From Candidatus Roseilinea sp. (GTDB taxonomy: Bacteria; Chloroflexota; Anaerolineae; J036; Brachytrichaceae), in NCBI GenBank assembly GCA_026003755.1, contig BPHV01000003.1, forward strand, positions 62,001 through 126,000: a stretch of DNA of 64,000 nucleotides, read 5' to 3'. A program made the translations under genes and the position numbers. The notes under the pieces are model-generated. The model was given only the letters and a program-made list of their open reading frames with translations. It had not been told where the DNA came from and did not search any database. Of the stretch, positions 1-64,000 are shown one piece after another. Positions within the stretch are counted from its first letter, which is position 1. The number at the start of each line of letters is the position of its first letter.

Positions 1-853
1 GGGCGTTATTCGTCACGTCCAGCCGCAGCACGTAGAGCGGCTCGCTGTGGGCGGAGCGCGCCGCCAGATGCAGGCCCCTGCGCTGACCGACGGTGTAGAA
101 GGGCAGCCCCTCATGCCGGCCGATCACTTCCCCGCGCGTGTTCACGATTGGCCCTGGCCGGGCGACCCCCGGCGCGTTGCGGAGCAAGAAGCCGCGATAG
201 TCCCCCTGCGTCAGAAAACACAGATCCTGGCTCTCTGGGCGTTCGGCGGTCGGCAGGCCGAAGTCCCGCGCCATTTGGCGCACCGCTTCCTTGGTGTGCT
301 GACCGACCGGGAACATCACGCGCGCCAAATCCTTCTGGCCCAGGACGTGCAGGACGTAGCTCTGGTCTTTCTGCGCGTCTTTCCCTTTGAGAAGGCGGTA
401 GCGTGCTCGCGGCAGAGGCGCGGCGTCGGCTATTGTCGTCGCTTGATCCACGCGCGCGTAATGGCCGGTCGCCAGATAGTCTGCGCCTAGGGCGAGCGCC
501 TTCTGCATCAGGAAGCCGAAGCGGATCGCGCGGTTGCAGGTGAAGCACGGATTGGGCGTGGTGGCGTCGGCGTAGCCGGCGATCCACGCGTCCACGACGC
601 GCTGTTTGAAGACATGCTCGGCGTGAATGTCATAGAAGGGAATGCCGAGCAACTTCGCGATGGCGCGCGCATCGGCGATGGCTTCCGGCGCGCAGCAACG
701 ATTGGCGTTGCGTTCCGCATCTGCACGCGCTTCCTCGGCCCATAGGCGCATCATAATGCCGATCACGTCGTAGCCTTGCTGCACCAGCAAGGCCGCCGCG
801 ACCGACGAATCCACGCCGCCGCTCATGGCTACCACTACGCGCACCCTCTCCAT
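1..853 (-). CDS. mnmA: tRNA-specific 2-thiouridylase MnmA (3' end beyond the window)
   Basis: Thiolates U34 of Lys, Glu and Gln tRNAs using persulfide sulfur and ATP. Reading from the ATG at 853, the protein begins MERVRVVVAMSGGVDSS, with the PP-loop SGGVDSS at residues 11-17. The two redox cysteines of the family sit in NPCFTCNRAIRF (about C106) and ESQDLCFL (about C212). About 284 of the usual 350-370 residues are present; the C-terminal beta-barrel end lies outside the window. The cysteine desulfurase gene ends 30 bp upstream on the same strand, so sulfur donor and user are probably one operon. Family identity is clear from the motifs. Confidence 0.95.
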   Translation of the reverse strand, partial: MERVRVVVAMSGGVDSSVAAALLVQQGYDVIGIMMRLWAEEARADAERNANRCCAPEAIADARAIAKLLGIPFYDIHAEHVFKQRVVDAWIAGYADATTPNPCFTCNRAIRFGFLMQKALALGADYLATGHYARVDQATTIADAAPLPRARYRLLKGKDAQKDQSYVLHVLGQKDLARVMFPVGQHTKEAVRQMARDFGLPTAERPESQDLCFLTQGDYRGFLLRNAPGVARPGPIVNTRGEVIGRHEGLPFYTVGQRRGLHLAARSAHSEPLYVLRLDVTNNA

Positions 854-883
854 CCGCCTTTTCCTGTTGAGACGTGAACGGGT

Positions 884-2065
884 TCAAAACTCCAGGCTCG
901 CTGCGCGCGCGCGCGCGACGCACTTGGGCAACACGTCCAGCAAAATGTCGATCTCGTCTTCTGTGGTGTGGTATCCCAGCGTCACGCGCAAGCTGCCCAG
1001 CGCCCACTCGCGTGGAATGCCCATCGCCAACAGCACCGATGAGGGTTCAGGATTGCCGCTCGTGCAGGCCGAGCCGGTGCTGACGGCGATGCCCTCGACG
1101 TCCAGCGCCATCAACAACGACTCGCCGTCCACGTGCTTGAACACGAAGCTGGCGTGATTGGGCAGCCGCTCGGTGGGATGGCCGCTGAGCCGAACGTCGG
1201 GCACGCCGGCCAATACGCCTTGGATCAGCCGGTCGCGCAGCCGGGTCAGGCGCGCCGCCTGCGCGTCGCGCTGGCGCGCGCTGTATTGGATCGCTGCTGC
1301 GGCGCCGACCGCGCCGGCGACGTTGACGGTGCCTGGGCGTCGTCCCCGCTCATGCCCGCCGCCGGTCATCGGCGGCACGTACGGCGTGCCCTCGCGAATA
1401 TAGAGCACGCCGACGCCCTTCGGGCCGTAGAATTTGTGCGCCGAAAGCGCTAGCAAGTCCGCGTTCAGTTCGGCTATGTGGATGGGCAAATAAGCCGGCG
1501 CCTGGATGGCGTCGGTGTGGAAGGGCACGCCGCGCTCGCGGCAGATCGCGCCGATCTCGCGCACGGGCTGGAGCGTGCCGATTTCGTTGTTGGCCAGCAT
1601 CACGCTGACGAGCACGGTGTCGCGGCGGATGGCGCGCCGCACGTCGTCGGGGTTGACCTGTCCGCAGCCGTCCACCGGCAGCAGCGTCAAGTCGAAGCCG
1701 AATAGCGTATGCAGTTGGCGCGCGGTTGCTTCGACCGCGTGGTGTTCGATGGGCGTGGTGATGATGTGGCCGGGCGAGCCGCCGTTGGCGGGGCGCGCGG
1801 CAAAAGCAACGCCGCGCAAGGCCAGGTTGTCGGCCTCGGTGCCGCAACCGGTGAATACAATCTCGCCGGGGCGCGCGCCGAGCGCGCAGCCGATTGCAGC
1901 GCGTGCTTCGTCCAGCGCGGCGGCTGCGTCGCGCCCAAAGCAATGCAGCGAAGACGCATTGCCGAACATGTCGCTCCAGTAGGGCTGCATGGCTGTGCTT
2001 ACCTCGGGCGCGACAGGCGTCGTGGCCGAGTAATCCAGATATATTCGCCTGCGCGTTGTGCTCAT
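884..2065 (-). CDS. Cysteine desulfurase (NifS/IscS family)
   Basis: PLP enzyme that converts cysteine to alanine and leaves a persulfide on its active-site cysteine; 393 aa, normal for the family. The sequence shows YLDYSATTPVAPEV at the N terminus, HH at 108-109 that stacks on PLP, DAIQ at 185-188, the Schiff-base lysine in LSAHKFYGPKG (K211), and the catalytic cysteine in GSACTSGNPEPSSVL (C334). The short SACTSG loop fits group I (IscS/NifS) enzymes. It lies directly upstream of mnmA, so supplying sulfur for tRNA 2-thiolation is the likely job; a wider Fe-S role is possible because no isc or suf genes are in view. Confidence 0.93.
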   Translation of the reverse strand: MSTTRRRIYLDYSATTPVAPEVSTAMQPYWSDMFGNASSLHCFGRDAAAALDEARAAIGCALGARPGEIVFTGCGTEADNLALRGVAFAARPANGGSPGHIITTPIEHHAVEATARQLHTLFGFDLTLLPVDGCGQVNPDDVRRAIRRDTVLVSVMLANNEIGTLQPVREIGAICRERGVPFHTDAIQAPAYLPIHIAELNADLLALSAHKFYGPKGVGVLYIREGTPYVPPMTGGGHERGRRPGTVNVAGAVGAAAAIQYSARQRDAQAARLTRLRDRLIQGVLAGVPDVRLSGHPTERLPNHASFVFKHVDGESLLMALDVEGIAVSTGSACTSGNPEPSSVLLAMGIPREWALGSLRVTLGYHTTEDEIDILLDVLPKCVARARAASLEF

Positions 2066-2099
2066 GAGCGTGATTGTAAAGCGGCAAGGTTAGGATTGG

Positions 2100-2864
2100 A
2101 TGACAGAGACGATGAGGCCACAGTCGGTCGAGGTCTTGGGCGTGCGGGTGGATGGCGTCACCTATCGCGAAGCGTGCGAGATCGCCGCAGCGTTGATTCA
2201 GCAGGGCGGCGCGCACCAGTTCGCCACGGTGAACCCCGAATTCGTCATGGCGGCCAGGCGCGATGAGGAGTTCCGAGCGGTGCTGGCCTCTACGGCGCTC
2301 AACGTTCCGGACGGCGCCGGCGTGGTGTGGGCCGCTCGGCGGCGCGGGTTAAACGTGCGCGAGCGCGTGGCCGGCGTGGACCTGATGCTGAAGCTGTGCG
2401 ACTGGGCGGCGCGCTATCGCTGGCGAGTATTCTTCCTGGGCGCACGGACCGGTGTGGCCGAGCGAGTGGCGGCGGCGCTTGTGCTGACCTACCCGGGGTT
2501 GACGGTGGCGGGCGCCTATGCCGGTTCACCGCGACGCGAGGAGGAGATGGCGCTCGTCGCGCGCGTGCGTGCGGCGCGGCCGCAGCTCCTGTTCGTCGCC
2601 TACGGCGCGCCGGCGCAGGACAAGTGGCTGGCGCGCAACTTGCCGCTCTTGGCGCCTGCTGCGACGGATGGCGCGAGCGGGATCGTCGGCATGGGGGTGG
2701 GCGGCGCGTTCGACTTCATCGCCGGTGTGCAAAAGCGCGCGCCGGACTGGATGCAGCGCGCTAATCTCGAGTGGCTATACCGGCTGTTGCGCCAGCCATG
2801 GCGTTGGCGGCGCCAGATGGCGCTCATCCGCTTCGCCTTGGCTGCGATGCTAGAATCTCGTTGA
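2100..2864 (+). CDS. WecG/TagA/CpsF family glycosyltransferase
   Basis: 254 aa, matching the usual size of this family, whose members transfer N-acetylmannosamine or ManNAcA to polyprenyl-pyrophosphate-linked GlcNAc during wall or surface polymer synthesis. Visible family features are FATVNPEFVMAAR followed by NVPDGAGVVWAAR, FFLGARTGVAERVAAAL, the PQLLFVAYGAPAQDKWL block, and GVGGAFDFIAG near the C terminus. The start is 34 bp from the divergent cysteine desulfurase. An ATG at 2112 is also possible. The stop codon directly abuts the next start (2865), so the two are probably co-transcribed. The acceptor cannot be told from the sequence. Confidence 0.88.
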   Translation: MTETMRPQSVEVLGVRVDGVTYREACEIAAALIQQGGAHQFATVNPEFVMAARRDEEFRAVLASTALNVPDGAGVVWAARRRGLNVRERVAGVDLMLKLCDWAARYRWRVFFLGARTGVAERVAAALVLTYPGLTVAGAYAGSPRREEEMALVARVRAARPQLLFVAYGAPAQDKWLARNLPLLAPAATDGASGIVGMGVGGAFDFIAGVQKRAPDWMQRANLEWLYRLLRQPWRWRRQMALIRFALAAMLESR

Positions 2865-4625
2865 ATGGCTCAGGAAGTTGGCGACGCGACCAACGGCCAG
2901 GCGCCCCTCACGCCGGATGGCATTGTGCGCCAATTGCGCGAATCCACGCTCTTCTCGCGCCTCACCGATGCGGAGTTCAAGGCTGTGCTCGGCTTGATGC
3001 GCGCACGCGCGATGGGCGAGGGCCAGATTCTGATCCTGGCCGGCGCACAGGATACCAACCTCTACATCCTCCGCCGCGGGAAAATGCTCATCCGCGCGCC
3101 GGAAAGGGGCGGCAAAGACCCGGTCATTCGGTTCGTGAAGCCGGGCGAGATCCTGAACGAGTTGCCGTTCGTCACCGGCCATCCCAGCGAGGTGACGATC
3201 GAGGCGGTGACGCCGGCGCAGTTGTGGTACATCCCGCGAGGCGAATTCCAGCAATTGATCGCGCGCGAGGGCCACATTCGTGAGCATCTGACCTACACCC
3301 CCGAGGCGGAGAAATACATCAAGCAGCGTCGGCGCTTCGACACACAACGGCCAGGGGAGTTGGTGCTGTGGTTCGGGCGCAAGCACTGGTGGGTGCTCTT
3401 GCAGAGCCAATGGTTTACTGTGTTGATGTTAGTCCTCGCTGCGGCGACGCTCCTGCCGCCGGTTCGTCCGATCTTCGGCGGCCCGTTTGGCGCGGCTTTT
3501 GTGGGGGCGTTGCTGTTGGCGGCGTTCGCTAGCTTCCTGTGGTTCCTGATTGACTGGTGGAATGACTACTATGTTGTGACCGATCAGCGCGTGATTCACC
3601 GCGAGCGCGTCCTCGTCGTCTACGATTCTCAAGACGAAGCGCCCATCAGCGCGGTGCAAAACGTGACGGTCGAACGGCCGAATTTCGTCAGCACAGTGCT
3701 GGACACCGGCACGCTCCTGATCGAGACGCTGGGCGCGCACGCCAACATTCGGTTCGAGTGGGTGGCCGAGCCGAGTAAGGTCTCGAAGCTCATCCTCGAT
3801 CAACAAGCTCGCGCGCGCGTCGAGGTCGCTGCAACCGAGCGTGCGAAAGTGCGCAGCGAACTGCGCCGGGAGATGGAGGTGGGGATAAAACCGTCCCCTG
3901 ATTCGCCCGCGCCACCACGGCCTGCCTCGCAGGCGAATCAGGGGGCGCACGGGCTGCCTTTCGTTCGTCGCCTGGGTGCGGGGCTGGCCGACTTGCGCAA
4001 CGAGTTGTTGCCGCGCATGCGCCTGGTGCGCGCGCCCGATGTCATCGTCTATCGCAAGCACTGGTTGGCGTTGATCGGCGCGACGATGACGCCGTTTCTG
4101 TTGCTGCTGCTCTACTGCGCGGTGATGGCCTTCGTCTGGTTCAGCGCGTCCTCGCTGCGCCGGTTGCTGTTCGAGACGCCGGCCATGGCCGGCGTCGCCT
4201 TGCTCGGATTCATCCTGTTATTCTGGTTGGTCTGGCAGTATGAAGACTGGCGCAACGACCTGTACATGCTCACGGCTGAGCGCTTGATCGAATACAAGCG
4301 CTCGCCGTTTGGGTTGCTCGGCGTTTCGCAACGCACGGCCAGCCTGGCGAATGTGCAAAATGTGACCGCGGTGACCAAAGGCCTCGTGGACAACCTGTTC
4401 AACGTAGGCGACGTGGTCATTCGCACCGGCGGCGTAGATAACGAGTTGAACTTCGCGCGCGTGTGGAATCCGCGTAGCGTACAGCGCGAGCTGGTGATGC
4501 GGCTGGAGGCCTATCGCGCCGCTCAACGCGATAAGGAGGCGGCGCGCCGCCGACGCGAGTTCATCGAGTGGATCGGCATCTACGACGAGCTGACCCGCAT
4601 TCACGAGCGACGGCCGCTCGGCTGA
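2865..4625 (+). CDS. Cyclic-nucleotide-binding-domain / duplicated PH-domain membrane protein
   Basis: 586 aa. Residues about 20-140 form a CRP-like cNMP-binding fold (GEGQILILAGAQDTNLYILRRGK, then GEILNELPFVTGHPSEVTIEA). Two modules follow, each a pair of membrane helices (about 182-200/208-230 and 400-425/436-458) and a bacterial PH domain (bPH2, PF03703-like). The repeats align well: WNDYYVVTDQRVIHRE with PISAVQNVTVE, and WRNDLYMLTAERLIEY with SLANVQNVTAV. The linker at about 342-362 is proline-rich and is encoded by a 13-bp perfect inverted repeat (3895-3907/3932-3944). The function is unknown; a membrane sensor or scaffold is inference. The CRP part lacks a DNA-binding helix-turn-helix. 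Confidence 0.8.
   Translation: MAQEVGDATNGQAPLTPDGIVRQLRESTLFSRLTDAEFKAVLGLMRARAMGEGQILILAGAQDTNLYILRRGKMLIRAPERGGKDPVIRFVKPGEILNELPFVTGHPSEVTIEAVTPAQLWYIPRGEFQQLIAREGHIREHLTYTPEAEKYIKQRRRFDTQRPGELVLWFGRKHWWVLLQSQWFTVLMLVLAAATLLPPVRPIFGGPFGAAFVGALLLAAFASFLWFLIDWWNDYYVVTDQRVIHRERVLVVYDSQDEAPISAVQNVTVERPNFVSTVLDTGTLLIETLGAHANIRFEWVAEPSKVSKLILDQQARARVEVAATERAKVRSELRREMEVGIKPSPDSPAPPRPASQANQGAHGLPFVRRLGAGLADLRNELLPRMRLVRAPDVIVYRKHWLALIGATMTPFLLLLLYCAVMAFVWFSASSLRRLLFETPAMAGVALLGFILLFWLVWQYEDWRNDLYMLTAERLIEYKRSPFGLLGVSQRTASLANVQNVTAVTKGLVDNLFNVGDVVIRTGGVDNELNFARVWNPRSVQRELVMRLEAYRAAQRDKEAARRRREFIEWIGIYDELTRIHERRPLG
3895..3944. repeat. In-frame palindromic element inside a CDS
   Basis: A 13-bp perfect inverted repeat (arms 3895-3907 and 3932-3944) with a 24-base centre. 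It lies wholly in the proline/serine-rich linker between the two PH modules of the surrounding gene and keeps the reading frame. It looks like a small palindromic insert tolerated in a flexible linker. Confidence 0.6.
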
Positions 4626-4720
4626 ACGTGATCGCTGCAGGTGCGACCGGCGCCGGGCGCGTGCGCGCTCACGCGCCGGCATCCTTAGGCTGCGCAAAGG
4701 CGGCAAAGCACAACGAAGCT

Positions 4721-5233
4721 ATGGTGAGGGAAATCCGAAAAATCGGCGATCCGATCCTGCGCAAAAAGGCGAAGAAGGTCGAAAAGATCACTCGCGAGAC
4801 GTGGAGGCTTCTCGACGATATGGTGGAGACGATGCGCCAGGCGCATGGCCAGGGGTTGGCCGCGCCGCAGGTGGGCGTTTCGCAGCGCGTGGCCATCGTC
4901 GAGGTGCCAAAGGCCGACGACATCGCGGGCAGCGGCGTGCTCTACGAGCTCATCAACCCCGAAGTGGTCAAACAGTCGGAGGAGACATGGGAGTACCAGG
5001 AGGGATGCCTATCCATCCCCGGCTGGCGCGGCGACGTGGCGCGCCCTTACCGCATCGTCGTGCGCGCGCTCGACCGCCATGGCCAGCGGGTCAAGTTTGA
5101 AGTCGAAGGCCATGTGGCGCGCGCCTTCCTGCACGAGATCGACCATCTGGACGGCGTGCTTTATATTGACAAGCTGGTTTCGCCCGATCGCGTCTGGCGG
5201 GTCAAGGAAGAAGCCACAGAAGACCTCGAATGA
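4721..5233 (+). CDS. def: Peptide deformylase
   Basis: Removes the N-formyl group from nascent proteins using a metal (Fe2+ in most). 170 aa from the ATG at 4721, chosen because MVREIRKIGDPILRKKAK is the canonical N terminus; the open frame runs upstream to 4568 but that part overlaps the previous gene and resembles nothing. All three motifs are present: GQGLAAPQVG (43-52), EGCLSIPG (94-101, metal ligand C96), and HEIDH (138-142, ligands H138 and H142, catalytic E139). The stop overlaps the next start by ATGA, suggesting translational coupling. Confidence 0.95.
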   Translation: MVREIRKIGDPILRKKAKKVEKITRETWRLLDDMVETMRQAHGQGLAAPQVGVSQRVAIVEVPKADDIAGSGVLYELINPEVVKQSEETWEYQEGCLSIPGWRGDVARPYRIVVRALDRHGQRVKFEVEGHVARAFLHEIDHLDGVLYIDKLVSPDRVWRVKEEATEDLE

Positions 5234-6234
5234 TGCGCACCGATGTTTACACGACCCCGGAAGCATTCGAGCGATTGGCCGGTGAATGGAACGCGCTGCT
5301 GAAGCGATCGGCGTCGAACACGCTCTTCCTCACCCGCGAATGGCAGCAGACGTGGTGGCGTGAGCTGGGCGATGGCGAACTGCGCGTGTTGGCGATGCGC
5401 GAAGATGGCGCGTTGGTCGGCATCGCGCCGCTCTTCTTCGCGACTAACGCGCTCGGCGCGGTGGAAGTGGCGCTGGTCGGCTGCAAGGAAGTGTCGGACT
5501 ACCTAGATTTCATTTTTGCGCGTGGCTGCGAGCCGGCGTGCTTTCGCGTTGTAGTGGACTTCCTCAAGAGCAGCGATGCGCCTGCGTGGCACACCATCAG
5601 CCTGTGCAACCTCATCGAGACTTCGCCCACCTTGGGCGTGTTCGTCGAGCTGCTGAATGCTGAGGGCTGGCACGCGCAGGTTGTCTTCGAGGATGTCTGC
5701 CCGGTCATAGCGCTGCCGGACACGTTCGATGCTTATCTGGCGATGCTGGACGGCAAGGAGCGCCGCGAGTTGCAGCGCAAGCTGCGTCGGGCGAGCGAAG
5801 ACGTCGCGGTGACCTTCACCACCGACGCCGCGACGTTGGCGCGTGACATGGATGACTTCATCGCGTTGATGAAAGCCTCGGCGCCGAATAAGGCAGCGTT
5901 CATGACGCCGCGCATGACGCGCTTCTTCCACGCGATTGCGCGCGCCATGTTCGAGGCCGGCTGGTTGCAGCTCGCCTTCCTGGAGGTCGACAGGGTGCGC
6001 GCGGCGGCATATATGAACTTCGTGTATGAAGGCGCCGTGATGGTCTATAACTCCGGCCTGAGCCCGGAGAAGTATGCCTACCTCAGCCCTGGCCAGGTGC
6101 TGATCGCCCGGCTGATCCAGAAAGCCATCCAGGACGGCTGCCGCGTGTTCGATTTCCTCCAGGGCAATGAGGAATACAAATACAAATTCGGCGGCAGGGA
6201 TGTGAAGCTCTACACGCTCAGCGCGCGCAAGTAA
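5230..6234 (+). CDS. CelD/BcsL-like (FemAB-related) GNAT-fold acetyltransferase
   Basis: 334 aa. Family features are the N-terminal EAFERLAGEWNALLKRS and LFLTREWQQTWW, the central DGKERRELQRKLRRA, and the C-terminal block with YMNFVYEGAVMVYNSGL, YLSPGQVLIARLIQKAI, then VFDFLQGNEEYKYKFGG. This is the BioF2/CelD pattern (PF13480), a double-GNAT fold found in exopolysaccharide and wall loci and in FemAB-type aminoacyl ligases. The real substrate is unknown. It overlaps def by 4 bp (ATGA). Assignment to the fold is firm; the role in envelope synthesis is inference. Confidence 0.82.
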   Translation: MMRTDVYTTPEAFERLAGEWNALLKRSASNTLFLTREWQQTWWRELGDGELRVLAMREDGALVGIAPLFFATNALGAVEVALVGCKEVSDYLDFIFARGCEPACFRVVVDFLKSSDAPAWHTISLCNLIETSPTLGVFVELLNAEGWHAQVVFEDVCPVIALPDTFDAYLAMLDGKERRELQRKLRRASEDVAVTFTTDAATLARDMDDFIALMKASAPNKAAFMTPRMTRFFHAIARAMFEAGWLQLAFLEVDRVRAAAYMNFVYEGAVMVYNSGLSPEKYAYLSPGQVLIARLIQKAIQDGCRVFDFLQGNEEYKYKFGGRDVKLYTLSARK

Positions 6235-6361
6235 CCTGGGATCGGGGGACGGCGAGAAGCCTGAAGAAAGTCTCCCTGCCGCGACTCACATAGAATAAGC
6301 CAGGTTCGACGCCAAGTGCGCCGCCGTTACACGAGGCGTTTGAACATCGAGGAGAAATCGC

Positions 6362-6880
6362 GTGGAAGGAATAACGAGCGGCCTGGCCGGTATCGCGCTG
6401 GGCGTTGCCGTGCTGCTGTGGGGTAGGAACGTGCATCTGTTCGCTGCGGCTGCCGGCTTTCTGGCTGGCTTCAGCCTCGCCCAACGGGTCATCCCCGGCG
6501 AGCTTGCGACGGCGTTGATCGTCGCCGTGGTTGCGGCGCTCATCGGCTTAGTCTTGGTTGCCCTGGCGCGCAGCGGGACGCGGCTGGTGCTGCAAATTAT
6601 GGGCGCAGTGGCTGGCGCAGGCATCTCGTTAGGGCTGGGCCAGTTGCTCGGCAGCGCATCCGGCCCGATGGCATGGGGCATCGCCTTCATCGGTGCGCTG
6701 ATCGGTTTCGGCCTGATGGCGCGCTTCTTCGACCTCGGCATCATCCTCCTCACCAGCTTGCTGGGCGCAAGTCTAATTGTGAACGGGTGGGGTTCGTTCA
6801 TGGCACTGCCGAGTGGCGTCAGCACGGTGATCACCCTGGGCCTGGCCGCCATCGGCTTCTTCTATCAGCATCGCCGCTGA
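6362..6880 (+). CDS. Small polytopic membrane protein, DUF4203-like
   Basis: 172 aa starting with GTG at 6362, preceded by a good Shine-Dalgarno (GAGGAG about 8 bases upstream). The protein is almost wholly hydrophobic, with about six or seven predicted helices built of repeated Gly/Ala-rich segments (GLAGIALGVAVLLWG, FAAAAGFLAGFSLA, LIVAVVAALIGLVLVALA, GAVAGAGISLGLGQLLG). The pattern of glycine-rich helices resembles DUF4203/TM7S3 domains, but no functional residue is known. The stop lies one base before the tsaE GTG start, so it heads the tsaE-tsaB-rimI run. Confidence 0.7.
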   Translation: MEGITSGLAGIALGVAVLLWGRNVHLFAAAAGFLAGFSLAQRVIPGELATALIVAVVAALIGLVLVALARSGTRLVLQIMGAVAGAGISLGLGQLLGSASGPMAWGIAFIGALIGFGLMARFFDLGIILLTSLLGASLIVNGWGSFMALPSGVSTVITLGLAAIGFFYQHRR

Positions 6881-6881
6881 T

Positions 6882-7403
6882 GTGAACGCTGCGCCTAGCA
6901 TGGCCATCCTCGAACCCCTCTCGATCGAGTGCACCAGCCACAGCGAGACGCAAACGCAGCGGCTGGGCGCGCGATTGGGCGCATTGCTGCCGCGTCACGC
7001 AGTGATTGCCCTGCATGGGCCGCTCGGCGCAGGCAAGACCAGCTTTGCGCGCGGGGTAGGCGCCGGCTGGGGCGCGGAACAGCCGCTGCGCAGTCCGACT
7101 TTCACGCTGGTGCAGGAACATCATCGCCGGCGCGACGACGCCGTGCTGTATCACATTGACCTGTATCGCGTCGAGGACGAGCGCGACTTGGCTCGCCTGG
7201 GCCTGGAGGAGATCCTGGACGACGAGAACGGCGCGTGCCTGATCGAGTGGCCGGAGCGCGCACCCGGGCTGATCCCGCCGGAGGCGATCCACGTCAAGCT
7301 GGCGCTGGTGAGCGACACCCGCCGCCAACTGACCTTCTCCACGCAGGACGCGCAAACCTGGCAGGTGTTGCTCGCCTTCCGAAAGAGCGCGTTTGGGGTG
7401 TGA
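6882..7403 (+). CDS. tsaE: tRNA N6-threonylcarbamoyladenosine synthesis ATPase TsaE
   Basis: P-loop ATPase that drives the TsaBDE complex making t6A37 in ANN-decoding tRNAs. The Walker A is GPLGAGKTS (46-54 from the GTG start) and is followed by SPTFTLVQEH (switch region), the YHIDLYRVED block, and CLIEWPERAPGLIP (family signature). It is 173 aa from GTG 6882; an internal ATG at 6900 would give 167 aa and may be the true start. It is next to tsaB and rimI, the usual bacterial order. tsaD is not in this window. Confidence 0.93.
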   Translation: MNAAPSMAILEPLSIECTSHSETQTQRLGARLGALLPRHAVIALHGPLGAGKTSFARGVGAGWGAEQPLRSPTFTLVQEHHRRRDDAVLYHIDLYRVEDERDLARLGLEEILDDENGACLIEWPERAPGLIPPEAIHVKLALVSDTRRQLTFSTQDAQTWQVLLAFRKSAFGV

Positions 7404-7405
7404 CC

Positions 7406-8059
7406 ATGTCTGTCGTCTTGCTTGCCCTCGACACTTGCACCGCGCGCGCCAGCATTGCCCTGCGCGACCAGACGACGCTGCGCGCCGAGATGACCTGGGA
7501 AGCACAGCGGCATGAGACGGCTGCCATCGCCGCGCGCATCCGCGACCTGATGCGGGCGTGCCGCATCGCGCCGGAGGATATCGGATGCGTCGCCGTAGCG
7601 ATCGGCCCAGGATCGTTCACCGGCGTGCGTTGTGGCCTGGCCATCGGCAAGGGGATGGCCGTGGCGCGCAACTTGCCGATGATCGGCGTGACAGCCTTCG
7701 ACGTGATCGCCCATGCGCAGCCGCCGCAGCCGGCGCCGATGTTGGCCTTGCTTGAAGTTGGGCGCAGCCGAGTCGCTGCTTGCCCCTACGAATGGCATGA
7801 GGGGGCACCGTCGGTCGCCGGCGAGTGGCAAATCCATAGCTGGGCGGAGCTGGCGGAACGCGTCGAGCCGCCGCTCTACGTCTGCGGCGACCTCCCCCCG
7901 GCCTGGATCGCTGCCCTGCGCGCGAAGGTCACGCTCGCGCCGGCGGCGCTCAACCTACGGCGGGCGGGCTTTCTGGCAGAATTGGGGATGGCGCGTTGGG
8001 AACGCGGCGAAGTGGACGATGCAATGACATTGACCGCCGTCTACCCCGCCGAGACATGA
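7406..8059 (+). CDS. tsaB: tRNA threonylcarbamoyladenosine synthesis scaffold TsaB
   Basis: Inactive paralogue of the TsaD ASKHA-fold enzyme and its dimer partner in t6A synthesis. It is 217 aa from ATG 7406, 2 bp after the tsaE stop; the longer open frame to 7235 is only read-through. The N terminus SVVLLALDTCTARASIAL, then RHETAAIAARIRDLM and VAVAIGPGSFTGVRCGLAIGKGMA are diagnostic of TsaB/YeaZ. The C-terminal half (LLALLEVGRSRVAACPYEW) is less conserved, as usual. Confidence 0.93.
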   Translation: MSVVLLALDTCTARASIALRDQTTLRAEMTWEAQRHETAAIAARIRDLMRACRIAPEDIGCVAVAIGPGSFTGVRCGLAIGKGMAVARNLPMIGVTAFDVIAHAQPPQPAPMLALLEVGRSRVAACPYEWHEGAPSVAGEWQIHSWAELAERVEPPLYVCGDLPPAWIAALRAKVTLAPAALNLRRAGFLAELGMARWERGEVDDAMTLTAVYPAET

Positions 8060-8092
8060 TGGCGCGGGCTTCTCGCGCTGGATTGAGACGAG

Positions 8093-8749
8093 ATGAGTAG
8101 TCAAGTCGTCCTCGATCCGCTCCAGGCGCCGAGCGCGTCGGAGCGAATTGCTGCTGTGGTTGTCACGCCGATGTCCCTGGAGGACATCCCGGCCGTCATG
8201 GCGATCGAACGCGCCTCCTTCCCGCGGCCCTGGCCGGAGCGCGCCTACCGCTACGAGTTGAGCGAGAACCCCGAAGCTTACTTCGTTGTCGCGCGGGCGT
8301 ACGAGGTTGAGGCGATGCCGGCGGCGCGCTCGCATTGGCAACGCCTGGCGCAGCGTCTGGGTTGGCGGAGCCGCGCCCCAGAGCGGCGCGCGCCCCATAC
8401 GGTTGTGGGATTTGCCGGGATGTGGATGCATGTGGACGAAGCGCACATCGCCACGATCGCCACGCATCCAGGTTGGCGCCGGCGCGGCGTCGGCGAGCGC
8501 CTCCTCCTCAACTTGCTGCGCGAAGCGCAGCGGCGCTGCGCCGAGGTCGTCACGCTGGAGGTGCGCGTGAGCAACGTGGCGGCGCAGCGTCTGTATCGCA
8601 AATACGGCTTCGCCGAGGTGGGCCGACGCAAAGCCTACTATCAAGACAACCGTGAGGACGCGCTGCTGATGACCATCGTCCACTTTGGCACGCCCGAATA
8701 CTGCGCTCAGTTGGATGCGCTGGAAAGCCGGCTGCGGCCCGGCGGTTGA
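8093..8749 (+). CDS. rimI: RimI-type N-alpha-acetyltransferase (ribosomal protein S18 alanine acetyltransferase)
   Basis: GNAT enzyme, 218 aa. After a roughly 25-residue N-terminal extension the RimI core starts with PMSLEDIPAVMAIERASFPRPW. The acetyl-CoA loop is GWRRRGVGERLLLNLL and the C-terminal signature is LEVRVSNVAAQRLYRKYGF. An insert of about 30 residues (RSHWQRLAQRLGWRSRAPER) interrupts the central sheet compared with the approximately 150 aa E. coli enzyme. Context (tsaE-tsaB-rimI) supports RimI rather than a generic GNAT. It ends 1 bp before the end of a convergent gene. Confidence 0.88.
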   Translation: MSSQVVLDPLQAPSASERIAAVVVTPMSLEDIPAVMAIERASFPRPWPERAYRYELSENPEAYFVVARAYEVEAMPAARSHWQRLAQRLGWRSRAPERRAPHTVVGFAGMWMHVDEAHIATIATHPGWRRRGVGERLLLNLLREAQRRCAEVVTLEVRVSNVAAQRLYRKYGFAEVGRRKAYYQDNREDALLMTIVHFGTPEYCAQLDALESRLRPGG

Positions 8750-8750
8750 G

Positions 8751-9776
8751 TCAAAATTCCAGCCCGACGACGTAGCGCCACCAGTTGTTCAGCTTGCCCG
8801 TCGGCGTCGTCCCTTCGACGTGTGGGAAGCGCTGCATCCACCATAGGTGATGCCGGCGGATGTCGCCGCTGCCCCAATCGGCGCAGCTCATCTCGCGCAC
8901 TTGCCCGGTGAAGTGTGGGTAGTTCAACCAGTCATCGGCGTTGCTTCGCACTGGCCGGCGGTTGCCCCAATCGTAGTCGGTCGCGCTGTTGGGCGCAAAG
9001 TGCACGTTGCCGCACGCTGCCCTGCCGGGGTGAAGTTTGTCGTAGCGCGTGAACTGCCTCCACAAGTTCCCGGACAAGTTGATGGTGGGCGACGGCCGAT
9101 TGACGATCGCCGATCGTCGCCGGCCGATTGCCCCGATCAGCCGATCCCACCACGACCGACCGTGTCCCGACTCTCCCGCCTCGCTCCCGAGGGCGCCGGC
9201 TTCATCCGGAATATCGCTGAAGACATGCTCCATGATGCTCTCGGCGCGATGGCCGAGGTCTTCCAGCATCTCGCCTACGCCGCGTTCGTAGTTGAAGCCC
9301 ATCACCACAAAGCGACGCGCGACCTGCGCTGTGCCGGGAATGACCGGGCCGTTACACCAGATCGCGCCGCGCCCGCCCATACACGACTCATACAGGCCAG
9401 CGTAGGGGAAGGCCATGATCCACAGTTCGTCTACCAAGCCGGCCTCCAGCTTGCGCACGAAGTCGCAGCGCTGCAGGATCGCCGGATAGTCGGCCGTGTC
9501 GGGTTGGTGGAATCCGCTGCGGGCGCGCCAAGCGCTCAGGTAGCTGGCGTCGTCGTAGCGAAAGCCGTCTTGCTTGATCGGATACTCGTCCAACTCGATG
9601 CGCTCGACGATCTGATAGCGCACGTAGCCATGGCTGGCTTCCTCCACGTCGGCGATGTATTGCGCGCAGAGCCGGTCGGGGTCGTTCCAGCCGAGGACGC
9701 GGTTCAGCCGTCTGTCTCCCTCGGCTTCGAGGATCGGGTTGTAGATGACGAGCAAGACGCGCGGCGCGAGCGTCAT
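8751..9776 (-). CDS. Conserved hypothetical protein of unknown function
   Basis: 341 aa, soluble, no signal peptide (starts MTLAPRVLLVIYNPILEAEG). Aspects worth recording: a strongly hydrophobic first strand (VLLVIYNP), aromatic-rich blocks DELWIMAFPYAGLYESCMGG and FVVMGFNYERGVGEMLEDLG, and a histidine/tryptophan-rich tail with HFAPNSATDYDWGN, RRHHLWWMQRFPH and NNWWRYVVGLEF. A lower-conservation, arginine-rich segment lies at about 195-225. I do not recognise an enzymatic motif. The gene is convergent with rimI (1 bp apart) and about 220 bp from the next plus-strand gene. Confidence 0.7.
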   Translation of the reverse strand: MTLAPRVLLVIYNPILEAEGDRRLNRVLGWNDPDRLCAQYIADVEEASHGYVRYQIVERIELDEYPIKQDGFRYDDASYLSAWRARSGFHQPDTADYPAILQRCDFVRKLEAGLVDELWIMAFPYAGLYESCMGGRGAIWCNGPVIPGTAQVARRFVVMGFNYERGVGEMLEDLGHRAESIMEHVFSDIPDEAGALGSEAGESGHGRSWWDRLIGAIGRRRSAIVNRPSPTINLSGNLWRQFTRYDKLHPGRAACGNVHFAPNSATDYDWGNRRPVRSNADDWLNYPHFTGQVREMSCADWGSGDIRRHHLWWMQRFPHVEGTTPTGKLNNWWRYVVGLEF

Positions 9777-9995
9777 GGGTCGAATTGTAAGGGCGCGCGA
9801 TCTGCCGGCATGGCGAGGAGAGCGCGAAGTGGGAGCTGACCTTCGACAGCCGGCGCGTCATCCTGTAGCGCATCGCGCTCGCTCGGGAGGTGGCCGGGGG
9901 CCGGCGCGATCGGCCGGGGCTAGGCGGCCTGCACTGTTCCTGCGGGGGACCGCCGCCGCGATCCGCCAACACGCGCATGTGGCATCATTCGCGCT

Positions 9996-10439
9996 ATGTT
10001 GAAGGTGGAGCGGGACATCATGATTGCGCGATCGGTGGCGGAAGTGTTCGCGTTTGTGTCGGACTTTGATAACTTCACGCGCTGGTCCACCGATGTGGTG
10101 CAGGCCGAATTGCTGAACGGTCGGCGCGTCGGCGTGGGGACGCGGGCGCGCATCACCCGGCGGGCGCTGGGCCGGCATTTCGACATGCTGTTCGAGCTGG
10201 TGCACTTCGAGCCGCCGGTGCGCCTCAGCTTCCGCGGCGAGATGTTCGGCATCCCCTTTCACAGCGGGCTGCGCTTCGATCCGGTGGACGCCGGCGCCCG
10301 CGTGACGCAGAGCGGTGAGGTGGTCATCCCGCCGCTGCTCTTCATGGTTGAGCCGACAGCGCGCCAGGTGCTTGCCACGATGTTCGAGAATGATCTGCGC
10401 AAGCTCAAGCAGGTGCTGGAGTCCGATGATTGGTCCTAA
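9996..10439 (+). CDS. SRPBCC (START-like) family protein
   Basis: 147 aa. The start KVERDIMIARSVAEVFAFVSDFDNFTRWSTDVVQAEL is the typical first strand and helices of the helix-grip fold that binds hydrophobic ligands (polyketide cyclase/dehydrase-like group). The remaining strands (GTRARITRR, LSFRGEMFGIPF, FDPVDAGARVTQSGEVV) and the long C-terminal helix (MFENDLRKLKQVLES) complete the fold. The ligand cannot be inferred. The end overlaps the next gene's start by 14 bp. Confidence 0.82.
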   Translation: MLKVERDIMIARSVAEVFAFVSDFDNFTRWSTDVVQAELLNGRRVGVGTRARITRRALGRHFDMLFELVHFEPPVRLSFRGEMFGIPFHSGLRFDPVDAGARVTQSGEVVIPPLLFMVEPTARQVLATMFENDLRKLKQVLESDDWS

Positions 10440-11283
10440 GCGTATCTGGGTCGGTATCGGGTTGGTCTTGACCATCGCGCCGGCGGCCTGCGCCGCGCCG
10501 CCCGATACGACCGTCGTCACTCCCTCGGCAACCCCCACGTCTGCGGTCGCGCCGGCCAAACCGTCGCCGACCGCACCGCCGCCTGCCGTCATCACCTACA
10601 CCTACACCGTCGTCGGCACCTACCCGCATGACCCGACCGCGTTTACACAGGGCCTCGTCTACGCCGATGGCGTGCTCTACGAGAGCACCGGGCTGTATGG
10701 GCGCTCCAGCTTGCGCCGCGTTGCGCTGGAGACCGGCGAGGTGCTGCAACGCCACGACCTCCCCGCGGAATACTTCGGCGAAGGCTTGACCCTGTTCGAC
10801 GGCCGGCTGATTCAACTCACCTGGCAGAACCACACCGGCTTTGTGTACGATGCTGCGTCGTTCGCGTTACAGCAGACGTGGGCGTATCCCACCGAGGGCT
10901 GGGGGTTGACGCACGACGGCGCGCACCTGATCATGAGCGACGGCAGCGCCACGCTGCGCTTCCTCGATCCGACCACCTTCCAGGTGCAACGTGAAGTGCT
11001 GGTGACCGATGGGGGCCGGCCGGTCGTTCGGCTCAATGAATTGGAATACGTCAACGGCGAGGTGTTCGCCAACGTGTGGCAGACCGACCGGATAGCGCGC
11101 ATTGACCCAAAAACCGGCCGCGTGTTGGGTTGGATTGACCTGAGCGGCTTGCTCGCGCCCGAGGAGCGCCGGGGCGCCGATGTGCTCAACGGCATTGCCT
11201 ACGACGCGCAGGACGGTCGTTTGTTCGTCACCGGCAAGCTCTGGCCCAAATTGTTCGAGATTACGCTTGTGCCCAAGCCATAA
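10426..11283 (+). CDS. Glutaminyl-peptide cyclotransferase (glutamine cyclotransferase family), exported
   Basis: Makes N-terminal pyroglutamate from glutamine; plant/bacterial-type beta-propeller (PF05096). 285 aa from ATG 10426, chosen because it yields a signal peptide (MIGPKRIWVGIGLVLTIAPAACA) ahead of a threonine/proline-rich spacer. Family blocks follow: YPHDPTAFTQGLVY, LYESTGLYGRSSLR, YFGEGLTLFDGRLIQLTW, WGLTHDGAHLIMSDGS, LNELEYVNGEVFANVW and VLNGIAYDAQDGRLFVTGKLW. The PAAC sequence at the end of the signal peptide might be a weak lipobox. The gene overlaps the SRPBCC gene by 14 bp, so the two are co-transcribed. Confidence 0.92.
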   Translation: MIGPKRIWVGIGLVLTIAPAACAAPPDTTVVTPSATPTSAVAPAKPSPTAPPPAVITYTYTVVGTYPHDPTAFTQGLVYADGVLYESTGLYGRSSLRRVALETGEVLQRHDLPAEYFGEGLTLFDGRLIQLTWQNHTGFVYDAASFALQQTWAYPTEGWGLTHDGAHLIMSDGSATLRFLDPTTFQVQREVLVTDGGRPVVRLNELEYVNGEVFANVWQTDRIARIDPKTGRVLGWIDLSGLLAPEERRGADVLNGIAYDAQDGRLFVTGKLWPKLFEITLVPKP

Positions 11284-11313
11284 CGCTCCACGGGCGCTAC
11301 AATGCTGCACACA

Positions 11314-13761
11314 ATGCCCCAGGCACTTTCAGCATTCGACCGGCCAGGCAAGCTCTATCTGGGCCGTGAATTCGACTTCGATGCCGGTCAGCCGACCGGC
11401 GATCCCATCTTTCTCAGCTCGCGCGATTTGACCACGCACGCCGTCTGCCTAGGCATGACCGGCACCGGCAAGACCGGCCTGGGCATCGTCGTCCTAGAAG
11501 AGGCGCTGCTGCAGGGTGTGCCGTGCATCATCGTGGACCCAAAAGGCGACATCACCAACCTCGCGCTCAGCTTCCCACAGATGCAGCCGGCCGATTTTTA
11601 CCCCTGGCTGGATGCCGAAGAGGCGGCGCGCCAGGACATGACGCGCGATCAGCTTGCTGCGGCAACGGCGCAACGGTGGCAGGCCGGGCTGGCCCAATGG
11701 GGCATTGGGCCGGCGCGCATCGCGACGCTGCGCGACCGCGTGACGTTCGACCTCTACACGCCCGGCAGCGACGCCGGCATCTCGGTGAACGTGCTGCAGA
11801 GCCTCGCCCCACCGAACGACCCCGGCCTGACCTGGACTAGGCATGCCGAGGTCCTGCGCGAGCGCATCGCTCAGGTCGTCCAGGCCATCCTTAGCCTGGC
11901 CGGGTTCGAGGCCGACCCGCTGAAGAGCCGCGAGCACATCTTGCTGGCCAACATCTTCGAGGCATCGTGGCGCGCCGGCCAACCCCTCGACATCGCCTCG
12001 CTCATCCGCCAAGTCCAAGACCCGCCCGTCCGTCGCATCGGCGCGTTTGATATGGAGGTGTTCTATCCGCGCGCCGAGCGCTTCCGTTTGGCGATGGCGC
12101 TGAACAACCTGGTCGCATCGCCGTCTTTTGCCGCGTGGACGCAGGGCGTCCCGCTCGACATCGCCGGCATGATCGCGCCCGACCGCAGCGCCGGCGGGAC
12201 ATCCCCCACCGGCAAGACGCGCGCCGCGATCTTTTACCTTGCGCATCTGGGCGAAGCCGAGCGGCAGTTCTTCGTCGCGTTGTTGCTCTCGCAGTTGGTG
12301 TTGTGGATGCGGGCGCAGGCCGGCGCCTCGTCGCTGCGCGCCCTGGTCTACTTCGACGAGGTGTTCGGCTATGCGCCGCCCTTCCCGCGCAATCCGCCGA
12401 CCAAGACGCCGCTGATGACGATCATCAAACAGGGGCGCGCCGCTGGCCTGGGGGCCTTCCTCGCTACGCAGAACCCAGCCGATCTGGATTACAAGGGCCT
12501 GGCGAACATCGGCACGTGGTTCATCGGGCGCCTGCGCACGGGGCGCGACCGCGACCGCGCGCTCGAAGGGCTGGAAGGCGCGGGCGCCGGCTTCGACCGC
12601 GCGCATTTTGAAGCCCCGCTGAGCACGCTGCCGCCGCGCGTCTTTCTTTTGCAGAGCGCGGCCGGCGATCCGCGCTTCTTCCACTCGCGCTGGGCGATGA
12701 GCTTCCTGCGCGGCCCGCTCACGCGCGACCAGGTGGCGATCCTGGTCGGCAAAGATAGGCCGAGGCCGTCCTCGGTCCCCCCGTTCGCCTCAGGCGGTGC
12801 GATCTCGGGCGGCAGTTCGGTTGACGCGCCGTTCTTCGCATCCGGCGATGCGCGCCCCGCGTTGCCGCCCGGCGTGAACGAAGTCTTCTTGAACAACATC
12901 GGGCGCGCCCAGAGTGCAGGGCGGCGCGTGCGATATGCGCCGTATCTGCTTGCCAGCGCCTCGGTGCGCATTGCCGACCGCGCCAGCGGCGTGAATCACG
13001 ACGAGCGCTACACCTATCTGCTGCCGCTCGATGCCGCCGCCTACGCGCTGGATTTCACGTCGGCGCGCATCATGCCCGAGCTGTCGCCGGCTGCGTTTGC
13101 GCGCGAGCCGGCCGCCGGCGCGCAGTTTGCGCCGATGCCGCCGGGCATTGATGCGCGCTGGATGAAACGCGCAGAACGCGCCTTAATCGAGCACATCTAC
13201 CTTCGCGGCGCAACTACCATCCTGTTCAATCGGACGCTCAAGGTGTACAGCCAGCCGGGTGAGACCCAGCTCGACTTCCGCCGGCGCTGCGAAGCTGTAG
13301 CCCGCGAGCGGCGCGACGCTGAGGCGCTCAAGCTGCATGCCCAATTCGATCGGCGCATGCAGGCGCTGCAGGACAAACTCGCGCGCGAGCACCGTGAGTT
13401 GGAGTCCGACCGGGTGGAGCTTAGCGCGCGCAAGCGCGAGGAGCTGCTGGGCGGCGTCGAATCGCTGTTCAATCTGTTCGTCGGTCGCCGGCAGAGCTAT
13501 GCCGTGGCGTTTGGCGCGCGCCGCCGGCGCGAGGTCGAGTCTGCCGAACGCGAGGTGCGTGAATCAGAAGAAGCGATCGCCAAACTGAATGCCGACCTGG
13601 AGGCGCTGGCGCAGGATTACAAGGTTGCCCTGGGGCAGGTGAGCGACAAGTGGATGCGCGCGCTCGGCGACGTGGTCGAAGTGCCGCTCGCGCCGAAGAA
13701 GAGCGATATCTTCGTCAACCTGGTGGCCATTGCCTGGGTGCCAGAGGATGGATTCGAATAG
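11314..13761 (+). CDS. HerA/VirB4-like P-loop ATPase (helicase HerA-like)
   Basis: 815 aa. Walker A GMTGTGKTGL is about residue 47 from ATG 11314, followed by PCIIVDPKGD, and Walker B LRALVYFDEVFGYAPP. The middle of the protein has LATQNPADLDYKGL and GTWFIGRL, as in HerA-type translocases. The last ~170 residues are a charged coiled coil (REHRELESDRVELSARKREE and AEREVRESEEAIAKLNADLE). I chose 11314 rather than ATG 11302 because 11302 lies inside a TACAAT -10-like hexamer (11298-11303). No NurA nuclease gene is adjacent. The exact role is unknown; DNA or protein translocation is inference. Confidence 0.82.
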   Translation: MPQALSAFDRPGKLYLGREFDFDAGQPTGDPIFLSSRDLTTHAVCLGMTGTGKTGLGIVVLEEALLQGVPCIIVDPKGDITNLALSFPQMQPADFYPWLDAEEAARQDMTRDQLAAATAQRWQAGLAQWGIGPARIATLRDRVTFDLYTPGSDAGISVNVLQSLAPPNDPGLTWTRHAEVLRERIAQVVQAILSLAGFEADPLKSREHILLANIFEASWRAGQPLDIASLIRQVQDPPVRRIGAFDMEVFYPRAERFRLAMALNNLVASPSFAAWTQGVPLDIAGMIAPDRSAGGTSPTGKTRAAIFYLAHLGEAERQFFVALLLSQLVLWMRAQAGASSLRALVYFDEVFGYAPPFPRNPPTKTPLMTIIKQGRAAGLGAFLATQNPADLDYKGLANIGTWFIGRLRTGRDRDRALEGLEGAGAGFDRAHFEAPLSTLPPRVFLLQSAAGDPRFFHSRWAMSFLRGPLTRDQVAILVGKDRPRPSSVPPFASGGAISGGSSVDAPFFASGDARPALPPGVNEVFLNNIGRAQSAGRRVRYAPYLLASASVRIADRASGVNHDERYTYLLPLDAAAYALDFTSARIMPELSPAAFAREPAAGAQFAPMPPGIDARWMKRAERALIEHIYLRGATTILFNRTLKVYSQPGETQLDFRRRCEAVARERRDAEALKLHAQFDRRMQALQDKLAREHRELESDRVELSARKREELLGGVESLFNLFVGRRQSYAVAFGARRRREVESAEREVRESEEAIAKLNADLEALAQDYKVALGQVSDKWMRALGDVVEVPLAPKKSDIFVNLVAIAWVPEDGFE

Positions 13762-13794
13762 GGGAGGGGGTGTCGGCGTACCCTTTTCACCCGT

Positions 13795-14151
13795 TCACCC
13801 GGCCGGTTGCCCGTGTTCAGCCACGATCTCGATGACCACGCCGTGTTCGCGCTCGGTGCGCGCGTGCACCCGCGCCCAGATTGGCCGCAGGCGCTCGAAC
13901 ATGTCATCGAGTATCCGATTGACGGCGCTCTCCAAAGACATCGGCGCGTCCTCGAACGAGCGCAGGTATGCCATGAAGCTGGGGAAGTCGAAGATCACCT
14001 CGTTGGGCGCGTAGGTGATCGTCATGACGGCGAAGTTCGTCTTGTCCGGCTCCATCTCATAGCGGCAGCGAAAGGCCGGATAGGTCAACGTCACGGTGTA
14101 GGTGCGCAGACTCTTGGTGTTCGGGATGGTCTTGATATCGGCCTGGATCAT
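13795..14151 (-). CDS. QueF-like tunnelling-fold protein lacking the nitrile-reductase active site
   Basis: 118 aa from ATG 14151; a longer frame reaches 14226. The order of strands and helices follows short-type QueF (preQ0 reductase): SLRTYTVTLTYPAF, then TNFAVMTITYAPNE, FPSFMAYLRSFEDAPM, LESAVNRILDDMFERLRP and HGVVIEIVAEHGQP. In QueF the nucleophilic cysteine lies seven residues before an aspartate that directly precedes the Phe-Ala of the second strand. Here that aspartate position is N39, and the only cysteine (C29) is displaced and set in a CRYEMEPDK segment. It is therefore probably not a standard reductase. No other queuosine genes are nearby. The function is open. Confidence 0.6.
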   Translation of the reverse strand: MIQADIKTIPNTKSLRTYTVTLTYPAFRCRYEMEPDKTNFAVMTITYAPNEVIFDFPSFMAYLRSFEDAPMSLESAVNRILDDMFERLRPIWARVHARTEREHGVVIEIVAEHGQPAG

Positions 14152-14310
14152 GGCGTCACACCCGGAAAGCGCGCTCGGATCATAGCATCGCAACATTGCA
14201 GAAACACTGCCGATGGGTTCCATCATCCGGCGGCATCTGCGTTGCGCAACGCATCGGCGAGGGTGCGCTTGACGCCGCCTTTACCCGCGGCGATCTCCCT
14301 TGTGAGCAGC

Positions 14311-15126
14311 TCACCTCCAGGCGCGTCCGCGCAGTTCGCGCGGTGCGCAGCCATAGCGTTGCTTGATGAGCCGCGAGAAGTGAAACGGTGTCCGGAAGCC
14401 GCACTGCACGGCGATCTCGCCCACCGGCAGGCCGCTCTGGATGAGCAATTGTGCGCCGCGACGGACGCGCGCGTCCCACGCGTAACGCATCGGCGTGGTG
14501 TGTAGGTGCCGGCGGAAGAGCTTAATGAGATGAGCGGGCGACACGTTGGCCGCGCGAGCGATTGCGTCCAGTGTGATCGGCTGCGACAGGTTGGACTCGA
14601 TGAATCGTTGCGCCTTCACGACGGCTTCGGGCGTGAGTGAATTCAGCGCAGCGCGTTCGGCCTCGAAGGCATAGGCGAGCAACGCGCTCAAGCCCAGTTG
14701 GATCAACAACGCCTGAGCCGAGGGCAGGTCGCTTGGCGCGAACGACAGCCCCATTTCGATCAAGCCGTGCAAACGCGGCGTGATGGGTAGGCAGAACGGC
14801 GTTGCGGTCAGCGCCTCGCGCCATGGCGCAGCGATCAGCGATGGGTGCACGGCGCACCACGTGTGATGGGTTCGTGTCGCGGCGGCGAATTGAAACCACT
14901 CGGCGTGGCCGGGCCGCATCAGGGCGATGTGCTGGCTGGGCAAGTGACGCAGCGCGTCATCCACTTGGATGTGAGCTTCGCCCTCGTAGATGGCGACCAG
15001 TTGGAAGTCCTGTTGCACGCGCGGCCCGCACTGTCCGCCCGGCCGGTAGGTCACGTCTCCAAACGTGACCGCGCCCGTGGTGCAGATGCGATGAACGCTG
15101 GATAAATTCTGAATCAGCGCAGACAT
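14311..15126 (-). CDS. AraC family transcriptional regulator
   Basis: 271 aa. N-terminal cupin-like sensor region (FQLVAIYEGEAHIQVDDALR, then PSQHIALMRPGHAEWFQFAA) and a C-terminal pair of helix-turn-helix motifs at about 170-265 (ITLDAIARAANVSPAHLIKL and LPVGEIAVQCGFRTPFHFSR), ending with the AraC signature YGCAPRELR. It is divergent from the PhyH dioxygenase gene, with only 23 bp between the start codons, so it most likely controls that gene. The inducer is unknown; a sugar or related compound is suggested by the isomerase two genes away. Confidence 0.9.
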   Translation of the reverse strand: MSALIQNLSSVHRICTTGAVTFGDVTYRPGGQCGPRVQQDFQLVAIYEGEAHIQVDDALRHLPSQHIALMRPGHAEWFQFAAATRTHHTWCAVHPSLIAAPWREALTATPFCLPITPRLHGLIEMGLSFAPSDLPSAQALLIQLGLSALLAYAFEAERAALNSLTPEAVVKAQRFIESNLSQPITLDAIARAANVSPAHLIKLFRRHLHTTPMRYAWDARVRRGAQLLIQSGLPVGEIAVQCGFRTPFHFSRLIKQRYGCAPRELRGRAWR

Positions 15127-15149
15127 GGCGCACGAGCGGGAAACGTGCT

Positions 15150-16181
15150 ATGAAGTCTCGCATGTCCATGCGAGAAACACAAACCGATTCGCTCGACCCA
15201 CGCCTGCCCCTCCCGCCCTTCGGCTCGTGGCAAGCCGGGCGGCCGGCGGGCTGGTTCAACCTACCGATGACGCCCGACAAGGTGCAGTTTTACAAAGACA
15301 ACGGCTTTTTGGTGATCGAGGACGGCGCCAATCCCGATGTGTTGCGCGGTCTGATCCACGAGACCGTCGCGTTGTGCCGTGGCGATCGCGGGCCGATCCA
15401 GGGCGTCACGCCGGCGGATCCGAATGAGAGCGACGACGATGTCATGCGCCGCTACTTGTGCATCCACTTCCCGCACAAGCTATCCAGGGTGATGTATGAC
15501 GCGCTGTCGTTGCCGGCGATCGTCGAGGTGCTCACGCGCGTGATCGGCCCGAATGTCAAGTGCATGCAGAGCATGCTATTCATCAAGGCCAGCGGCAAGC
15601 CGGGCCAGGCCTGGCACCAGGACGAGTTCTACATCCCGACGCGCGATCGTTCGCTGACCGGCGCGTGGATCGCCATGGATGACGCCACGGTCGAGAACGG
15701 TTGCCTGTGGGTGATCCCCGGCTCGCACAAGCACGGCATCCTCTGGCCACAGCATCAACAGCGCGACCCGCGCTTCGACTGCGCCGGCGAGGCGACCATG
15801 TTCCCCTATACGGACGCCGACGCGGTGCCGGTCGAGGTGAAGGCCGGCAGCATCGTGTTCTTCAACGGTTATCTCCTGCACCGCTCGTTGCCGAACTATG
15901 CCCGCAGCGGCTACCGGCGCGCGCTGGTGAATCACTACATGAGCGCCGAGTCGCTGTTGCCCTGGCATTGGGGCGACAAGCCCTACGGCTCCATCGCCGG
16001 GCTTGATTATCGCGACATCGTGATGATTGCGGGAGTGGACCCGTATGCGTGGAAGGGGATCGAAGAGCGCGCGGCAGCGCACGTGCGGCCCAGCGGCGAA
16101 GGCGGCTGCGGCAACATCGAGCGCAACATCGAGGCGCTCAAATTCCGCAACATGATGCTGCTGGCCGAGGATCATGACTAG
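15150..16181 (+). CDS. Phytanoyl-CoA dioxygenase (PhyH) family Fe(II)/2-oxoglutarate oxygenase
   Basis: 343 aa. The iron facial triad is H156 and D158 in AWHQDEFYIP and the distal H244 in GYLLHRSLPNY; the 2-oxoglutarate-binding arginine is in SGYRRALVNHY (R256 or R257). GCLWVIPGSHKHG and SIVFFNG are further family blocks. Bacterial PhyH proteins hydroxylate diverse small molecules, so the substrate cannot be named. It is divergent from an AraC regulator and convergent with a sugar isomerase family gene, separated by a palindromic hairpin. ATGs at 15162 and 15168 are alternative starts. Confidence 0.88.
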   Translation: MKSRMSMRETQTDSLDPRLPLPPFGSWQAGRPAGWFNLPMTPDKVQFYKDNGFLVIEDGANPDVLRGLIHETVALCRGDRGPIQGVTPADPNESDDDVMRRYLCIHFPHKLSRVMYDALSLPAIVEVLTRVIGPNVKCMQSMLFIKASGKPGQAWHQDEFYIPTRDRSLTGAWIAMDDATVENGCLWVIPGSHKHGILWPQHQQRDPRFDCAGEATMFPYTDADAVPVEVKAGSIVFFNGYLLHRSLPNYARSGYRRALVNHYMSAESLLPWHWGDKPYGSIAGLDYRDIVMIAGVDPYAWKGIEERAAAHVRPSGEGGCGNIERNIEALKFRNMMLLAEDHD

Positions 16182-16204
16182 GGGCGATCGCACGCGATCG
16201 CCCC
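16181..16204. terminator. Bidirectional hairpin between convergent genes
   Basis: Perfect 10-bp stem (16181-16190 with 16195-16204) and a 4-base CACG loop, overlapping the last base of the PhyH stop codon and followed by TTT. It lies between convergent genes, so it can serve both. The stem contains the octamer GCGATCGC twice (16184-16191 and 16194-16201), also found in the hairpin at 36010-36033. Confidence 0.7.
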
Positions 16205-16212
16205 TTTCCAAC

Positions 16213-17640
16213 CTACCGGTGCCGGTATACGCTCCAGCCGAGATACTTGCCCAGCGCTTCGGCGACAGCGTCGGCGCAGCGGCTCATGTTCATGGCCACG
16301 TGGTGCTCGAAGCCGTTTTCGCAGATATAGCGCAGCAGCGCTTGCAAGTTCTCCACCTGCACGACGCCATAGCCGCCGAAGGTGTTGAGTGGATCGTCGG
16401 TCGCCACGCCTTCGCCTACGTAGGCTTCGATGCGCCCCTTGGCGTCGTTGGTGCTCACGCGACAGAAAGTGAAAGGCTCGGCTTTCACGCGGCCATACAT
16501 CGTGCCGTAGGTGTTCTCGGCGCCCACCGTGCCGGCGATGATCTCCTGGTAATCCATCACCGGGATGTCGGTGAACACCTGCGCGGGTAAGTTGGAGCAG
16601 TGGAAGACCACCGCCTTGTTGGGATCCTCGCCGTAGTTGTTGTTCCAGTCCACCAGCGCGCTGGGTTTGCCGCTGGCCAGCGCCATGGCATACATGCCGA
16701 CCACGCCGGCCACGTCGGTCTCGCATGCGCTGCTTTGTAGCCGGTCGCTCATCATACTCATGATGGTGCATGGCACCACGCCGAAGTATTCCTCCATTGC
16801 GGTCCAGCATTGGATGGCCGTCATGTCGAGCTGCGTGTCGTCCATCCAGCGCTCAATGACCACGCCGAGCTTGGCCATCTTGGTCAGCGCCGCCGCCGGC
16901 ACGTTCGGGCCGACCTTGGCGTAGGCGCGGATGCGGTCGAGATACGCCTTCACGGCTGGATCGTCGTCGCGCAGCTTGCCGATGCGACCGAAGGCCTCGC
17001 TGAGGTCGAGCGTCTCAACGCTGATGCCACTCAACTCGAACAGCTTCTCGCTGTAGCGCACGGTGTTGAAAGCCTGCGGCCGCGCGCCGAGCGCGCCCAC
17101 GCGGGCGTGCTTCAAGCCCCTCACCACGCGACAGGTGCCGACGAAGTTGCGCAGGTCGGCCTTGAAGTGCTCGCTGGCCGGGTCGCACGTGTGCAGCGTC
17201 GTGAGCGAGAACTTGATGCCGTATTGCGCCAGGTTGTTGCACACGCTCATCTTGCCGCAGAAGCTATCCCGCCGGTCGGCGATGGTCATCTTCGCGGCGT
17301 CATCGTTGAACGCGTGCACCAGCACCGGCACGCCCAGGTCGGCCCAGCGGATCGTGTTGGCGACGGCGCGCTCGTCGCCGAAGTTGGGCAGGGTGACCAG
17401 GATGCCGTCAATGTCGTCGCGGCGCTGCCGGAACAGGTCGGCGTAGAGCCGCGCTTCGTTCATGCTCTCCACCGAGCCATAAGCTGTTGCGTCTTCTGGC
17501 GCGATCACCGCCTCGATGCCCAGTTGGCTCAGCGTGTTGAGCACGGCCTTGCGGCCTTCGACGCACAGATGTTTGGGGAAGAACCCGCGGTTGCCGACGA
17601 TAACGCCGAGGGTGGGTCTTTTGTTTGTGACTGTTGCCAT
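16213..17640 (-). CDS. L-fucose/L-arabinose isomerase family protein
   Basis: 475 aa. The N-terminal domain (LGVIVGNRGFFPKHLCVEGR, DIDGILVTLPNFGDERAVAN, PVLVHAFNDD) and the C-terminal domain (DVAGVVGMYAMALASGKPSALVDWNN, NKAVVFHCSNLP) follow the fucose/arabinose isomerase superfamily. E and D side chains in MDDTQLDMTAIQCWTAMEEYFG and CETDVAG are the likely metal ligands. Distant members act on unusual sugars or only resemble isomerases, so the substrate is not assigned. The neighbouring PhyH, AraC and HxlR genes suggest a small catabolic locus. Confidence 0.82.
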   Translation of the reverse strand: MATVTNKRPTLGVIVGNRGFFPKHLCVEGRKAVLNTLSQLGIEAVIAPEDATAYGSVESMNEARLYADLFRQRRDDIDGILVTLPNFGDERAVANTIRWADLGVPVLVHAFNDDAAKMTIADRRDSFCGKMSVCNNLAQYGIKFSLTTLHTCDPASEHFKADLRNFVGTCRVVRGLKHARVGALGARPQAFNTVRYSEKLFELSGISVETLDLSEAFGRIGKLRDDDPAVKAYLDRIRAYAKVGPNVPAAALTKMAKLGVVIERWMDDTQLDMTAIQCWTAMEEYFGVVPCTIMSMMSDRLQSSACETDVAGVVGMYAMALASGKPSALVDWNNNYGEDPNKAVVFHCSNLPAQVFTDIPVMDYQEIIAGTVGAENTYGTMYGRVKAEPFTFCRVSTNDAKGRIEAYVGEGVATDDPLNTFGGYGVVQVENLQALLRYICENGFEHHVAMNMSRCADAVAEALGKYLGWSVYRHR

Positions 17641-17746
17641 AGCACAATATGTCTAGTTGACTTGGGTTAGTTTGGCAAGTATAGGCTATCGCTGGCCCCT
17701 GGCTGCGATGACGCCCTGTTCGGCGCCACTCGTCCTCGCGCTCGTT

Positions 17747-18091
17747 TCATCGCATCTCCGCCTCGAGCTGCTCAATAGCGTCCAGGATCACGATGAACTT
17801 CTCGCCGAATGGCGTGAGGCGATACTCGACGCGCGGCGGCACCTCCGGATAAGCCTGTCGTTCAAGGATGCCGAAGCTGACCAGCTTCTTCAGCCGCTCG
17901 TTCATCACTTTGGTCGTCAGGCCGGGGATGTTGCGCTCTAATGCACCCGGCCGGCATACACCCCGGCGTATGTGCTGCAAGATCGCCAGGGACCATTTGC
18001 AGCCAACGACGTCCTCCACCATCCGGCTGACCGGCGTGCGCTGCGCGGGATTCGCAGTCGCGATCGTGCGCATCTCGCCAATCCTTACCAT
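17747..18091 (-). CDS. HxlR family winged-helix transcriptional regulator
   Basis: 114 aa, usual size. The sequence VVGCKWSLAILQHIRRGVCR, then LERNIPGLTTKVMNERLKKL and GILERQAYPEVPPRVEYRLT is the HxlR/MarR-like winged helix with the invariant K-W and the Y-x-L-T beta-wing. One cysteine (C31, before KW) is in the position used for thiol sensing in some HxlR proteins such as HypR; this is only a positional resemblance. It is divergent from the protoglobin gene across 93 bp, making it the probable regulator of that gene. Confidence 0.9.
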   Translation of the reverse strand: MVRIGEMRTIATANPAQRTPVSRMVEDVVGCKWSLAILQHIRRGVCRPGALERNIPGLTTKVMNERLKKLVSFGILERQAYPEVPPRVEYRLTPFGEKFIVILDAIEQLEAEMR

Positions 18092-18184
18092 TTCGTGCCC
18101 AGGTGACCGAATTGTGCCTGCTTGAATCGCCGGCGCTTCTCGTTAGGCTATTGCACAGAGATTTTAACCACAGAGGTGAGTGCC

Positions 18185-18778
18185 ATGACGCAGACTGCCA
18201 TCCCCGGTTACACCTACGGCACGCCGGCTGTGCCGCGCGCGCCGATCAGCCTGGAAGAGTTCGAGAAGATCAAGACCGCCGTCCTGTTCTCCGACGAGGA
18301 CGTGAAATACCTGCGCCTGTCGCGCGACGTGCTGGCCGATCAGATCGAGGCGGTGCTGGACGTGTGGTATGGCTTTGTTGCCTCCCACCCACACCTCGTG
18401 TATTACTTCGCGGACAAAGCGACCGGCGCGCCATTAGGCGACTATCTGGCTGCCGTGCGCAAACGCTTCGGCCAATGGATCCTCGACACGGCATCCGCCA
18501 ACTATGACCAGGCCTGGCTGGACTACCAGTTCGAGATCGGCCGGCGGCACCATCGCACGGCTAAGAACAAGACCGACGGCGCGCACGCGGTGGAGAACGT
18601 CAGCTATCGCTACCTGCCGGCGTTCATCTACCCGATCACCTTCACGCTCAAGCCCTTCCTGGCCAAGAAAGGTCACAGTGCCGCCGACGTAGAAGGCATG
18701 TATCAGGCTTGGCTGAAGTCGGTGATCTTGCAGGTTATCTTGTGGAGCTATCCGTACGTGAACGCCGGCGATTTCTAG
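18185..18778 (+). CDS. Single-domain protoglobin
   Basis: 197 aa heme protein of the globin-coupled-sensor lineage without an output domain. ATG 18185 is preceded by a strong Shine-Dalgarno (GAGGTGA). The N-terminal pre-A region contains GYTYG; the globin helices run from KYLRLSRDVLADQIEAVLDV to the C terminus. The proximal histidine is H122 or H123 in FEIGRRHHRTAKNKTDG, as in the archaeal protoglobin pattern; LPAFIYPITFTLKPFL is the G helix. Such proteins bind O2, CO or NO, and may detoxify nitric oxide. Its 3' end overlaps the convergent lycopene cyclase by 44 bp. Confidence 0.9.
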   Translation: MTQTAIPGYTYGTPAVPRAPISLEEFEKIKTAVLFSDEDVKYLRLSRDVLADQIEAVLDVWYGFVASHPHLVYYFADKATGAPLGDYLAAVRKRFGQWILDTASANYDQAWLDYQFEIGRRHHRTAKNKTDGAHAVENVSYRYLPAFIYPITFTLKPFLAKKGHSAADVEGMYQAWLKSVILQVILWSYPYVNAGDF

Positions 18779-19946
18779 GCCAGACGAGCCGGCGGCGCAG
18801 CGCGTCGGCCGTCGCGGCGATGAACGCCGGGATGTTGACGCTGCTCATGATTTGCACGTCTTCCATCAGCGTTGTGTCTTCATCCAGAAAGCGGAATACG
18901 CGCTGCGGCGGATTGCGCGCGAACAGGTCGGTGAACACGCGCCGGCCTCGTTCGCGCCCCTTGTCCAGTACGTTCAGCAAGGCGCTGTCGAACAACTCAT
19001 AGCGCCTGCGTAGCGGTGGCGTTGCGACGTGGGGACGGCCGGTCGCCTTGAGCGCCTGCGCGATGTGCTGGGTGCGTCGTTGGATGCGCTGAAAGGTGTA
19101 GCCCGTGCTCGGCTTGGTGTAGCCGCCAGCGGTGCCGATGTTAATCACGCGCCCGCCGTGCTGTTCAGGAAAGGGCGCATCGGTCATCGGGATCACACCG
19201 AATTCCTCGTGTTGCGTCTCGTAGTCGGTGATGTGCAACCGGCCGCGGATGTACGCTTCCAACTGCCGGGCGTATTCGGCGCGGGGGAGTAGCTCGCCCG
19301 AAAACACCGTGTATTCCACCAGCGCCGTATGCGCATCGAGCGGCAGCACATAGACGAAGCGCGTGTCGCTTGCTTGATCCACGCGGAAGTCCATCAGCGT
19401 CGCAATCTCCGGATCGAACGCGCGCGCCGGCGTGTGGATCACCCAGCCCAGGAAGTGCTGGAGCAGGTAGTGGTAGGTGGGTTGGCGCGCCGGCGGGTCG
19501 AGCAAGATGCTGTTGAAGGCCCATGCGCCGCGATGGGTTCGCCCGTCTCGCGTTTGGATCACCGCCTCGTCGCCTACACTTTCGACGCGCGTCACCTCGG
19601 CGTAGGCGCAGGTGATGTTGGGTTGCGCAGCCAACCAGCGCGCCATGAAACGATAGAAGTCCACGCCGCGAATCATCTTGTAGCGATACGGGGCGATCTC
19701 CAGCGTCATGGAGAGGCCCTCGCCGTGGAAAGCCAGGCGCTCCCAGCGGCGAAAGATGAGCGCCTCGAACGCGCCCTCACCGACTTCCCAGAAGCACCAC
19801 GTGCGGTCGTTGGCCGTTTTAGGTTCGCGGTCGAGTAACAAGATGCGCCGGTCGGTCAGGCCGACTTGGTTCAGGTAATAGGCCAGGCTAAGCCCCGCGG
19901 CCCCTGCGCCGACGATGATGTAATCGAGGCGACCTTCAATCTCCAA
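18735..19946 (-). CDS. crtY: Lycopene cyclase (CrtY/CrtL-type flavoprotein)
   Basis: 403 aa. The FAD-binding N terminus is LDYIIVGAGAAGLSLAYYLN with GAGAAG at 13-18. Family blocks follow: RTWCFWEVGEG, the cyclase region RQPTYHYLLQHFLGWVI, MDFRVDQ, FVYVLPL, ALVEYTVFS, GVIPMTDAPFP and INIGTAGGYTKPSTGYTF. It closes the ends of lycopene to beta-ionone rings. The start is TTG 19946, the only start that keeps the FAD motif; it lies inside a heptamer repeat array. The C-terminal tail (RNRRRSRTDSSTR) extends beyond the usual end and overlaps the protoglobin gene. crtI lies 3 kb away on the same strand. Confidence 0.9.
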   Translation of the reverse strand: MEIEGRLDYIIVGAGAAGLSLAYYLNQVGLTDRRILLLDREPKTANDRTWCFWEVGEGAFEALIFRRWERLAFHGEGLSMTLEIAPYRYKMIRGVDFYRFMARWLAAQPNITCAYAEVTRVESVGDEAVIQTRDGRTHRGAWAFNSILLDPPARQPTYHYLLQHFLGWVIHTPARAFDPEIATLMDFRVDQASDTRFVYVLPLDAHTALVEYTVFSGELLPRAEYARQLEAYIRGRLHITDYETQHEEFGVIPMTDAPFPEQHGGRVINIGTAGGYTKPSTGYTFQRIQRRTQHIAQALKATGRPHVATPPLRRRYELFDSALLNVLDKGRERGRRVFTDLFARNPPQRVFRFLDEDTTLMEDVQIMSSVNIPAFIAATADALRRRLVWPRNRRRSRTDSSTR

Positions 19947-19976
19947 TCTCTAATCCCCAATCGTCAATCATCAATC
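19935..19976. repeat. Heptamer tandem array, six units, across the crtY start codon
   Basis: Six consecutive 7-bp units of consensus NNYAATC on the plus strand (19935-19941, 42-48, 49-55, 56-62, 63-69, 70-76), each ending in AATC in exact phase. Read on the coding strand it is GATTRNN repeated, and the TTG start at 19946 falls inside the array. An 8-bp inverted repeat (19966-19973/19982-19989) overlaps its upstream end. It resembles the short tandemly repeated heptamers known from filamentous cyanobacteria. Confidence 0.75.
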
Positions 19977-20000
19977 ACGACTGATGATTCGTAATTTACC

Positions 20001-21122
20001 CTACGTTGGCAGCGCCTCGCGGAGGATGCGCAGCCAGTTGCCGCGCATGATCTGCGCCACGTGCTGCGGCTCGAAGCCGCGCGCCAGCAGTTCGTCGCCG
20101 ATCTTGTAGTGGTCGCGGATGGTGTTCAGCTCACGCGGGATGTCGTTGTAGCCCAGCCCGCCGTCGTAATCGCTGCCGATGCCGACGTGGTCGGCGCTGC
20201 CGGTCACTTGGCAGATGTGATCAATCATGCGCACAACGTCATCGAGCGTCACCGCTTCCTTCTTGCCGCTCCAATCCTTCTTCAGAAAGCGGTTGTAGAG
20301 CACCACGCCGATCACGCCGCCGCGCTCGGCGATCATCTCGATGGCCCTATCCGGCAGGTGGCGTGGCGTCGGCGCGTAGCGGTAGGGGTTGCTGTGGCTG
20401 GCGATGACGTGGCGGCCCTCGAAGGCGTCCAGCGCTTCGTAGAGCGACTCGTGCGACATGTGGCTGACGTCGAGGATGACGCCGAACTGCGCCATCACAT
20501 CCAGCAGCTCACGGCCAAGTTTGCTCAGCCGCCCGCCGCTCCACGTGCCGCCGGCGTAGCGCGTCGTGTCCCAGGCCGGCCCGACGATGCGCAGCCCGCG
20601 CTCATACCAGCGCTCCAATTCCTTCGGCTCCAAGATCGGGTCGGCGCCTTCCATGAGCAGCACGATGCCGACGCAGTGCGGCGTCGAGAATCGGGAGCCG
20701 GCCGGAGATGCCCCAAGGCTCTCCTCGACGCCCCATCGCCGGCAGACTGCCGCCAGCTCCCCCTGCGTCGTCACCAGCGTCACGTGCCGCTCTTCCTCGG
20801 CCCAGCGCCGGTAGAAGTCGAGCTGCGCCATGCCCAAGGCGTGCGCTTCGCGCGCGTCGCGATAGGCCGGCCAGCCTTCGCCCAGCTTGCGCGAATACGG
20901 CTCGACGAAGATTGTGCCGAAACATAGCCCGACGCGCCCGCGGATCATGTCCGGCAGGCCGACCGTGCATTGGCCGGATTGTTTCTCGACCGGGCTGTTG
21001 CGCTCGATCGCGCGCGTCGCGAGGGCCGAGCGACGGTAGTCGCGCTGTTTGTAAAGCGCGTTGTAGGCGATGTCGAGATGCGCATCCACGATCAGCGGGT
21101 GGCGAGCGGTGGTACGCCACAT
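20001..21122 (-). CDS. M19 (renal/membrane-type) dipeptidase
   Basis: 373 aa amidohydrolase-fold zinc peptidase. Metal and active-site blocks are in order: VDAHLDIAYNAL (H15, D17), IVLLMEGADPI (bridging Glu), DVSHMSHESLYEALDA (His ligand), VIASHSNPYRYAP (His ligand) and VGIGSDYDGGLG (catalytic Asp). These match family M19. Bacterial members cleave dipeptides, including D-amino acid ones, and lack the mammalian GPI signal, as here. No signal peptide is evident, so it is cytoplasmic. Upstream lies the operator-bearing promoter of the divergent FtsK-like gene, 159 bp away. Confidence 0.92.
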   Translation of the reverse strand: MWRTTARHPLIVDAHLDIAYNALYKQRDYRRSALATRAIERNSPVEKQSGQCTVGLPDMIRGRVGLCFGTIFVEPYSRKLGEGWPAYRDAREAHALGMAQLDFYRRWAEEERHVTLVTTQGELAAVCRRWGVEESLGASPAGSRFSTPHCVGIVLLMEGADPILEPKELERWYERGLRIVGPAWDTTRYAGGTWSGGRLSKLGRELLDVMAQFGVILDVSHMSHESLYEALDAFEGRHVIASHSNPYRYAPTPRHLPDRAIEMIAERGGVIGVVLYNRFLKKDWSGKKEAVTLDDVVRMIDHICQVTGSADHVGIGSDYDGGLGYNDIPRELNTIRDHYKIGDELLARGFEPQHVAQIMRGNWLRILREALPT

Positions 21123-21215
21123 GTAGGTAATTGTAGTTGGCCGCAGTTGGCGTCGGGCGCAAAATCACAATCTGTGCGCGGCTTTTCCAAAATTCGGGGA
21201 TTTCGCCAGGGACGC

Positions 21216-21268
21216 TTGACGTAGAACGCATGTTCTAGATAATATAAAGTGTAGAACATTAGTTCTAC
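21216..21268 (+). promoter_or_regulatory. Sigma70-like promoter with two LexA-box-like operators
   Basis: A -35 TTGACG (21216-21221) and a -10 GATAAT (21238-21243) are 16 bp apart. The spacer is filled by the palindrome TAGAAC-GCAT-GTTCTA (21222-21237). A second palindrome, GTAGAAC-ATTA-GTTCTAC (21251-21268), covers the start-site region. Their centres are 30 bp apart, about three helical turns, so the two sites face the same side of the helix. The core GAAC-N4-GTTC is that of the Bacillus/actinobacterial LexA box. Repression by LexA, or another dimeric repressor, is inference. Confidence 0.7.
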
Positions 21269-21281
21269 AGGGGATTCCGAG

Positions 21282-22251
21282 ATGTATCGCAAGCTACACC
21301 AAACCGCCGATCAGATCGAAGCGGTGTTGCGCGAACGCAAGGCGCCGGTTGCCGTCGTAGGCGGCAAAGTGCTGCCCGGCTTCGTCGAGATGCTGTTGCG
21401 GCCCTGCGCCGGGGACGAAGGTGAACCAGGTCCGAGCCCTCCAGGCCGATCTGGCCCTTGCCCTGGGTAACGCTCACGTCCGCATTACGCAGAGCGGCGC
21501 TCACCTGGCCGTCCAGATTCCGCGCGAGACGCGCGCGCCGGTGCGCTTGACGACGCTCATGGCCTCGGTCAAGGAGGTTCCGCCGTATACGGCCGTGCTC
21601 GGCCTGGCCGAGGACGGCGCGCCGTTGATGGCTTGTCTGTCCTCGCCCGAGGTGACTCACATCCTGATTGCCGGCGCCACCGGTTCGGGCAAGACCTCGC
21701 TCGCGCGCAGCATCGTGATCAGCCTATGCCGATTCCATCGTCCCAGCCAATTCGGCCTGGTCATCCTGGATCCCAAGCGCAGCCACGATGCGGCGTTTTC
21801 GCGTGCGGTGGAACGCCACATGCTTCTCGGCGTAGCGCACACGCCGGACGAGTCAAACGCGGCCCTAATGCGCGTTGTGGATGTGATGGAGCGGCGGACG
21901 AACCTGAGCGACCCACAGCCTCGCGTCGTGGTCTATGTGGACGAGTTGGCAGACTTGGTGCAGGCGGGCGGCGCGCGCATCATCGATCTGCTCACGCGCA
22001 TCGCCCAGCGCGGGCGCGAATCCGGGATTCACCTGATCGCTTGCACGCAGAAGCCCTCCGCGCGGGTGATCGGCACGTTGTTGAAGGCGAATCTGCCGCT
22101 GCGGTTGGTGGGGCGCGTCGTGTCGGCGGACGACGCGCGCGTGGCGGCCGGTGTGCCCGCCACCGGCGCAGAGAAGCTGATGGGCAACGGCGATTTCATC
22201 GCCGTCGCGTCCGGGCGAGTGATCCGCTTCCAAGCAGCGATGCCAATCTGA
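21282..22251 (+). CDS. FtsK/SpoIIIE-type DNA translocase motor without membrane or gamma domain, frameshifted
   Basis: The first 41 codons (from ATG 21282; VVGGKVLPGFVEMLLRP) and the rest (APGTKVNQVRALQADLALAL onward) are in different frames; one extra base at about 21405 accounts for it. Joined, they give about 322 aa: the FtsK beta domain (start of the motor), Walker A GATGSGKTSLARS, VILDPKRSHD, and Walker B VVVYVDELADLV, then the RGRESGIHLIACTQKPSA and VVSADDARVAAGVPATGAEK blocks. It stops after RVIRFQAAMPI, so the gamma wHTH is absent. A GTG at 21421 could start a shorter protein. The shift may be real, programmed or a sequencing error. Confidence 0.75.
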
Positions 22252-22260
22252 GAGGGTGAC

Positions 22261-22731
22261 ATGGATAGACTCAACAAAGCGGCCGCTGTAAGCCTGGTGA
22301 CGTTTTCGGCTGTCCTTGCGGCGTTCGTCGGCTCGCGCATCGACTCGTTCGCCATCTCGCTCTTGTTCGGCATGCTCATCGCCCTGCTAATGCTTGCTTC
22401 GCTTATTACGCTGCTGGTCGTCATCATCTTCCGGCAGCGTGATGACGCCGGCCGCGAGCGCTATGACCGGCCACGGTATACCTACATGCCGCCTAGCCCG
22501 CCGCCGTATTGGGCGATGCCGACGCCGGCCGATGCGTCCTATGACGTTCGCGCGCCATCGCCGCCGGCCCCTCAGTTTCGCGCGCCCGATGCTGCGCCAG
22601 AGTATGTGCTGCCCGCAACCCGGCGTCGCTTCTACCTCATCGGCGAGTCGGGCGAGGTGCAGGAGATCGAGGCGCCGCTTGAACCCAGCGCCGCCGGAGA
22701 CGACCTGCGGGACGACCGAGCACGCTTCTAG
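22261..22731 (+). CDS. Two-helix membrane protein with proline-rich cytoplasmic tail
   Basis: 156 aa; ATG 22261 has a Shine-Dalgarno (AGAGGG) 9 bp after the FtsK-like stop, so it is in that operon. TM helices lie at about 7-24 and 30-57, followed by a basic stop-transfer (FRQRDDAGRERYDR) and a long Pro/Tyr/Ala-rich tail (YMPPSPPPYWAMPTPADAS) ending in an acidic segment. There are no enzyme motifs and I do not recognise the family. It may be a separate membrane anchor for the neighbouring motor, which itself lacks the usual FtsK membrane domain; this is inference from position. Confidence 0.7.
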   Translation: MDRLNKAAAVSLVTFSAVLAAFVGSRIDSFAISLLFGMLIALLMLASLITLLVVIIFRQRDDAGRERYDRPRYTYMPPSPPPYWAMPTPADASYDVRAPSPPAPQFRAPDAAPEYVLPATRRRFYLIGESGEVQEIEAPLEPSAAGDDLRDDRARF

Positions 22732-22755
22732 CCCTCAGCCGGTCTAGCGCACCTC

Positions 22756-24240
22756 CTATCGCGAGTCCTCTTCGACGCATCGCGCCGCTGCAATACCCGA
22801 TAGCGTGACCAACGGCACGCCGCCGCCGGGATGCACGCTGCCGCCGGCGAAGTAGAGCCGGCCGATCGTGCCATCTCGGTTTGCCCGGCCGCATGAACGC
22901 CGCTGTGGCGCGTGTTTGACGAGGAAGCCATAGATCGCGCCCTGATGGCCGCCGTAGGTCGCCTGCAAGTCCAACGGCGTGAGCCGGCGCGCCACCTGCA
23001 CCAGCCCTGGCGCGTCCGATAGCGGAGCGATGCGCCCCAAGTTGGCAACCAGCAATCCTTTGATGTGCTGCGCGTAGCGCTCGGCCTCGGCTCGCCAGTC
23101 ATAGGCCGCGCTCAGGTAAGGCGCGTTGATGAGCACGAACCAGTTCTCGCAGCCCGGCGGTGCGTGATCGGGGTCGGTCTTGCTGGTGATGCACACGTAG
23201 AGCGTCGGATCGCGCGGCGCGATGCGCCGGACGAAGATGTCGTCAAACTCGCGCCGGTAATCCTGGGTGAAGAAGATGTTGTGGTGCGCCAACGCGTCGT
23301 GCACCCCGCGCATGCCGAGCAGGAGCACAAAGCCGCTGCAGGAGGGTTCGAGCGCGCCTTTGCGGCGCGCGTGGTCTGGAATCAACGTCTCGCGCGCCCA
23401 GGTGTAATCCACATTGCATACGACCGCATCGGCGCGGATGGTCTCTCCGCTCATCAGCCGCACGCCGCAGGCCCTGCCGGATGCGATGCAGATCTCCTGC
23501 GCCGGGCTGTTGTAGCGCAGCTCCACGCCCAGCTCGCTGGCCAACCGTTCCCAGGCTTGCGCCAGCCGGAAGACGCCGCCGCGCGGGTACCACGCGCCCT
23601 GCGCCATCTCCACATAGGCGATCACGTTGAGCGTGGCCGGCGCGCGATAGGGTGACGAGCCGTTGTAGGTGGCGAAGCGGTCGAAGAGCTGCACCAGGTG
23701 CGGATCGCGGAAGTGCGCACGGATGGCCTGGTGCATCGTGCGCAGCGCATCGATCTTGAACACGTCGGCCAGCGGGAGCGAGACCAGGTCGCGCAGCGTG
23801 GGCTTTTGCCGGTAGAGAAAAGGCCCGCCGACCACGTCATGTAGCCGTTTGGCGTAGCGCATGAAGCGGCGATAGCCATCCACGTCACGCGGTCCAAAGG
23901 CGCGCCGGATGTTCTCGCACATCGCCTCTTCGTCGGCCACGGCATCAATCATTGCGCCGTCGCGCCAGAAGTAGCGCGTGATCGGTTGTAGCGGGACGAG
24001 GTCGAGGTAGTCGTTCAGGTCGCGGCCGGCTTCGGCGAACAGCCCCTCGTACACGTGCCGCATGGTGATGACCGACGGGCCGGTGTCCCAGCGGAATCCC
24101 TCGGCGCGCACCTCGCCCACCTTGCCGCCGGGGCGATCGAGCTGTTCGATGACCGTGACGCGGTAGCCGTGTGCGGCCAGCCGGATGGCGGCGCTTAACC
24201 CACCGATGCCGGCGCCGATGACGATCACATTCGTCTTCAT
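22756..24240 (-). CDS. crtI: CrtI-type phytoene/carotenoid desaturase
   Basis: 494 aa flavoprotein. FAD Rossmann motif VIGAGIGGLSAAIRLAAHGY (GAGIGG at 9-14), then RPGGKVGEVRAEGFRWDTGP, and the C-terminal signature YFAGGSVHPGGGVPLVTLSG. YPRGGVFRLAQAWERLA and ADAVVCNVDYTWA are also typical of CrtI. It introduces double bonds into phytoene or a related carotene; a related carotenoid oxidoreductase (CrtN/CrtD/CrtP) cannot be excluded. The start overlaps the smc stop by ATGA, so translation is coupled to smc. Lycopene cyclase is about 3 kb downstream. Confidence 0.85.
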   Translation of the reverse strand: MKTNVIVIGAGIGGLSAAIRLAAHGYRVTVIEQLDRPGGKVGEVRAEGFRWDTGPSVITMRHVYEGLFAEAGRDLNDYLDLVPLQPITRYFWRDGAMIDAVADEEAMCENIRRAFGPRDVDGYRRFMRYAKRLHDVVGGPFLYRQKPTLRDLVSLPLADVFKIDALRTMHQAIRAHFRDPHLVQLFDRFATYNGSSPYRAPATLNVIAYVEMAQGAWYPRGGVFRLAQAWERLASELGVELRYNSPAQEICIASGRACGVRLMSGETIRADAVVCNVDYTWARETLIPDHARRKGALEPSCSGFVLLLGMRGVHDALAHHNIFFTQDYRREFDDIFVRRIAPRDPTLYVCITSKTDPDHAPPGCENWFVLINAPYLSAAYDWRAEAERYAQHIKGLLVANLGRIAPLSDAPGLVQVARRLTPLDLQATYGGHQGAIYGFLVKHAPQRRSCGRANRDGTIGRLYFAGGSVHPGGGVPLVTLSGIAAARCVEEDSR

Positions 24241-27200
24241 GTGCGGGGTCCGTCGGCGAGCTTGACTTCGTCCAGCCGCAGGCTCAGCACGGCACTGGCG
24301 CCATCGGCGCCCATGCTGATGCCGTAGATCGTCGTCGCAGCTTCCACCGTGCGCCGGTTATGGGTGATGATGATGAACTGCGTGCCGTGGCTCAGGCGCT
24401 CCAGCATCGCACGGAAGCGCCCGACGTTCGACTCGTCCAGCGCGGCGTCCACCTCGTCTAGCACGCAGAAGGGCGTCGGCTTCACCTGCAGGATGGCGAA
24501 CAGGAGCGCCGTCGCGGTGAGCGAGCGCTCACCGCCAGAGAGCAACGCTAACGATTGCGGGCGCTTGCCGGGCGGTTGGGCGTGGATTTCCACGCCGCAC
24601 TCGTCAATGTTGTCTGGGTGGACGAGCGTGAGCCGTGCTTGGCCGCCGCCGAACAACGTCTTGAATGTGTTCTGGAAGGCGCCGGCGATCGCCTCGAACG
24701 TCTGGCGAAAGGTGTCTTTCATCACGTCGTTCAGCTCGGCGATCACCTGCCTCAGCGACGCCGAAGCTTTCTCCAGGTCGTCGCATTGCGCGGTGATGAA
24801 GCGGTGTCGCTCGCTCAATGCCTCGAGCTCGGCCTGCGCCTCGTAGTTGATTGCGCCCAGGCGTTTGATCTGGCCGCGCAACTGGGCGATGCGTTCCTCG
24901 ACGCCGCTGGGCAATGCTTCGACGCAAGGCAACGTCTCCAGGATGTGCGCCGGGTCTTCGGCCATCCCGTTTGTGCTTGCGGCGTCCTCCGCTTGCTCCG
25001 GTTTCGGGGCTTCGTGCTCGATTTCGACCAGGGCGCGTCGGCGCAGATTCTCCAACTCGTCGTTGTGTCGCGCCAGTTCCAGCGTGAGCGCGTTCAGGTG
25101 GGATTCGCGCTCGCGCAGCGTGCGTTCGGCAGCTCGCCGGTGCTCATCCAACTCGGCGAGCTGCGCCTCGACGGCGGCGATCTCGCTTTGTAACGGCGCG
25201 ATCTCGGCGTCGGCCTCGCGCCAGGCGGCTTCTGTCTGAGCGACCGTGTCGGCCATGGGTTGAAGCGTGGCCTCAGCCGCTTGCAGTTGCGCGGTCAGTT
25301 CGGCCAGGCGGCGTGCGCGCGTTTCGCGCTGCGCCAGCGCCTCGGCGCGCGCCGCAGCGCGTTCGCGGCTGAGCGATTCGGCGTTTTGCACCGCGCCCTG
25401 CGCGGCTGCGAGCATCGCTTGTGCGGCCGTGAGCGACTCCAGCCAGCCGCTTTGGAGCTGCTCGTTCAGGCGAGCGTCCAGTTCGCGCAGCGCCTGCTGC
25501 GCTTGGGCGAGGGCCGCTTCGCGCTGGGCGAGCGCGTCGTCGGCCTCCGCCAGTTGCCGGTCGAGCGACTCGACCTCTTCGGTCAGGCGTTGCATGTCGC
25601 CGGCCAGCGCAGCCAGGGATTCCTCCAGCAGGCTGATCTTGCGCTGCATCGCTTCGAGGCGGCTGCGCCGGTTGGCGCTTTCGCGGTTGAAAAGGTCGCG
25701 CGCTTGGGTGGTTTGTGCCAAGAGGCGACGCGCCGCTTCAAATTCGCGCTGCGCCTGGTCGCGATGTTGTCGGGCGCGCTCGAGGTTGGCCAGCGCGGTT
25801 TCGTAGTCCGGCGCGGTCAGCGCCTCGGCCTCCGTGCCCAGGATGATGGGCGAGCGCGCGCCGGCCGATAGCGACAACGTGCCGGTGGCGTGAGCGACTT
25901 CGCCGTCGCGCGTCACGCATAGGCAGCCGGCGGGCAACTGCGCGGCCAGCGTGCGCGCGGCGTCCAGGTCGCGCGCGATGAACATTCGGCCGGCGATGAT
26001 GCGCAGGGCCGGCTTTATCCACTCCGGGGCGCCGATCGCGTCGAGCAGCGGGCGGGCGTGGCATGCGCGGGCGCGCTCGCTCAAGATTCGCTCATCCGCA
26101 TCGGGTTCGTCGTCCGAGGCGCGCAGCGCGTGGGTCGGGATCACGGCGAGCCGGCCGGATGCTTGCTCGATGAGCCAGGCGCGCAGGCGCGTCAGGCCGG
26201 CTTCGCCCTCCTCCGGCCGGTCGGACGCGATGACGACAGCGCCGAGCAGCTCGCCCAGCGCCGCCTCGACGGCCTTTTGGTCATCCGGCGCGATCTGGAT
26301 GAAAGACGAGAGCACGCCGCGCGCGCCGGGCAGATCGGCCTGCGCCGCCATGGCGGCCAGCTCATCGGCGCTGCGGGCAGCCCGCGCGCGCATGTCGGCG
26401 AAGAGCGTCATGCGCGAGGTCAACCGCTCTTCTGCCTCTGCCGCGGCCAGAACCGACTGCGCTTGTTCCAACGATGCCCGCGCGGCCTCGAGCGTTTGAA
26501 CCGCCGACTCGTACTGCGCCTCGAACAGGTTCATCTGCGACGCCTCGCGTTCCATGGCCGCACTCATCTCGTCCAGCGCAGCGAACTCCGCTTCGCGCTG
26601 CGCGCCCAGGTCGGCCGCGCGCCTGGACAGAGTGTCGAGTTGTTGTCGCAGCGCATCTTGTCGGGCGCGCAGGGCGGCGATGTGGTCGCGCGCTGCCTGC
26701 ACGGCCTCGCCGGCTTCGCTCAGGCGCTGCTCCGCCTCGGCGCGTCCTCTTTCCAGCGCGGCGCGCTCGTGCTGCTGCTCCGACGCGGCCATCTCAGCGA
26801 GTTCAAGCTCACGTTGGCGCTCCCGGCAGGCGGCCTGCGCCGCCGCCAGGGCGGCCTGCGCTTCGGCGAAGCGCGCGGTGAGCGCATCTACTGCAGCGGC
26901 CGACTCGTCCAGTTCGCGCTGGGCTTCGGCGGCCTGCCGTCCCAGCGCGGCGACGCGCTCGCGCATCACGGCCAGTTCGCGCGATGCAACCTCGGCGGCT
27001 TGGCGCGTCGCGTCGCGCCGGGCATGCATCTCGGCCAGGCGCATCTGTAGCGCCCGGCGCGCCTCGCGCAATGCGACGCTGCGTTCATCCAGCGTGCGGA
27101 TCGCATCCAGCCCCTCGGCGACGGCGCGTTGCGCGTCGCGTTGGGCGGCGGCCGTCATTTCGATGGCGGATCGGACGCGCCGGTAGTGGTAGCCCAGCCA

Positions 27201-27884
27201 CACGCGGGCAAGCTGGTTCAATTCGTCGGCCAGCGCGCGATATTGGCGCGCGCGCTCGGCTTGCCGTTCGAGCTGCTTCAGGCGCGGTGTGATCTCGTTG
27301 AGGATGTCGCGGGCGCGCGCCAGGTTGTGGTTGGTCTCTTCCAGCTTACGCAGGGCGTCCTCGCGCCGATCGCGGTAGCCGGCGATGCCGGCGGCTTCTT
27401 CGAACAGCGTGCGGCGCTCTTCCGGCTTTTGCGCCAGCGCCTCGTCCACCAAGCCCTGGCCGATCACCGTGTAGGTGCGTTCGGCCAAGCCGCTGTGGGC
27501 CAGCAGATCGGTCACGTCGCGCAAGCGCACGCGGTTGCCGTTGAGCACGTATTCGTTGGTGCCGTCGCGATAGGCCCGCCGGCCGATCTCCAGCTCGCTG
27601 AACTCGATCGGGAAGAAGCCATCGCTATTGTCGAAGGTGAGGATGACCTCCGCCATGCTGGCGCGGGGGCGCCGAGCGCTGCCGGCGAAGATCATGTCGT
27701 CGGTCTTCTTGCCGCGCAACAAGGAGAACTGTTGTTCGCCCAGCGCCCAGCGGATGGCGTCGGCGATGTTGCTCTTGCCGCTTCCGTTGGGCCCGATGAT
27801 GCAGGTGATGCCTTCGCCAAACTCGAAGCGCGTCTTGCTGGCAAAGGTTTTATAGCCGTTGAGCGTGAGCGTCTTCAGGCGCAT
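24237..27884 (-). CDS. smc: Chromosome segregation/condensation ATPase SMC
   Basis: 1215 aa, slightly longer than typical bacterial SMC. The N-terminal head has Walker A IIGPNGSGKSNIADAIRWAL (31-39 core) and the Q-loop GEQQFSLLRGKKTDDMIFAG. Two very long coiled coils flank a hinge (about 520-680; PGARGVLSSFIQIAPDDQKA to RTLAAQLPAGCLCV). The C-terminal head has the signature LLSGGERSLTATALLF and Walker B PTPFCVLDEVDAALDESNV. It condenses and aligns sister chromosomes with ScpAB. It is downstream of the SGNH esterase (30 bp) and overlaps crtI by 4 bp, an unusual operon. Confidence 0.96.
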   Translation of the reverse strand: MRLKTLTLNGYKTFASKTRFEFGEGITCIIGPNGSGKSNIADAIRWALGEQQFSLLRGKKTDDMIFAGSARRPRASMAEVILTFDNSDGFFPIEFSELEIGRRAYRDGTNEYVLNGNRVRLRDVTDLLAHSGLAERTYTVIGQGLVDEALAQKPEERRTLFEEAAGIAGYRDRREDALRKLEETNHNLARARDILNEITPRLKQLERQAERARQYRALADELNQLARVWLGYHYRRVRSAIEMTAAAQRDAQRAVAEGLDAIRTLDERSVALREARRALQMRLAEMHARRDATRQAAEVASRELAVMRERVAALGRQAAEAQRELDESAAAVDALTARFAEAQAALAAAQAACRERQRELELAEMAASEQQHERAALERGRAEAEQRLSEAGEAVQAARDHIAALRARQDALRQQLDTLSRRAADLGAQREAEFAALDEMSAAMEREASQMNLFEAQYESAVQTLEAARASLEQAQSVLAAAEAEERLTSRMTLFADMRARAARSADELAAMAAQADLPGARGVLSSFIQIAPDDQKAVEAALGELLGAVVIASDRPEEGEAGLTRLRAWLIEQASGRLAVIPTHALRASDDEPDADERILSERARACHARPLLDAIGAPEWIKPALRIIAGRMFIARDLDAARTLAAQLPAGCLCVTRDGEVAHATGTLSLSAGARSPIILGTEAEALTAPDYETALANLERARQHRDQAQREFEAARRLLAQTTQARDLFNRESANRRSRLEAMQRKISLLEESLAALAGDMQRLTEEVESLDRQLAEADDALAQREAALAQAQQALRELDARLNEQLQSGWLESLTAAQAMLAAAQGAVQNAESLSRERAAARAEALAQRETRARRLAELTAQLQAAEATLQPMADTVAQTEAAWREADAEIAPLQSEIAAVEAQLAELDEHRRAAERTLRERESHLNALTLELARHNDELENLRRRALVEIEHEAPKPEQAEDAASTNGMAEDPAHILETLPCVEALPSGVEERIAQLRGQIKRLGAINYEAQAELEALSERHRFITAQCDDLEKASASLRQVIAELNDVMKDTFRQTFEAIAGAFQNTFKTLFGGGQARLTLVHPDNIDECGVEIHAQPPGKRPQSLALLSGGERSLTATALLFAILQVKPTPFCVLDEVDAALDESNVGRFRAMLERLSHGTQFIIITHNRRTVEAATTIYGISMGADGASAVLSLRLDEVKLADGPRT

Positions 27885-27914
27885 TGCGGGGCGATTCTAA
27901 TCACATTCGTGCTG

Positions 27915-28730
27915 TCAGCCGGGCCGGCGTTGCGCCGCTTCCATTTTGCCCGCGTGTTCGCGAATCACCTGCAGCCACATCTCGGCATGCGCTTCTAAAC
28001 CGGCATCGGAGAAGTGGCAGCCATCGTAGCGGTATTCTGGTCCAAGCTGATCGGTGTCCGGCCCGAGGAAGATGCCCAGCGTGGGATCGGCCAGGCCAAT
28101 TTGGGCCGCGCGGATCGTCTCGTGAGGGGGATACTGGCCGCAGCGCGTAGCGATTGCCACGAACGCCGGCGCATCTACGCCCAGCGCGCGGATGGCCTTC
28201 AGCATGGCCCGAAAGCGTTGTTGGTAGTCCTCGGCCGGCGTGCCCAGCGCGGCGTCGCTCTCGCCCTGATGCCACAGCAGGTGGGTGAAGCTCAGCCGGG
28301 CCTGCTGGGCTTCGCGAACGTTGCGCAGCAAGTCTTTGTGCAAGAGGCCCCCCGGCGCCCACTGCGCGATCTCCGTCGCGCCAATTGAGGCCGGCACGAA
28401 CACCACGCGATCGTAGAGCTTGGCGGCGATGATTCGATCACCGAGTCGGGTCCATACGCTGCCGCCGTTGCCGTCTGCGCCGGCCAGCGGGTCACGGGCG
28501 CGGCTGTAGCGCCCGCGGAAGAAGCTGAGCACACGCGGCCCGGCGGTGCGCCGGCTCTCGCCCCAGTTGCCGGCGTTCGATTGGCCGAAGACCAGCGCGA
28601 CCATGACGCGGGGGCGCGCCGATCGCGTCGGTGCAGGTGATTGGGCGTGCGCCGGCAGCAGCGCGATCGCCGTGGCGATGAGCACTACCCGCATCGCCGT
28701 CCTACGGAGGAGCATAGGCCGAAGGCTCAT
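27915..28730 (-). CDS. Exported SGNH-type sialate O-acetylesterase family protein (CE6-like)
   Basis: 271 aa from ATG 28730, chosen because it makes an ATGA overlap with the upstream gene and gives a signal peptide (MSLRPMLLRRTAMRVVLIAT then AIALLPAHA). An ATG at 28694 with an AGGA site is the alternative. The catalytic serine is S51 in VFGQSNAGNWG, the HQGESD block is at 154-159, and the Asp/His pair is D236/H239 in YDGCHFSDAG. This is the DUF303/SASA group, which deacetylates sugars or xylan. The substrate is not determined. Confidence 0.83.
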   Translation of the reverse strand: MSLRPMLLRRTAMRVVLIATAIALLPAHAQSPAPTRSARPRVMVALVFGQSNAGNWGESRRTAGPRVLSFFRGRYSRARDPLAGADGNGGSVWTRLGDRIIAAKLYDRVVFVPASIGATEIAQWAPGGLLHKDLLRNVREAQQARLSFTHLLWHQGESDAALGTPAEDYQQRFRAMLKAIRALGVDAPAFVAIATRCGQYPPHETIRAAQIGLADPTLGIFLGPDTDQLGPEYRYDGCHFSDAGLEAHAEMWLQVIREHAGKMEAAQRRPG

Positions 28731-28978
28731 CGGGCGATGATGCCGGCGATGAGGATGAGGAGCGCCAGCCCAGCGAGCGCCGCCGCGACGATGACTAACA
28801 CGCCGGATAGCCACATCGCCCGTCCGTGGCGGCGGTGCATTGCTGCGCCGCGCTGTAGCTCGGCCGCGTTCGCCGAGGGCGCGCCCACCACGCTGATGAG
28901 CCACCACGCGCGCGCGCAGTAGGCGTATTGGCCGATGTCGCTGGCCCGGATCACGTGTTGGTGACGGAAGTCGGACAC
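28727..28978 (-). CDS. Cas4/Dna2-like N-terminal box fused to a membrane helix
   Basis: 83 aa. Residues 8-33 (HVIRASDIGQYAYCARAWWL) match the N-terminal box of Cas4/Dna2-type nucleases (I-x-x-Y-x-x-C-x-R-x-x-x-L), followed by a G-x-x-x-H segment (G44-A-A-M-H48, then H51-G) as in those enzymes. The nuclease core is absent; instead residues 57-80 form one membrane helix. C21 is the position of the first Fe-S cysteine of Cas4. No cas genes are near. It overlaps the esterase start by ATGA. The function is unknown; resemblance is by eye only. Confidence 0.6.
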   Translation of the reverse strand: MSDFRHQHVIRASDIGQYAYCARAWWLISVVGAPSANAAELQRGAAMHRRHGRAMWLSGVLVIVAAALAGLALLILIAGIIAR

Positions 28979-29046
28979 AAGGAACCTCAGAGATTCAGAA
29001 ATAGCGAAATGCGAGTACGGGCGATGCTCAGTATAATGGACGCGCT

Positions 29047-30051
29047 GTGCCGGTCTGGCTTTCGGCTCTTTTCATCGCGATTCCCACCTACTGGTACGCG
29101 CGCCTGGTGCGCGGCATTGACCGCTTTGAACAGGAACCGGCCAAGTATCTCATCGCCGCGTTCTTGTGGGGCGCGCTCCCGGCGGCGTTCATCTCGCTCG
29201 TCTTGCAATTGATCTTCTCGTTGCCGGTGTCGTACTTGTGGGGTGAGTCGGCATCCATGGCGGCCACTTCGATCGTCTTCGCGCCGTTGACGGAGGAGCT
29301 GGCCAAAGGATTGGCGGTCGCTGCGGTTTACCTCTGGCGCCGGCGCGAGTTCGATGGCTGGGTAGACGGCATCGTGTACGGCTCGACGGTGGGCTTCGGC
29401 TTTGCCTACATCGAGAACGTGCTCTACCTGGCAAACGCCGGTGTGTTGGCGGACTGGATTGAGTTGTTCGTCTTGCGTGTGATCGTGTTTGGCTTCATGC
29501 ACGGCTTCTACACCTCGCTCATCGGCATGGGCTTTGGCGTTGCGCGCCATGCCCCGTCGCGGTTGCGCGCACTCTGGAGCATCGCGCTGGGCTGGGCGGC
29601 AGCGATTGCCGTGCACGCGATCCACAACACGTCTGTCACACTGGTTGAGGCGAGCAGCGGTTCGACGCTGCTGGTCACCGCCCTCAACTATGGGTTGCTG
29701 ATCGTGCTGATGTTGGGCTTGCGCTGGCTGAGTGCGCGTCGCGACCGTCAGATGTTCAAGGCCTACCTCGCCGATGAGTCGCCGGATGTCATCACCCCAG
29801 AAGCCTATGCCGTCCTCTCAGGCGTACGGGTGAATGCAAAATCGCGCAGCGCGCCGCGGCTCGGCAAGTCGTTCTACCACCTGGCGGGCGAGTTGGCGCA
29901 GCGCAAACGGCAGCTCATCGAATATGGCGAAGATGTGGCGGAAGAGATAGGTCGCTTGCGCATCCAGCTTCGCGAGCTGAGCTATCCGCAAGTGCGCGTG
30001 GCATCCGCGGCGCAGTCGTTGGATGCCGCCGATCCCGATAAGAGCAGATAG
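29047..30051 (+). CDS. PrsW family intramembrane glutamic/metallo-protease
   Basis: 334 aa, about eight membrane helices. PrsW motifs are present: PLTEELAKGLAV (E83, E84), FAYIENVLY (E123), FGFMHGFYTSLIGMG (H152) and VHAIHNT (H190, H193). In Bacillus, PrsW cleaves an anti-sigma factor; no such target is near. The C-terminal ~90 residues (RSAPRLGKSFYHLAGELAQR and coiled coil) are a soluble extension. The GTG start at 29047 has no Shine-Dalgarno and a TATAAT at 29032-29037, so the transcript may be leaderless. Confidence 0.9.
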   Translation: MPVWLSALFIAIPTYWYARLVRGIDRFEQEPAKYLIAAFLWGALPAAFISLVLQLIFSLPVSYLWGESASMAATSIVFAPLTEELAKGLAVAAVYLWRRREFDGWVDGIVYGSTVGFGFAYIENVLYLANAGVLADWIELFVLRVIVFGFMHGFYTSLIGMGFGVARHAPSRLRALWSIALGWAAAIAVHAIHNTSVTLVEASSGSTLLVTALNYGLLIVLMLGLRWLSARRDRQMFKAYLADESPDVITPEAYAVLSGVRVNAKSRSAPRLGKSFYHLAGELAQRKRQLIEYGEDVAEEIGRLRIQLRELSYPQVRVASAAQSLDAADPDKSR

Positions 30052-30117
30052 CGGATTGATCGCAGGCGCCGAGGCGGTCGGCGGCGTATGCGATCAGCTT
30101 GTCTAAGCCGTTGGTTT

Positions 30118-31323
30118 CTACCGCCCGACCAGCGCCCGGAGCGCGCGTCCCGCCGTTGGCTTGCCGCGGATGGGCGCGCCGCCGAGCACCGCGTTCATCA
30201 GTTTTTTGCGCAGGTCGTCGCGCCGGTTCGCCATAGCCACCAGCACGTTAAGTGCGACCGGATGCAGGCACCACCTGCGCACCCAGGCGCAGAACTCGAA
30301 CAACGCCTGGAAGCGCTCGCGCAGGGCGCGGTCGTATGCGGCGTGTTGCTGAGGCGTGAAACGGCCGCGCTCGAGCATGCCATAGGCGTGGTCGGCGGCG
30401 ATGCGGCCCGACTCCAGCGCGTAGTCAATACCTTCGCCGGTGAGTGGGTTGACGAGCCCGGCGGCTTCACCCACCAGCAGCGCGCGCTCGCCGAAGGTCG
30501 GCGACGTGAGGAAGTCTTCGCGGAGCGGATAACCGCGCACCGGGCCGGCCTGCGTTGCGCCCTCTAGCAATCGCTGCATGGCCGGCGACCGGCGGAAGGA
30601 CTCGAAGCAGCCCAACGCCGATGCCTTCCGATCGTGTTTGAAGTATCCGACGCCGACGTTGGCCGCATCCGAAGCGATGGGGAATACCCAGCCGTAGCCC
30701 GGCAGAGGGGCGCCGTCGAAGCGCAGCGTCCAGGCGTCGGTCAACCCGCGGATGTTTTCAAAGTAAGCGCGTGCGGCGACCATGACCCTGGGTTGAGCGC
30801 GCAAGATGCCGGCGCGCAGCAGCAGGCCGGTGTTCGCACCCGTAGCGATCACCGCCAGGCGCGCCCCAAAGCAGACGCGCCGTCCGTCGCGTTCGCCCTG
30901 GAGCATGACGTGTGGCGTGCCGTTCGACTCCTCGATGTACAGGGCGCTCACGTGCACGCGCGGCTCGAAGCGCGCATGGCTGCAAATGGCTCGCTGGAGA
31001 AGTAGATCGTCGAGCGTGAGACGCGGCACGACCAGTGCAAAGTCGGGCAGGCCATTGGGCATGGTGAGCGCGTCGGCGGTAGAGCGGTGGTTCGGCGCGA
31101 ACACTTCGAAGCGCCGGATGATGTGACCGACGCGCCGGAGCGCCTCGACCAACCCCATGTCTTGCAGCACACTCACCGCTCGCGGCGTGAGCCCGTCGCC
31201 GCAAGTCTTGTCGCGTGGGAAGTCGGCCTTGTCCAGCAGCAACACGTCCACGCCGCGCTGCGCCAGATAGTGCGCCGTTGCCGAGCCGCCCGGGCCGGCG
31301 CCAACGATCGCTACGTCGTGCAT
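30118..31323 (-). CDS. Geranylgeranyl reductase family flavoprotein
   Basis: 401 aa from ATG 31323; the open frame continues far upstream but the protein starts at the FAD motif MHDVAIVGAGPGGSATAHYL (GAGPGG 8-13). Family blocks are FPRDKTCGDGLTPRAV, the PGYGWVFPI motif, ANVGVGYF, and LLVGEAAGLVNPLTGEGIDYAL. Relatives are ChlP/BchP (chlorophyll tail reduction), archaeal lipid GGR and menaquinone reductase MenJ. With carotenoid genes nearby a phototroph's BchP-like role is possible but not shown. It is convergent with PrsW and divergent from the homocysteine methyltransferase. Confidence 0.87.
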   Translation of the reverse strand: MHDVAIVGAGPGGSATAHYLAQRGVDVLLLDKADFPRDKTCGDGLTPRAVSVLQDMGLVEALRRVGHIIRRFEVFAPNHRSTADALTMPNGLPDFALVVPRLTLDDLLLQRAICSHARFEPRVHVSALYIEESNGTPHVMLQGERDGRRVCFGARLAVIATGANTGLLLRAGILRAQPRVMVAARAYFENIRGLTDAWTLRFDGAPLPGYGWVFPIASDAANVGVGYFKHDRKASALGCFESFRRSPAMQRLLEGATQAGPVRGYPLREDFLTSPTFGERALLVGEAAGLVNPLTGEGIDYALESGRIAADHAYGMLERGRFTPQQHAAYDRALRERFQALFEFCAWVRRWCLHPVALNVLVAMANRRDDLRKKLMNAVLGGAPIRGKPTAGRALRALVGR

Positions 31324-31377
31324 ACCGCAATTGAACCACGGGAGCGAGTCCCCTGCTTTAGGCTTTAGAATGAAGGC

Positions 31378-32277
31378 GTGACGATCATCCTCGATGGGGC
31401 GATGGGCACCGAGCTGACCCGGCGCGGCGTGGATACGTCGCTGCCGCTGTGGTCGGCGATTGCGCTTGATGCTGCGCCGGATGTCGTGGTGCAAATTCAC
31501 CGCGATTACCTCGATGCCGGCGCGCGCGTCATCACCACGAACACCTTCCGCACCAACGTGCGCGCACTGGCCAAAGCCGGCATCGCCCATCGCGCGCGCG
31601 AATTGACCTTCCGGGCAGTCGCGCTGGCGCGGCGCGCGGTGATGGAATGGCGACAGGGGCAAGGTTGCGCTCCCGCTGGCTCCTCGGCTGCCGATCGCCC
31701 CATCCAAGTCGCCGCCAGCATCGCTCCCGTCGAGGATTGCTATTCGCCCGAACTCGTACCCAGCGACGCCGAGTTGGCCGAGGAGCACGCCAGCCTGGCG
31801 CACAACCTGGCCGCCGCCGGCGTGGATTTGATCCTGGTCGAGACGCAGAACACGATTCGTGAAGCCGTCGCTGCCGCGCGCGCCGCACATACCACCGGCA
31901 AACCGTTGTGGGTGAGCTTCACCCTGGACGATGAAAATCGCCTGTTGAGCGGGGAGTCGCTGCCCGATGCCGTTCGCGCCGTGCTGCCGTTCGCGCCGCG
32001 GGCCATCCTGGTCAACTGCATTCCGGTCAAACAGGTGGCTTCGGCGTTGAAGCTGCTGCGCAGCGTCGCGCCGTCTCACGTCGCCCTGGGCGCATACGCC
32101 AACGTCGGCCACGTGGATGAGGGCGTTGGTTGGACGTTGACGAACGCGGTTTCGCCGGACGCCTACGCCGAAGCCGCGCGCGAATGGCGCGACCTGGGCG
32201 CGACGATTATCGGCGGCTGTTGCGGCACGACGCCGGAGCACATCCGAGCCGTCAGCGCTCAACTGGGCGAACGTTGA
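31378..32277 (+). CDS. Homocysteine S-methyltransferase family protein
   Basis: 299 aa zinc methyltransferase (MHT/BHMT/MetH N-terminal domain). ILDGAMGTELTRRGVD starts the barrel; zinc cysteines are C214 (ILVNCIPV) and C281/C282 (IGGCCGTTPEHI). ITTNTFRTN is the typical third strand. It may use S-methylmethionine or a similar donor, as MmuM does; the donor cannot be told. GTG start at 31378, preceded by TAGAAT (31366-31371), suggesting a leaderless transcript. Divergent from the geranylgeranyl reductase (54 bp). Confidence 0.88.
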   Translation: MTIILDGAMGTELTRRGVDTSLPLWSAIALDAAPDVVVQIHRDYLDAGARVITTNTFRTNVRALAKAGIAHRARELTFRAVALARRAVMEWRQGQGCAPAGSSAADRPIQVAASIAPVEDCYSPELVPSDAELAEEHASLAHNLAAAGVDLILVETQNTIREAVAAARAAHTTGKPLWVSFTLDDENRLLSGESLPDAVRAVLPFAPRAILVNCIPVKQVASALKLLRSVAPSHVALGAYANVGHVDEGVGWTLTNAVSPDAYAEAAREWRDLGATIIGGCCGTTPEHIRAVSAQLGER

Positions 32278-32325
32278 AGAGGCTGCGAAGGTCTGATGCT
32301 TGTGCTTCCATTCGCGGCGGCAAGC

Positions 32326-33901
32326 TCAGACAACAGGCGTCGTGGGGTAGTCGGCGCGTTCGCGGGCTGCGTCCTGGATGACCTTCATGACGGCCAGCGC
32401 GACGTGCTCCTGCCATGGTCGCGCGGCCACCTGCACGCCCACCGGCAGGCCGGCGCTGCCGATGTCCACGCGGCGCGCGGCTATGTCCACCACGTCTGGC
32501 GAAAGCGGCCGCACGATCGCTTCATCCGGTCGCACACGTGTCACCGGGACAACGCCTGCCGGATAGCCCAGCAAGTTGTAGACGATGGAATATGCGCCGC
32601 CGGTGATCAGCTCCCGGCTGGCGCCGTGCGGCCAAGCGGGCGAGAAGCAAGCCGGACTGAGCACCCCGTCCAGCGGCCCGCCGGCGGCGCGGTCCATCGC
32701 CGCTGCGAAGGCGCGACGATAGGCTTCCGCTTCGTCGGTCAAGCGTGGGATGTCCTCGGCCGTGAAGCCGATGCTGTCGAGCTGTCGAGCGAAATTCATC
32801 TGGCGCATGGCAGCCAGCACATGCCGGAAGCGCCTGACCGCCTGTGGCGAGCGCTGCGCCAGCCAATACAGCAAGGCGAGTTGGGGTTCAGGCTTATCGT
32901 GCGCCAAAGCAGCGCGGAAGACTGATGCGCCGTTGGCGGTGAGCAGGCGTATGTAGAGGGCTTCGGCCCGGCGGAGATCAGGCGGCTCCCATTCGATCAC
33001 CTGCGCGCCTGCAGTGCGCAGCATGTCTGCGGCCTCGCGCACCGCGCGCGCCACGGCGGGCGATGGTCGCATGAGCCCGTCATAGGTGAAGAACCCCAGC
33101 CGCAGCTTCGATACATCCACGGCGTCCGGGTCGCCCAGCGGCTGGGGCGATGGCAAGCGCGGGTGGGGCATAGCGCCAATGAGCCGTAGGGCCAACGTGA
33201 GATCGGCCACATCGCGCGCCATCGGGCCGACGACGCAAGTGATCGGCCCGAACTCAAACGCCAGCTCAGAGAACCGGCTATAGTCGTGCGTGCGCAGGGA
33301 TGTGGGTTTGAGGCTTGCGACGCCGCAGAAGTGAGCCGGCAGTCGCAGGCTGCCGCCGATATCGGTGCCCAGGCCGAGGGGCGAGCCGCCGGCGGCGATG
33401 AGCGCGCCTTCGCCGCCGCTGCTGCCGCCGGGTGTGCGCGCCACGTCCCAGGGGTTGTTCGTCCGACCGTAGAGCGCATTGCTACTCTCGTTATAGATCA
33501 ACGCCTGCGGCACATTGGTTTTGCCGATCACAATCGCGCCGCACGCAATAAGGCGTTGGACGTAGCGATCGTTGGTCTTCGGGATGTCCCCGCGTCGTGA
33601 GGGCATCCCGAAGGTGCTCGGCGTGTCTGCGAGGTCAAGGCACTCTTTGAGGGTGATCGGCACACCGTGCAAGGGGGGGCAGCGGCTCGCCGCGCGCACG
33701 ACGGTCGTCGGCCGCCTTCGCCTCGCGCAGTGCCTGGTCGAACCGCTTGACGACGAGGGCGTTGATCTTGGGGTTGACCGTCTCGATGCGGGCGATGTGC
33801 GCGCGGACGACTTCGGTCGCGGAGATCTCGCCGCGCGCCATCAAGGCAGCCAGCCGGGTGGCGGAGAGATGGGTGAGGGAGCTTGCCGGTTCATGCGCCA
33901 T
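32326..33901 (-). pseudogene. Amidase signature family enzyme with a homopolymer frameshift
   Basis: The N-terminal 75 residues (from ATG 33901, MAHEPASSLTHLSATRLAAL and IETVNPKINALVVKRFDQAL) and the rest (HGVPITLKECLDLADTPSTF onward) are in different frames. The shift coincides with a G7 run (33673-33679; C7 in the coding strand); with six bases the joint reads PLPPLHGVPITLK without gap. The amidase triad is in place: K in VPITLKE, Ser in TPGGSSGGEGAL and Ser in LGTDIGGSLRLPA. It therefore looks like an intact roughly 525 aa amidase apart from one indel. An assembly error is as likely as true inactivation. Confidence 0.8.
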
Positions 33902-34128
33902 GCCGGCAATCATGGACGCAGCCGCGAGCCTGTGCAAGTGCCGAGCGCATCATCCCAGGCCGGCTGCAGCCCCAGGCTGTTCCTGCACCGAAGAAGCCGC
34001 TGCGCTTCGCAACTGGCGGCGGGTGGGCGATGGCATCGCCGACGCTTGCGCATGTCTCGCCTACCGGCGGGTGCGCTCGGCGCGTATACTTCTCCGCACA
34101 CGTGAATCGGACTTAGGGAAGCAACATC

Positions 34129-34923
34129 ATGACACTGCTCACCGGTAAGACCGCGCTGATCTTCGGTGTCGCCAACGATCACAGCATCGCCTGGGGCATT
34201 GCGAAGGCCTTTCACCGCGAAGGCGCAACGCTCGGTTTCAGCTATGCAGGGGAGAAACTCGAGCGGCGCGTGCGCCCGCTGGCCGAATCGCTCGGCTCCG
34301 ACTGGGTTGAGCCTTGCGATGTGAGCAAAGATGAGGACATCGCAAGGGTGATGGAAAAAGCCCAGGCGCGCTTCGGTGCGATTGATATCCTGGTGCACTC
34401 GATCGCCTTTGCCAACCGCGACGACTTAAGTGGCCCTTATCTGAACGTCACTCGTCAGGGCTTCATGACTGCGATGGACATCAGCGTGTATTCGTTCACG
34501 GCGCTGGCCCGCGCTGCTGCGCCGCTCATGCGGCCCAACGGCGCATTGCTGACGCTGACCTACATCGGCTCGCAGCGCGCCGTGCCGCACTACAACGTCA
34601 TGGGGGTGGCCAAGGCCGCGCTGGAGGCCAGTGTGCGCTATCTGGCTGCCGACCTCGGCGCGGATGAGCGGCGCATTCGCGTCAACGCCATCTCCGCCGG
34701 GCCGATTCGCACGCTGGCCGTTGCCGGCATCGCGGGCTCGCGCGCGCTCATCAGCGAGTTCAGCAAGGTCAGCCTGCTGCGCCGCAACATCACCATCGAA
34801 GACGTCGGCAACGCGGCCGCCTACTTGTGTTCCGACCTCGCCGCCGGCGTCACCGGCGAAGTGCACTACGTGGACGCCGGCTTCAACGTCGGCTTCCCGC
34901 TCGGCAACGACGCCGACGGTTGA
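34129..34923 (+). CDS. fabI: Enoyl-[acyl-carrier-protein] reductase (NADH) FabI
   Basis: 264 aa SDR-fold enzyme for the last step of fatty-acid elongation. FabI hallmarks: [20 protein letters not shown] (nucleotide-binding, [10 protein letters not shown]), [27 protein letters not shown] with Y145, Y155 and K162 as the catalytic set, and [15 protein letters not shown]. The Shine-Dalgarno is AGGGAA 8 bases before ATG 34129; a TATACT hexamer is at 34085-34090. No other fab genes are near. Confidence 0.95.
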
Positions 34924-34953
34924 TGGCCGGCTCCGAGCGCTTCGACCCCTGCG

Positions 34954-34982
34954 TTTGCCCCTATGCGCGCCGACGATACAAT
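34954..34982 (+). promoter_or_regulatory. Sigma70-like promoter for the downstream lipoprotein
   Basis: A -35-like TTTGCC (34954-34959) and -10-like TACAAT (34977-34982) are separated by 17 bp, in the 116-bp gap after fabI. This would give a leader of about 50 bases before ATG 35040, which carries an AGGAGA Shine-Dalgarno. Confidence 0.5.
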
Positions 34983-35039
34983 TCTCACGGTGACGCTTGC
35001 CATTCATACGATATCCTTCAGAACAGGAGAGCACAGGTG

Positions 35040-35984
35040 ATGAAAACCAAACTGCATGCGCGCGCACTGTCGGCCCTTGTGTTGGCCGCATTGATCCTGA
35101 CAGGCTGTGGCGGGGGCGCCCCCTTGCGGCTGGTCTTTCCCCGCATCTTCGTAGAAGTGGACAAGGAAGGCTTTCCCACCATCGCCGGCATCAGCCCCGC
35201 GGTGTTGAGTTTCTTTGGCTTGGATCCCAACCAATTCAAGATTGATCCCGCAACGGTGGGCAAGCTGACCGATTCCAACTTGCAACACGTTGAGTTGCTC
35301 TTCCGAAATGACGGCCTGTATTGGTGGGCGAACGGCAAGGCGCTTGTCCCGCTGACCTGGGATGATGCTTCGTTCGACAACACGAAGGACGTGATTAACC
35401 GCTTCGTCAAGTTGGACGAATCCACCCGTGGCGTGTTGAACAACGTGCTTCTGCCGGTGGCACGCAGCATGGAGCAAAACATCATCATCCGCTTCCCACG
35501 CAAGGATGGCGAGGCCGAGATCCCGTTGCGCGACATGGGCGGGCCGTTGCCCCAACCGGGCGCAGCGGTTGATCCGTCGCTCATCGGTGGCCTGCGCCTG
35601 ACGTTCGATGATGCCGGCACCCCCTCCGTCGCCGGCGTGTCGTTCAGCGAGATCGAAAAGCTGGCCGGCGCCGACCTCAGCGCCGCGAAATTGCCGCTCG
35701 ACACGGTCCAGCAAATGAAAGATGTCGGCATCCAACACGTGACCATCCGCACCACCTCCGAGGGCATTAAGATATGGACGAACGACAAGTTGCTGCCCAC
35801 CCTGCGTTGGAGCGAGGAGACGTTGACCAACACGGCCGACACACTGGCCAGCCTGGAACTGATCGAGCCGGCCCTGGGCGCCGTGATCAAGCAGTTCCTC
35901 CCTTATCTGAACCGTGCGGATATTGATCTGGTCCTCAAGTTCCCGACCGGTGGCGCTGCGCCTATTCCCGAACCGGCGCGCTAG
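35040..35984 (+). CDS. Lipoprotein with two tandem copies of an unknown domain
   Basis: 314 aa from ATG 35040 (GTG 35037 is next to it). Signal peptide MKTKLHARALSALVLAALIL and lipobox LTGC with C23. The mature part contains a duplicated ~120-residue unit: PRIFVEVDKEGFPTIAGISP, NLQHVELLFRNDGLYWWANG, PLTWDDASFDNTKDVINRF; and GLRLTFDDAGTPSVAGVSFS, GIQHVTIRTTSEGIKIWTND, TLRWSEETLTNTADTLASL. Both copies include the hydrophobic end LLPVARSMEQNIIIRFPR or FLPYLNRADIDLVLKFP. I do not recognise the domain. An extracytoplasmic role is certain, a binding role is inference. Confidence 0.78.
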   Translation: MKTKLHARALSALVLAALILTGCGGGAPLRLVFPRIFVEVDKEGFPTIAGISPAVLSFFGLDPNQFKIDPATVGKLTDSNLQHVELLFRNDGLYWWANGKALVPLTWDDASFDNTKDVINRFVKLDESTRGVLNNVLLPVARSMEQNIIIRFPRKDGEAEIPLRDMGGPLPQPGAAVDPSLIGGLRLTFDDAGTPSVAGVSFSEIEKLAGADLSAAKLPLDTVQQMKDVGIQHVTIRTTSEGIKIWTNDKLLPTLRWSEETLTNTADTLASLELIEPALGAVIKQFLPYLNRADIDLVLKFPTGGAAPIPEPAR

Positions 35985-36009
35985 CCATAGCCGTGTGCCG
36001 ACGTTGTCG

Positions 36010-36033
36010 CGCCCCCAGCGATCGCTGGGGGCG
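36010..36033. terminator. Palindromic bidirectional terminator-like hairpin
   Basis: 24-bp perfect palindrome (36010-36021 with 36022-36033) with GCGATCGC at its centre (36018-36025). It lies between the convergent lipoprotein and Gfo/Idh/MocA genes. There is only a short T-run (GTT TC) after it, so a protein-dependent end or an exonuclease block is possible. Confidence 0.65.
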
Positions 36034-36040
36034 TGACGTT

Positions 36041-37144
36041 TCAGGGGTCGAGCGTGCCTTCGCGCAAGTCGGCCGGAAGTGGCGCCGGGCGCTCGCAGGC
36101 GCTTTCGATCGGGACATGCCGGCCTTCGTTCGACGCATCGTGGATCGCGTGCATGATGTCGAGCACATGATAGGTTAACTCGCCGCTGGCGCGGTGCGGC
36201 CGGCCCGATTGCATGGCATAGGCCATGTCGGCGACGCCCAGGCCGCGCGATTGCCGGCTGTAGGGGTGCGTGAGCGTCACGTCCGTCCACTCCTGCTCGC
36301 CGGCCCTCGCGATGCGCACCGGCCCGCCGAACGAATTGGGGTCGGGCACTTGCAGCGACCCCTCGCTGCCGTAGATCTCGATGCAGGGCATCGAATGCTT
36401 CCACACGTCGAAGCTGGTGACGATCGCGCCGATCGCGCCGGATGCGAAGTCGAGCACGCCGGCGACATGCGTCGGCACGCGCACTGCGATCTTCTGCCCG
36501 TGCTTGGGTTGGCTGGTGATCGTGCGCTCGGGGAAAGTGATGCGGGCCGAGCCGGTGACGCGCCTGACCGGGCCGATCAGCGTCACCAGCGCGGTGAGAT
36601 AGTACGGCCCCATGTCGAACATCGGGCCGCCGCCGGGCTGGTAGTAGAACTCCGGATCGGGGTGCCAGCTCTCGTGGCCGCGGCTCATCATGAACGCCGT
36701 CGCAGCGACTGGCTCGCCAATCGCGCCTTCGTCAATGAGTTTGCGACAGGTCTGGATGCCTGCGCCCATGAAGGTATCCGGCGCGCCGCCAACGCGCAAG
36801 CCCTTCGCTTGGGCCAGGGCGAGCATGCGCCGCGCCTCTTCCCGGCTGAGCGCCAGCGGCTTCTCGTTATACACGCTCTTGCCGGCTTCCAGCGCGGCCA
36901 TGCCGATTTCGCCATGCGCCTGGGGGGTAGTCAGGTTGATGATGATCTGCACGTCAGGATGCGCCAGCAATGCCTCGACGCTGAAAGCGCGCGTGTCGAA
37001 CTCGCGCGCGCGGGCTTCGGCGCGCGACCCGTCCAAATCGGCGCAGCCGACCAGGTTGAGGATCTCGAGCGACCTACACGCGCGAAAGTACAGCGGGCTG
37101 ATATTGCCGCAGCCGATGATGCCAACGTTGACTCGAGTGATCAT
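36041..37144 (-). CDS. Gfo/Idh/MocA family NAD(P)-dependent oxidoreductase
   Basis: 367 aa. Rossmann start [20 protein letters not shown] (GxGxxx), the family signature NEKPLALS (E94-K95-P96), and the C-terminal catalytic region [20 protein letters not shown] containing the D-x-x-x-Y pattern. Enzymes of this family oxidise or reduce sugars and inositols. It is convergent with the lipoprotein and 47 bp upstream of a CopD gene on the same strand. Substrate unknown. Confidence 0.9.
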
Positions 37145-37191
37145 AGGGATTCACGCTGTCGGTAAAGCTGTGTGGATTTGACTATTATGAA

Positions 37192-38052
37192 TCACGGCGC
37201 GAGATGCGCTGCCGGCAGCACGGTCATCGCCGCGGCTGCCGCCAACGTGAACGCGCTGACCGCCGCTTCTGCTGCGATGCTGACGCGAAAGCGTCGAGCG
37301 GCGTCGTATGACGATTGTGCTTGCGCGCGCCAGGCGCGAAGCTGTGGGCTGATGACGAACTGGTGAAAGGCGCCGAAACCGATCAGCACGGTGAAGAGGC
37401 CGCTCTTCACCAGCAGCGCGCGACCGTAGTCGGTGTTGAACAGCGCCTCGAAGCTGCCGACGAAGCTGGCGCTCTGCATGATGCCGGTCAGCCCGATCAC
37501 CAGCACCGACATGACGGCCAGCGGCGAGAACCTCTCGATGGTCGCGCCGAGATCGCTCAGTAGCCGGCGCTGACGCAGCACGATCGGCACGAGCACAATG
37601 GCGAAGTAAGCGACGCCCCCTAACCAAACCGCGGCGAAGGTGAAGTGAACCCAATCCGCCAGCACCGGCAACACCCATTCCGGCTGCGATGCGCTGCGAC
37701 TCGACAGGCTCTGGGTGAGGATGAGCGCAGCGCTTGCGGCGATCGCGATGGGGGCGTCGTCTCGCCCGCTGCGCGGCACGCGTGCTATCCCGACCACGAG
37801 CGCCGATCGCACGGCAAACAGGACGGCATCCCTCACCATCGCGACGCCATCGAAGAGGCGCAGGACGAATTCCAGGACAAACGCGAGCGCGGTCAGGAGG
37901 GCGGCCCATTGCGTCAAACGCGCGCGTGCAGGCGCCGCTGCTGCGCGCAGCGCTGCCGTTGCCTTGGTGCGCATCGCCAGCGGTGCAAATGTCACGGCGC
38001 CGGCCAGCAGCACCAGGGCGACGAAGACGAGCCAACGGACGAGCAAGCTCAT
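37192..38052 (-). CDS. CopD-domain copper-related membrane protein
   Basis: 286 aa, about seven or eight membrane helices. The CopD segment is LADWVHFTFAAVWLGGVAYF followed by RFSPLAVMSVLVIGLTGIMQ and RALLVKSGLFTVLIGFGAFH; conserved histidines H136 (DWVH) and the FH near the end may bind copper. CopD proteins move copper across the inner membrane or are fused with YcnJ/CopC partners. No CopC is next to it. Its start overlaps the upstream methyltransferase end by ATGA. Confidence 0.85.
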   Translation of the reverse strand: MSLLVRWLVFVALVLLAGAVTFAPLAMRTKATAALRAAAAPARARLTQWAALLTALAFVLEFVLRLFDGVAMVRDAVLFAVRSALVVGIARVPRSGRDDAPIAIAASAALILTQSLSSRSASQPEWVLPVLADWVHFTFAAVWLGGVAYFAIVLVPIVLRQRRLLSDLGATIERFSPLAVMSVLVIGLTGIMQSASFVGSFEALFNTDYGRALLVKSGLFTVLIGFGAFHQFVISPQLRAWRAQAQSSYDAARRFRVSIAAEAAVSAFTLAAAAAMTVLPAAHLAP

Positions 38053-38894
38053 GGATAGGCCACCACCCCGAATGCCTCTGGCCTGCGGATAACCCGCCGA
38101 AAGCCAGCGCGCTCCAGGCGCTCGACGACGCCGCGCGCCACTCGGCTCCCCGAGGCGCTATTCAGGTCGCCGATGTAGTGGAACAATCGCCCGCTGGGCC
38201 TGAGCACGCGATGCAGCTCGGCGTAAAAGTCGGCGGAGTACAGGTCGCCGGCCAGTGCGAAGGTGGGCGGATCGTGGATGATATGCGTGAAATAGGCATC
38301 GTCGAAGCGTTGCACTTCGTCGGCGCAGTCGCCGAGGATGCAGGTGATCTTCGGATTGTCGAACAGCGCCTGCGACCACGGATTAAGTCGCGCGATCTCC
38401 TGCGCGGCCGGATCGAGTTCGACGGTGATGACTTCGTCGGCCGCTTTGGCTGCTGCGATGGCGGTGTAGCCCAGGCCGGTGCATGTATCCAACACGCGCC
38501 CGCGCGGCGTCGCGGCTTTGATCTTCGCCAGTGTGTCGTGATAAGGGTCGGTATCCTTGATGCGATGCATGGGCAGGCCCGAGACCAGCAGGGTCGGCGC
38601 AAGGGGCGTCGGGTACAGGCTGTAGGCGCGGCCGGTCGCCTCGGAGTAGGTTTGGATCTTCTCTGCATCGTCGCCGATGCGATAGCAACCGTTCTCCGAT
38701 GCGGCGACCTTTTCGATGATGCGCCAGGCAATGCGCCGCCCGTCGGGCAAGATGACGCCGTCGGCATCGAACGCGACGTCACAGCGCGAGCGGTTGAGGT
38801 CGAGCGAGGTGCACGCAGTGGCCTGGCCCGCGCCCCGGGCTTCGAGCAGCGGCCTGGCCTGGTAGTGCGAGAGCACGATCGGACGGAAAGCCAT
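38049..38894 (-). CDS. SAM-dependent methyltransferase of the archaeal-type COG2521 group
   Basis: 281 aa from ATG 38894 (a longer frame to 38984 overlaps the divergent gene). Rossmann SAM motif GRVLDTCTGLGYTAIAAAKA, then VITVELDPAAQEIARLNPWS, ITCILGDCADEVQRF, and the IIHDPPTFALAGDLYSADFY motif with GRLFHYIGD. These blocks, particularly LDTCTGLGYTAI and HDPPxFxLAGDLYS, are those of a predicted methyltransferase otherwise mostly archaeal. The HDPP resembles the (D/N)PP(Y/F) of N-methyltransferases. An N-terminal ~110 residues may be a substrate domain. Target unknown; the CopD overlap suggests co-expression only. Confidence 0.8.
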   Translation of the reverse strand: MAFRPIVLSHYQARPLLEARGAGQATACTSLDLNRSRCDVAFDADGVILPDGRRIAWRIIEKVAASENGCYRIGDDAEKIQTYSEATGRAYSLYPTPLAPTLLVSGLPMHRIKDTDPYHDTLAKIKAATPRGRVLDTCTGLGYTAIAAAKAADEVITVELDPAAQEIARLNPWSQALFDNPKITCILGDCADEVQRFDDAYFTHIIHDPPTFALAGDLYSADFYAELHRVLRPSGRLFHYIGDLNSASGSRVARGVVERLERAGFRRVIRRPEAFGVVAYP

Positions 38895-38972
38895 CGGTGC
38901 GGAGTGTATCGCAACGCGCTTCGCGTTGGCGCCGCGCCTCCGGCCGTCTCTGAGATACTTAGCTGCCAATAG

Positions 38973-39968
38973 ATGACCGATCACGCCTTTCTCGTTACGG
39001 GCGCGCTGGGCTGCATCGGCGCGTGGACGGTGCGCAACCTCGTCCGAACCGGCCTGCGCACCGTCGTACTCGACCGTAGCGCAGATCTCCGCCGCCTTAA
39101 GCTGATCATGACCGACGACGAGCTATCGCGCGTGGTCTTCGTGCGCGGCGACATCACCGACTTCTCGCAGGTGGAGCGGGTGATGAACGAATACGACATC
39201 ACTCACGTGATACATCTGGCCGGCTTGCAAGTGCCGTTCTGCCGCGCCAATCCCGTGCTCGGCGCGCAAGTGAACGTGGTCGGCACGGTCAACGTATTCG
39301 AGGCGGCGCGCCGGCGCGAAGGGCGCACCCAGCGCGTGGTCTACGCCAGCAGCGCAGCGGTGTATGACGTGGATGATGCTCTGCCAGGGGAACCGGTGCC
39401 CCATGACGCGATCGGCCATCCGGCTACCCTCTACGGCGTCTACAAGCTGGCCAACGAGGGTACGGCTCGCGTGTATTGGAAGGAGAACAAAATACCTTCG
39501 ATTGGGCTGCGGCCGTATGTCGTGTTCGGGCCGGGGCGTGACCAGGGCTTGACCTCCGCGCCGACCAAAGCGATGTTTGCCGCTGCAGTGGGTCGGCCAT
39601 ATCACATCCCGTATGGCGGCCGTGCCGATTACGAGTATGCCGATGACGTCGCTCAGACTTTCATCGCCTGCGCGACGATTCCATTTGAAGGCGCGGCGGT
39701 TTACAACATGCCGGGCACTGTGCTGAGCATGCGCGATGTGGTAAGCGCCATCGAGCACGCGGCGCCGGAATGGCGTGGCCGGATCACCTTCGACGATAAG
39801 CCGCTGCCCTTCCCGGAGGCAATGGACGGCTCGCCGCTGGAGCAGGTGCTTGCGCCGGTGGGCGGCGTGCCGCGCAAGCCGTTCGCCGAGGCGGTGGCAG
39901 AGACGATCGCCCTCTTCCGGCAGGCAGTCGCCGATGGGCGAATGACGCAAGACGAGATGTTGACGTGA
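38973..39968 (+). CDS. NAD-dependent epimerase/dehydratase (extended SDR)
   Basis: 331 aa. Nucleotide-binding TGALGCIGAW (TGxxGxxG), VHLAG-like HVIHLAGLQV, the active-site YASSAAVYD and YGVYKLANE (Y-x-x-x-K), and the GLRPYVVFGPGRDQG signature of extended SDRs. These act on sugar nucleotides such as UDP-glucose/galactose or on related substrates. GATACT at 38954-38959 lies 13 bases before the start. It is divergent from the COG2521 gene. Confidence 0.9.
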   Translation: MTDHAFLVTGALGCIGAWTVRNLVRTGLRTVVLDRSADLRRLKLIMTDDELSRVVFVRGDITDFSQVERVMNEYDITHVIHLAGLQVPFCRANPVLGAQVNVVGTVNVFEAARRREGRTQRVVYASSAAVYDVDDALPGEPVPHDAIGHPATLYGVYKLANEGTARVYWKENKIPSIGLRPYVVFGPGRDQGLTSAPTKAMFAAAVGRPYHIPYGGRADYEYADDVAQTFIACATIPFEGAAVYNMPGTVLSMRDVVSAIEHAAPEWRGRITFDDKPLPFPEAMDGSPLEQVLAPVGGVPRKPFAEAVAETIALFRQAVADGRMTQDEMLT

Positions 39969-39977
39969 GCTGGAGCG

Positions 39978-40670
39978 TCACGCGTCCTCGGTGATGGCGC
40001 GCAACGCCTTCGCCAGGCCGCGCAGGTCATCTGCCGATAACTTGCTCAGGTGCATAGCCAGCTTCAGATAGGGCGCTGCGCTCGGCGAAGTGATGAACGC
40101 GCGCGTCTCATCCGGCAGCGCATCGAAGCGCGCATGCTGCTCCAGCCGCAACTGTGACTCGCCGATCGGCCCGATGCCCAAATCGAGCAATTGGTCGAGG
40201 CGCAGGCCGTAGTGGGCCATGGCGCGCTCCAGCAGCGTGATCCCGATCGGCCGGCGTCCCAGCTCGTAGGCGTTCAACTGCCCGCCGGTCAGCCCTATCG
40301 CCTGGGCGGCGGCTTTCAACGATTCACCGCGCTCCATGCGCGCTTGCTTCAGCCGCGCGCCGATCACCCGCGAACGAAGCTGCATCAGCGTCTGCAAGTT
40401 ATTGACTTGAACCTGCGGCAGATGCTTGGCCTCTTCCTCGTGGATCAACGCGTGCACCGGCACGTTCAGATAATGGGCGAGCGCCTCAAGTTCGACGAAC
40501 GTCGGTTCGCGCGTCCCGTCTTCGTAAGCGGCGAACTTGTTGGAAGAGACGCCAATAAAGCGGGCGCAGTCTTTCTGTGAGCGGCCGGCGGCTTCGCGGG
40601 CGGCGCGGATCAGCCGGCCAATCGTCATGCGCCTCAACAGGGTGGTGTCGAGCGACGATGAATCAGGCAT
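39978..40670 (-). CDS. XRE-type regulator with two helix-turn-helix domains
   Basis: 230 aa from ATG 40670; the open frame continues to 40901 but overlaps the divergent GT gene. Two lambda-repressor-like HTH domains: residues about 15-70 (GRLIRAAREAAGRSQKDCAR, FIGVSSNKFAAYEDGTREPT) and about 100-155 (GARLKQARMERGESLKAAAQ, AIGLTGGQLNAYELGRRPIG). The C-terminal 60 residues (LSADDLRGLAKALRAI) may be a dimerisation or sensor part. 28 bp separates its start from the glycosyltransferase start; it may repress that operon. Confidence 0.87.
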   Translation of the reverse strand: MPDSSSLDTTLLRRMTIGRLIRAAREAAGRSQKDCARFIGVSSNKFAAYEDGTREPTFVELEALAHYLNVPVHALIHEEEAKHLPQVQVNNLQTLMQLRSRVIGARLKQARMERGESLKAAAQAIGLTGGQLNAYELGRRPIGITLLERAMAHYGLRLDQLLDLGIGPIGESQLRLEQHARFDALPDETRAFITSPSAAPYLKLAMHLSKLSADDLRGLAKALRAITEDA

Positions 40671-40698
40671 AATCTGCAGGGGATTGTAGCCCGCACTC

Positions 40699-41808
40699 AT
40701 GAAAATTGCTGTCAACGCCTGGTTCCTCGATTCCCCAGACGCGCAGACGACGGGGAGTGGACAGTATGCTACCCACTTGATCGCGGCGATCAAAGACTTT
40801 GCGCCGGAGGTGCAGATCGAGTGTGTATCGCCGCGCCGGCGCGGCGATTGGTCTAAGTTGCACTTCGAGCAGGTCGAATTCCCGGAGGCTGCTCGGCGCA
40901 TGCGCGCGGATATCGCCTTCGTGCCGTATTGGGCGCCGCCGCTGCGCAGCGATGTGCCAGTGGTGGTGACGATCCACGACGTGATCCCCCTGGCGCTGCC
41001 GGACTATCGCGGCGGCCCCTTGCAGCGCGCCTACGCCGGCTTGGTGCGCGCCGCATCGGCCAACGCGGTGGCCATCCTCACCGATTCCAACTTCAGCAAG
41101 GGCGACATCCTCAAGTATCTCGAAGTGGATGCCGCGCGCGTCACCGTCGTGCCCCTGGCCGTCGCGCCAAGCTTCACGCCGAACGTGTCGGAAGACGACC
41201 TCGCCCGCGTCCGCGCGCGCTACGCTCTGCCGGAGCGCTACGTGCTCTACCTGGGGGGCTTCGACCCACGCAAGAACATTGAGACGCTGATGCAGGTGTA
41301 TGTGTGGTGCGGCGAGTCTATTGGCGAAGAATATCCGCTCGTCATCTGCGGCGAGCCTTCCACGCCGGTGGTGACCGACGGCGGCGAGCGGACCTCGCTG
41401 GCGCGCATGGCCGAGCAACTCGAGGTGAGCGATGTGGTGCGCTTCATCGGCCGGGCCGCGGAAGAGGACAAGCCGGCGCTGTACGCCGGGGCGCGCTGTT
41501 TCTTGTTCCCTTCGACCTACGAGGGCTTCGGCCTGCCACTGCTTGAAGCGATGGCCTGCGGCGTGCCGGTCATCGGCAGCAGCGCGGCCAGCATCGGCGA
41601 GGTGGTCGGCAATGCAGGCGTGTTGGTTGACCCGAAGGACGCCCGGCGCATGGCCGGCGCGCTGATCGCGGTCTGCATCGAGGACGACCTGCATGAGCGG
41701 CTGCGTCAGCGCGCGCTGTTGCGCGCGGCCCAATTTACCTGGGAGCGCACGGCGATTGAAACGTTGGCCGTGTTCAGGCGCGTATGCGATGAGCGAAGCC
41801 GAAAGTGA
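40699..41808 (+). CDS. Family 4 glycosyltransferase
   Basis: 369 aa GT-B protein. NAWFLDSPDAQTTGSGQYAT is the N-terminal loop; the C-terminal domain contains YVLYLGGFDPRKNIETLM and the E-x7-E motif EGFGLPLLEAMACGVPV. This resembles mannosyl/glucosyl transferases of the GT4 group. The sugar is unknown. The C terminus overlaps the DUF2723 gene by 20 bp; the two are likely co-expressed in envelope biosynthesis. Confidence 0.9.
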   Translation: MKIAVNAWFLDSPDAQTTGSGQYATHLIAAIKDFAPEVQIECVSPRRRGDWSKLHFEQVEFPEAARRMRADIAFVPYWAPPLRSDVPVVVTIHDVIPLALPDYRGGPLQRAYAGLVRAASANAVAILTDSNFSKGDILKYLEVDAARVTVVPLAVAPSFTPNVSEDDLARVRARYALPERYVLYLGGFDPRKNIETLMQVYVWCGESIGEEYPLVICGEPSTPVVTDGGERTSLARMAEQLEVSDVVRFIGRAAEEDKPALYAGARCFLFPSTYEGFGLPLLEAMACGVPVIGSSAASIGEVVGNAGVLVDPKDARRMAGALIAVCIEDDLHERLRQRALLRAAQFTWERTAIETLAVFRRVCDERSRK

Positions 41809-44539
41809 GACGCCGAACGGCATCCGCCGGCGCGCCGTGCTCAATGTTGCCGCGCATGCAGCGTTGTTCTTGGCCGCTGTTGCGCTCTACACGCTGACGC
41901 TGAACGGCGATGTTCAGCCGGCCGACAGCGGCGAATTGCAGATCGCTGCCGTCACGCTCGGCATTGCCCATCCGCCAGGCTATCCCCTGTTCACCATGCT
42001 GGGATGGCTGCTGGCGCAAGCGCCGGTGGGTTCGCCCTACGCGCGCGTGTCCTGGCTTTCGGTCGTCGCCTCGGCAATCACGCTTGTGCTGGTGAGCCTG
42101 TCGGTGCAGCGCGCGCTTGCTGTAGAGACAAAGGGACGGGGGGACAGGAAGACAGGGGACGTCAACCTCACCCCGTCTGCTGGTCTCCAGGTCTCCTCGC
42201 CCTCCGGTCTGCTCATCCCCCCGTCTCGTCTGATCGCCGGGCTGTTGGCTGCCCTGGCGTTAGGCGGCAGCACGACGTTCTGGGCGCAGGCCACCACGAC
42301 GAACATCCGCAGCCTGACGGCGCTGTTCACGGCCCTGATGCTCTACGCCTCGGCGCGCAGTGACGCGACTGGCCGGGCTTCGTCGTTGGCGCTCTTCGCC
42401 GCTGCGTTTGGGCTGGGCGTGGGGCATCACATCTCGCTCGTCTTCGCCGGCGCTGTGCTCGGCGCGCATGTCCTGTATGCCACATGGCGCGCCGACCAGC
42501 GCGGCGTCCGGCGCACGGCAGCGGGCGCGCTGGCCATCTTTGCCGCGACCCAACTGGTCTGGCTGTATCTGCCGATTCGCGATGCGGCCGGCGCGCGTTT
42601 CGCACCGGGCAACCTGACCACGCTGGACGGCCTGCTGTTTCACATCTTCGCGCGCGGTTTCGCCGGCGACATGCTGGCCTTGGCCGCGCCGGAGTTCCTG
42701 TTCGACCGGTTGGCGCTGTTGCCGACGTTGCTGAACTTTCAGTTCAGCGCGCCCGTGCTGGTCGGCATGGCATTCGCAGCGCTGGCGATGCTTTGGCGAC
42801 GGCGCGCCTTGGGGGCGGTCTGGTTGTCGGCCTGCGCTGCGCACCTGTTCATCACCATCACTTATCGCGCGCCGCAGACGGTGGAGTACGCCATGCCGTG
42901 TTGGGTGATGCTGAGCGCTGTGCTGGGCGTCGGCCTGGGCACGCTGGCAGAACGGCGCGCCCCTCTTCGCTCAGCATCGCCCGGACGCAATACCCTCGAG
43001 CCTGCCCTGGCTTTCTGGCGCTTTCGCAGCCGAGCAGCGCCCCTGCGCGCGTTTGCCCGTGCGCTGCTGCTGGCCGTGATCGCGTTCGCGGGCCGGGACG
43101 CCGCCCAACGTTGGCCAAGCTTTGTGTATCTGGGGCGCGATCGCAGCGTGCGTGCTGCCGCCGAGGCGGTGTTGCTGGGCGCGCAGCCGTCCAGCGTGAT
43201 CCTGTCGCAGTGGCATCAGGCCACGCCAATGTGGGCGTTGCAGGACATCGAAGGCTTGCGACGCGATGTGCGGGTGGAATACGTCTTCCCGCGCGGCGCG
43301 CAGCCCTACGCCGAGACGTTTGCCCAGCAAGCAGCGCAGCGCGCTCAGTCGCAGACCGTCTACGTGACCTCGCTCTTCGCCCGTGAGCTGGCCGGCGAGG
43401 GGTTGCAAGCGATGCCGCTTCGCGACCGACCGGCCTGGCGCGTCGCACGACGCTTCGACCCGCCCGCCGAATCCGACGGCGAGCTGTTCGATGCGCGCAT
43501 CGCGGTGATTGGCCCCGCTTATCTCGATGGCCGGATCGTCGAGGTCGGGCAGGCGGTGATGGTGGACGTGGGCTGGCGTCTGCGCGCTGCGCCCCAACTT
43601 GGCGACTCAATCACGGTGCGCATCCTGCGGCGCGATGGCCGGCTGGCCGCCAACGCCGACCTGCGCCTGCCGGCCGACGCGCGGGCCGGCGATCACGCCA
43701 TGCAGCGCGTCGCGCTGGGCGTTCCGCTCGACCTGTCCCCCGGCTCGTACGACATCCTGATGGGGGCGTACCGTTTGGCGGAGGGCGGCTTCGTTCAGTA
43801 TCGCGATCGCCGCGGCGCGGAGTTCGTCTCTGTGGCCACGGTGATCGTCGCGCCGGCGTCGTTGCCGCCGGCGACGCAGCACTCGCTCGGATCCACCGAT
43901 GGGCCAACCACTCAGCAGCCCCGATTGATCGGCGTGGACTACGACTCTGGCATTGCGGGGCAGTGCCGCGTTTGGACGCACTGGCGGCTCGGCCGATCGG
44001 CGGCGGAGGTGGCGATCGGGGACGCGGCGGGGCGGCCGTTGTCCACACCGCACATGCTGAGCGCGGCCACGGCGACGGATCGCGCGCAATACCTGTCGTT
44101 GGCTTTCGACATTCCGCCCACGCGCGAGATTCGCGTCATGCCCTTTGACCTGCGCCTGGCCGACGCCTGCGACGGCCAGCGCTATGTGCCGTTTGCCGAT
44201 CAGATGGCGCTAGTCGGGGCAAGCGTGCATGGTGACGCGGCGCTCAAGGTGGATTTGCATTGGCTGGCGCTGCGTCCGCTGGTCAACGACTACATCATCT
44301 CGGCGCGCGTCGAGGGCGACGGCTGGTATCGCGCGCATGACGGTGTGCCGGCGCTCGGTGCACTCCCCACCCTGAAATGGATTCGCGGTTCGCGCGTGAT
44401 GGATCGCCATCCGTTCGAGCGGGGCGATGACCGTGGCGCGTTGCGCGTCGGGGTCGTCGTTTACGACAGCGCAACGCGCTTACCCTTGCCGCTGTTGGAC
44501 GAGCGGTACGAAAATGGCGTGAGCATCGTCGGCCCATAG
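41789..44539 (+). CDS. DUF2723 family multi-pass membrane protein (glycosyltransferase-like)
   Basis: 916 aa from ATG 41789 (overlapping the GT4 end by 20 bp). The N-terminal LYTLTLNGDVQPADSGELQI then AHPPGYPLFTMLGWLLA is the signature of DUF2723, related to GT-C protein O-mannosyltransferases (D-x-x-E loop, here ADSGE). About ten membrane helices precede a periplasmic region of ~450 residues with beta-rich domains (VMVDVGWRLRAAPQLGDSIT, SPGSYDILMGAYRL). A ~35-residue in-frame insert (about 112-147) is encoded by a repeat-like element at 42125-42235. Transfer of polyprenyl-linked sugar is inferred from the fold. Confidence 0.8.
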   Translation: MSEAESETPNGIRRRAVLNVAAHAALFLAAVALYTLTLNGDVQPADSGELQIAAVTLGIAHPPGYPLFTMLGWLLAQAPVGSPYARVSWLSVVASAITLVLVSLSVQRALAVETKGRGDRKTGDVNLTPSAGLQVSSPSGLLIPPSRLIAGLLAALALGGSTTFWAQATTTNIRSLTALFTALMLYASARSDATGRASSLALFAAAFGLGVGHHISLVFAGAVLGAHVLYATWRADQRGVRRTAAGALAIFAATQLVWLYLPIRDAAGARFAPGNLTTLDGLLFHIFARGFAGDMLALAAPEFLFDRLALLPTLLNFQFSAPVLVGMAFAALAMLWRRRALGAVWLSACAAHLFITITYRAPQTVEYAMPCWVMLSAVLGVGLGTLAERRAPLRSASPGRNTLEPALAFWRFRSRAAPLRAFARALLLAVIAFAGRDAAQRWPSFVYLGRDRSVRAAAEAVLLGAQPSSVILSQWHQATPMWALQDIEGLRRDVRVEYVFPRGAQPYAETFAQQAAQRAQSQTVYVTSLFARELAGEGLQAMPLRDRPAWRVARRFDPPAESDGELFDARIAVIGPAYLDGRIVEVGQAVMVDVGWRLRAAPQLGDSITVRILRRDGRLAANADLRLPADARAGDHAMQRVALGVPLDLSPGSYDILMGAYRLAEGGFVQYRDRRGAEFVSVATVIVAPASLPPATQHSLGSTDGPTTQQPRLIGVDYDSGIAGQCRVWTHWRLGRSAAEVAIGDAAGRPLSTPHMLSAATATDRAQYLSLAFDIPPTREIRVMPFDLRLADACDGQRYVPFADQMALVGASVHGDAALKVDLHWLALRPLVNDYIISARVEGDGWYRAHDGVPALGALPTLKWIRGSRVMDRHPFERGDDRGALRVGVVVYDSATRLPLPLLDERYENGVSIVGP
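42125..42235. repeat. In-frame repeat-like insert in the DUF2723 gene
   Basis: A segment rich in GGGACAGG on one side and GTCTCC/CCCCCGTC on the other, with a 10-bp perfect inverted repeat at 42135-42144/42216-42225. It encodes a low-complexity stretch (about ETKGRGDRKTGDVNLTPSAG) between two membrane helices and keeps the frame. Such G-run/C-run palindromes in a loop look like an inserted small repeat. Confidence 0.5.
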
Positions 44540-44574
44540 CGCCGATGGATGAAGCATGCCGTGACGAACGATCT

Positions 44575-45807
44575 ATGCAGTTTGGCTTTCAATCTACCCT
44601 GTGGTCTCACGAGCCGATGAGCGTCTCGGAGTTGACGGCGCACATCAAAGACCTGATGGAGGGTGATCCGACGCTCTCAGACGTGCGCGTCGCCGGCGAG
44701 GTCAGCAACCTGTCTCGCCCGGCATCCGGTCATCTGTATTTCACGCTCAAAGATGCGACGTCGCAAATCCGATGCGTAATGTGGCGCAGCCAGGCGGCGC
44801 GGGTGGCGCGCGCGCTGCAGAACGGCGACGCTATCATTGCGCGCGGCCGGGTGAGCGTCTATGAGCGGGATGGGATATATCAGCTCTACGTCGAGTCGCT
44901 GGTGGCGCAGGGCGCCGGCGACCTGAATGTGGAGTTCGAGCGGCTCAAGCGCAAGCTGGAGGCCGAGGGCTTGTTCGATGCAGCGCGCAAGCGACCGCTG
45001 CCGGCCTTCCCGCGCGTGCTGGGCGTCGTCACGTCGCCCACCGGCGCGGCGTTCCAGGACGTTTTGAACGTGCTCCGACGGCGCTATCCGCTCGTCGAGG
45101 TCGTGCTGGCGCCGACGGCGGTGCAGGGCGAAGAAGCGCCGGAGCAGATCGTCCGCGCGATCCGGCGACTGAACGCGCTTGGCGCGTGTGATGTGATCCT
45201 CGTCGCGCGCGGCGGCGGCAGCCTGGAGGAGCTGTGGGCGTTCAACGATGAGCGCGTGGTGCGCGCGATCGCGGCTTCGCGCGTGCCCGTGGTGAGCGGC
45301 GTGGGGCACGCAATTGATTTCACGCTGGCCGACTTCGCCGCCGATGTGCGCGCGCCTACGCCTTCGGCTGCTGCCGAGATCATCACGCCCGACATCAACG
45401 AACTGCGCATGCAAGTGGACGAGCTGAGCGCCGTAATGGTCGCGCGCGTCTCGGCGCGGATCGCCGACGCACGCGCGCGATTAGCCGCCTTACAGCGCGC
45501 GCTGCGCCTGCTCAGCCCTGCCAGCCAGTTGACCCGACGGCGCGAAAAGATGCTCGACCTGAGCCGGCGGTTGACCACTGCGCAGATCAATCGGCTGGCG
45601 CTGACGCGCTTGCGCCTGGAAGGGCTGCGCGCGCATTTGGAGGACATCGGGCCGGCGGCGACGCTGGCGCGCGGCTATGCGATCGTCCGACGAGCCGATG
45701 GGCAACCGGTGCGCTCGGTGGGCGATGCGCGCGCCGGCGACGTGCTGCGCGTGACGGTGTCCGACGGCGAATTTCGCGCGCGCGTCACCGACAATCCCGC
45801 CGCTTAG
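44575..45807 (+). CDS. xseA: Exodeoxyribonuclease VII large subunit
   Basis: 410 aa from ATG 44575, the start that gives the typical N-terminal spacing (MQFGFQSTLWSHEPMSVSEL); ATG 44545 and 44617 are alternatives. OB-fold domain: TLSDVRVAGEVSNLSRPASG and GHLYFTLKDATSQIRCVMWR; catalytic domain: VLGVVTSPTGAAFQDVLNVL, ARGGGSLEELWAFNDERVVR and VSGVGHAIDFTLADFAADVR; then a coiled-coil C-terminal part. It acts on single-stranded DNA with XseB, whose gene is not in view. Confidence 0.93.
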   Translation: MQFGFQSTLWSHEPMSVSELTAHIKDLMEGDPTLSDVRVAGEVSNLSRPASGHLYFTLKDATSQIRCVMWRSQAARVARALQNGDAIIARGRVSVYERDGIYQLYVESLVAQGAGDLNVEFERLKRKLEAEGLFDAARKRPLPAFPRVLGVVTSPTGAAFQDVLNVLRRRYPLVEVVLAPTAVQGEEAPEQIVRAIRRLNALGACDVILVARGGGSLEELWAFNDERVVRAIAASRVPVVSGVGHAIDFTLADFAADVRAPTPSAAAEIITPDINELRMQVDELSAVMVARVSARIADARARLAALQRALRLLSPASQLTRRREKMLDLSRRLTTAQINRLALTRLRLEGLRAHLEDIGPAATLARGYAIVRRADGQPVRSVGDARAGDVLRVTVSDGEFRARVTDNPAA

Positions 45808-47498
45808 GAAGGTCGGCGGACGAGCGCGTAGATCACGGCCGCAGCGATGGCGACCAGCAGCGCCAGCGGCAGCCTGGGCAGATCCGGCGTGGCCTGGATG
45901 CTCAGGCCGGCCAGTTGCGTCAGAGCCAGCAGCGCGGCCGTGAACGCCGATGAATCCGGCAGCGTCCAGATGAACGCGTCTCCCCACTGCCAGTAGAACC
46001 CGATGAACACCCCAAGCTGGACGATCGCGATCATCCCCAGCGCGCCCAGAGCGGCAACGATTGCCTCGAAGACATCTTCGCATGAACCGCTGGTGAACGC
46101 GATTGCCACACCGATCAGTCCCATCAGTGCGCCGGAGCTGCGCGCCAACTCGCCGAGCGTCGCCGTCGGATCCCCGTCTGGAAAGAGCGATAGCGACAGG
46201 CTGCCGCCGCGCGCGATGAAGAAGAGCGCTGCCCACGCGACCAGATAGGCGAGCGCGCCGGCGGCGGGTCGGATAAGTTGCCGGTTTGCGATCAGCCCGG
46301 TCGCAAGCAGTAAGAGCAGGCTGACGCCGGCGGCCAAGGGCAGGCGCGTGATGCGTTCGGCGTTCAGCCGGTCGCTCGCTGCCTGCCTGGCCGATTGGTT
46401 CAATTCGGCGAGCCACTTGGCGTAACTGGTTGTATCGCCCGCAGCGAGGCGATCTTCGTAGCGGCGCAGCAACGCCGAAGCGAAGCGCGGCTGGCGCAGG
46501 GTTGCGCTCCACAGCTCGTAGAACGCCGTCAGTTGCCGGGCGGACGCCATGAGCAGCGCCGGCTCAGGCGCAAGCGCCTCAAGGATCGGCCCACTTTGGG
46601 CGTGCGCCGGGATTGGCGCACCCATCAGCGCGGCCAACGTCGGCGCAACCGCCGCGGCGGGCGCAATCGCCTGCGCGCCGGGGACGACTCCTGCGCCGGC
46701 CAGCACCAGCGGCGCGCGGACGACCTCGGCTTCGCCCCCACCGCTTCGCCCGTCGTAGGTCAGCCCGCGGTCGGATAACACGACGAACGCATCCACGCCA
46801 GGGTCCAACGTTTGGCCGATGGCTTCGATGCGGAAGTCGGTCGCAGCGACTGCGGCGCGATACGACTCTGGGGCGCGCTGCGCCGTCTCCTCCGGCAAGC
46901 TCAGCTCCACCAGCACAAGCTGCGCGGGTCGCGCCGAGTCGTTCAGCACGGCGAGCGCCAGCTCAACCGCTTGCTGGTCGCGCTGTGCCGGCGACAGCTC
47001 ATCCACCACCTCGACGCGCTGCAACGTTGCGCCGAGCCAATCGCTCAGCGCGTCGGAGCCGACCCATGCCGTTGTTTTGCCGCTCGCCTGCGCGGTGCGC
47101 AGGATGGTGTCCGGCTGAGTAAGCAGGAGCGGGCTGTTCGTGGTCGCGCCGTGCGTCTCTGGCCACGCGCCGGAAAGGCTGGTCAATAGCATGGGGAGGC
47201 GGTAGGTGGGCGGCCGCAATTCGAGGGTGATGTCGGCGCCGCGCGTGCGCCACGCGTTCAGCGCCGGCATTTGGCGCGATTCATCCAGCCGCAAGCCGTG
47301 CACCAGCACCACGACGACGCGCCGCGCGAGCGGCGGCCTGGGCGGGCCGGACGGCAGCGGCTCCAGAAACGGGCTGGTGTAGTTGGCGTAGCGCTGCCAG
47401 AGTTGTGCGCGCACCTGCTCGGCAAACGTCGCCGCGAGCGTGAGTGCGATCAGCAAGGCGACCGTGAGGGCAAAAGCGCTTTCAGCGATGCGACGCAT
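45804..47498 (-). CDS. Alkaline-phosphatase-fold membrane protein, probably catalytically inactive
   Basis: 564 aa. One N-terminal TM helix, an extracytoplasmic domain (about 60-330) with the alkaline-phosphatase/phosphodiesterase core, and five or six C-terminal TM helices. The core strand VVVVLVHGLRLDESRQMPAL has H67 where family members have the metal aspartate (VDGLR-like), and SDRG (242-245) replaces SDHG. Other blocks remain: PTYRLPMLLTSLSGAWPETHG, EVVRAPLVLAGAGV. Loss of two metal ligands suggests a degenerate enzyme. Relation to lipoteichoic-acid-synthase-type proteins is by fold only. Overlaps the convergent xseA by 4 bp. Confidence 0.75.
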   Translation of the reverse strand: MRRIAESAFALTVALLIALTLAATFAEQVRAQLWQRYANYTSPFLEPLPSGPPRPPLARRVVVVLVHGLRLDESRQMPALNAWRTRGADITLELRPPTYRLPMLLTSLSGAWPETHGATTNSPLLLTQPDTILRTAQASGKTTAWVGSDALSDWLGATLQRVEVVDELSPAQRDQQAVELALAVLNDSARPAQLVLVELSLPEETAQRAPESYRAAVAATDFRIEAIGQTLDPGVDAFVVLSDRGLTYDGRSGGGEAEVVRAPLVLAGAGVVPGAQAIAPAAAVAPTLAALMGAPIPAHAQSGPILEALAPEPALLMASARQLTAFYELWSATLRQPRFASALLRRYEDRLAAGDTTSYAKWLAELNQSARQAASDRLNAERITRLPLAAGVSLLLLLATGLIANRQLIRPAAGALAYLVAWAALFFIARGGSLSLSLFPDGDPTATLGELARSSGALMGLIGVAIAFTSGSCEDVFEAIVAALGALGMIAIVQLGVFIGFYWQWGDAFIWTLPDSSAFTAALLALTQLAGLSIQATPDLPRLPLALLVAIAAAVIYALVRRPS

Positions 47499-47666
47499 GC
47501 CAGACGCAGGGAAGGCGCGCGATCAAAGCGGAGGGCGCTGCGATACAATCCATTGTGCATTCCGGGTGCGAGTTGTGCGTCGTTGTCATTCGTCTGCCAT
47601 TATCGGCCATTCGCGGCCGCGCCGAACTGCTGAATTCATCGCCTGCATTGCAGATGCCCTGGGAAT

Positions 47667-48500
47667 ATGACTGACTTGATCTGGGTCATCCAGCGTTTGA
47701 ATTGGCTGGCCGTCATTGACATCGCGCTGGTGTCGTTGGTGTTCTTCGGCGTGTTGCTGCTGGTGCGCGCCACACAGGCCGTGCCGTTGATTCGCGGCAT
47801 GTTGGTGCTGGGCGCCATCACGTTGCTGCTGGGCGGGACGGCGCAATTGCCGACCTTCAACTTGATCATGCGCACGGCGCTGCCGGCGCTGCTTGTCGCC
47901 GTTCCGGTCATCTTCCAACCGGAACTGCGGCGCGCCTTGGAGCGGCTCGGGCGCGTCAACGAAATGCTGGTCGCGCCGCGCAGGACCGAACTGGAAGTGA
48001 TGGTGCGCAAGATCAGCGACGCAGCCCAGCGCCTGGCCGCGCGGCGTCATGGGGCGCTCATCGTGATCGAGCGCGACACCGGCCTGCAAGACCTGATTGA
48101 CACCGGCGTGCCGCTGGATGCCGAACTGACGCCGGACCTCCTGCTCACCATCTTCGACCCGCACACGCCGCTGCACGACGGCGGCGTTATCATCCGGCAT
48201 GGCCGCGTCGCGGCCGCCGGGTGCGTGTTGCCGCTGACTACTTCGACGCCCGAGGACGCGCGCATCGGCCTTCGCCATCGCGCCGGGATCGGAGTGACCG
48301 AGGGCACAGACGCCATCGCCGTCATCGTGTCCGAGGAGCGCGGCTCGATCAGCATCGCGCACAACGGCCGGCTCATCCGCCGCATCGAGCCGGATCACCT
48401 GGAAAGTGCGTTGATCGCCCTGGCACAACCCGGCATTCAGAAAGCGGCCTCGATGTTGCCCGGCTTCCTGCGCGCGCGTGAGAAGCAGGAGACGCACTAA
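47667..48500 (+). CDS. cdaA: Diadenylate cyclase CdaA
   Basis: 277 aa; makes the second messenger cyclic di-AMP. Three N-terminal membrane helices (NWLAVIDIALVSLVFFGVLL, LIRGMLVLGAITLLLGGTA, and about 68-83), then a DAC domain. Motifs: DPHTPLHDGGVII (DGG at 171-173, where DGA is the usual triplet) and LRHRAGIGVTE (RHR 203-205); ALIVIERDTGLQDLIDTGV is the start of the domain. No cdaR gene follows as in Bacillus, where cdaA-cdaR-glmM is an operon; here the next gene is convergent with a 4-bp overlap. Confidence 0.92.
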   Translation: MTDLIWVIQRLNWLAVIDIALVSLVFFGVLLLVRATQAVPLIRGMLVLGAITLLLGGTAQLPTFNLIMRTALPALLVAVPVIFQPELRRALERLGRVNEMLVAPRRTELEVMVRKISDAAQRLAARRHGALIVIERDTGLQDLIDTGVPLDAELTPDLLLTIFDPHTPLHDGGVIIRHGRVAAAGCVLPLTTSTPEDARIGLRHRAGIGVTEGTDAIAVIVSEERGSISIAHNGRLIRRIEPDHLESALIALAQPGIQKAASMLPGFLRAREKQETH

Positions 48501-49294
48501 GGCCGTTGAGTCGGCAGCTCGGCCCGCGCAGGGGCCGGGGTCGGTTGGGCGAGGAGTGCGCGCACGCGCCCGACCAGCGCGCCGAATTCCGGCCAGCTCT
48601 CCATCGCCCACGCGCGCGGTCGCGGCAGCCCGACCTTCACGTTGCCGACCACGCTCCCCGGGCGCGGCGAGCACACCACGACGTGATCCGCCAGGAAGAC
48701 GGCCTCGGCGATGCTGTGGGTGACCATCACGGCCGTCGTCCCCGTTTCGCGCAGGATGCCCTCGACCAACGCGGTGAGGTTTTCGCGCGTCATGGCGTCG
48801 AGCGCGCCGAAGGGTTCATCGAGCAAGAGCACCGGCGGGCGGGTGATCAGCGCGCGCGCCAGCGCCACGCGCTGGGCCATGCCGCCGCTCAGCTCGTGCG
48901 GGTAGGCCCGCTCGAAGCCGCCGAGGCCGACCAAGTGGATCAGTTCGGCAATCAGCGAATGGCGCGTTGCGGGGGCCACAGGGTGCGCCGCCCTGCCGCC
49001 CAGCTCAAGCGGCAGCCGGATGTTCTGCTCGACCGTGCGCCAGGGGAGCAGGGCGGCGTCCTGAAACATCACGCCGATGCGCGACGAGGGCTGCGTAATG
49101 CGCTCGCCGTCCAGCCGCACTTCGCCGGCGCTCGGTTGGATCAGGCCGGCGATGATGCGCAGCAGCGTGCTTTTGCCGCATCCGCTGGGGCCAACGATGG
49201 CGACGAACTGACCGCGCGCGACGCGCAGCGAAAAATCGCGCAGCGCTTCGACGCCGTTGGGGTAAGTGTGCGAGATGCGGTCGGCGATCAGCAT
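48497..49294 (-). CDS. ABC transporter ATP-binding protein (RibZ/ThiZ-like)
   Basis: 265 aa ATPase of the nitrate/sulfonate/taurine-type group. Walker A GPSGCGKST (35-43), signature ELSGGMAQRVALARAL, Walker B VLLLDEPFGALDA, H-loop VMVTHSIAEAVFLAD. It is the third gene of the transporter behind the FMN riboswitch: permease (50377-51198), binding protein (49347-50339), ATPase. Most likely the riboflavin-type importer ATPase, by location rather than own sequence. Confidence 0.9.
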   Translation of the reverse strand: MLIADRISHTYPNGVEALRDFSLRVARGQFVAIVGPSGCGKSTLLRIIAGLIQPSAGEVRLDGERITQPSSRIGVMFQDAALLPWRTVEQNIRLPLELGGRAAHPVAPATRHSLIAELIHLVGLGGFERAYPHELSGGMAQRVALARALITRPPVLLLDEPFGALDAMTRENLTALVEGILRETGTTAVMVTHSIAEAVFLADHVVVCSPRPGSVVGNVKVGLPRPRAWAMESWPEFGALVGRVRALLAQPTPAPARAELPTQRP

Positions 49295-49346
49295 TGGCGG
49301 TTGAATCCACTATGGCCAGCGCTTCCGGCCCCGTGCGTTCGCCACG

Positions 49347-50339
49347 TCACGGCACGAATTCATTGGTGAAGAACTCGTTCACGTCCAGCTTCTGCTTGAT
49401 CTGTCCCATCGCCAGCAACGTGTTCTGCGTGTTCTCCCAGGCCTGCGGCGATGAGATGCCTAGGCGTTCGCTGCGCATCAACTCGATGGTGGCGAGCAAC
49501 ACCTGCTTTTGGATCGGGTCGTCGGCCTGGAGTCCCTCGACGTATTTGGCCGAAATCTGCATTGCGGCGTTGGGGTCGGCAATGGTGTCGGCGATGCCAC
49601 GGAGCAGCGCGCGCGCCATGTTGCGCACCAGCGTCGGATTCTCGCGCAGGGTCTTCTCGTTGGTGACCAGGCCGTTAGCGACCATGTCGACCTGATCGCT
49701 CACGCGGAAGACGTTGACGGGGAACCCGTTGGCTTCGAGCACGAGCGGTTCATTGACGATGTAGCCCACTGCCGCATCCACTTTGCCCTGTTGCACGGCC
49801 GCCGCCTGGGTGAAGCCGATCTCCTGTACCTGCATGTCCCGCTCGCTCAGTCCGTTGGCGTCTAGGAAGGCGCGCCAGCCGACGTAGGTCGCGCCGAAGA
49901 AGCCGGGGATGCCCACGGTTCTGCCCTTCAGGTCTTCCGGCTTTTCGATGCCCTTCGTCTTCAGGCTGAAGATGGCGATGGGGAACCGGCGGTACCACTG
50001 CAAGAAGTACTTGACGGGCAGGCCCTGCGCGCGCGCCAGCACCACCTGCTCGCCGCTGACCACGGCAAACGGCAGCTCGCCGGCGGCGACCAGCTTCATG
50101 CCGTCGGTCTCGAACTTGTAATCGAACTCCAGCTCAATCCCCGCTTCGGCGAAGTAGCCGCGCTCGACTGCCACGTAGTAGGGGGCGAACTGCACGTTGG
50201 GGATGTAGCTCATCGGCAGCCTGATCTTCTGCAGCAGTGCACCGGATCCGCCGGTGCGCGGCGGGGGCGCCTGTATGGCGCAGGCGCTCAACATGATAAG
50301 CAGTAAACTGGTTGTTAGCGAAACCTTCCACTTGTTCAT
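49347..50339 (-). CDS. ribY: ThiY/NMT1-like substrate-binding lipoprotein, probable RibY
   Basis: 330 aa from ATG 50339, selected over TTG 50345 because GAGGGA is 8 bases upstream. Lipobox LSAC with C20. The NMT1/THI5-like fold is seen in LPMSYIPNVQFAPYYVAVER, GYFAEAGIELEFDYKFETDG, LPFAVVSGEQVVLARAQGLP and DLKGRTVGIPGFFGATYVGW. ThiY proteins bind a thiamine pyrimidine (FAMP); the RibY paralogues in Chloroflexi are linked to riboflavin through FMN riboswitches, as found upstream here. The specificity is inferred from that riboswitch. Confidence 0.88.
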   Translation of the reverse strand: MNKWKVSLTTSLLLIMLSACAIQAPPPRTGGSGALLQKIRLPMSYIPNVQFAPYYVAVERGYFAEAGIELEFDYKFETDGMKLVAAGELPFAVVSGEQVVLARAQGLPVKYFLQWYRRFPIAIFSLKTKGIEKPEDLKGRTVGIPGFFGATYVGWRAFLDANGLSERDMQVQEIGFTQAAAVQQGKVDAAVGYIVNEPLVLEANGFPVNVFRVSDQVDMVANGLVTNEKTLRENPTLVRNMARALLRGIADTIADPNAAMQISAKYVEGLQADDPIQKQVLLATIELMRSERLGISSPQAWENTQNTLLAMGQIKQKLDVNEFFTNEFVP

Positions 50340-50376
50340 ACACAATCCCTCACAATCTCTCTTACGCTCAGATGAA

Positions 50377-51198
50377 TCACGCAGCCCAGCGCGCTATGCG
50401 CAATGCGCGCTCGGCCAGGCGGACTGCGCCGTAGATGCCCAGCGCGATCAGCACGATGGTGAGCACGCCGGCGATGACCAGCGCGGTGTCGTATAAGCCG
50501 TTGCCCAGGTTAATCATGAAGCCCAGGCCGCGGTCGGCGCTGAGGAATTCACCGGTGATTGCGCCGATCATCGAGAGCGTGCCGCCCACCCGCAGGCCGG
50601 CGAAGATGAATGGCAGCGCGGCTGGCAACTCCAGCTTGAGAAAAGTCTCCGCCGGCGTCGCGCCGAGCGAGCGAAACAGGTCGCGCAAAATGGGCGATGT
50701 GCTGCGCAGGCCGGCGATGACGTTGATGGTGATCGGGAAGAACACCACCAGCGCGCATATCAGGACCTTCGCTCCCAGGCCGTTGCCGAACCAGATGAAG
50801 AGGAGCGGCGCGACAGCGACGAACGGCACGCCCTGCGAGGCGACGATGAACGGTGAGAGCAGCCGCTCGGCCAACGGCGATTTAGCGATCGGCACACCGA
50901 GCGCGAAAGCGGCCAGCGCGCCGAGGGCGAGGCCGGGGATCGCTGCGGACAGCGTAGCGACGATGTGCGCGATCAACGAACCATCGGCCAGCTTCTCCAC
51001 CCAGCGCGCCATGACGTTCGCTGGGCCGGGGAGGATGAAAGGCGGGTAGCGCAGCGAAAGCAAATGCCAAGCTGCGACGAACAAGGTCAGGCCGAGCAGC
51101 GGCGCGAACCGAAAGGCGGCCAGATGGCGCGCCATCGCTGCGCCGGGTGTGGCGCGCGGTGGCGTTGTTAGGATTTCGCTTTTACCTGTTGCAGTCAT
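50377..51198 (-). CDS. ribX: ABC transporter permease, probable RibX
   Basis: 273 aa from ATG 51198 (MTATGKSEILTTPPRATPGA); the frame is open to 51324 but that part lies inside the riboswitch leader. The typical BPD_transp_1 EAA loop (DLFRSLGATPAETFLKLELP, then AALPFIFAGLRVGGTLSMIG) and six helices are seen. It is first in the transporter operon, directly behind the FMN riboswitch. The start is 4 bp from a hairpin (51203-51237) that may cover the ribosome-binding site. Confidence 0.9.
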   Translation of the reverse strand: MTATGKSEILTTPPRATPGAAMARHLAAFRFAPLLGLTLFVAAWHLLSLRYPPFILPGPANVMARWVEKLADGSLIAHIVATLSAAIPGLALGALAAFALGVPIAKSPLAERLLSPFIVASQGVPFVAVAPLLFIWFGNGLGAKVLICALVVFFPITINVIAGLRSTSPILRDLFRSLGATPAETFLKLELPAALPFIFAGLRVGGTLSMIGAITGEFLSADRGLGFMINLGNGLYDTALVIAGVLTIVLIALGIYGAVRLAERALRIARWAA

Positions 51199-51202
51199 GA
51201 GA

Positions 51203-51237
51203 ACAGCCCCGCGGACCATGTCGGCCCTCGGGGCTGT
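51203..51237 (-). promoter_or_regulatory. Hairpin at the ribX start, likely riboswitch expression platform
   Basis: Nine-base arms (51203-51211 and 51229-51237) close a hairpin whose 3' arm contains the only G-rich stretch (GGGG) a few bases before the ribX ATG at 51198. There is no U-run after it, so translation control (ribosome-site sequestering) is more likely than transcription termination. Confidence 0.6.
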
Positions 51238-51379
51238 ATCTATGCTGCTGGGTCGCGCCGAAGCGGAGCGTTCGATGCACCTGCGCGACCGCACGCAGGT
51301 TGCAAAAGGCAGGACGCAAGCCACACGATGTGCTCACGCCATGTCGCCTGTGCGATCGCTTTCGCCTCGCGCGCCACGA

Positions 51380-51496
51380 GCCTTCTTTACATCCAGACTG
51401 TCACTGTCGGCTCCGGAGTTGCACCGGATCCTGCGCGCCTCTCAACGCGCTCGTGGGCTATACCACCGATCGGGAATTTCACCCTGCCCCGAAGGC
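51380..51496 (-). ncRNA. FMN riboswitch (RFN element)
   Basis: On the minus strand, 117 nt with closing stem GCCTTC/GAAGGC (51491-51496 with 51380-51385). Conserved RFN landmarks follow in order: TTCGGGGCAGGGTGAAAT, TCCCGATCGGTGGTATAGCC, CACGAG, then GGATCCGGTGCAACTCCGGA, GCCGACAGTGACAGTCTGGA and TG-AAAGAAGG. It senses FMN and should reduce ribX expression when FMN is high. It sits 182 bases before the ribX start. Confidence 0.95.
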
Positions 51497-51539
51497 CGCT
51501 ATTCAGTTGACTGTGGGGATGCCGCGCGACATCCCAGTT

Positions 51540-51854
51540 TCAACGTTCGATCCTGACCTTGATCTCGTCTCCTTCGATTTTCGTCTCGTAGATCGGAATT
51601 TTAACCACAGCGGGAAAGGTGGGCTGGCCGGTGAACAAGTCGAAGCGCGCGCCGTGTCGCGGGCATACGACGCATTGCCCCTCGATGTGGCCCTCGGCCA
51701 GCGGGCCGTCGTCGTGCGTGCAAATGTCGCCGAAGGCGCGCACTTCGCCATTGAGCTTGGTCAGCGCGATGGGCGTCTCGTCAATCACGATGGTCGTGAT
51801 CTCGCCTTCCTTGACCTCGTCCAGCTTCGCTGCGAATACGAAGGTTTCAGCCAT
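51540..51854 (-). CDS. Rieske-type [2Fe-2S] ferredoxin
   Basis: 104 aa from ATG 51854 (MAETFVFAAKLDEVKEGEIT); the frame runs to 51908 without a plausible start. The cluster ligands are C45-T-H47 and C64-P-R-H67 in ICTHDDGPLAEGHIEGQCVV then CPRHGARFDL. These single-domain proteins carry electrons to dioxygenases or are components of nitrite/aromatic oxygenase systems. It lies upstream of the FMN riboswitch on the same strand and is separate from the transporter operon. Divergent from rfbC (64 bp). Confidence 0.92.
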   Translation of the reverse strand: MAETFVFAAKLDEVKEGEITTIVIDETPIALTKLNGEVRAFGDICTHDDGPLAEGHIEGQCVVCPRHGARFDLFTGQPTFPAVVKIPIYETKIEGDEIKVRIER

Positions 51855-51918
51855 GTAACTCGCACCAATTATAGCGACGACGCAGCCGCCATCCGGTGCG
51901 ATAATCACCTTTCGTCAT

Positions 51919-52491
51919 ATGGGCATTCGCGTCACGCAGACAAAGCTGGATGGCGTGTTGGTGATCGAGCCGGAAGTGTTCCGCGATGCGCGCGGTTTCT
52001 TCCTGGAGAGCTACAACAAGCGCGAGTTCGCCGCTCACGGCATCACCTACGAATTTGTTCAGGACAACCATTCGCGCTCGCTGCACAAGGTGCTGCGCGG
52101 GCTGCACTTTCAGGATATGGCTGCGCCGCAGACTAAGCTGGTGCGCTGTACGATGGGGCACATCCTCGACGTGGTGGTGGATTTGCGCGTCGGCTCGCCG
52201 ACCTTTGCGCAGTGGGTCGCTGTGGAGCTGTCGGCGGAGAACGCCAAACAGTTGCTGGTGCCGGTGGGGTTCGCGCATGGCTTCGCTGTGCTCTCCGAGG
52301 TCGCCGAGGTGCAATACAAGTGCGACGCCTACTACGCGCCGGCAGCCGAGGGCGTGGTGATGTGGAACGACCCAGACATCGGCATCTCGTGGCCCTTCGA
52401 CGATCCCATCCTCTCTAAGCGCGACCAAGCGGGCATGTCGCTCAAAGACTACTTAGCCGCGCCGAAGTTTTTCTACACGCCGGAGCGATGA
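51919..52491 (+). CDS. rfbC: dTDP-4-dehydrorhamnose 3,5-epimerase RfbC
   Basis: 190 aa cupin-fold enzyme of dTDP-L-rhamnose synthesis. Active-site pattern: FRDARGFFLESYNKREF, NHSRSLHKVLRGLHFQ (R60, catalytic H63), KLVRC (K73), VPVGFAHGFAVLSEVAEVQY (Tyr 133) and the C-terminal WNDPDIGISWPF. No rfbA, rfbB or rfbD are adjacent. GATAAT at 51900-51905 lies 13 bases upstream of the start and may be its -10. Confidence 0.93.
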   Translation: MGIRVTQTKLDGVLVIEPEVFRDARGFFLESYNKREFAAHGITYEFVQDNHSRSLHKVLRGLHFQDMAAPQTKLVRCTMGHILDVVVDLRVGSPTFAQWVAVELSAENAKQLLVPVGFAHGFAVLSEVAEVQYKCDAYYAPAAEGVVMWNDPDIGISWPFDDPILSKRDQAGMSLKDYLAAPKFFYTPER

Positions 52492-52870
52492 CACCGGCAT
52501 TCTCGGACGTGTCACACAAGCTGATTACTTGGGCAGTTGCTGATAGGCCGATGCGCCAAGAGCTGCACGTCGGCCTGCCTCGATTTGGACGAGCAAATCT
52601 CCCCAGTCTTGGGCTTGCGCAGCCCGGCTCGGTCACATCCACGATCGCCAGCGGATCGGGGCGGGGCACGCTTGCGGCGCCTGCGCCGCATCCGTGCCCG
52701 CCCCGCGCTTGGGGGCTCAGGTCACCCCGGCTTATCCTCTCCCAAGAGGCGCAACACCTTCAACACACAGCGCGTGTGGAAGGTGGCGGTGGACTTGTCC
52801 GCACCAAAGAAGAACCTTAAGGCTTCGGCCTATATCGTCAGCGCACGGCTGAACGCACCCATGAGGGCGC
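52492..52870. other. Gene-free stretch of 379 bp with one large hairpin
   Basis: Between rfbC and the FmdB-like gene no gene could be supported. Short open frames exist on both strands, but they have low complexity or arginine-rich composition and no recognisable domain. The stretch contains the hairpin at 52657-52705. It may be a decayed gene; a faint coding look is confined to 52740-52830. Confidence 0.5.
52657..52705. repeat. Very stable compound hairpin
   Basis: Outer arms 52657-52670 and 52693-52705 (13 bp with one bulged G) flank an inner 8-bp perfect stem (52673-52680/52683-52690) with a CT loop. Together about 49 nt of almost complete pairing, GC-rich. It is in a gene-free stretch downstream of rfbC and may be a terminator, a REP-like element or part of a small RNA. 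Confidence 0.55.
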
Positions 52871-53062
52871 TCAGCCCGACGGCGCGCAGTCGCCGCCGCC
52901 GGACGAGCCGCCGCGATAGGACGACACGCGCGAGATCAACCGGCGTGTGCGCTTGCTGCCACAGTTCGGGCAGATCACCGGATTCTGTGGCTTGATCTCC
53001 CCATGCACGAGTTTGTCGAACGTCGTCTTGCACTTGGCACATCTGAACTCGTAGATCGGCAT
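52871..53062 (-). CDS. FmdB family zinc-ribbon protein
   Basis: 63 aa from ATG 53062: MPIYEFRCAKCKTTFDKLVH with CxxC (8-11), then ICPNCGSKRTRRLISRVSSY with the second CxxC. The tail is Gly/Ser-rich. FmdB-like ribbons are of unknown function, first seen near formamidase genes. It is last in the minus-strand sulfur operon, 26 bp behind the rhodanese lipoprotein. The longer open frame upstream to 53515 is out of phase with the real lipoprotein gene. Confidence 0.88.
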   Translation of the reverse strand: MPIYEFRCAKCKTTFDKLVHGEIKPQNPVICPNCGSKRTRRLISRVSSYRGGSSGGGDCAPSG

Positions 53063-53088
53063 ACGTCCACACCTCCACGAAGATTCTC

Positions 53089-53520
53089 TTACTGCGTCAC
53101 GGGCAGGCCGGCGTTGCGCCAGGCGCGCATGCCGCCGTCCATGCTGGTCACCGCGGTAAAGCCGGCTTGCACCAGGATGTCGCGCCCGACCTGGCTGCGA
53201 TTGCCCGACCGGCAGACCACAACGACCGGCCGATCCTTCGGTACTTCGCTCAACCGGCCGGGCAACTCGCCAAGCGGGATGAGCACTGCACCCGGCATAC
53301 GATACTCTGCATACTCGAACGGCTCGCGCACATCCAGCATGAACGCGCCGGCGTCGCGCAGCGCTGCCGCTTCGTTGATATTCACGTTGGGCGGCAGCGT
53401 CATCACACCGGCCCCCGACTGCGTCGGATTCATCGCGCTTGCTTCGGACGCCGGCGCACCGGAACAACCGGCCAACAGCGCCAGCGCTGCCCCCAAAACC
53501 ACAATGCCCCTCCAATGCAT
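53089..53520 (-). CDS. Rhodanese-domain lipoprotein
   Basis: 143 aa. Signal peptide MHWRGIVVLGAALALLAGC with lipobox LAGC (C19), and one rhodanese domain: AFMLDVREPFEYAEYRMPGA, IPLGELPGRL, and the persulfide-forming cysteine C103 in VVVCRSGNRSQ. So it is an extracytoplasmic sulfurtransferase. It sits 4 bp behind the TauE-type permease, suggesting that exported sulfur is handled outside the membrane. Confidence 0.9.
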   Translation of the reverse strand: MHWRGIVVLGAALALLAGCSGAPASEASAMNPTQSGAGVMTLPPNVNINEAAALRDAGAFMLDVREPFEYAEYRMPGAVLIPLGELPGRLSEVPKDRPVVVVCRSGNRSQVGRDILVQAGFTAVTSMDGGMRAWRNAGLPVTQ

Positions 53521-53524
53521 GACT

Positions 53525-54274
53525 TCACCTCAACAGCTTGCTCCCGTTGTCGTAGAGCAGATACATGGCCAAAACGATGACGAAGACGCCGAATGCCCGG
53601 CGCAACTGGTCGGGATGAGCCGACCGGCTGAGCTTTGCGCCGACGAATGCACCCGCGATCCCCGCCGCGGCGAACGGCGCGATCAGTGGCCAGTCGAACG
53701 CTGCGCCGTCCAGGTGGCCAAGCAGCCCGGACAGGCTGTTCATGGCAATGACCAGCAGCGACGTCCCGACCGCGACCGGCATCGGCAGCCCGACGAGCAT
53801 CACCAACGCTGGCACAATCAGGAAGCCGCCTCCCACGCCTAAAAAGCCCGTGAGCAACCCCACGCCGGCGCCGACGGCCAACGTCATCGCCAGGCCGCGC
53901 GGCTCAGCGGGCGCATCGCCGACGCGACGCCCGCGCAGCATCATCACGCCGATCACCAACATCAACAGTGCGAAGGCCACCATGAGCGCCAGGGGCGGGA
54001 GGAAGCGCGACAGCCGGGCGGCGAAGTAAGCCGCAACCATGCCCGCGCCGCCAAAGGCCAAGGCCACCTGCCAATTTAGCGTGCCTTGCCTGCGATGCGC
54101 GAATACGCCGCTCAGGCTATTCATGCCCACGATGGCCAACGACGCTGTGACCGCTGCGCTGGGGTTGTAGCCCATCACATACACCAGCGCCGGCACGGTC
54201 AGGATCGAGCCGCCGCCGCCCAACAAGCCGAGCGACAGGCCGATGGCAAAACCGAGCGCCAATTGGATCAGCAT
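53525..54274 (-). CDS. TauE/SafE-family sulfite/sulfur permease
   Basis: 249 aa from ATG 54274 (MLIQLALGFAIGLSLGLLGG); the frame to 54418 overlaps the upstream gene. Eight helices in two homologous halves, each starting with the G-rich motif GLSLGLLGGGGSILTVPALV and GLLTGFLGVGGGFLIVPALV. TauE-type proteins move sulfite, sulfoacetate or thiosulfate. Here the rhodanese and persulfide dioxygenase neighbours support sulfite export. Confidence 0.9.
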   Translation of the reverse strand: MLIQLALGFAIGLSLGLLGGGGSILTVPALVYVMGYNPSAAVTASLAIVGMNSLSGVFAHRRQGTLNWQVALAFGGAGMVAAYFAARLSRFLPPLALMVAFALLMLVIGVMMLRGRRVGDAPAEPRGLAMTLAVGAGVGLLTGFLGVGGGFLIVPALVMLVGLPMPVAVGTSLLVIAMNSLSGLLGHLDGAAFDWPLIAPFAAAGIAGAFVGAKLSRSAHPDQLRRAFGVFVIVLAMYLLYDNGSKLLR

Positions 54275-54288
54275 GATCCGCGCGAGAT

Positions 54289-55695
54289 TCAGCGCCCGCG
54301 TTCGATGGGCAGCAGCCGCGACCAAGTCTCGATGCCGTCGGGCATGCTTGCCACGTTGTCGAATCCTGCGCCGCGCAACAAGCTGGCCGCGACGTGAGAG
54401 CGATAGCCGGTGGCGCAATGCACCACCACGTCGCGGTCGCGCGGCACTTCGGCCAGCCGGTCGGGCAAATAGCCGAGCGGAATGTGCTTGGCGCCCTGGA
54501 TGTGCATCTCGTCGTATTCGGTCTTGTTGCGCACATCCAACACGACCAGGCCGTTCTTGGGCAAGCGCTCGACGAGCTGCCGAGCAGTGACCACCGGCAA
54601 CGGCTCTGCTGCGTCGCCGATCGCCTCCGGCCCGGCGTAGCCGGCCACGTCATCCACGCCGATCGCCCGCAACGCCTTCAAGACGGCATCGAGCTGCGCG
54701 ATGTCGGGCACGATGAGGTAGGTCGGCCGGTTGTAATCCACGAACCAGCCCACGTAGGTGGAGAACGATGCGCTGCTGGCCGGTGTGCTGATCGCGCCGC
54801 GCAGGTGCGCTTGCTCGAAGTCCGGCCGATGGCGCAGGTCGAACACCTGGCCGCCGGCAGCGAGCACCTCGCGCAAGCGCACAGGTGTCAGGCGCTCCGG
54901 CTGCCTGAGGCTGGAGAGCAGCGCCGGGCCAGCTTTGTTGACGCGCTTCATCTGCGCGAAATACTTCGGGGGTTCGGGCTGGCCGTCCAACAGCCAACGC
55001 ACGAACGCATCTTCGTCTGTGAAGCGGAGCGCTGGATTGAAGCGCTTCTCGTAGCCCAGCGTGGTGGAAGGGATCGCGCCGAGCGCCTTCCCGCAGGCGC
55101 TGCCCGCGCCGTGGCCGGGCCAAATCTGCAAATAGTCCGGCAGCTCCTTGAGACGTTGCACGCTGTGGAACTGTCGGCGGGCGCCTGGCTCCTTGGTGCC
55201 GGCCATGCCGGCAGCGGCTTCGAGCAGGTCCGGACGTCCTACGTCACCCACGAACAGGAAGTCGCCGGTGAAGATGCCGATGGGCTGATCTGCGGCCGCG
55301 GTGTCGGTGATCATGAAGGCGATGTGCTCTGGTGTGTGGCCCGGCGTGTGCATCACCTCCACTTGCACGTTGCCGACCCTCCATCGGTCGCCGTCGCGCA
55401 GCAGGATGACGTCTGGCTCGCTGGCGAAGGCGTATTTCCAAGCCGCGTCGCCCATATCGCTCACATACCTCGTCGCGCCGGTACGCGCGGCCAATTCGCG
55501 CAAGCCGCTCACGAAATCGGCGTGGATGTGCGTCTCGGTCACCTGCGTGATGCGCAGGCCGGCGCGCTCGGCGGCAGCAAGATACGGCTCGACATCGCGT
55601 GCTGGGTCAATCACCAGCGCCTCGCCCGTCTTGGCGCAGCCGACCAGATAGGACGCCTGCGCAAGCGCTTCGTCGTAAAAATATCTCAGCAACAT
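54289..55695 (-). CDS. Persulfide dioxygenase-like beta-lactamase-fold / double rhodanese fusion
   Basis: 468 aa. Residues 1-235 form a metallo-beta-lactamase fold of the ETHE1 group: VTETHIHADFVSG (H56, H58, D60), VMHTPGHTPEHIAF (H116/H120), FTGDFLFVGDVGRPD (D145, D151) and IWPGHGAGSACGK (H195). Two rhodanese domains follow, about 265-355 (no cysteine at its active site: LIVPDIAQLDA) and about 365-465 with C427 in VVVHCATGYRS. The likely reaction is oxidation of glutathione or protein persulfide to sulfite, with the second rhodanese delivering persulfide. First rhodanese is probably structural. Confidence 0.92.
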   Translation of the reverse strand: MLLRYFYDEALAQASYLVGCAKTGEALVIDPARDVEPYLAAAERAGLRITQVTETHIHADFVSGLRELAARTGATRYVSDMGDAAWKYAFASEPDVILLRDGDRWRVGNVQVEVMHTPGHTPEHIAFMITDTAAADQPIGIFTGDFLFVGDVGRPDLLEAAAGMAGTKEPGARRQFHSVQRLKELPDYLQIWPGHGAGSACGKALGAIPSTTLGYEKRFNPALRFTDEDAFVRWLLDGQPEPPKYFAQMKRVNKAGPALLSSLRQPERLTPVRLREVLAAGGQVFDLRHRPDFEQAHLRGAISTPASSASFSTYVGWFVDYNRPTYLIVPDIAQLDAVLKALRAIGVDDVAGYAGPEAIGDAAEPLPVVTARQLVERLPKNGLVVLDVRNKTEYDEMHIQGAKHIPLGYLPDRLAEVPRDRDVVVHCATGYRSHVAASLLRGAGFDNVASMPDGIETWSRLLPIERGR

Positions 55696-55704
55696 CGCTC
55701 CCTC

Positions 55705-56052
55705 CTAGCGGATGGGATAACCGGCGGCGCGCCAGTCGCCGATGCCGCCCAGGTCATACACCTCGGCATAGCCGGCGCGCTGCAAAATGTGCGCCGCGTA
55801 GCTGCTGCGGTTGCCGCTCCGGCAATACAGCACCACGGCCCGATCGCGCGGGATGTCATCGAGGCGTCGGGCCAAAGTTTGCACGTCAATGTTGATCGCG
55901 CCGGGGATATGCCCACTCTTGAACTCCTCTGCGGTGCGGACGTCCACGAGGGTATGCGGCTTTTGAGCGTCCACAAATTCCGCCTTGTAGCGATGTGGAC
56001 TGATGGTCGTTCCGGTACCCCCGCCCATTAGCGACTTCAATAGGTTCAGCAT
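55705..56052 (-). CDS. Single-domain rhodanese sulfurtransferase
   Basis: 115 aa. LVDVRTAEEFKSGHIPGAIN is the domain start and C77 in VVLYCRSGNRSSYAAHIL the active cysteine; CRSGNRS is the loop of thiosulfate- or polysulfide-linked rhodaneses. First gene of the operon, 9 bp before the fusion gene. The N-terminal 17 residues are slightly hydrophobic (LNLLKSLMGGG) but not a signal peptide. Divergent from the LysR gene. Confidence 0.9.
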   Translation of the reverse strand: MLNLLKSLMGGGTGTTISPHRYKAEFVDAQKPHTLVDVRTAEEFKSGHIPGAINIDVQTLARRLDDIPRDRAVVLYCRSGNRSSYAAHILQRAGYAEVYDLGGIGDWRAAGYPIR

Positions 56053-56100
56053 GGCGCATAGCGTACGCCATTTGGGCCAAAGGTGTGAGGACGAAGTGCC

Positions 56101-56126
56101 TATAATTCGCCATAAGCAGGGCTTAT
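56101..56126. promoter_or_regulatory. -10 element and LysR-type operator
   Basis: TATAAT at 56101-56106 is followed by the palindrome ATAAGC-AGG-GCTTAT (56112-56126), a T-N11-A LysR box, in the 108-bp gap between the rhodanese operon and the LysR gene. The TATAAT is oriented to the LysR gene, so the box covers its start region and would give autorepression and co-control of the operon. No clear -35 was found. Confidence 0.55.
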
Positions 56127-56160
56127 ATCACCTGCTCGCGAGCGGCTACAGGACGCACCG

Positions 56161-57204
56161 ATGTTCGACCTCTACAAGCTCCAGGTCTTCGCGCAGGTGG
56201 CGCAAGCCGGCAGCTTCAGCGGGGCCGCCGAACGCCTTTTCATGTCACAGCCGGCGGTCAGCCAGCACATGAAGGAGCTGGAAGCGACGCTGGGCGTGCA
56301 GCTCTTCCGGCGCGGGCGGCGCGGCGTTTCGCTCACTGCCGAGGGGCATGCCCTGTACGATTACGCGCGACGCATCCTTGCCTTGGTCGCCGAAGCGGAG
56401 AGCGCCGTGCTCAACGTGGCCAACCTGGCCGACGGCCGACTCAACGTCGGCGCGACCCCCGGCGTCAGCGCCTACTTGCTGCCCGAGTGGATCCGCGACT
56501 TTCACGAGCGTTACCCGCAATTGGTCGTGACGGCGCAAACGGCCACCACGCCCGAAATTGCCGAGCAGCTCATCGGCCGGCAGTTGGACCTGGGGTTCAT
56601 CGAGGGGGACCTCGACGCCGCCGACGCCTCGCGCCTAAGCGCCGAGGTGCTGTGCGATGTGCCGCAGTATGTGCTTGTCGGGCCGAAGCACCCCCTCTGG
56701 GCGCGTGAGGCAGTGGCGCTGCGAGAACTCGACGGCCAAGCGTTCATCATGCGCCAGCCCGGCAGCCGGTCGCGCCTGTGGCTGGATCGCATCCTGGAGG
56801 CGCACGGGGCGCGTCCCCGCGTCGCCGCCGAGTTCGATAACCCAGAGGCGATCAAGCGCTCGGTGATGGTCGGCGCAGCGATCGGCGTGCTGCCGGCCTA
56901 TGCAGTGCGCGCCGAGTTACAGACCGGCGCGCTGCGCGCGCTGTACATTGACGTGCCGCTCACCCGCGCGCTTCAGGCAGTGTGGGAAAAGTCGGCGCCG
57001 CTCTCGCCCATCGCCCGCGCGTTTCTCGCTTTTGCCGACGCCTGTGTGCACGCGATGCACGCGCGCCGGCCTCACGCCAGTGCCGGCATGTATGCCCGCG
57101 CGACGACGCGCACGGCCCAGGCCGCGCGCACCGACTTCAACATCGTGGTCAACGAGGGCGGCCGCAGCGCCGCGCCATACCACACCTCGACGCAAACGTC
57201 ATAG
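56161..57204 (+). CDS. LysR family transcriptional regulator
   Basis: 347 aa. Winged HTH in the first 60 residues (VFAQVAQAGSFSGAAERLFM, SQPAVSQHMKELEATLGVQL), then the periplasmic-binding-protein-like effector domain (LNVGATPGVSAYLLPEWIRD, QLDLGFIEGDLDA). CysL and CmpR-type regulators have this pattern. The last ~50 residues (about 298-347, MHARRPHASAGMYARATTRT) are beyond the usual end. It is divergent from the five-gene sulfane-sulfur operon, its most probable target. Confidence 0.92.
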   Translation: MFDLYKLQVFAQVAQAGSFSGAAERLFMSQPAVSQHMKELEATLGVQLFRRGRRGVSLTAEGHALYDYARRILALVAEAESAVLNVANLADGRLNVGATPGVSAYLLPEWIRDFHERYPQLVVTAQTATTPEIAEQLIGRQLDLGFIEGDLDAADASRLSAEVLCDVPQYVLVGPKHPLWAREAVALRELDGQAFIMRQPGSRSRLWLDRILEAHGARPRVAAEFDNPEAIKRSVMVGAAIGVLPAYAVRAELQTGALRALYIDVPLTRALQAVWEKSAPLSPIARAFLAFADACVHAMHARRPHASAGMYARATTRTAQAARTDFNIVVNEGGRSAAPYHTSTQTS

Positions 57205-57403
57205 CCACAGACGGCTGCGCTGATCGCTTTGTCGCGCGCATCCGCACGAGCGCGCGACTGGCCGGTCACGCGGTACTCACCGACCGGTTTGAGCGCGCTT
57301 CTCCTTCGGCGCCTATGCGTTTGAACGGTTCGCCGCCAGCGCGCCTGGACGAGTCACCCTGAACGAAGAAGGCGCAGGCTCGGCAGCGCCTACCCGCGGT
57401 GGA

Positions 57404-58774
57404 TCAGCCGACGGGTGCCGTGGCTACGCCGCACCAGCGCATGGCAAAGATAGCCAGCGTGCGCGCGACCGCGATGACGGAGTCAAGCTCGACATACTCA
57501 TTTGCACCGTGCAGGCCGCCTCCGTTCGGCCCCCAAGCTAGCGCCGGGACGCCGAACAACCCCGCGAAGCGCGTGTCCAGGCCGGCGGTGATGCCGGCCA
57601 GGATCGGCGGTTCGTCTGCATCAGAATCGGGGCGCGCGTCGCGCAGGCATTGGGCAAACGCCTGCACGAACGGATGATGCTCATCTTGTAGCCAGGGGTC
57701 GGTATGCCAGCCGAAGAACTCGATGCGCGGCGGATGCTCGCGCAGCCAGGCGCTGCGCTGCGCAACCGCATGGATGCGTTCGGCGATTGCGCGCTTGACG
57801 CTTGCCTCGGTCTCGCCGGGGGCAAACGACATGCGCACTTCAACCTCGGCGCGCCCCGGCACCGTCGAAGGCCAATCGCCGGCGCGCACGACGCCGACGT
57901 TCAAATGACATGAGCGCCTCGCCGTCGGGTCAAGCCGCTCGAACAGCTCATGGTGCAGGCTGTCGGCGCGCTCGCGATCCCACTCGCCCAGCGCGCTGAT
58001 GATCGGCGCCATCTCGACGGCCGCATTAACGCCCTGATGCGCCCGACCGGCATGGGCGCTTCTCCCTTCGACCACGACGCGAAAGTAGAGGATGCCTGGA
58101 TGGGCAATGGCGACATCGCGCCAGTGCGGCTCGGTTGCGATGAAGCCGTCGGCCCAGTAGCCCCGCATGAAACACGCCAACGTCCCTCCCCCGCCGCCGG
58201 CTTCTTCCTCGATCACGCTCTCTAGGATCAGGTCGCCTTTCAACCGAACGCCGATTTCCTTCAACGCCCGCACAGCAAACAAGCTGGCGATCAGCCCACT
58301 CTTCATGTCTTGCGCGCCGCGCCCATACAGGCGGCCGCGCCGCCCTCGGATCGGCGGGCCGGGCATGGCCGCGGGCGCGCCAGGCAGCACAATCTGGCCG
58401 GCGAAAGGGTCTACGGCCCAGGCGCTTCGTGGCTCCGGCGAGACGACGTCGGTATGGCCGTTGAGGATCAGCGAGCGTCCGCCGCCCGCCCCGACCCACG
58501 TGGCGACCACGTTCGGCCGGCCTGCGAACGACACGCCGGAATCCACAAACGCCGGGTGCTGTCGCAGCGCCTCGCGGTCGGCTTCAAAGACGTCCACGTC
58601 CAGCCCGGCCGCCAGGTAGCGATCTCGCATGAAGGCTTGCGCTTTCGCTTCGTGGCCGACGACGCTGGGGATGCGCACGAGCTGTACGATTGTGTCGATC
58701 AGCTCATCGGCGTGCGCATCGAGCCAAGCGTCAAGGCGTGCGATCAAGGATGGGTCTTCCATTGCACAGGCCAT
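57404..58774 (-). CDS. M20 family metallopeptidase (ArgE/DapE/ACY1 group)
   Basis: 456 aa. Zinc ligands and catalytic residues: LNGHTDVVSPEP (H107), GAQDMKSGLIASL (D156), VIEEEAGGGGG (E190/E191), ATEPHWRDV, and a late HGANEYVELDS histidine. The lid domain lies at about 230-350 (GRSAHAGRAHQGVNAAVEMA). These remove acyl groups from amino acids or act as peptidases; the group resembles acetylornithine deacetylase or succinyl-diaminopimelate desuccinylase without exact assignment. ATG 58762 is an alternative start. A 199-bp gap upstream of its 3' end holds nothing I can name. Confidence 0.9.
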   Translation of the reverse strand: MACAMEDPSLIARLDAWLDAHADELIDTIVQLVRIPSVVGHEAKAQAFMRDRYLAAGLDVDVFEADREALRQHPAFVDSGVSFAGRPNVVATWVGAGGGRSLILNGHTDVVSPEPRSAWAVDPFAGQIVLPGAPAAMPGPPIRGRRGRLYGRGAQDMKSGLIASLFAVRALKEIGVRLKGDLILESVIEEEAGGGGGTLACFMRGYWADGFIATEPHWRDVAIAHPGILYFRVVVEGRSAHAGRAHQGVNAAVEMAPIISALGEWDRERADSLHHELFERLDPTARRSCHLNVGVVRAGDWPSTVPGRAEVEVRMSFAPGETEASVKRAIAERIHAVAQRSAWLREHPPRIEFFGWHTDPWLQDEHHPFVQAFAQCLRDARPDSDADEPPILAGITAGLDTRFAGLFGVPALAWGPNGGGLHGANEYVELDSVIAVARTLAIFAMRWCGVATAPVG

Positions 58775-58932
58775 TGTCTCGCATCGCCGCAGGAGTAGTG
58801 GGCCGTTGCTGTCTGACCGGGCATCGCAATCGCCGGAGGGCTACCTACCGGCGCCGCCGTATGGGTGATGCCGCTGCATTGAACCGGCTTGCGCGCCGCG
58901 CCGCCCAGCCGCCGGTCACAACCGATGCAGCG

Positions 58933-60081
58933 CTATAGGAACAGGCGCATGGCCTGGTTGCTGACGAATCGCCCGCGCTCTGTCAGCCGAATGCGTTCAT
59001 CGGTGACTTCCAGCAATCCCTGTGCGACGCCCTGCTCCAGCGCGCGCGCGTAGAAATGGGCGACCGGCGCGCCGTAGCGTTCGGCGAAGCGCGCCTGATC
59101 CACGCCTTCGTGCAACAGCCGTAATCCCAGCATCATCGTCTCGCCGCGCGAGGTGGGTTCGTCAACGTCTTCGCTGCCCAGCTCAACTGGTGCGCCTTGT
59201 GCGATGCGCGCGATGTAGTCGGCCGGCCGCTTGACTTTCCAGTAGCGTCGTCGGATCGTCGAGCCATGCGCGCCTGCGCCGAAGCCGTGATAAGGCTCGT
59301 TGCGCCAGTAGATCAGGTTATGCGCGCATGCGCGGCCGGGTTTGCACCAGTTCGAGATCTCGTAGTGCTCAAAGCCTGCCTGGTCCAGCGCGCGCTCGGC
59401 GAACTCATACATATCGGCGGCCAGGTCTGGATCGGGCAGAGGCAGCTCGCCGCGGCGCGTCCAGTCGTGCATCGGCGTGCCTACCTCGATGGTCAAGGCA
59501 TACAGGGAGAGGTGATCTGGGTCGAGTGCAAGCGCAGCTTCCACTGTCCGCTGCCAGGACTGGAGCGACTGGTTGGGCAAGCCGAAGATCAGGTCGAGGT
59601 TGATGTTGTCGAAGCCGGCTGCGCGCGCAGCCGCAATCGCCGTGTGCACCTCGTCCCAGCCGTGCTCGCGGCCGAGCAAACGCAGCTCGTCCGGGTTGGC
59701 GCTCTGCGCGCCGAAGCTCAGGCGGTTGACGCCTTCGGCGCGCAGGGCGCGCAGATAGTCCATGCTGACTGTGCCGGGATTGCACTCCGTGGTAATCTCG
59801 CACCGCTCGGGCAGGTTGAACGCCTCGCGGCAGGCGCGGATGAGCGAGCCGATTTGGTCGGGGCGCAAGAGCGAAGGCGTGCCGCCGCCGACGAAGATCG
59901 TATGGGCCGGCGCGCGCATCGGCCCGCCTTCCGCCCGCCCGGCACCTTGTGCCAGGATCTCCTGCCGCAGCGCGCGGACGTACGGCTCGAACAGCGCGTC
60001 CAGGCCGACGTAGGTGTTGAAATCGCAGTAGCTGCAGCGCGCGCGGCAAAACGGGATGTGCAGGTAGATGCCGGTGTTCAT
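58933..60081 (-). CDS. hemW: HemW-type radical SAM heme chaperone
   Basis: 382 aa. Radical SAM cluster C12-x3-C16-x2-C19 in HIPFCRARCSYCDFNTY, GGGTPSLL after it, and the HemW-specific C-terminal domain (TMMLGLRLLHEGVD). GITTECNPGT-like region is TTECNPGTVSMD; FGAQSANPDELRLLGREH is another family block. Formerly called oxygen-independent coproporphyrinogen oxidase; HemN differs in having a distinct CxxxCxxCxC motif and is about 450 aa. It probably binds heme and delivers it. An 8-bp palindrome lies 20 bp upstream (60102-60119). Confidence 0.9.
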   Translation of the reverse strand: MNTGIYLHIPFCRARCSYCDFNTYVGLDALFEPYVRALRQEILAQGAGRAEGGPMRAPAHTIFVGGGTPSLLRPDQIGSLIRACREAFNLPERCEITTECNPGTVSMDYLRALRAEGVNRLSFGAQSANPDELRLLGREHGWDEVHTAIAAARAAGFDNINLDLIFGLPNQSLQSWQRTVEAALALDPDHLSLYALTIEVGTPMHDWTRRGELPLPDPDLAADMYEFAERALDQAGFEHYEISNWCKPGRACAHNLIYWRNEPYHGFGAGAHGSTIRRRYWKVKRPADYIARIAQGAPVELGSEDVDEPTSRGETMMLGLRLLHEGVDQARFAERYGAPVAHFYARALEQGVAQGLLEVTDERIRLTERGRFVSNQAMRLFL

Positions 60082-60210
60082 CGTAGGTCACGCGTCATTG
60101 CGCCGGTAAGTTTACCGGCTGCGGCGCCCAGGCGACCATGCGGGCGTCGGGAGAAGCGCAACGCAGCAGATCGCGCCGCTTGAGGATTGCATGGTTTACT
60201 TGAGATTCAC

Positions 60211-60444
60211 ATGATCGTCAGCATCGTCGGAGCGATTCTCTCCTTCCTCCTGCTCGTCAACGGCTTTGCGGCGCTGCGCCGGCCGCTGGACGAGCTGGTG
60301 AAGTACGACCCGCTGGGCAGACGGCTGCTGGAGCGGCGCGGCGAAAAGTTCACCCTGCGCATGTATCGCCTCTTCGGCCTGGCCATGGTGGCGCTCGGGC
60401 TCGTCGCCGGCTATGCGTCTATTTACCGGTTGATAGGTAATTGA
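60211..60444 (+). CDS. Small two-helix membrane protein
   Basis: 77 aa from ATG 60211; a TTG at 60187 could add eight residues. Two membrane helices: IVSIVGAILSFLLLVNGFAA and MYRLFGLAMVALGLVAGYAS, with a charged loop LDELVKYDPLGRRLLERRGE between them. Family unknown. Nothing ties it to the adjacent DNA methyltransferase apart from 42 bp distance on the same strand. Confidence 0.65.
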   Translation: MIVSIVGAILSFLLLVNGFAALRRPLDELVKYDPLGRRLLERRGEKFTLRMYRLFGLAMVALGLVAGYASIYRLIGN

Positions 60445-60486
60445 GACGTCGCTTTCGCGATATACTCTGTTGCAGACGCCCAAACG

Positions 60487-61383
60487 ATGCGCCAAATCAA
60501 GACCGAACTGCTTCACGGCGACTGTCTTGAGGTGCTGAGATCATTCGCCGACGACTCATTCGATCTGATCATCACCTCGCCGCCATACGCGGACAGCCGG
60601 GCGAAGACATACGGCGGCATTCATCCCGACGCGTATGTGGACTGGTTTCTCCCGCGCGCCGAACAGTTCATGCGCGTGTTGAAACCCAGCGGCACGTTCA
60701 TATTAAACATCAAAGAGAAGGTGGTGAACGGTGAGCGGCATACCTACGTGCTGGAACTCATCCTGGCGTTGCGCCGGCAAGGCTGGCTTTGGACCGAGGA
60801 ATACATCTGGCACAAGAAGAACTGCTACCCCGGCAAATGGCCGAACCGATTCCGCGATGCCTGGGAGCGCTGCCTCCAATTCAACAAGGCCAAGAAGTTC
60901 AAGATGTTTCAGGACGCCGTGCGCGTCCCTATGGGAGGCTGGGCGGAGACGCGACTGAAGTCGCTTGGCAAAAACGACGTGGTTCGCTTCGACTCGCGCG
61001 TGGGCAGCGGTTTCGGCAAGAACATCGCCAACTGGCTCGGTCGCGACCTCGCTTACCCGACCAACGTGCTTCATCTCGCCACGGAAACGGGGAATAAGAA
61101 TCACAGCGCTTCTTTCCCTCTTGCCCTACCTGCATGGTTCATCAAGCTCTTCACCGAGGAAGGCGACTGGGTGCTCGACCCTTTCGTTGGTTCAGGCACC
61201 ACATGCGAAGCCGCGCAAAACCTCGCGCGCGACTCGGTCGGCATTGATATCAAGCAAGAGTATGTGGATCTGGCGCGTTCGCGCCTCAGTTCGGTCAAAT
61301 CAATGCGCTTCGAGCCGGGTGAACAGTATGTCGCCAATAACGGAAGATCAGCTCGCCGCTTACATCGTTCCAAACATTCGTAA
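60487..61383 (+). CDS. Type II DNA methyltransferase, N4-cytosine type
   Basis: 298 aa beta-class enzyme, i.e. catalytic motif first and SAM motif last. TSPPYADSRAK (S31-P-P-Y34) is motif IV; the serine form is typical of N4-cytosine methyltransferases. The AdoMet motif DPFVGSGTTCEAAQNLAR (231-) is at the end, and GDCLEVLRSFADDSFDLIIT leads in. Its reading frame overlaps the start of the restriction-gene remnant at 61328. TATACT at 60461-60466 may be the -10. The recognised sequence cannot be read off. Confidence 0.9.
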   Translation: MRQIKTELLHGDCLEVLRSFADDSFDLIITSPPYADSRAKTYGGIHPDAYVDWFLPRAEQFMRVLKPSGTFILNIKEKVVNGERHTYVLELILALRRQGWLWTEEYIWHKKNCYPGKWPNRFRDAWERCLQFNKAKKFKMFQDAVRVPMGGWAETRLKSLGKNDVVRFDSRVGSGFGKNIANWLGRDLAYPTNVLHLATETGNKNHSASFPLALPAWFIKLFTEEGDWVLDPFVGSGTTCEAAQNLARDSVGIDIKQEYVDLARSRLSSVKSMRFEPGEQYVANNGRSARRLHRSKHS

Positions 61384-61564
61384 GTTCCACCAGGCGCGTG
61401 AAGAGCGCCTATCCCGATTGACATTGCAGAACATCCTTCTGCGAAAGAATCCTTACGTGTCGACGGACGGGAGATCAACGAGGATAAGGGCGACTATCGC
61501 AAGCGATGTGGTCAAGCGTTTTGGCACTTCAGCAAGAACTCCGCCGACGCGCGCCCGGCGCTAA
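61328..61564 (+). pseudogene. Remnant of a PmeII-type restriction endonuclease
   Basis: From ATG 61328 (overlapping the methyltransferase end) the 78-codon frame reads MSPITEDQLAAYIVPNIRKF and RLSRLTLQNILLRKNPYV, the N terminus of restriction enzymes of the PmeII-like group (pattern L-x-x-x-L-x-R-K-N-P-Y). After codon 44 the frame loses sense. In another frame (61459-61560) a short VDGREINEDKGDYRKRCGQA then FWHFSKN segment looks like the C-terminal part of the same enzyme. The roughly 200 residues between are missing, so it is an internal deletion and the system is not functional. Confidence 0.6.
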
Positions 61565-63063
61565 TACGCCCCACGCCCCGTGAGCACGTAGGGAATGGTG
61601 CGCAGCATGATCTTGAGATCGAGCGAGGGCGACCAGTTCTCGATGTAGTACACGTCCAGCAGGCACATTTCGTCGAACGACAGCTCGCTGCGCCCGCTGA
61701 TCTGCCACAGGCCGGTGATGCCGGGCTGCACGCGCAACCGCTCGCGATGCCAGTCCGCATACTGCGCCACCTCAGACAGCAGCGCAGGGCGCGGCCCGAC
61801 GATGCTCATGTCGCCCTTGAGCACATTCCAAAACTGCGGCAACTCATCTATGCTCAACTTGCGCAAGAGGCGGCCGACCTTCGTCCGGCGTGGGTCATCC
61901 TTGATTTTGAAGATTGGGCCGTCCGCTTCGTTCATCGCCATCAATTGGTCGCGCATCTGGTCGGCGTCTTTATACATCGAACGCAGTTTATAGAGCTTAA
62001 AGGGCTTGCCGTTTTTGCCGGCGCGCAGTTGCGTGAAGATGACCGGCCCAGGCGATTCCAACCGAATCGCCAGGCAGGCGATGGCAACGACCGGCAAGCT
62101 CAGCAGCAGGAGGATGCCGCCGAAAACTACATCCATGCTGCGCTTAACGACCCAATCCATGCCGACGATGCCGTCTTGCGCGTCACGTGGGCTGAGCATC
62201 GGGATGCCGCCAAAGTCGTTCACGTCCAGCTTACGCAGGTTGATCTGCAACAGCGATGGCGCCACGTGCACCCGCACATGGTGCGCCCGGCAAATTTCAA
62301 TCAACTCCAGGATCTTCGGCTGCGCCGACCAGGGCAGCGTGATCACCACGTCGTCCACCGGATAGCGCCGCAGCAGATCCGACAGCGCGTCCACCTCGCC
62401 CAGTGCGGGGAAGCGGCCGATGTCGGTGTGGCCGCGTCGTGGGTCATCGTCCACGAAGCCGATGCAACGATAGCCCAGGTCAGGCCGGGCGAACAGCGTG
62501 CGCATCACCGCTCGACCGAATTCGCCTGCGCCGACGATCAGCACGTTGGATACGCCGATGCCCCGCGCGCGCTGGTGCGCGTCGTAGGCGTTCTTGATCG
62601 CGCGCGAGACGCCGAGCAAGGCGACAAGGAACATGCCCGCTTCGGCTATCAACAGGCGCGAATACACCGCCGGCCCGTAGATAAAGATCGCCACCCAGAC
62701 GATGAACATCGCCTTGAGCACGCTGCCGGTGATCGTCCACATCTGGTCGAGCCAGGAAGGCGTGCGACGCCGCGCATACGCGCCATCCAGCCAGAAGAAG
62801 GCCAACACTGCCAGGGTGAACAACACCTGAATCGGCCAATAGTCGCTGAAGGCGGCGTTGAACTCGATGTCGCGGAACAACTGCCAGCGGTAGCGCGCCA
62901 CGTAACCCAGCGCGAACGCGACGTTGATCAACGCGATATCGCTGATGAGGATCGCGAGCAGGCCCCGTTTCGCCGACGCCTCGCGAGGCGCCGAACGCGA
63001 CGCGCTGCCGCGTCCAGGGGCATCCTCGCTGCGCGAAGTAGCCTCAGCCGATGGGGAGATCAT
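61561..63063 (-). CDS. Exopolysaccharide polyprenyl glycosylphosphotransferase (WbaP/CpsE family)
   Basis: 500 aa. Four N-terminal membrane helices (about 30-145), a CoA-binding-like Rossmann domain (VLIVGAGEFGRAVMRTLFAR), a fifth membrane segment (RSMDVVFGGILLLLSLPVVA), then the catalytic bacterial sugar-transferase domain: FKLYKLRSM, TKVGRLLRKLSIDELPQFWN, MSIVGPRPALLSEV and QPGITGLWQISGRSELSF. It transfers a sugar-1-phosphate to undecaprenyl phosphate, starting surface-polysaccharide assembly. The start lies 20 bp within the upstream gene end. Confidence 0.93.
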   Translation of the reverse strand: MISPSAEATSRSEDAPGRGSASRSAPREASAKRGLLAILISDIALINVAFALGYVARYRWQLFRDIEFNAAFSDYWPIQVLFTLAVLAFFWLDGAYARRRTPSWLDQMWTITGSVLKAMFIVWVAIFIYGPAVYSRLLIAEAGMFLVALLGVSRAIKNAYDAHQRARGIGVSNVLIVGAGEFGRAVMRTLFARPDLGYRCIGFVDDDPRRGHTDIGRFPALGEVDALSDLLRRYPVDDVVITLPWSAQPKILELIEICRAHHVRVHVAPSLLQINLRKLDVNDFGGIPMLSPRDAQDGIVGMDWVVKRSMDVVFGGILLLLSLPVVAIACLAIRLESPGPVIFTQLRAGKNGKPFKLYKLRSMYKDADQMRDQLMAMNEADGPIFKIKDDPRRTKVGRLLRKLSIDELPQFWNVLKGDMSIVGPRPALLSEVAQYADWHRERLRVQPGITGLWQISGRSELSFDEMCLLDVYYIENWSPSLDLKIMLRTIPYVLTGRGAY

Positions 63064-64000
63064 AGATGCGGTAGGTCTTGTACACGGTCGCGCCGACCTG
63101 GGCGATGATCCGGTTCATGGCATCGTTCGTCTCCAGAATCCACGACATCTCGCCGCCGATGTAGCCCTTGGTGATGCCCGTCTGCAACATCCGCAACATC
63201 AACACGGCTTCAATGCCGGATGCGCGATACTCCTTCAACACACCGGCCAGAATCACGCGCACCGAATTCACCATCCTGCGCCGGTAGTAGAGGAATTTGA
63301 GCAGCGTCCACCATTCTGGCGTTTTGGGGTTGGGATACGCTTTGCGCAGCGGCCGGTTCACGTTCGGCAGGGCGATGCCGATGCCAACCGGCTTGCCCTG
63401 CGCTTCGACAATCAGGATGAAGTCCGGGTCGGCAAACTGCTTCAAGTTGCTGACCACGTGCTCTAATTCACGGTCGGTCATCGGCACATGCCCCCAGTTC
63501 TCGCGCCATGCGCCGGATTCGCTGGCATAGACTGCCTTGAGCGCCTGCACCTCGCGCGCCAGGTGCCTGAAATCGGCCGTGCGCACGGTGAAGCGCCCGC
63601 GCTTCTCAACCAGCCGGCTCAGCCGCTCCAGCTTCTCGCCGATGACGCGCTGCGCCGTCTCTGCGGATACCCACCACGCCCATAGGTCCATCGCCTTCGT
63701 GAACCCGTAGCGCTCGATCAATTCGACGTAGTAGCGCGGGTTATAGGTCATCAGCACCATCGGCTCACTGTCGAAGCCGTCCACCAGCAACCCGCATTCG
63801 TCGTTCAGGCTGAGCGTCGCCGGGCCACGCAACACTTTCATGCCGCGTGCCTTCACCCAATCGCGCGCAGCGTCGAAGAGCGCTGCAGCCACCTCGAAGT
63901 CGTTGATCGTCTCGAAGCCCCCAAAGAAGCCGGTCTTCTCGTTGTGGAAAGCATTGTGTCGGTTGTTTTGGATTGCGACAATCGTGCCGACGATTCGTCC
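63044..64000 (-). CDS. GNAT-like N-acyltransferase (YghO-type), 5' end beyond the window
   Basis: At least 318 codons; the frame is open to the edge. Upstream of the GTG at 63892 it continues GRIVGTIVAIQNNRHN and EKTGFFGGFETINDFEVAAA, so the gene starts outside. It contains LFDAARDWVKARGMKVLRGP, SLNDECGLLVDGFDSEPMVL and MTYNPRYYVELIERYGFTKA, then FILIVEAQGKPVGIGIALPN and GGEMSWILETNDAMNRIIAQ. This is the pattern of YghO-like proteins related to GNAT. Its end overlaps the sugar transferase start by 20 bp. Function unknown; a surface-polysaccharide context is suggested. Confidence 0.82.
   Translation of the reverse strand, partial: GRIVGTIVAIQNNRHNAFHNEKTGFFGGFETINDFEVAAALFDAARDWVKARGMKVLRGPATLSLNDECGLLVDGFDSEPMVLMTYNPRYYVELIERYGFTKAMDLWAWWVSAETAQRVIGEKLERLSRLVEKRGRFTVRTADFRHLAREVQALKAVYASESGAWRENWGHVPMTDRELEHVVSNLKQFADPDFILIVEAQGKPVGIGIALPNVNRPLRKAYPNPKTPEWWTLLKFLYYRRRMVNSVRVILAGVLKEYRASGIEAVLMLRMLQTGITKGYIGGEMSWILETNDAMNRIIAQVGATVYKTYRIYDLPIG

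Follow-up and report, generated by a model that had tools for sequence, protein, structure and literature searches.

Cas4 proteins (DUF83; PF01930/TIGR00372) are nucleases whose ordinary members carry all of their motifs in one soluble chain of ~171-221 amino acids. Four cysteines are reported in all Cas4 proteins (PMC5704561), and SSO0001 and Pcal_0546 are reported to be 5′ to 3′ ssDNA exonucleases (PMC3466216, PMC4176176). Whereas CAS-Cas4 proteins adjoin cas1/cas2, solo-Cas4 proteins lie outside cas loci and form a separate group in trees; solo-Cas4 is reported in many Chloroflexi and its role is described as open (PMC5704561, section 5). A RecB-like fold is also found in the AddB/AdnAB and Dna2 iron-staple nucleases, which are large, soluble, helicase-linked single chains, and structural matches to the model described below extend to the human exonucleases EXO5 and MGME1, which are single-chain proteins whose aligned domain carries no membrane helices. 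None of the papers listed in literature searches describes a Cas4 that is split or located in the membrane.

The Candidatus Roseilinea genes described here differ from these systems in their architecture. The Cas4 motif set, cysteine pattern and predicted fold are distributed over two chains of 83 and 171 amino acids, both of which carry a membrane helix where the fold is divided, and the first cysteine and the GxxxH motif sit on the separate small protein (hereafter the N-half; the larger protein is the C-half). The pair is not classed as an ordinary Cas4 because two membrane-helix chains replace one soluble chain, and it also has no attached helicase.

The N-half is encoded on the minus strand (28727..28978) of the window, which is the entire 64,000-nucleotide stretch of DNA that was analyzed. 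Its reading frame begins with a GTG codon at position 28978 and ends with a TGA codon at 28729-28727. In agreement with the original prediction, the 83-amino acid product consists of a Cas4 N-terminal box (residues 10-53; 28820..28951, minus strand) followed by a single predicted membrane helix (residues 60-78; 28745..28801, minus strand). The box, which is supported by a TIGR00372 match and by invariant alignment columns, includes Cys21 (28918-28916), Gly44 (28849-28847), His48 (28837-28835) and His51 (28828-28826). Cys21 is the only cysteine of the protein, which carries no PD-(D/E)XK core of its own.

An operon with an exported esterase, smc and crtI had also been proposed, and the gene arrangement agrees with it. 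The N-half stop codon and the start codon of a SASA-family esterase gene (27915..28730, minus strand; Pfam SASA, 1.7e-18) share the sequence ATGA, and smc and a crtI-like gene, the latter named by eye, follow. Counting the window, the order crtI-smc-esterase-N-half is seen at four loci within the genus, and we regard the esterase as a neighbor in this genus and not as a part of the nuclease. Divergent from the N-half is a gene for a PrsW-family intramembrane protease (29047-30051, plus strand; E=2.1e-41), and the PrsW cluster also adjoins the N-half in loci L002 and L003.

Residues 11-53 of the N-half align with positions 2-44 of the 180-position TIGR00372 profile (E=1.3e-4; 21.9 bits relative to a curated cut-off of 65). 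Pfam Cas_Cas4 likewise matches below its cut-off (E=0.0085), and the eight PADLOC models that match are all Cas4 models (best 3.4e-5). Judged from sequence, this resemblance exceeds chance although it falls below every curated cut-off. Single comparisons were weaker, with a probability of only 4.7% when hhalign was used to compare the N-half profile with one Cas4 of the same genome, and by a PDB search with this profile in which a designed coiled coil ranked first (E 0.0021) and the Cas4 structure 8d3l second (0.014).

Homologues provide a broader basis for evaluation. In a hand-picked alignment of 43 N-halves (A1), Ala12, Cys21, Gly44 and His48 do not vary, conservation reaches at least 90% for Ile10, Ser13, Glu14, Gly16, Arg23, Trp25, Trp26 and His51, and TIGR00372 matches 37 of these proteins at E<=0.01 (best 3.1e-7). 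The original prediction would have been undermined by homologues lacking the cysteine or the G-x-x-x-H pattern, and both are retained in all 43. The resemblance to the N-terminal part of Cas4 is real and probably reflects homology. The suggestion that the protein might be widespread also held: among 298 genomes from the class, 210 carry a homologue (E<=0.01), as do 67 of 301 from the phylum (E<=0.001). The two closest named loci belong to uncultured Anaerolineae MAGs and are 87% and 80% identical.

A search of the same genome with TIGR00372 yielded five matches, one of which (G000:C2:206010-206375) covers profile positions 57-178 only. This match lies within the gene for the 171-amino acid C-half (G000:C2:205875-206387), which is outside the window and on a different contig from the N-half gene. 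In the C-half, an N-terminal membrane helix is followed by a Cas4 core that carries PD..ExK, QxxxY and C-x2-C-x5-C motifs and lacks the N-terminal box. The residues involved are Asp62 (motif II), Glu75 and Lys77 (motif III), Gln92 and Tyr96, and Cys158, Cys161 and Cys167; the cysteine spacing equals that of Cys188/191/197 in SSO0001. At 70.1 bits, the C-half exceeds the TIGR00372 cut-off that the N-half does not reach.

The two proteins are complementary in their coverage of the profile (2-44 and 57-178) and in their motifs. The first cysteine and GxxxH reside on the N-half, and motifs II and III, QhXXY and three cysteines reside on the C-half, so the four-cysteine set of Cas4 is present only when the two are taken jointly. 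In a second hand-picked alignment (A2), TIGR00372 matches all 46 C-half homologues (best 1e-23), and all eight of the residues listed above are invariant. Phages searched for the C-half gave no match, and none of 102 pattern matches in viral contigs was confirmed.

Profiles of the two halves also tile a single Halarchaeum Cas4, with the N-half at 5-45 (8.9e-5) and the C-half at 58-174 (1.1e-17; both E-values scaled to a search of 177,635 sequences). Among the four ordinary Cas4 proteins given, the N-half profile reported one and the C-half profile all four. The same order is seen for PDB 8d3l_I, which is matched at 5-49 by the N-half and at 102-201 by the C-half (E 3e-8).

Two loci lend themselves to joint structural modeling. 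In locus L147, the two genes are in the same frame and separated by one TGA codon, which was read as W, and locus L126 carries a natural single-frame fusion with two membrane helices. The L147 read-through model (mean pLDDT 94.6, pTM 0.89) matches the Cas4 structure 7mi4_A with a Z score of 19.1 (rmsd 2.9, 181 residues aligned over residues 3..254, spanning both halves), and the L126 model (pLDDT 82.3, pTM 0.68) gives a Z score of 15.4 (rmsd 3.1, 159 aligned over 10..339), with both models being single chains in which the closeness of the halves is partly imposed. Scores of the L147 model were lower for AdnA (Z 14.3) and Dna2 (Z 11.6), and for EXO5 (7lwa, Z 12.6) and MGME1 (5zyu, Z 11.1). In this model, residues 37-77 form one helix that merges the box's second helix with the membrane helix, and a helix at 80-111 returns.

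The distribution of charged residues indicates how the two proteins are likely to be oriented. In a larger set, which left out duplicates as well as proteins with no usable start, Lys plus Arg is higher on the inner flank of the membrane helix in 88 of 91 N-halves and in all 97 C-halves. Therefore, the soluble parts of both halves should face the cytosol. For the N-half in the window, Lys and Arg residues are located mainly on the N-terminal side of its helix, and so its box should be cytosolic.

The two halves might be partners that no longer form a nuclease, and that serve instead as a membrane complex with a structural role or a role in binding DNA or RNA. As judged by eye, loci L124, L125 and L128 (genomes G407, G545 and G305) have lost both GxxxH in the N-half and the PD aspartate in the C-half, L127 has lost only GxxxH, and the L126 fusion has lost the aspartate. 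Thus, in some lineages a non-catalytic role exists or is tolerated. However, Asp62, Glu75, Lys77, Gln92 and Tyr96 are invariant in the 46 aligned C-halves, as are Gly44 and His48 in the 43 N-halves, as selection for catalysis would keep them, and we therefore consider loss of nuclease function an improbable explanation. The P value of a scripted classification of GxxxH and PD in 107 pairs was set aside because its patterns misread at least locus L029 and because the set took in three soluble fusions as well as an ordinary Cas4 and a locus with a frameshift.

Based on strong matches only (16 genomes with weak N-half and 13 with weak C-half matches were set aside), 193 of the 298 class genomes carry both halves, one carries the N-half alone, eight carry the C-half alone and 96 carry neither. 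The C-half is therefore present in 193 of 194 class genomes with a strong N-half match (Fisher P 2e-67, a value that ignores the relatedness of the genomes and is indicative only). Three of the eight genomes with the C-half alone, which belong to family f46, carry a single-chain form in which the N-box and core are joined. The other five (G043, G220, G228, G247 and G275) and the single genome with the N-half alone (G044) are mostly incomplete assemblies.

Outside the class, where C-halves were counted at E<1e-14, plus G331, the C-half is present in 34 of 35 genomes that carry the N-half. An additional 24 genomes carry the C-half with no N-half found by BLAST. Ten of these were inspected, and nine have an N-half-like frame directly upstream of the C-half; the tenth is L126, with both halves in one frame.

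Gene order was evaluated from the places listed for 149 of 210 N-half genomes and 150 of 214 C-half genomes. Both places are listed for 113 class genomes, of which 81 carry the C-half downstream of the N-half on the same strand (51 within 200 nt), 3 carry the halves far apart on one contig and 29 carry them on different contigs. The halves are kept apart in the family of the window (f1), and also in G010 (family f10), which is a single contig. Where 200-1500 nt separate the halves, the intervening gene was considered as a fixed partner and rejected, since the products are HEAT-like, L,D-transpeptidase-like or toxin-like (by eye) and represent no single family. Genome G499 carries the pair a second time (L130; G499:C30), and there its frames are broken and it is apparently decaying.

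Fusions are also found without membrane helices. Loci L160, L161 and L162 (G242, G222 and G107; family f46) encode soluble proteins that join the N-box to the core, and in these proteins motif III is changed, with its glutamate lost.

According to the original prediction, the N-half may be a Cas4/Dna2 fragment that lacks the nuclease core and has become a stand-alone membrane anchor or a remnant that binds an Fe-S cluster or nucleic acid. Such an identity would accommodate the single cysteine, the missing core and the operon with esterase and smc in this genome. We nevertheless reject it as very unlikely because another membrane protein provides the core, and this protein accompanies the N-half almost one to one, is usually encoded by the next gene and is fused to the N-half in some relatives. 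The earlier interpretation is therefore partly supported, being right about the resemblance to Cas4 and wrong about a remnant turned anchor.

Neighboring same-strand genes were surveyed for 71 loci outside family f1. Directly upstream, an M50 protease gene (rseP-like) is present in 21 loci from 3 families, and a translin-family gene is present upstream in 18 loci from 10 families. Downstream, nadK, recN and a gene for a membrane protein whose start resembles a zinc finger occur in 15-17 loci from 4 families, and DUF3467 and ssb genes occur in 6 and 5 loci, respectively. The translin-family neighbor matches the AfTrax structure 3zc1 (2.4e-25). Pfam Translin scored one of three neighbor members over its cut-off (5.7e-8) and two under, and another member had no match at E<=0.001. 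Among 81 genomes with both places listed, 59 carry the translin gene no more than 400 nt upstream of the N-half, and in six of these the C-half is on another contig. Examples of the upstream translin/AfTrax-like gene include L190, L189 and L174. The mere presence of translin was dropped as a diagnostic since 264 of the 298 class genomes have such a gene, and so only adjacency is informative. The translin, ssb and recN neighbors suggest nucleic-acid processing.

A function in CRISPR spacer acquisition, as for ordinary Cas4, would be in keeping with the homology and with the presence of two other cas4 genes in the genome, one of them beside cas1-like and cas2-like frames (by eye), but it is highly improbable given that a cas1 query matched none of the genes in the 76 loci that surround the halves, that the recurrent neighbors are rseP, translin, nadK, recN and ssb, and that the genome already encodes ordinary Cas4. 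In lying outside cas loci, the split pair is like solo-Cas4 and differs from CAS-Cas4. Since solo-Cas4 is reported in many Chloroflexi (PMC5704561), the C-half was probably already seen in that survey without its partner. Elsewhere in the genome, repeated short peptides at L057 (G000:C2 near 545530) resemble a CRISPR array beside cas1/cas2/cas4-like frames, and at L058 (G000:C3 near 28996) cas4 is fused to a cas1 part in which the frame seems to shift midway, both as judged by eye.

A similar pair of genes, overlapping by 4 nt, is found on Planctomycetota plasmids (Paludisphaera PALBO2 and Singulisphaera pSINAC03; L092 1091-1872 and L093 1139-1911). The first gene encodes a ‘hypothetical’ protein of 91 or 88 amino acids with a cysteine box and a hydrophobic tail, and the second a ‘PD-(D/E)XK nuclease’ with a hydrophobic head. 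These pairs differ from ours in being plasmid-borne and in their motifs, which are PDR and EWK versus PDY and EVK. DNA methylase genes are located nearby, and on a third Planctomycetota plasmid a C-terminal piece of shorter length lies close to a transposase gene.

The division of motifs, the co-occurrence, the gene order, the natural fusions, the predicted joint fold, and the membrane helices with their orientation signal are best explained if the 83-amino acid protein serves as the N-terminal subunit in a membrane-anchored nuclease of the Cas4 type (RecB-like PD-(D/E)XK) that is built from two subunits, between which the Fe-S ligands and the active site are shared. We hold this identity to be probable. 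The N-half would supply Cys21, as the first of the Fe-S cysteines, and His48 of motif I. Both would lie on a helical hairpin, the second helix of which would extend into the membrane helix. The C-half would supply Asp62, Glu75, Lys77, Gln92 and Tyr96 along with Cys158, Cys161 and Cys167. With both soluble parts in the cytosol, the two proteins would together make up a single Cas4 fold on the inner face of the membrane, where His48 would complete the metal site.

Such a complex would presumably be a physical heterodimer in the inner membrane, where one cysteine from the small subunit would join three from the large one in holding an Fe-S cluster. By analogy with the exonuclease activities reported for SSO0001 and Pcal_0546, we infer that the enzyme may carry out metal-dependent cleavage of single-stranded nucleic-acid ends, and its translin, ssb and recN neighbors suggest that it may help to repair or turn over DNA or RNA at the membrane. 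A more elaborate mechanism, which we propose only tentatively, is that two single-span proteins, each inactive alone, rebuild an Fe-S Cas4 only once their helices come together in the membrane. This membrane-gated nuclease might then, with the co-encoded translin/TRAX-family protein, keep the processing of nucleic-acid ends restricted to the inner membrane face, as a prokaryotic membrane unit for handling nucleic acids. If so, separation of the two genes, as in some lineages that include the family of the window, would permit separate control of the halves.

Among these environmental bacteria, a split nuclease arrangement appears to be common. What was a small hypothetical membrane protein, carried by about two thirds of the sampled class, becomes a predicted enzyme subunit, and an Fe-S staple and a nuclease active site are proposed to be shared by two membrane proteins. 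For solo-Cas4, the pair offers a candidate place (the membrane), a context (translin, ssb and recN) and an assembly that may be switchable via the supply of the small subunit.
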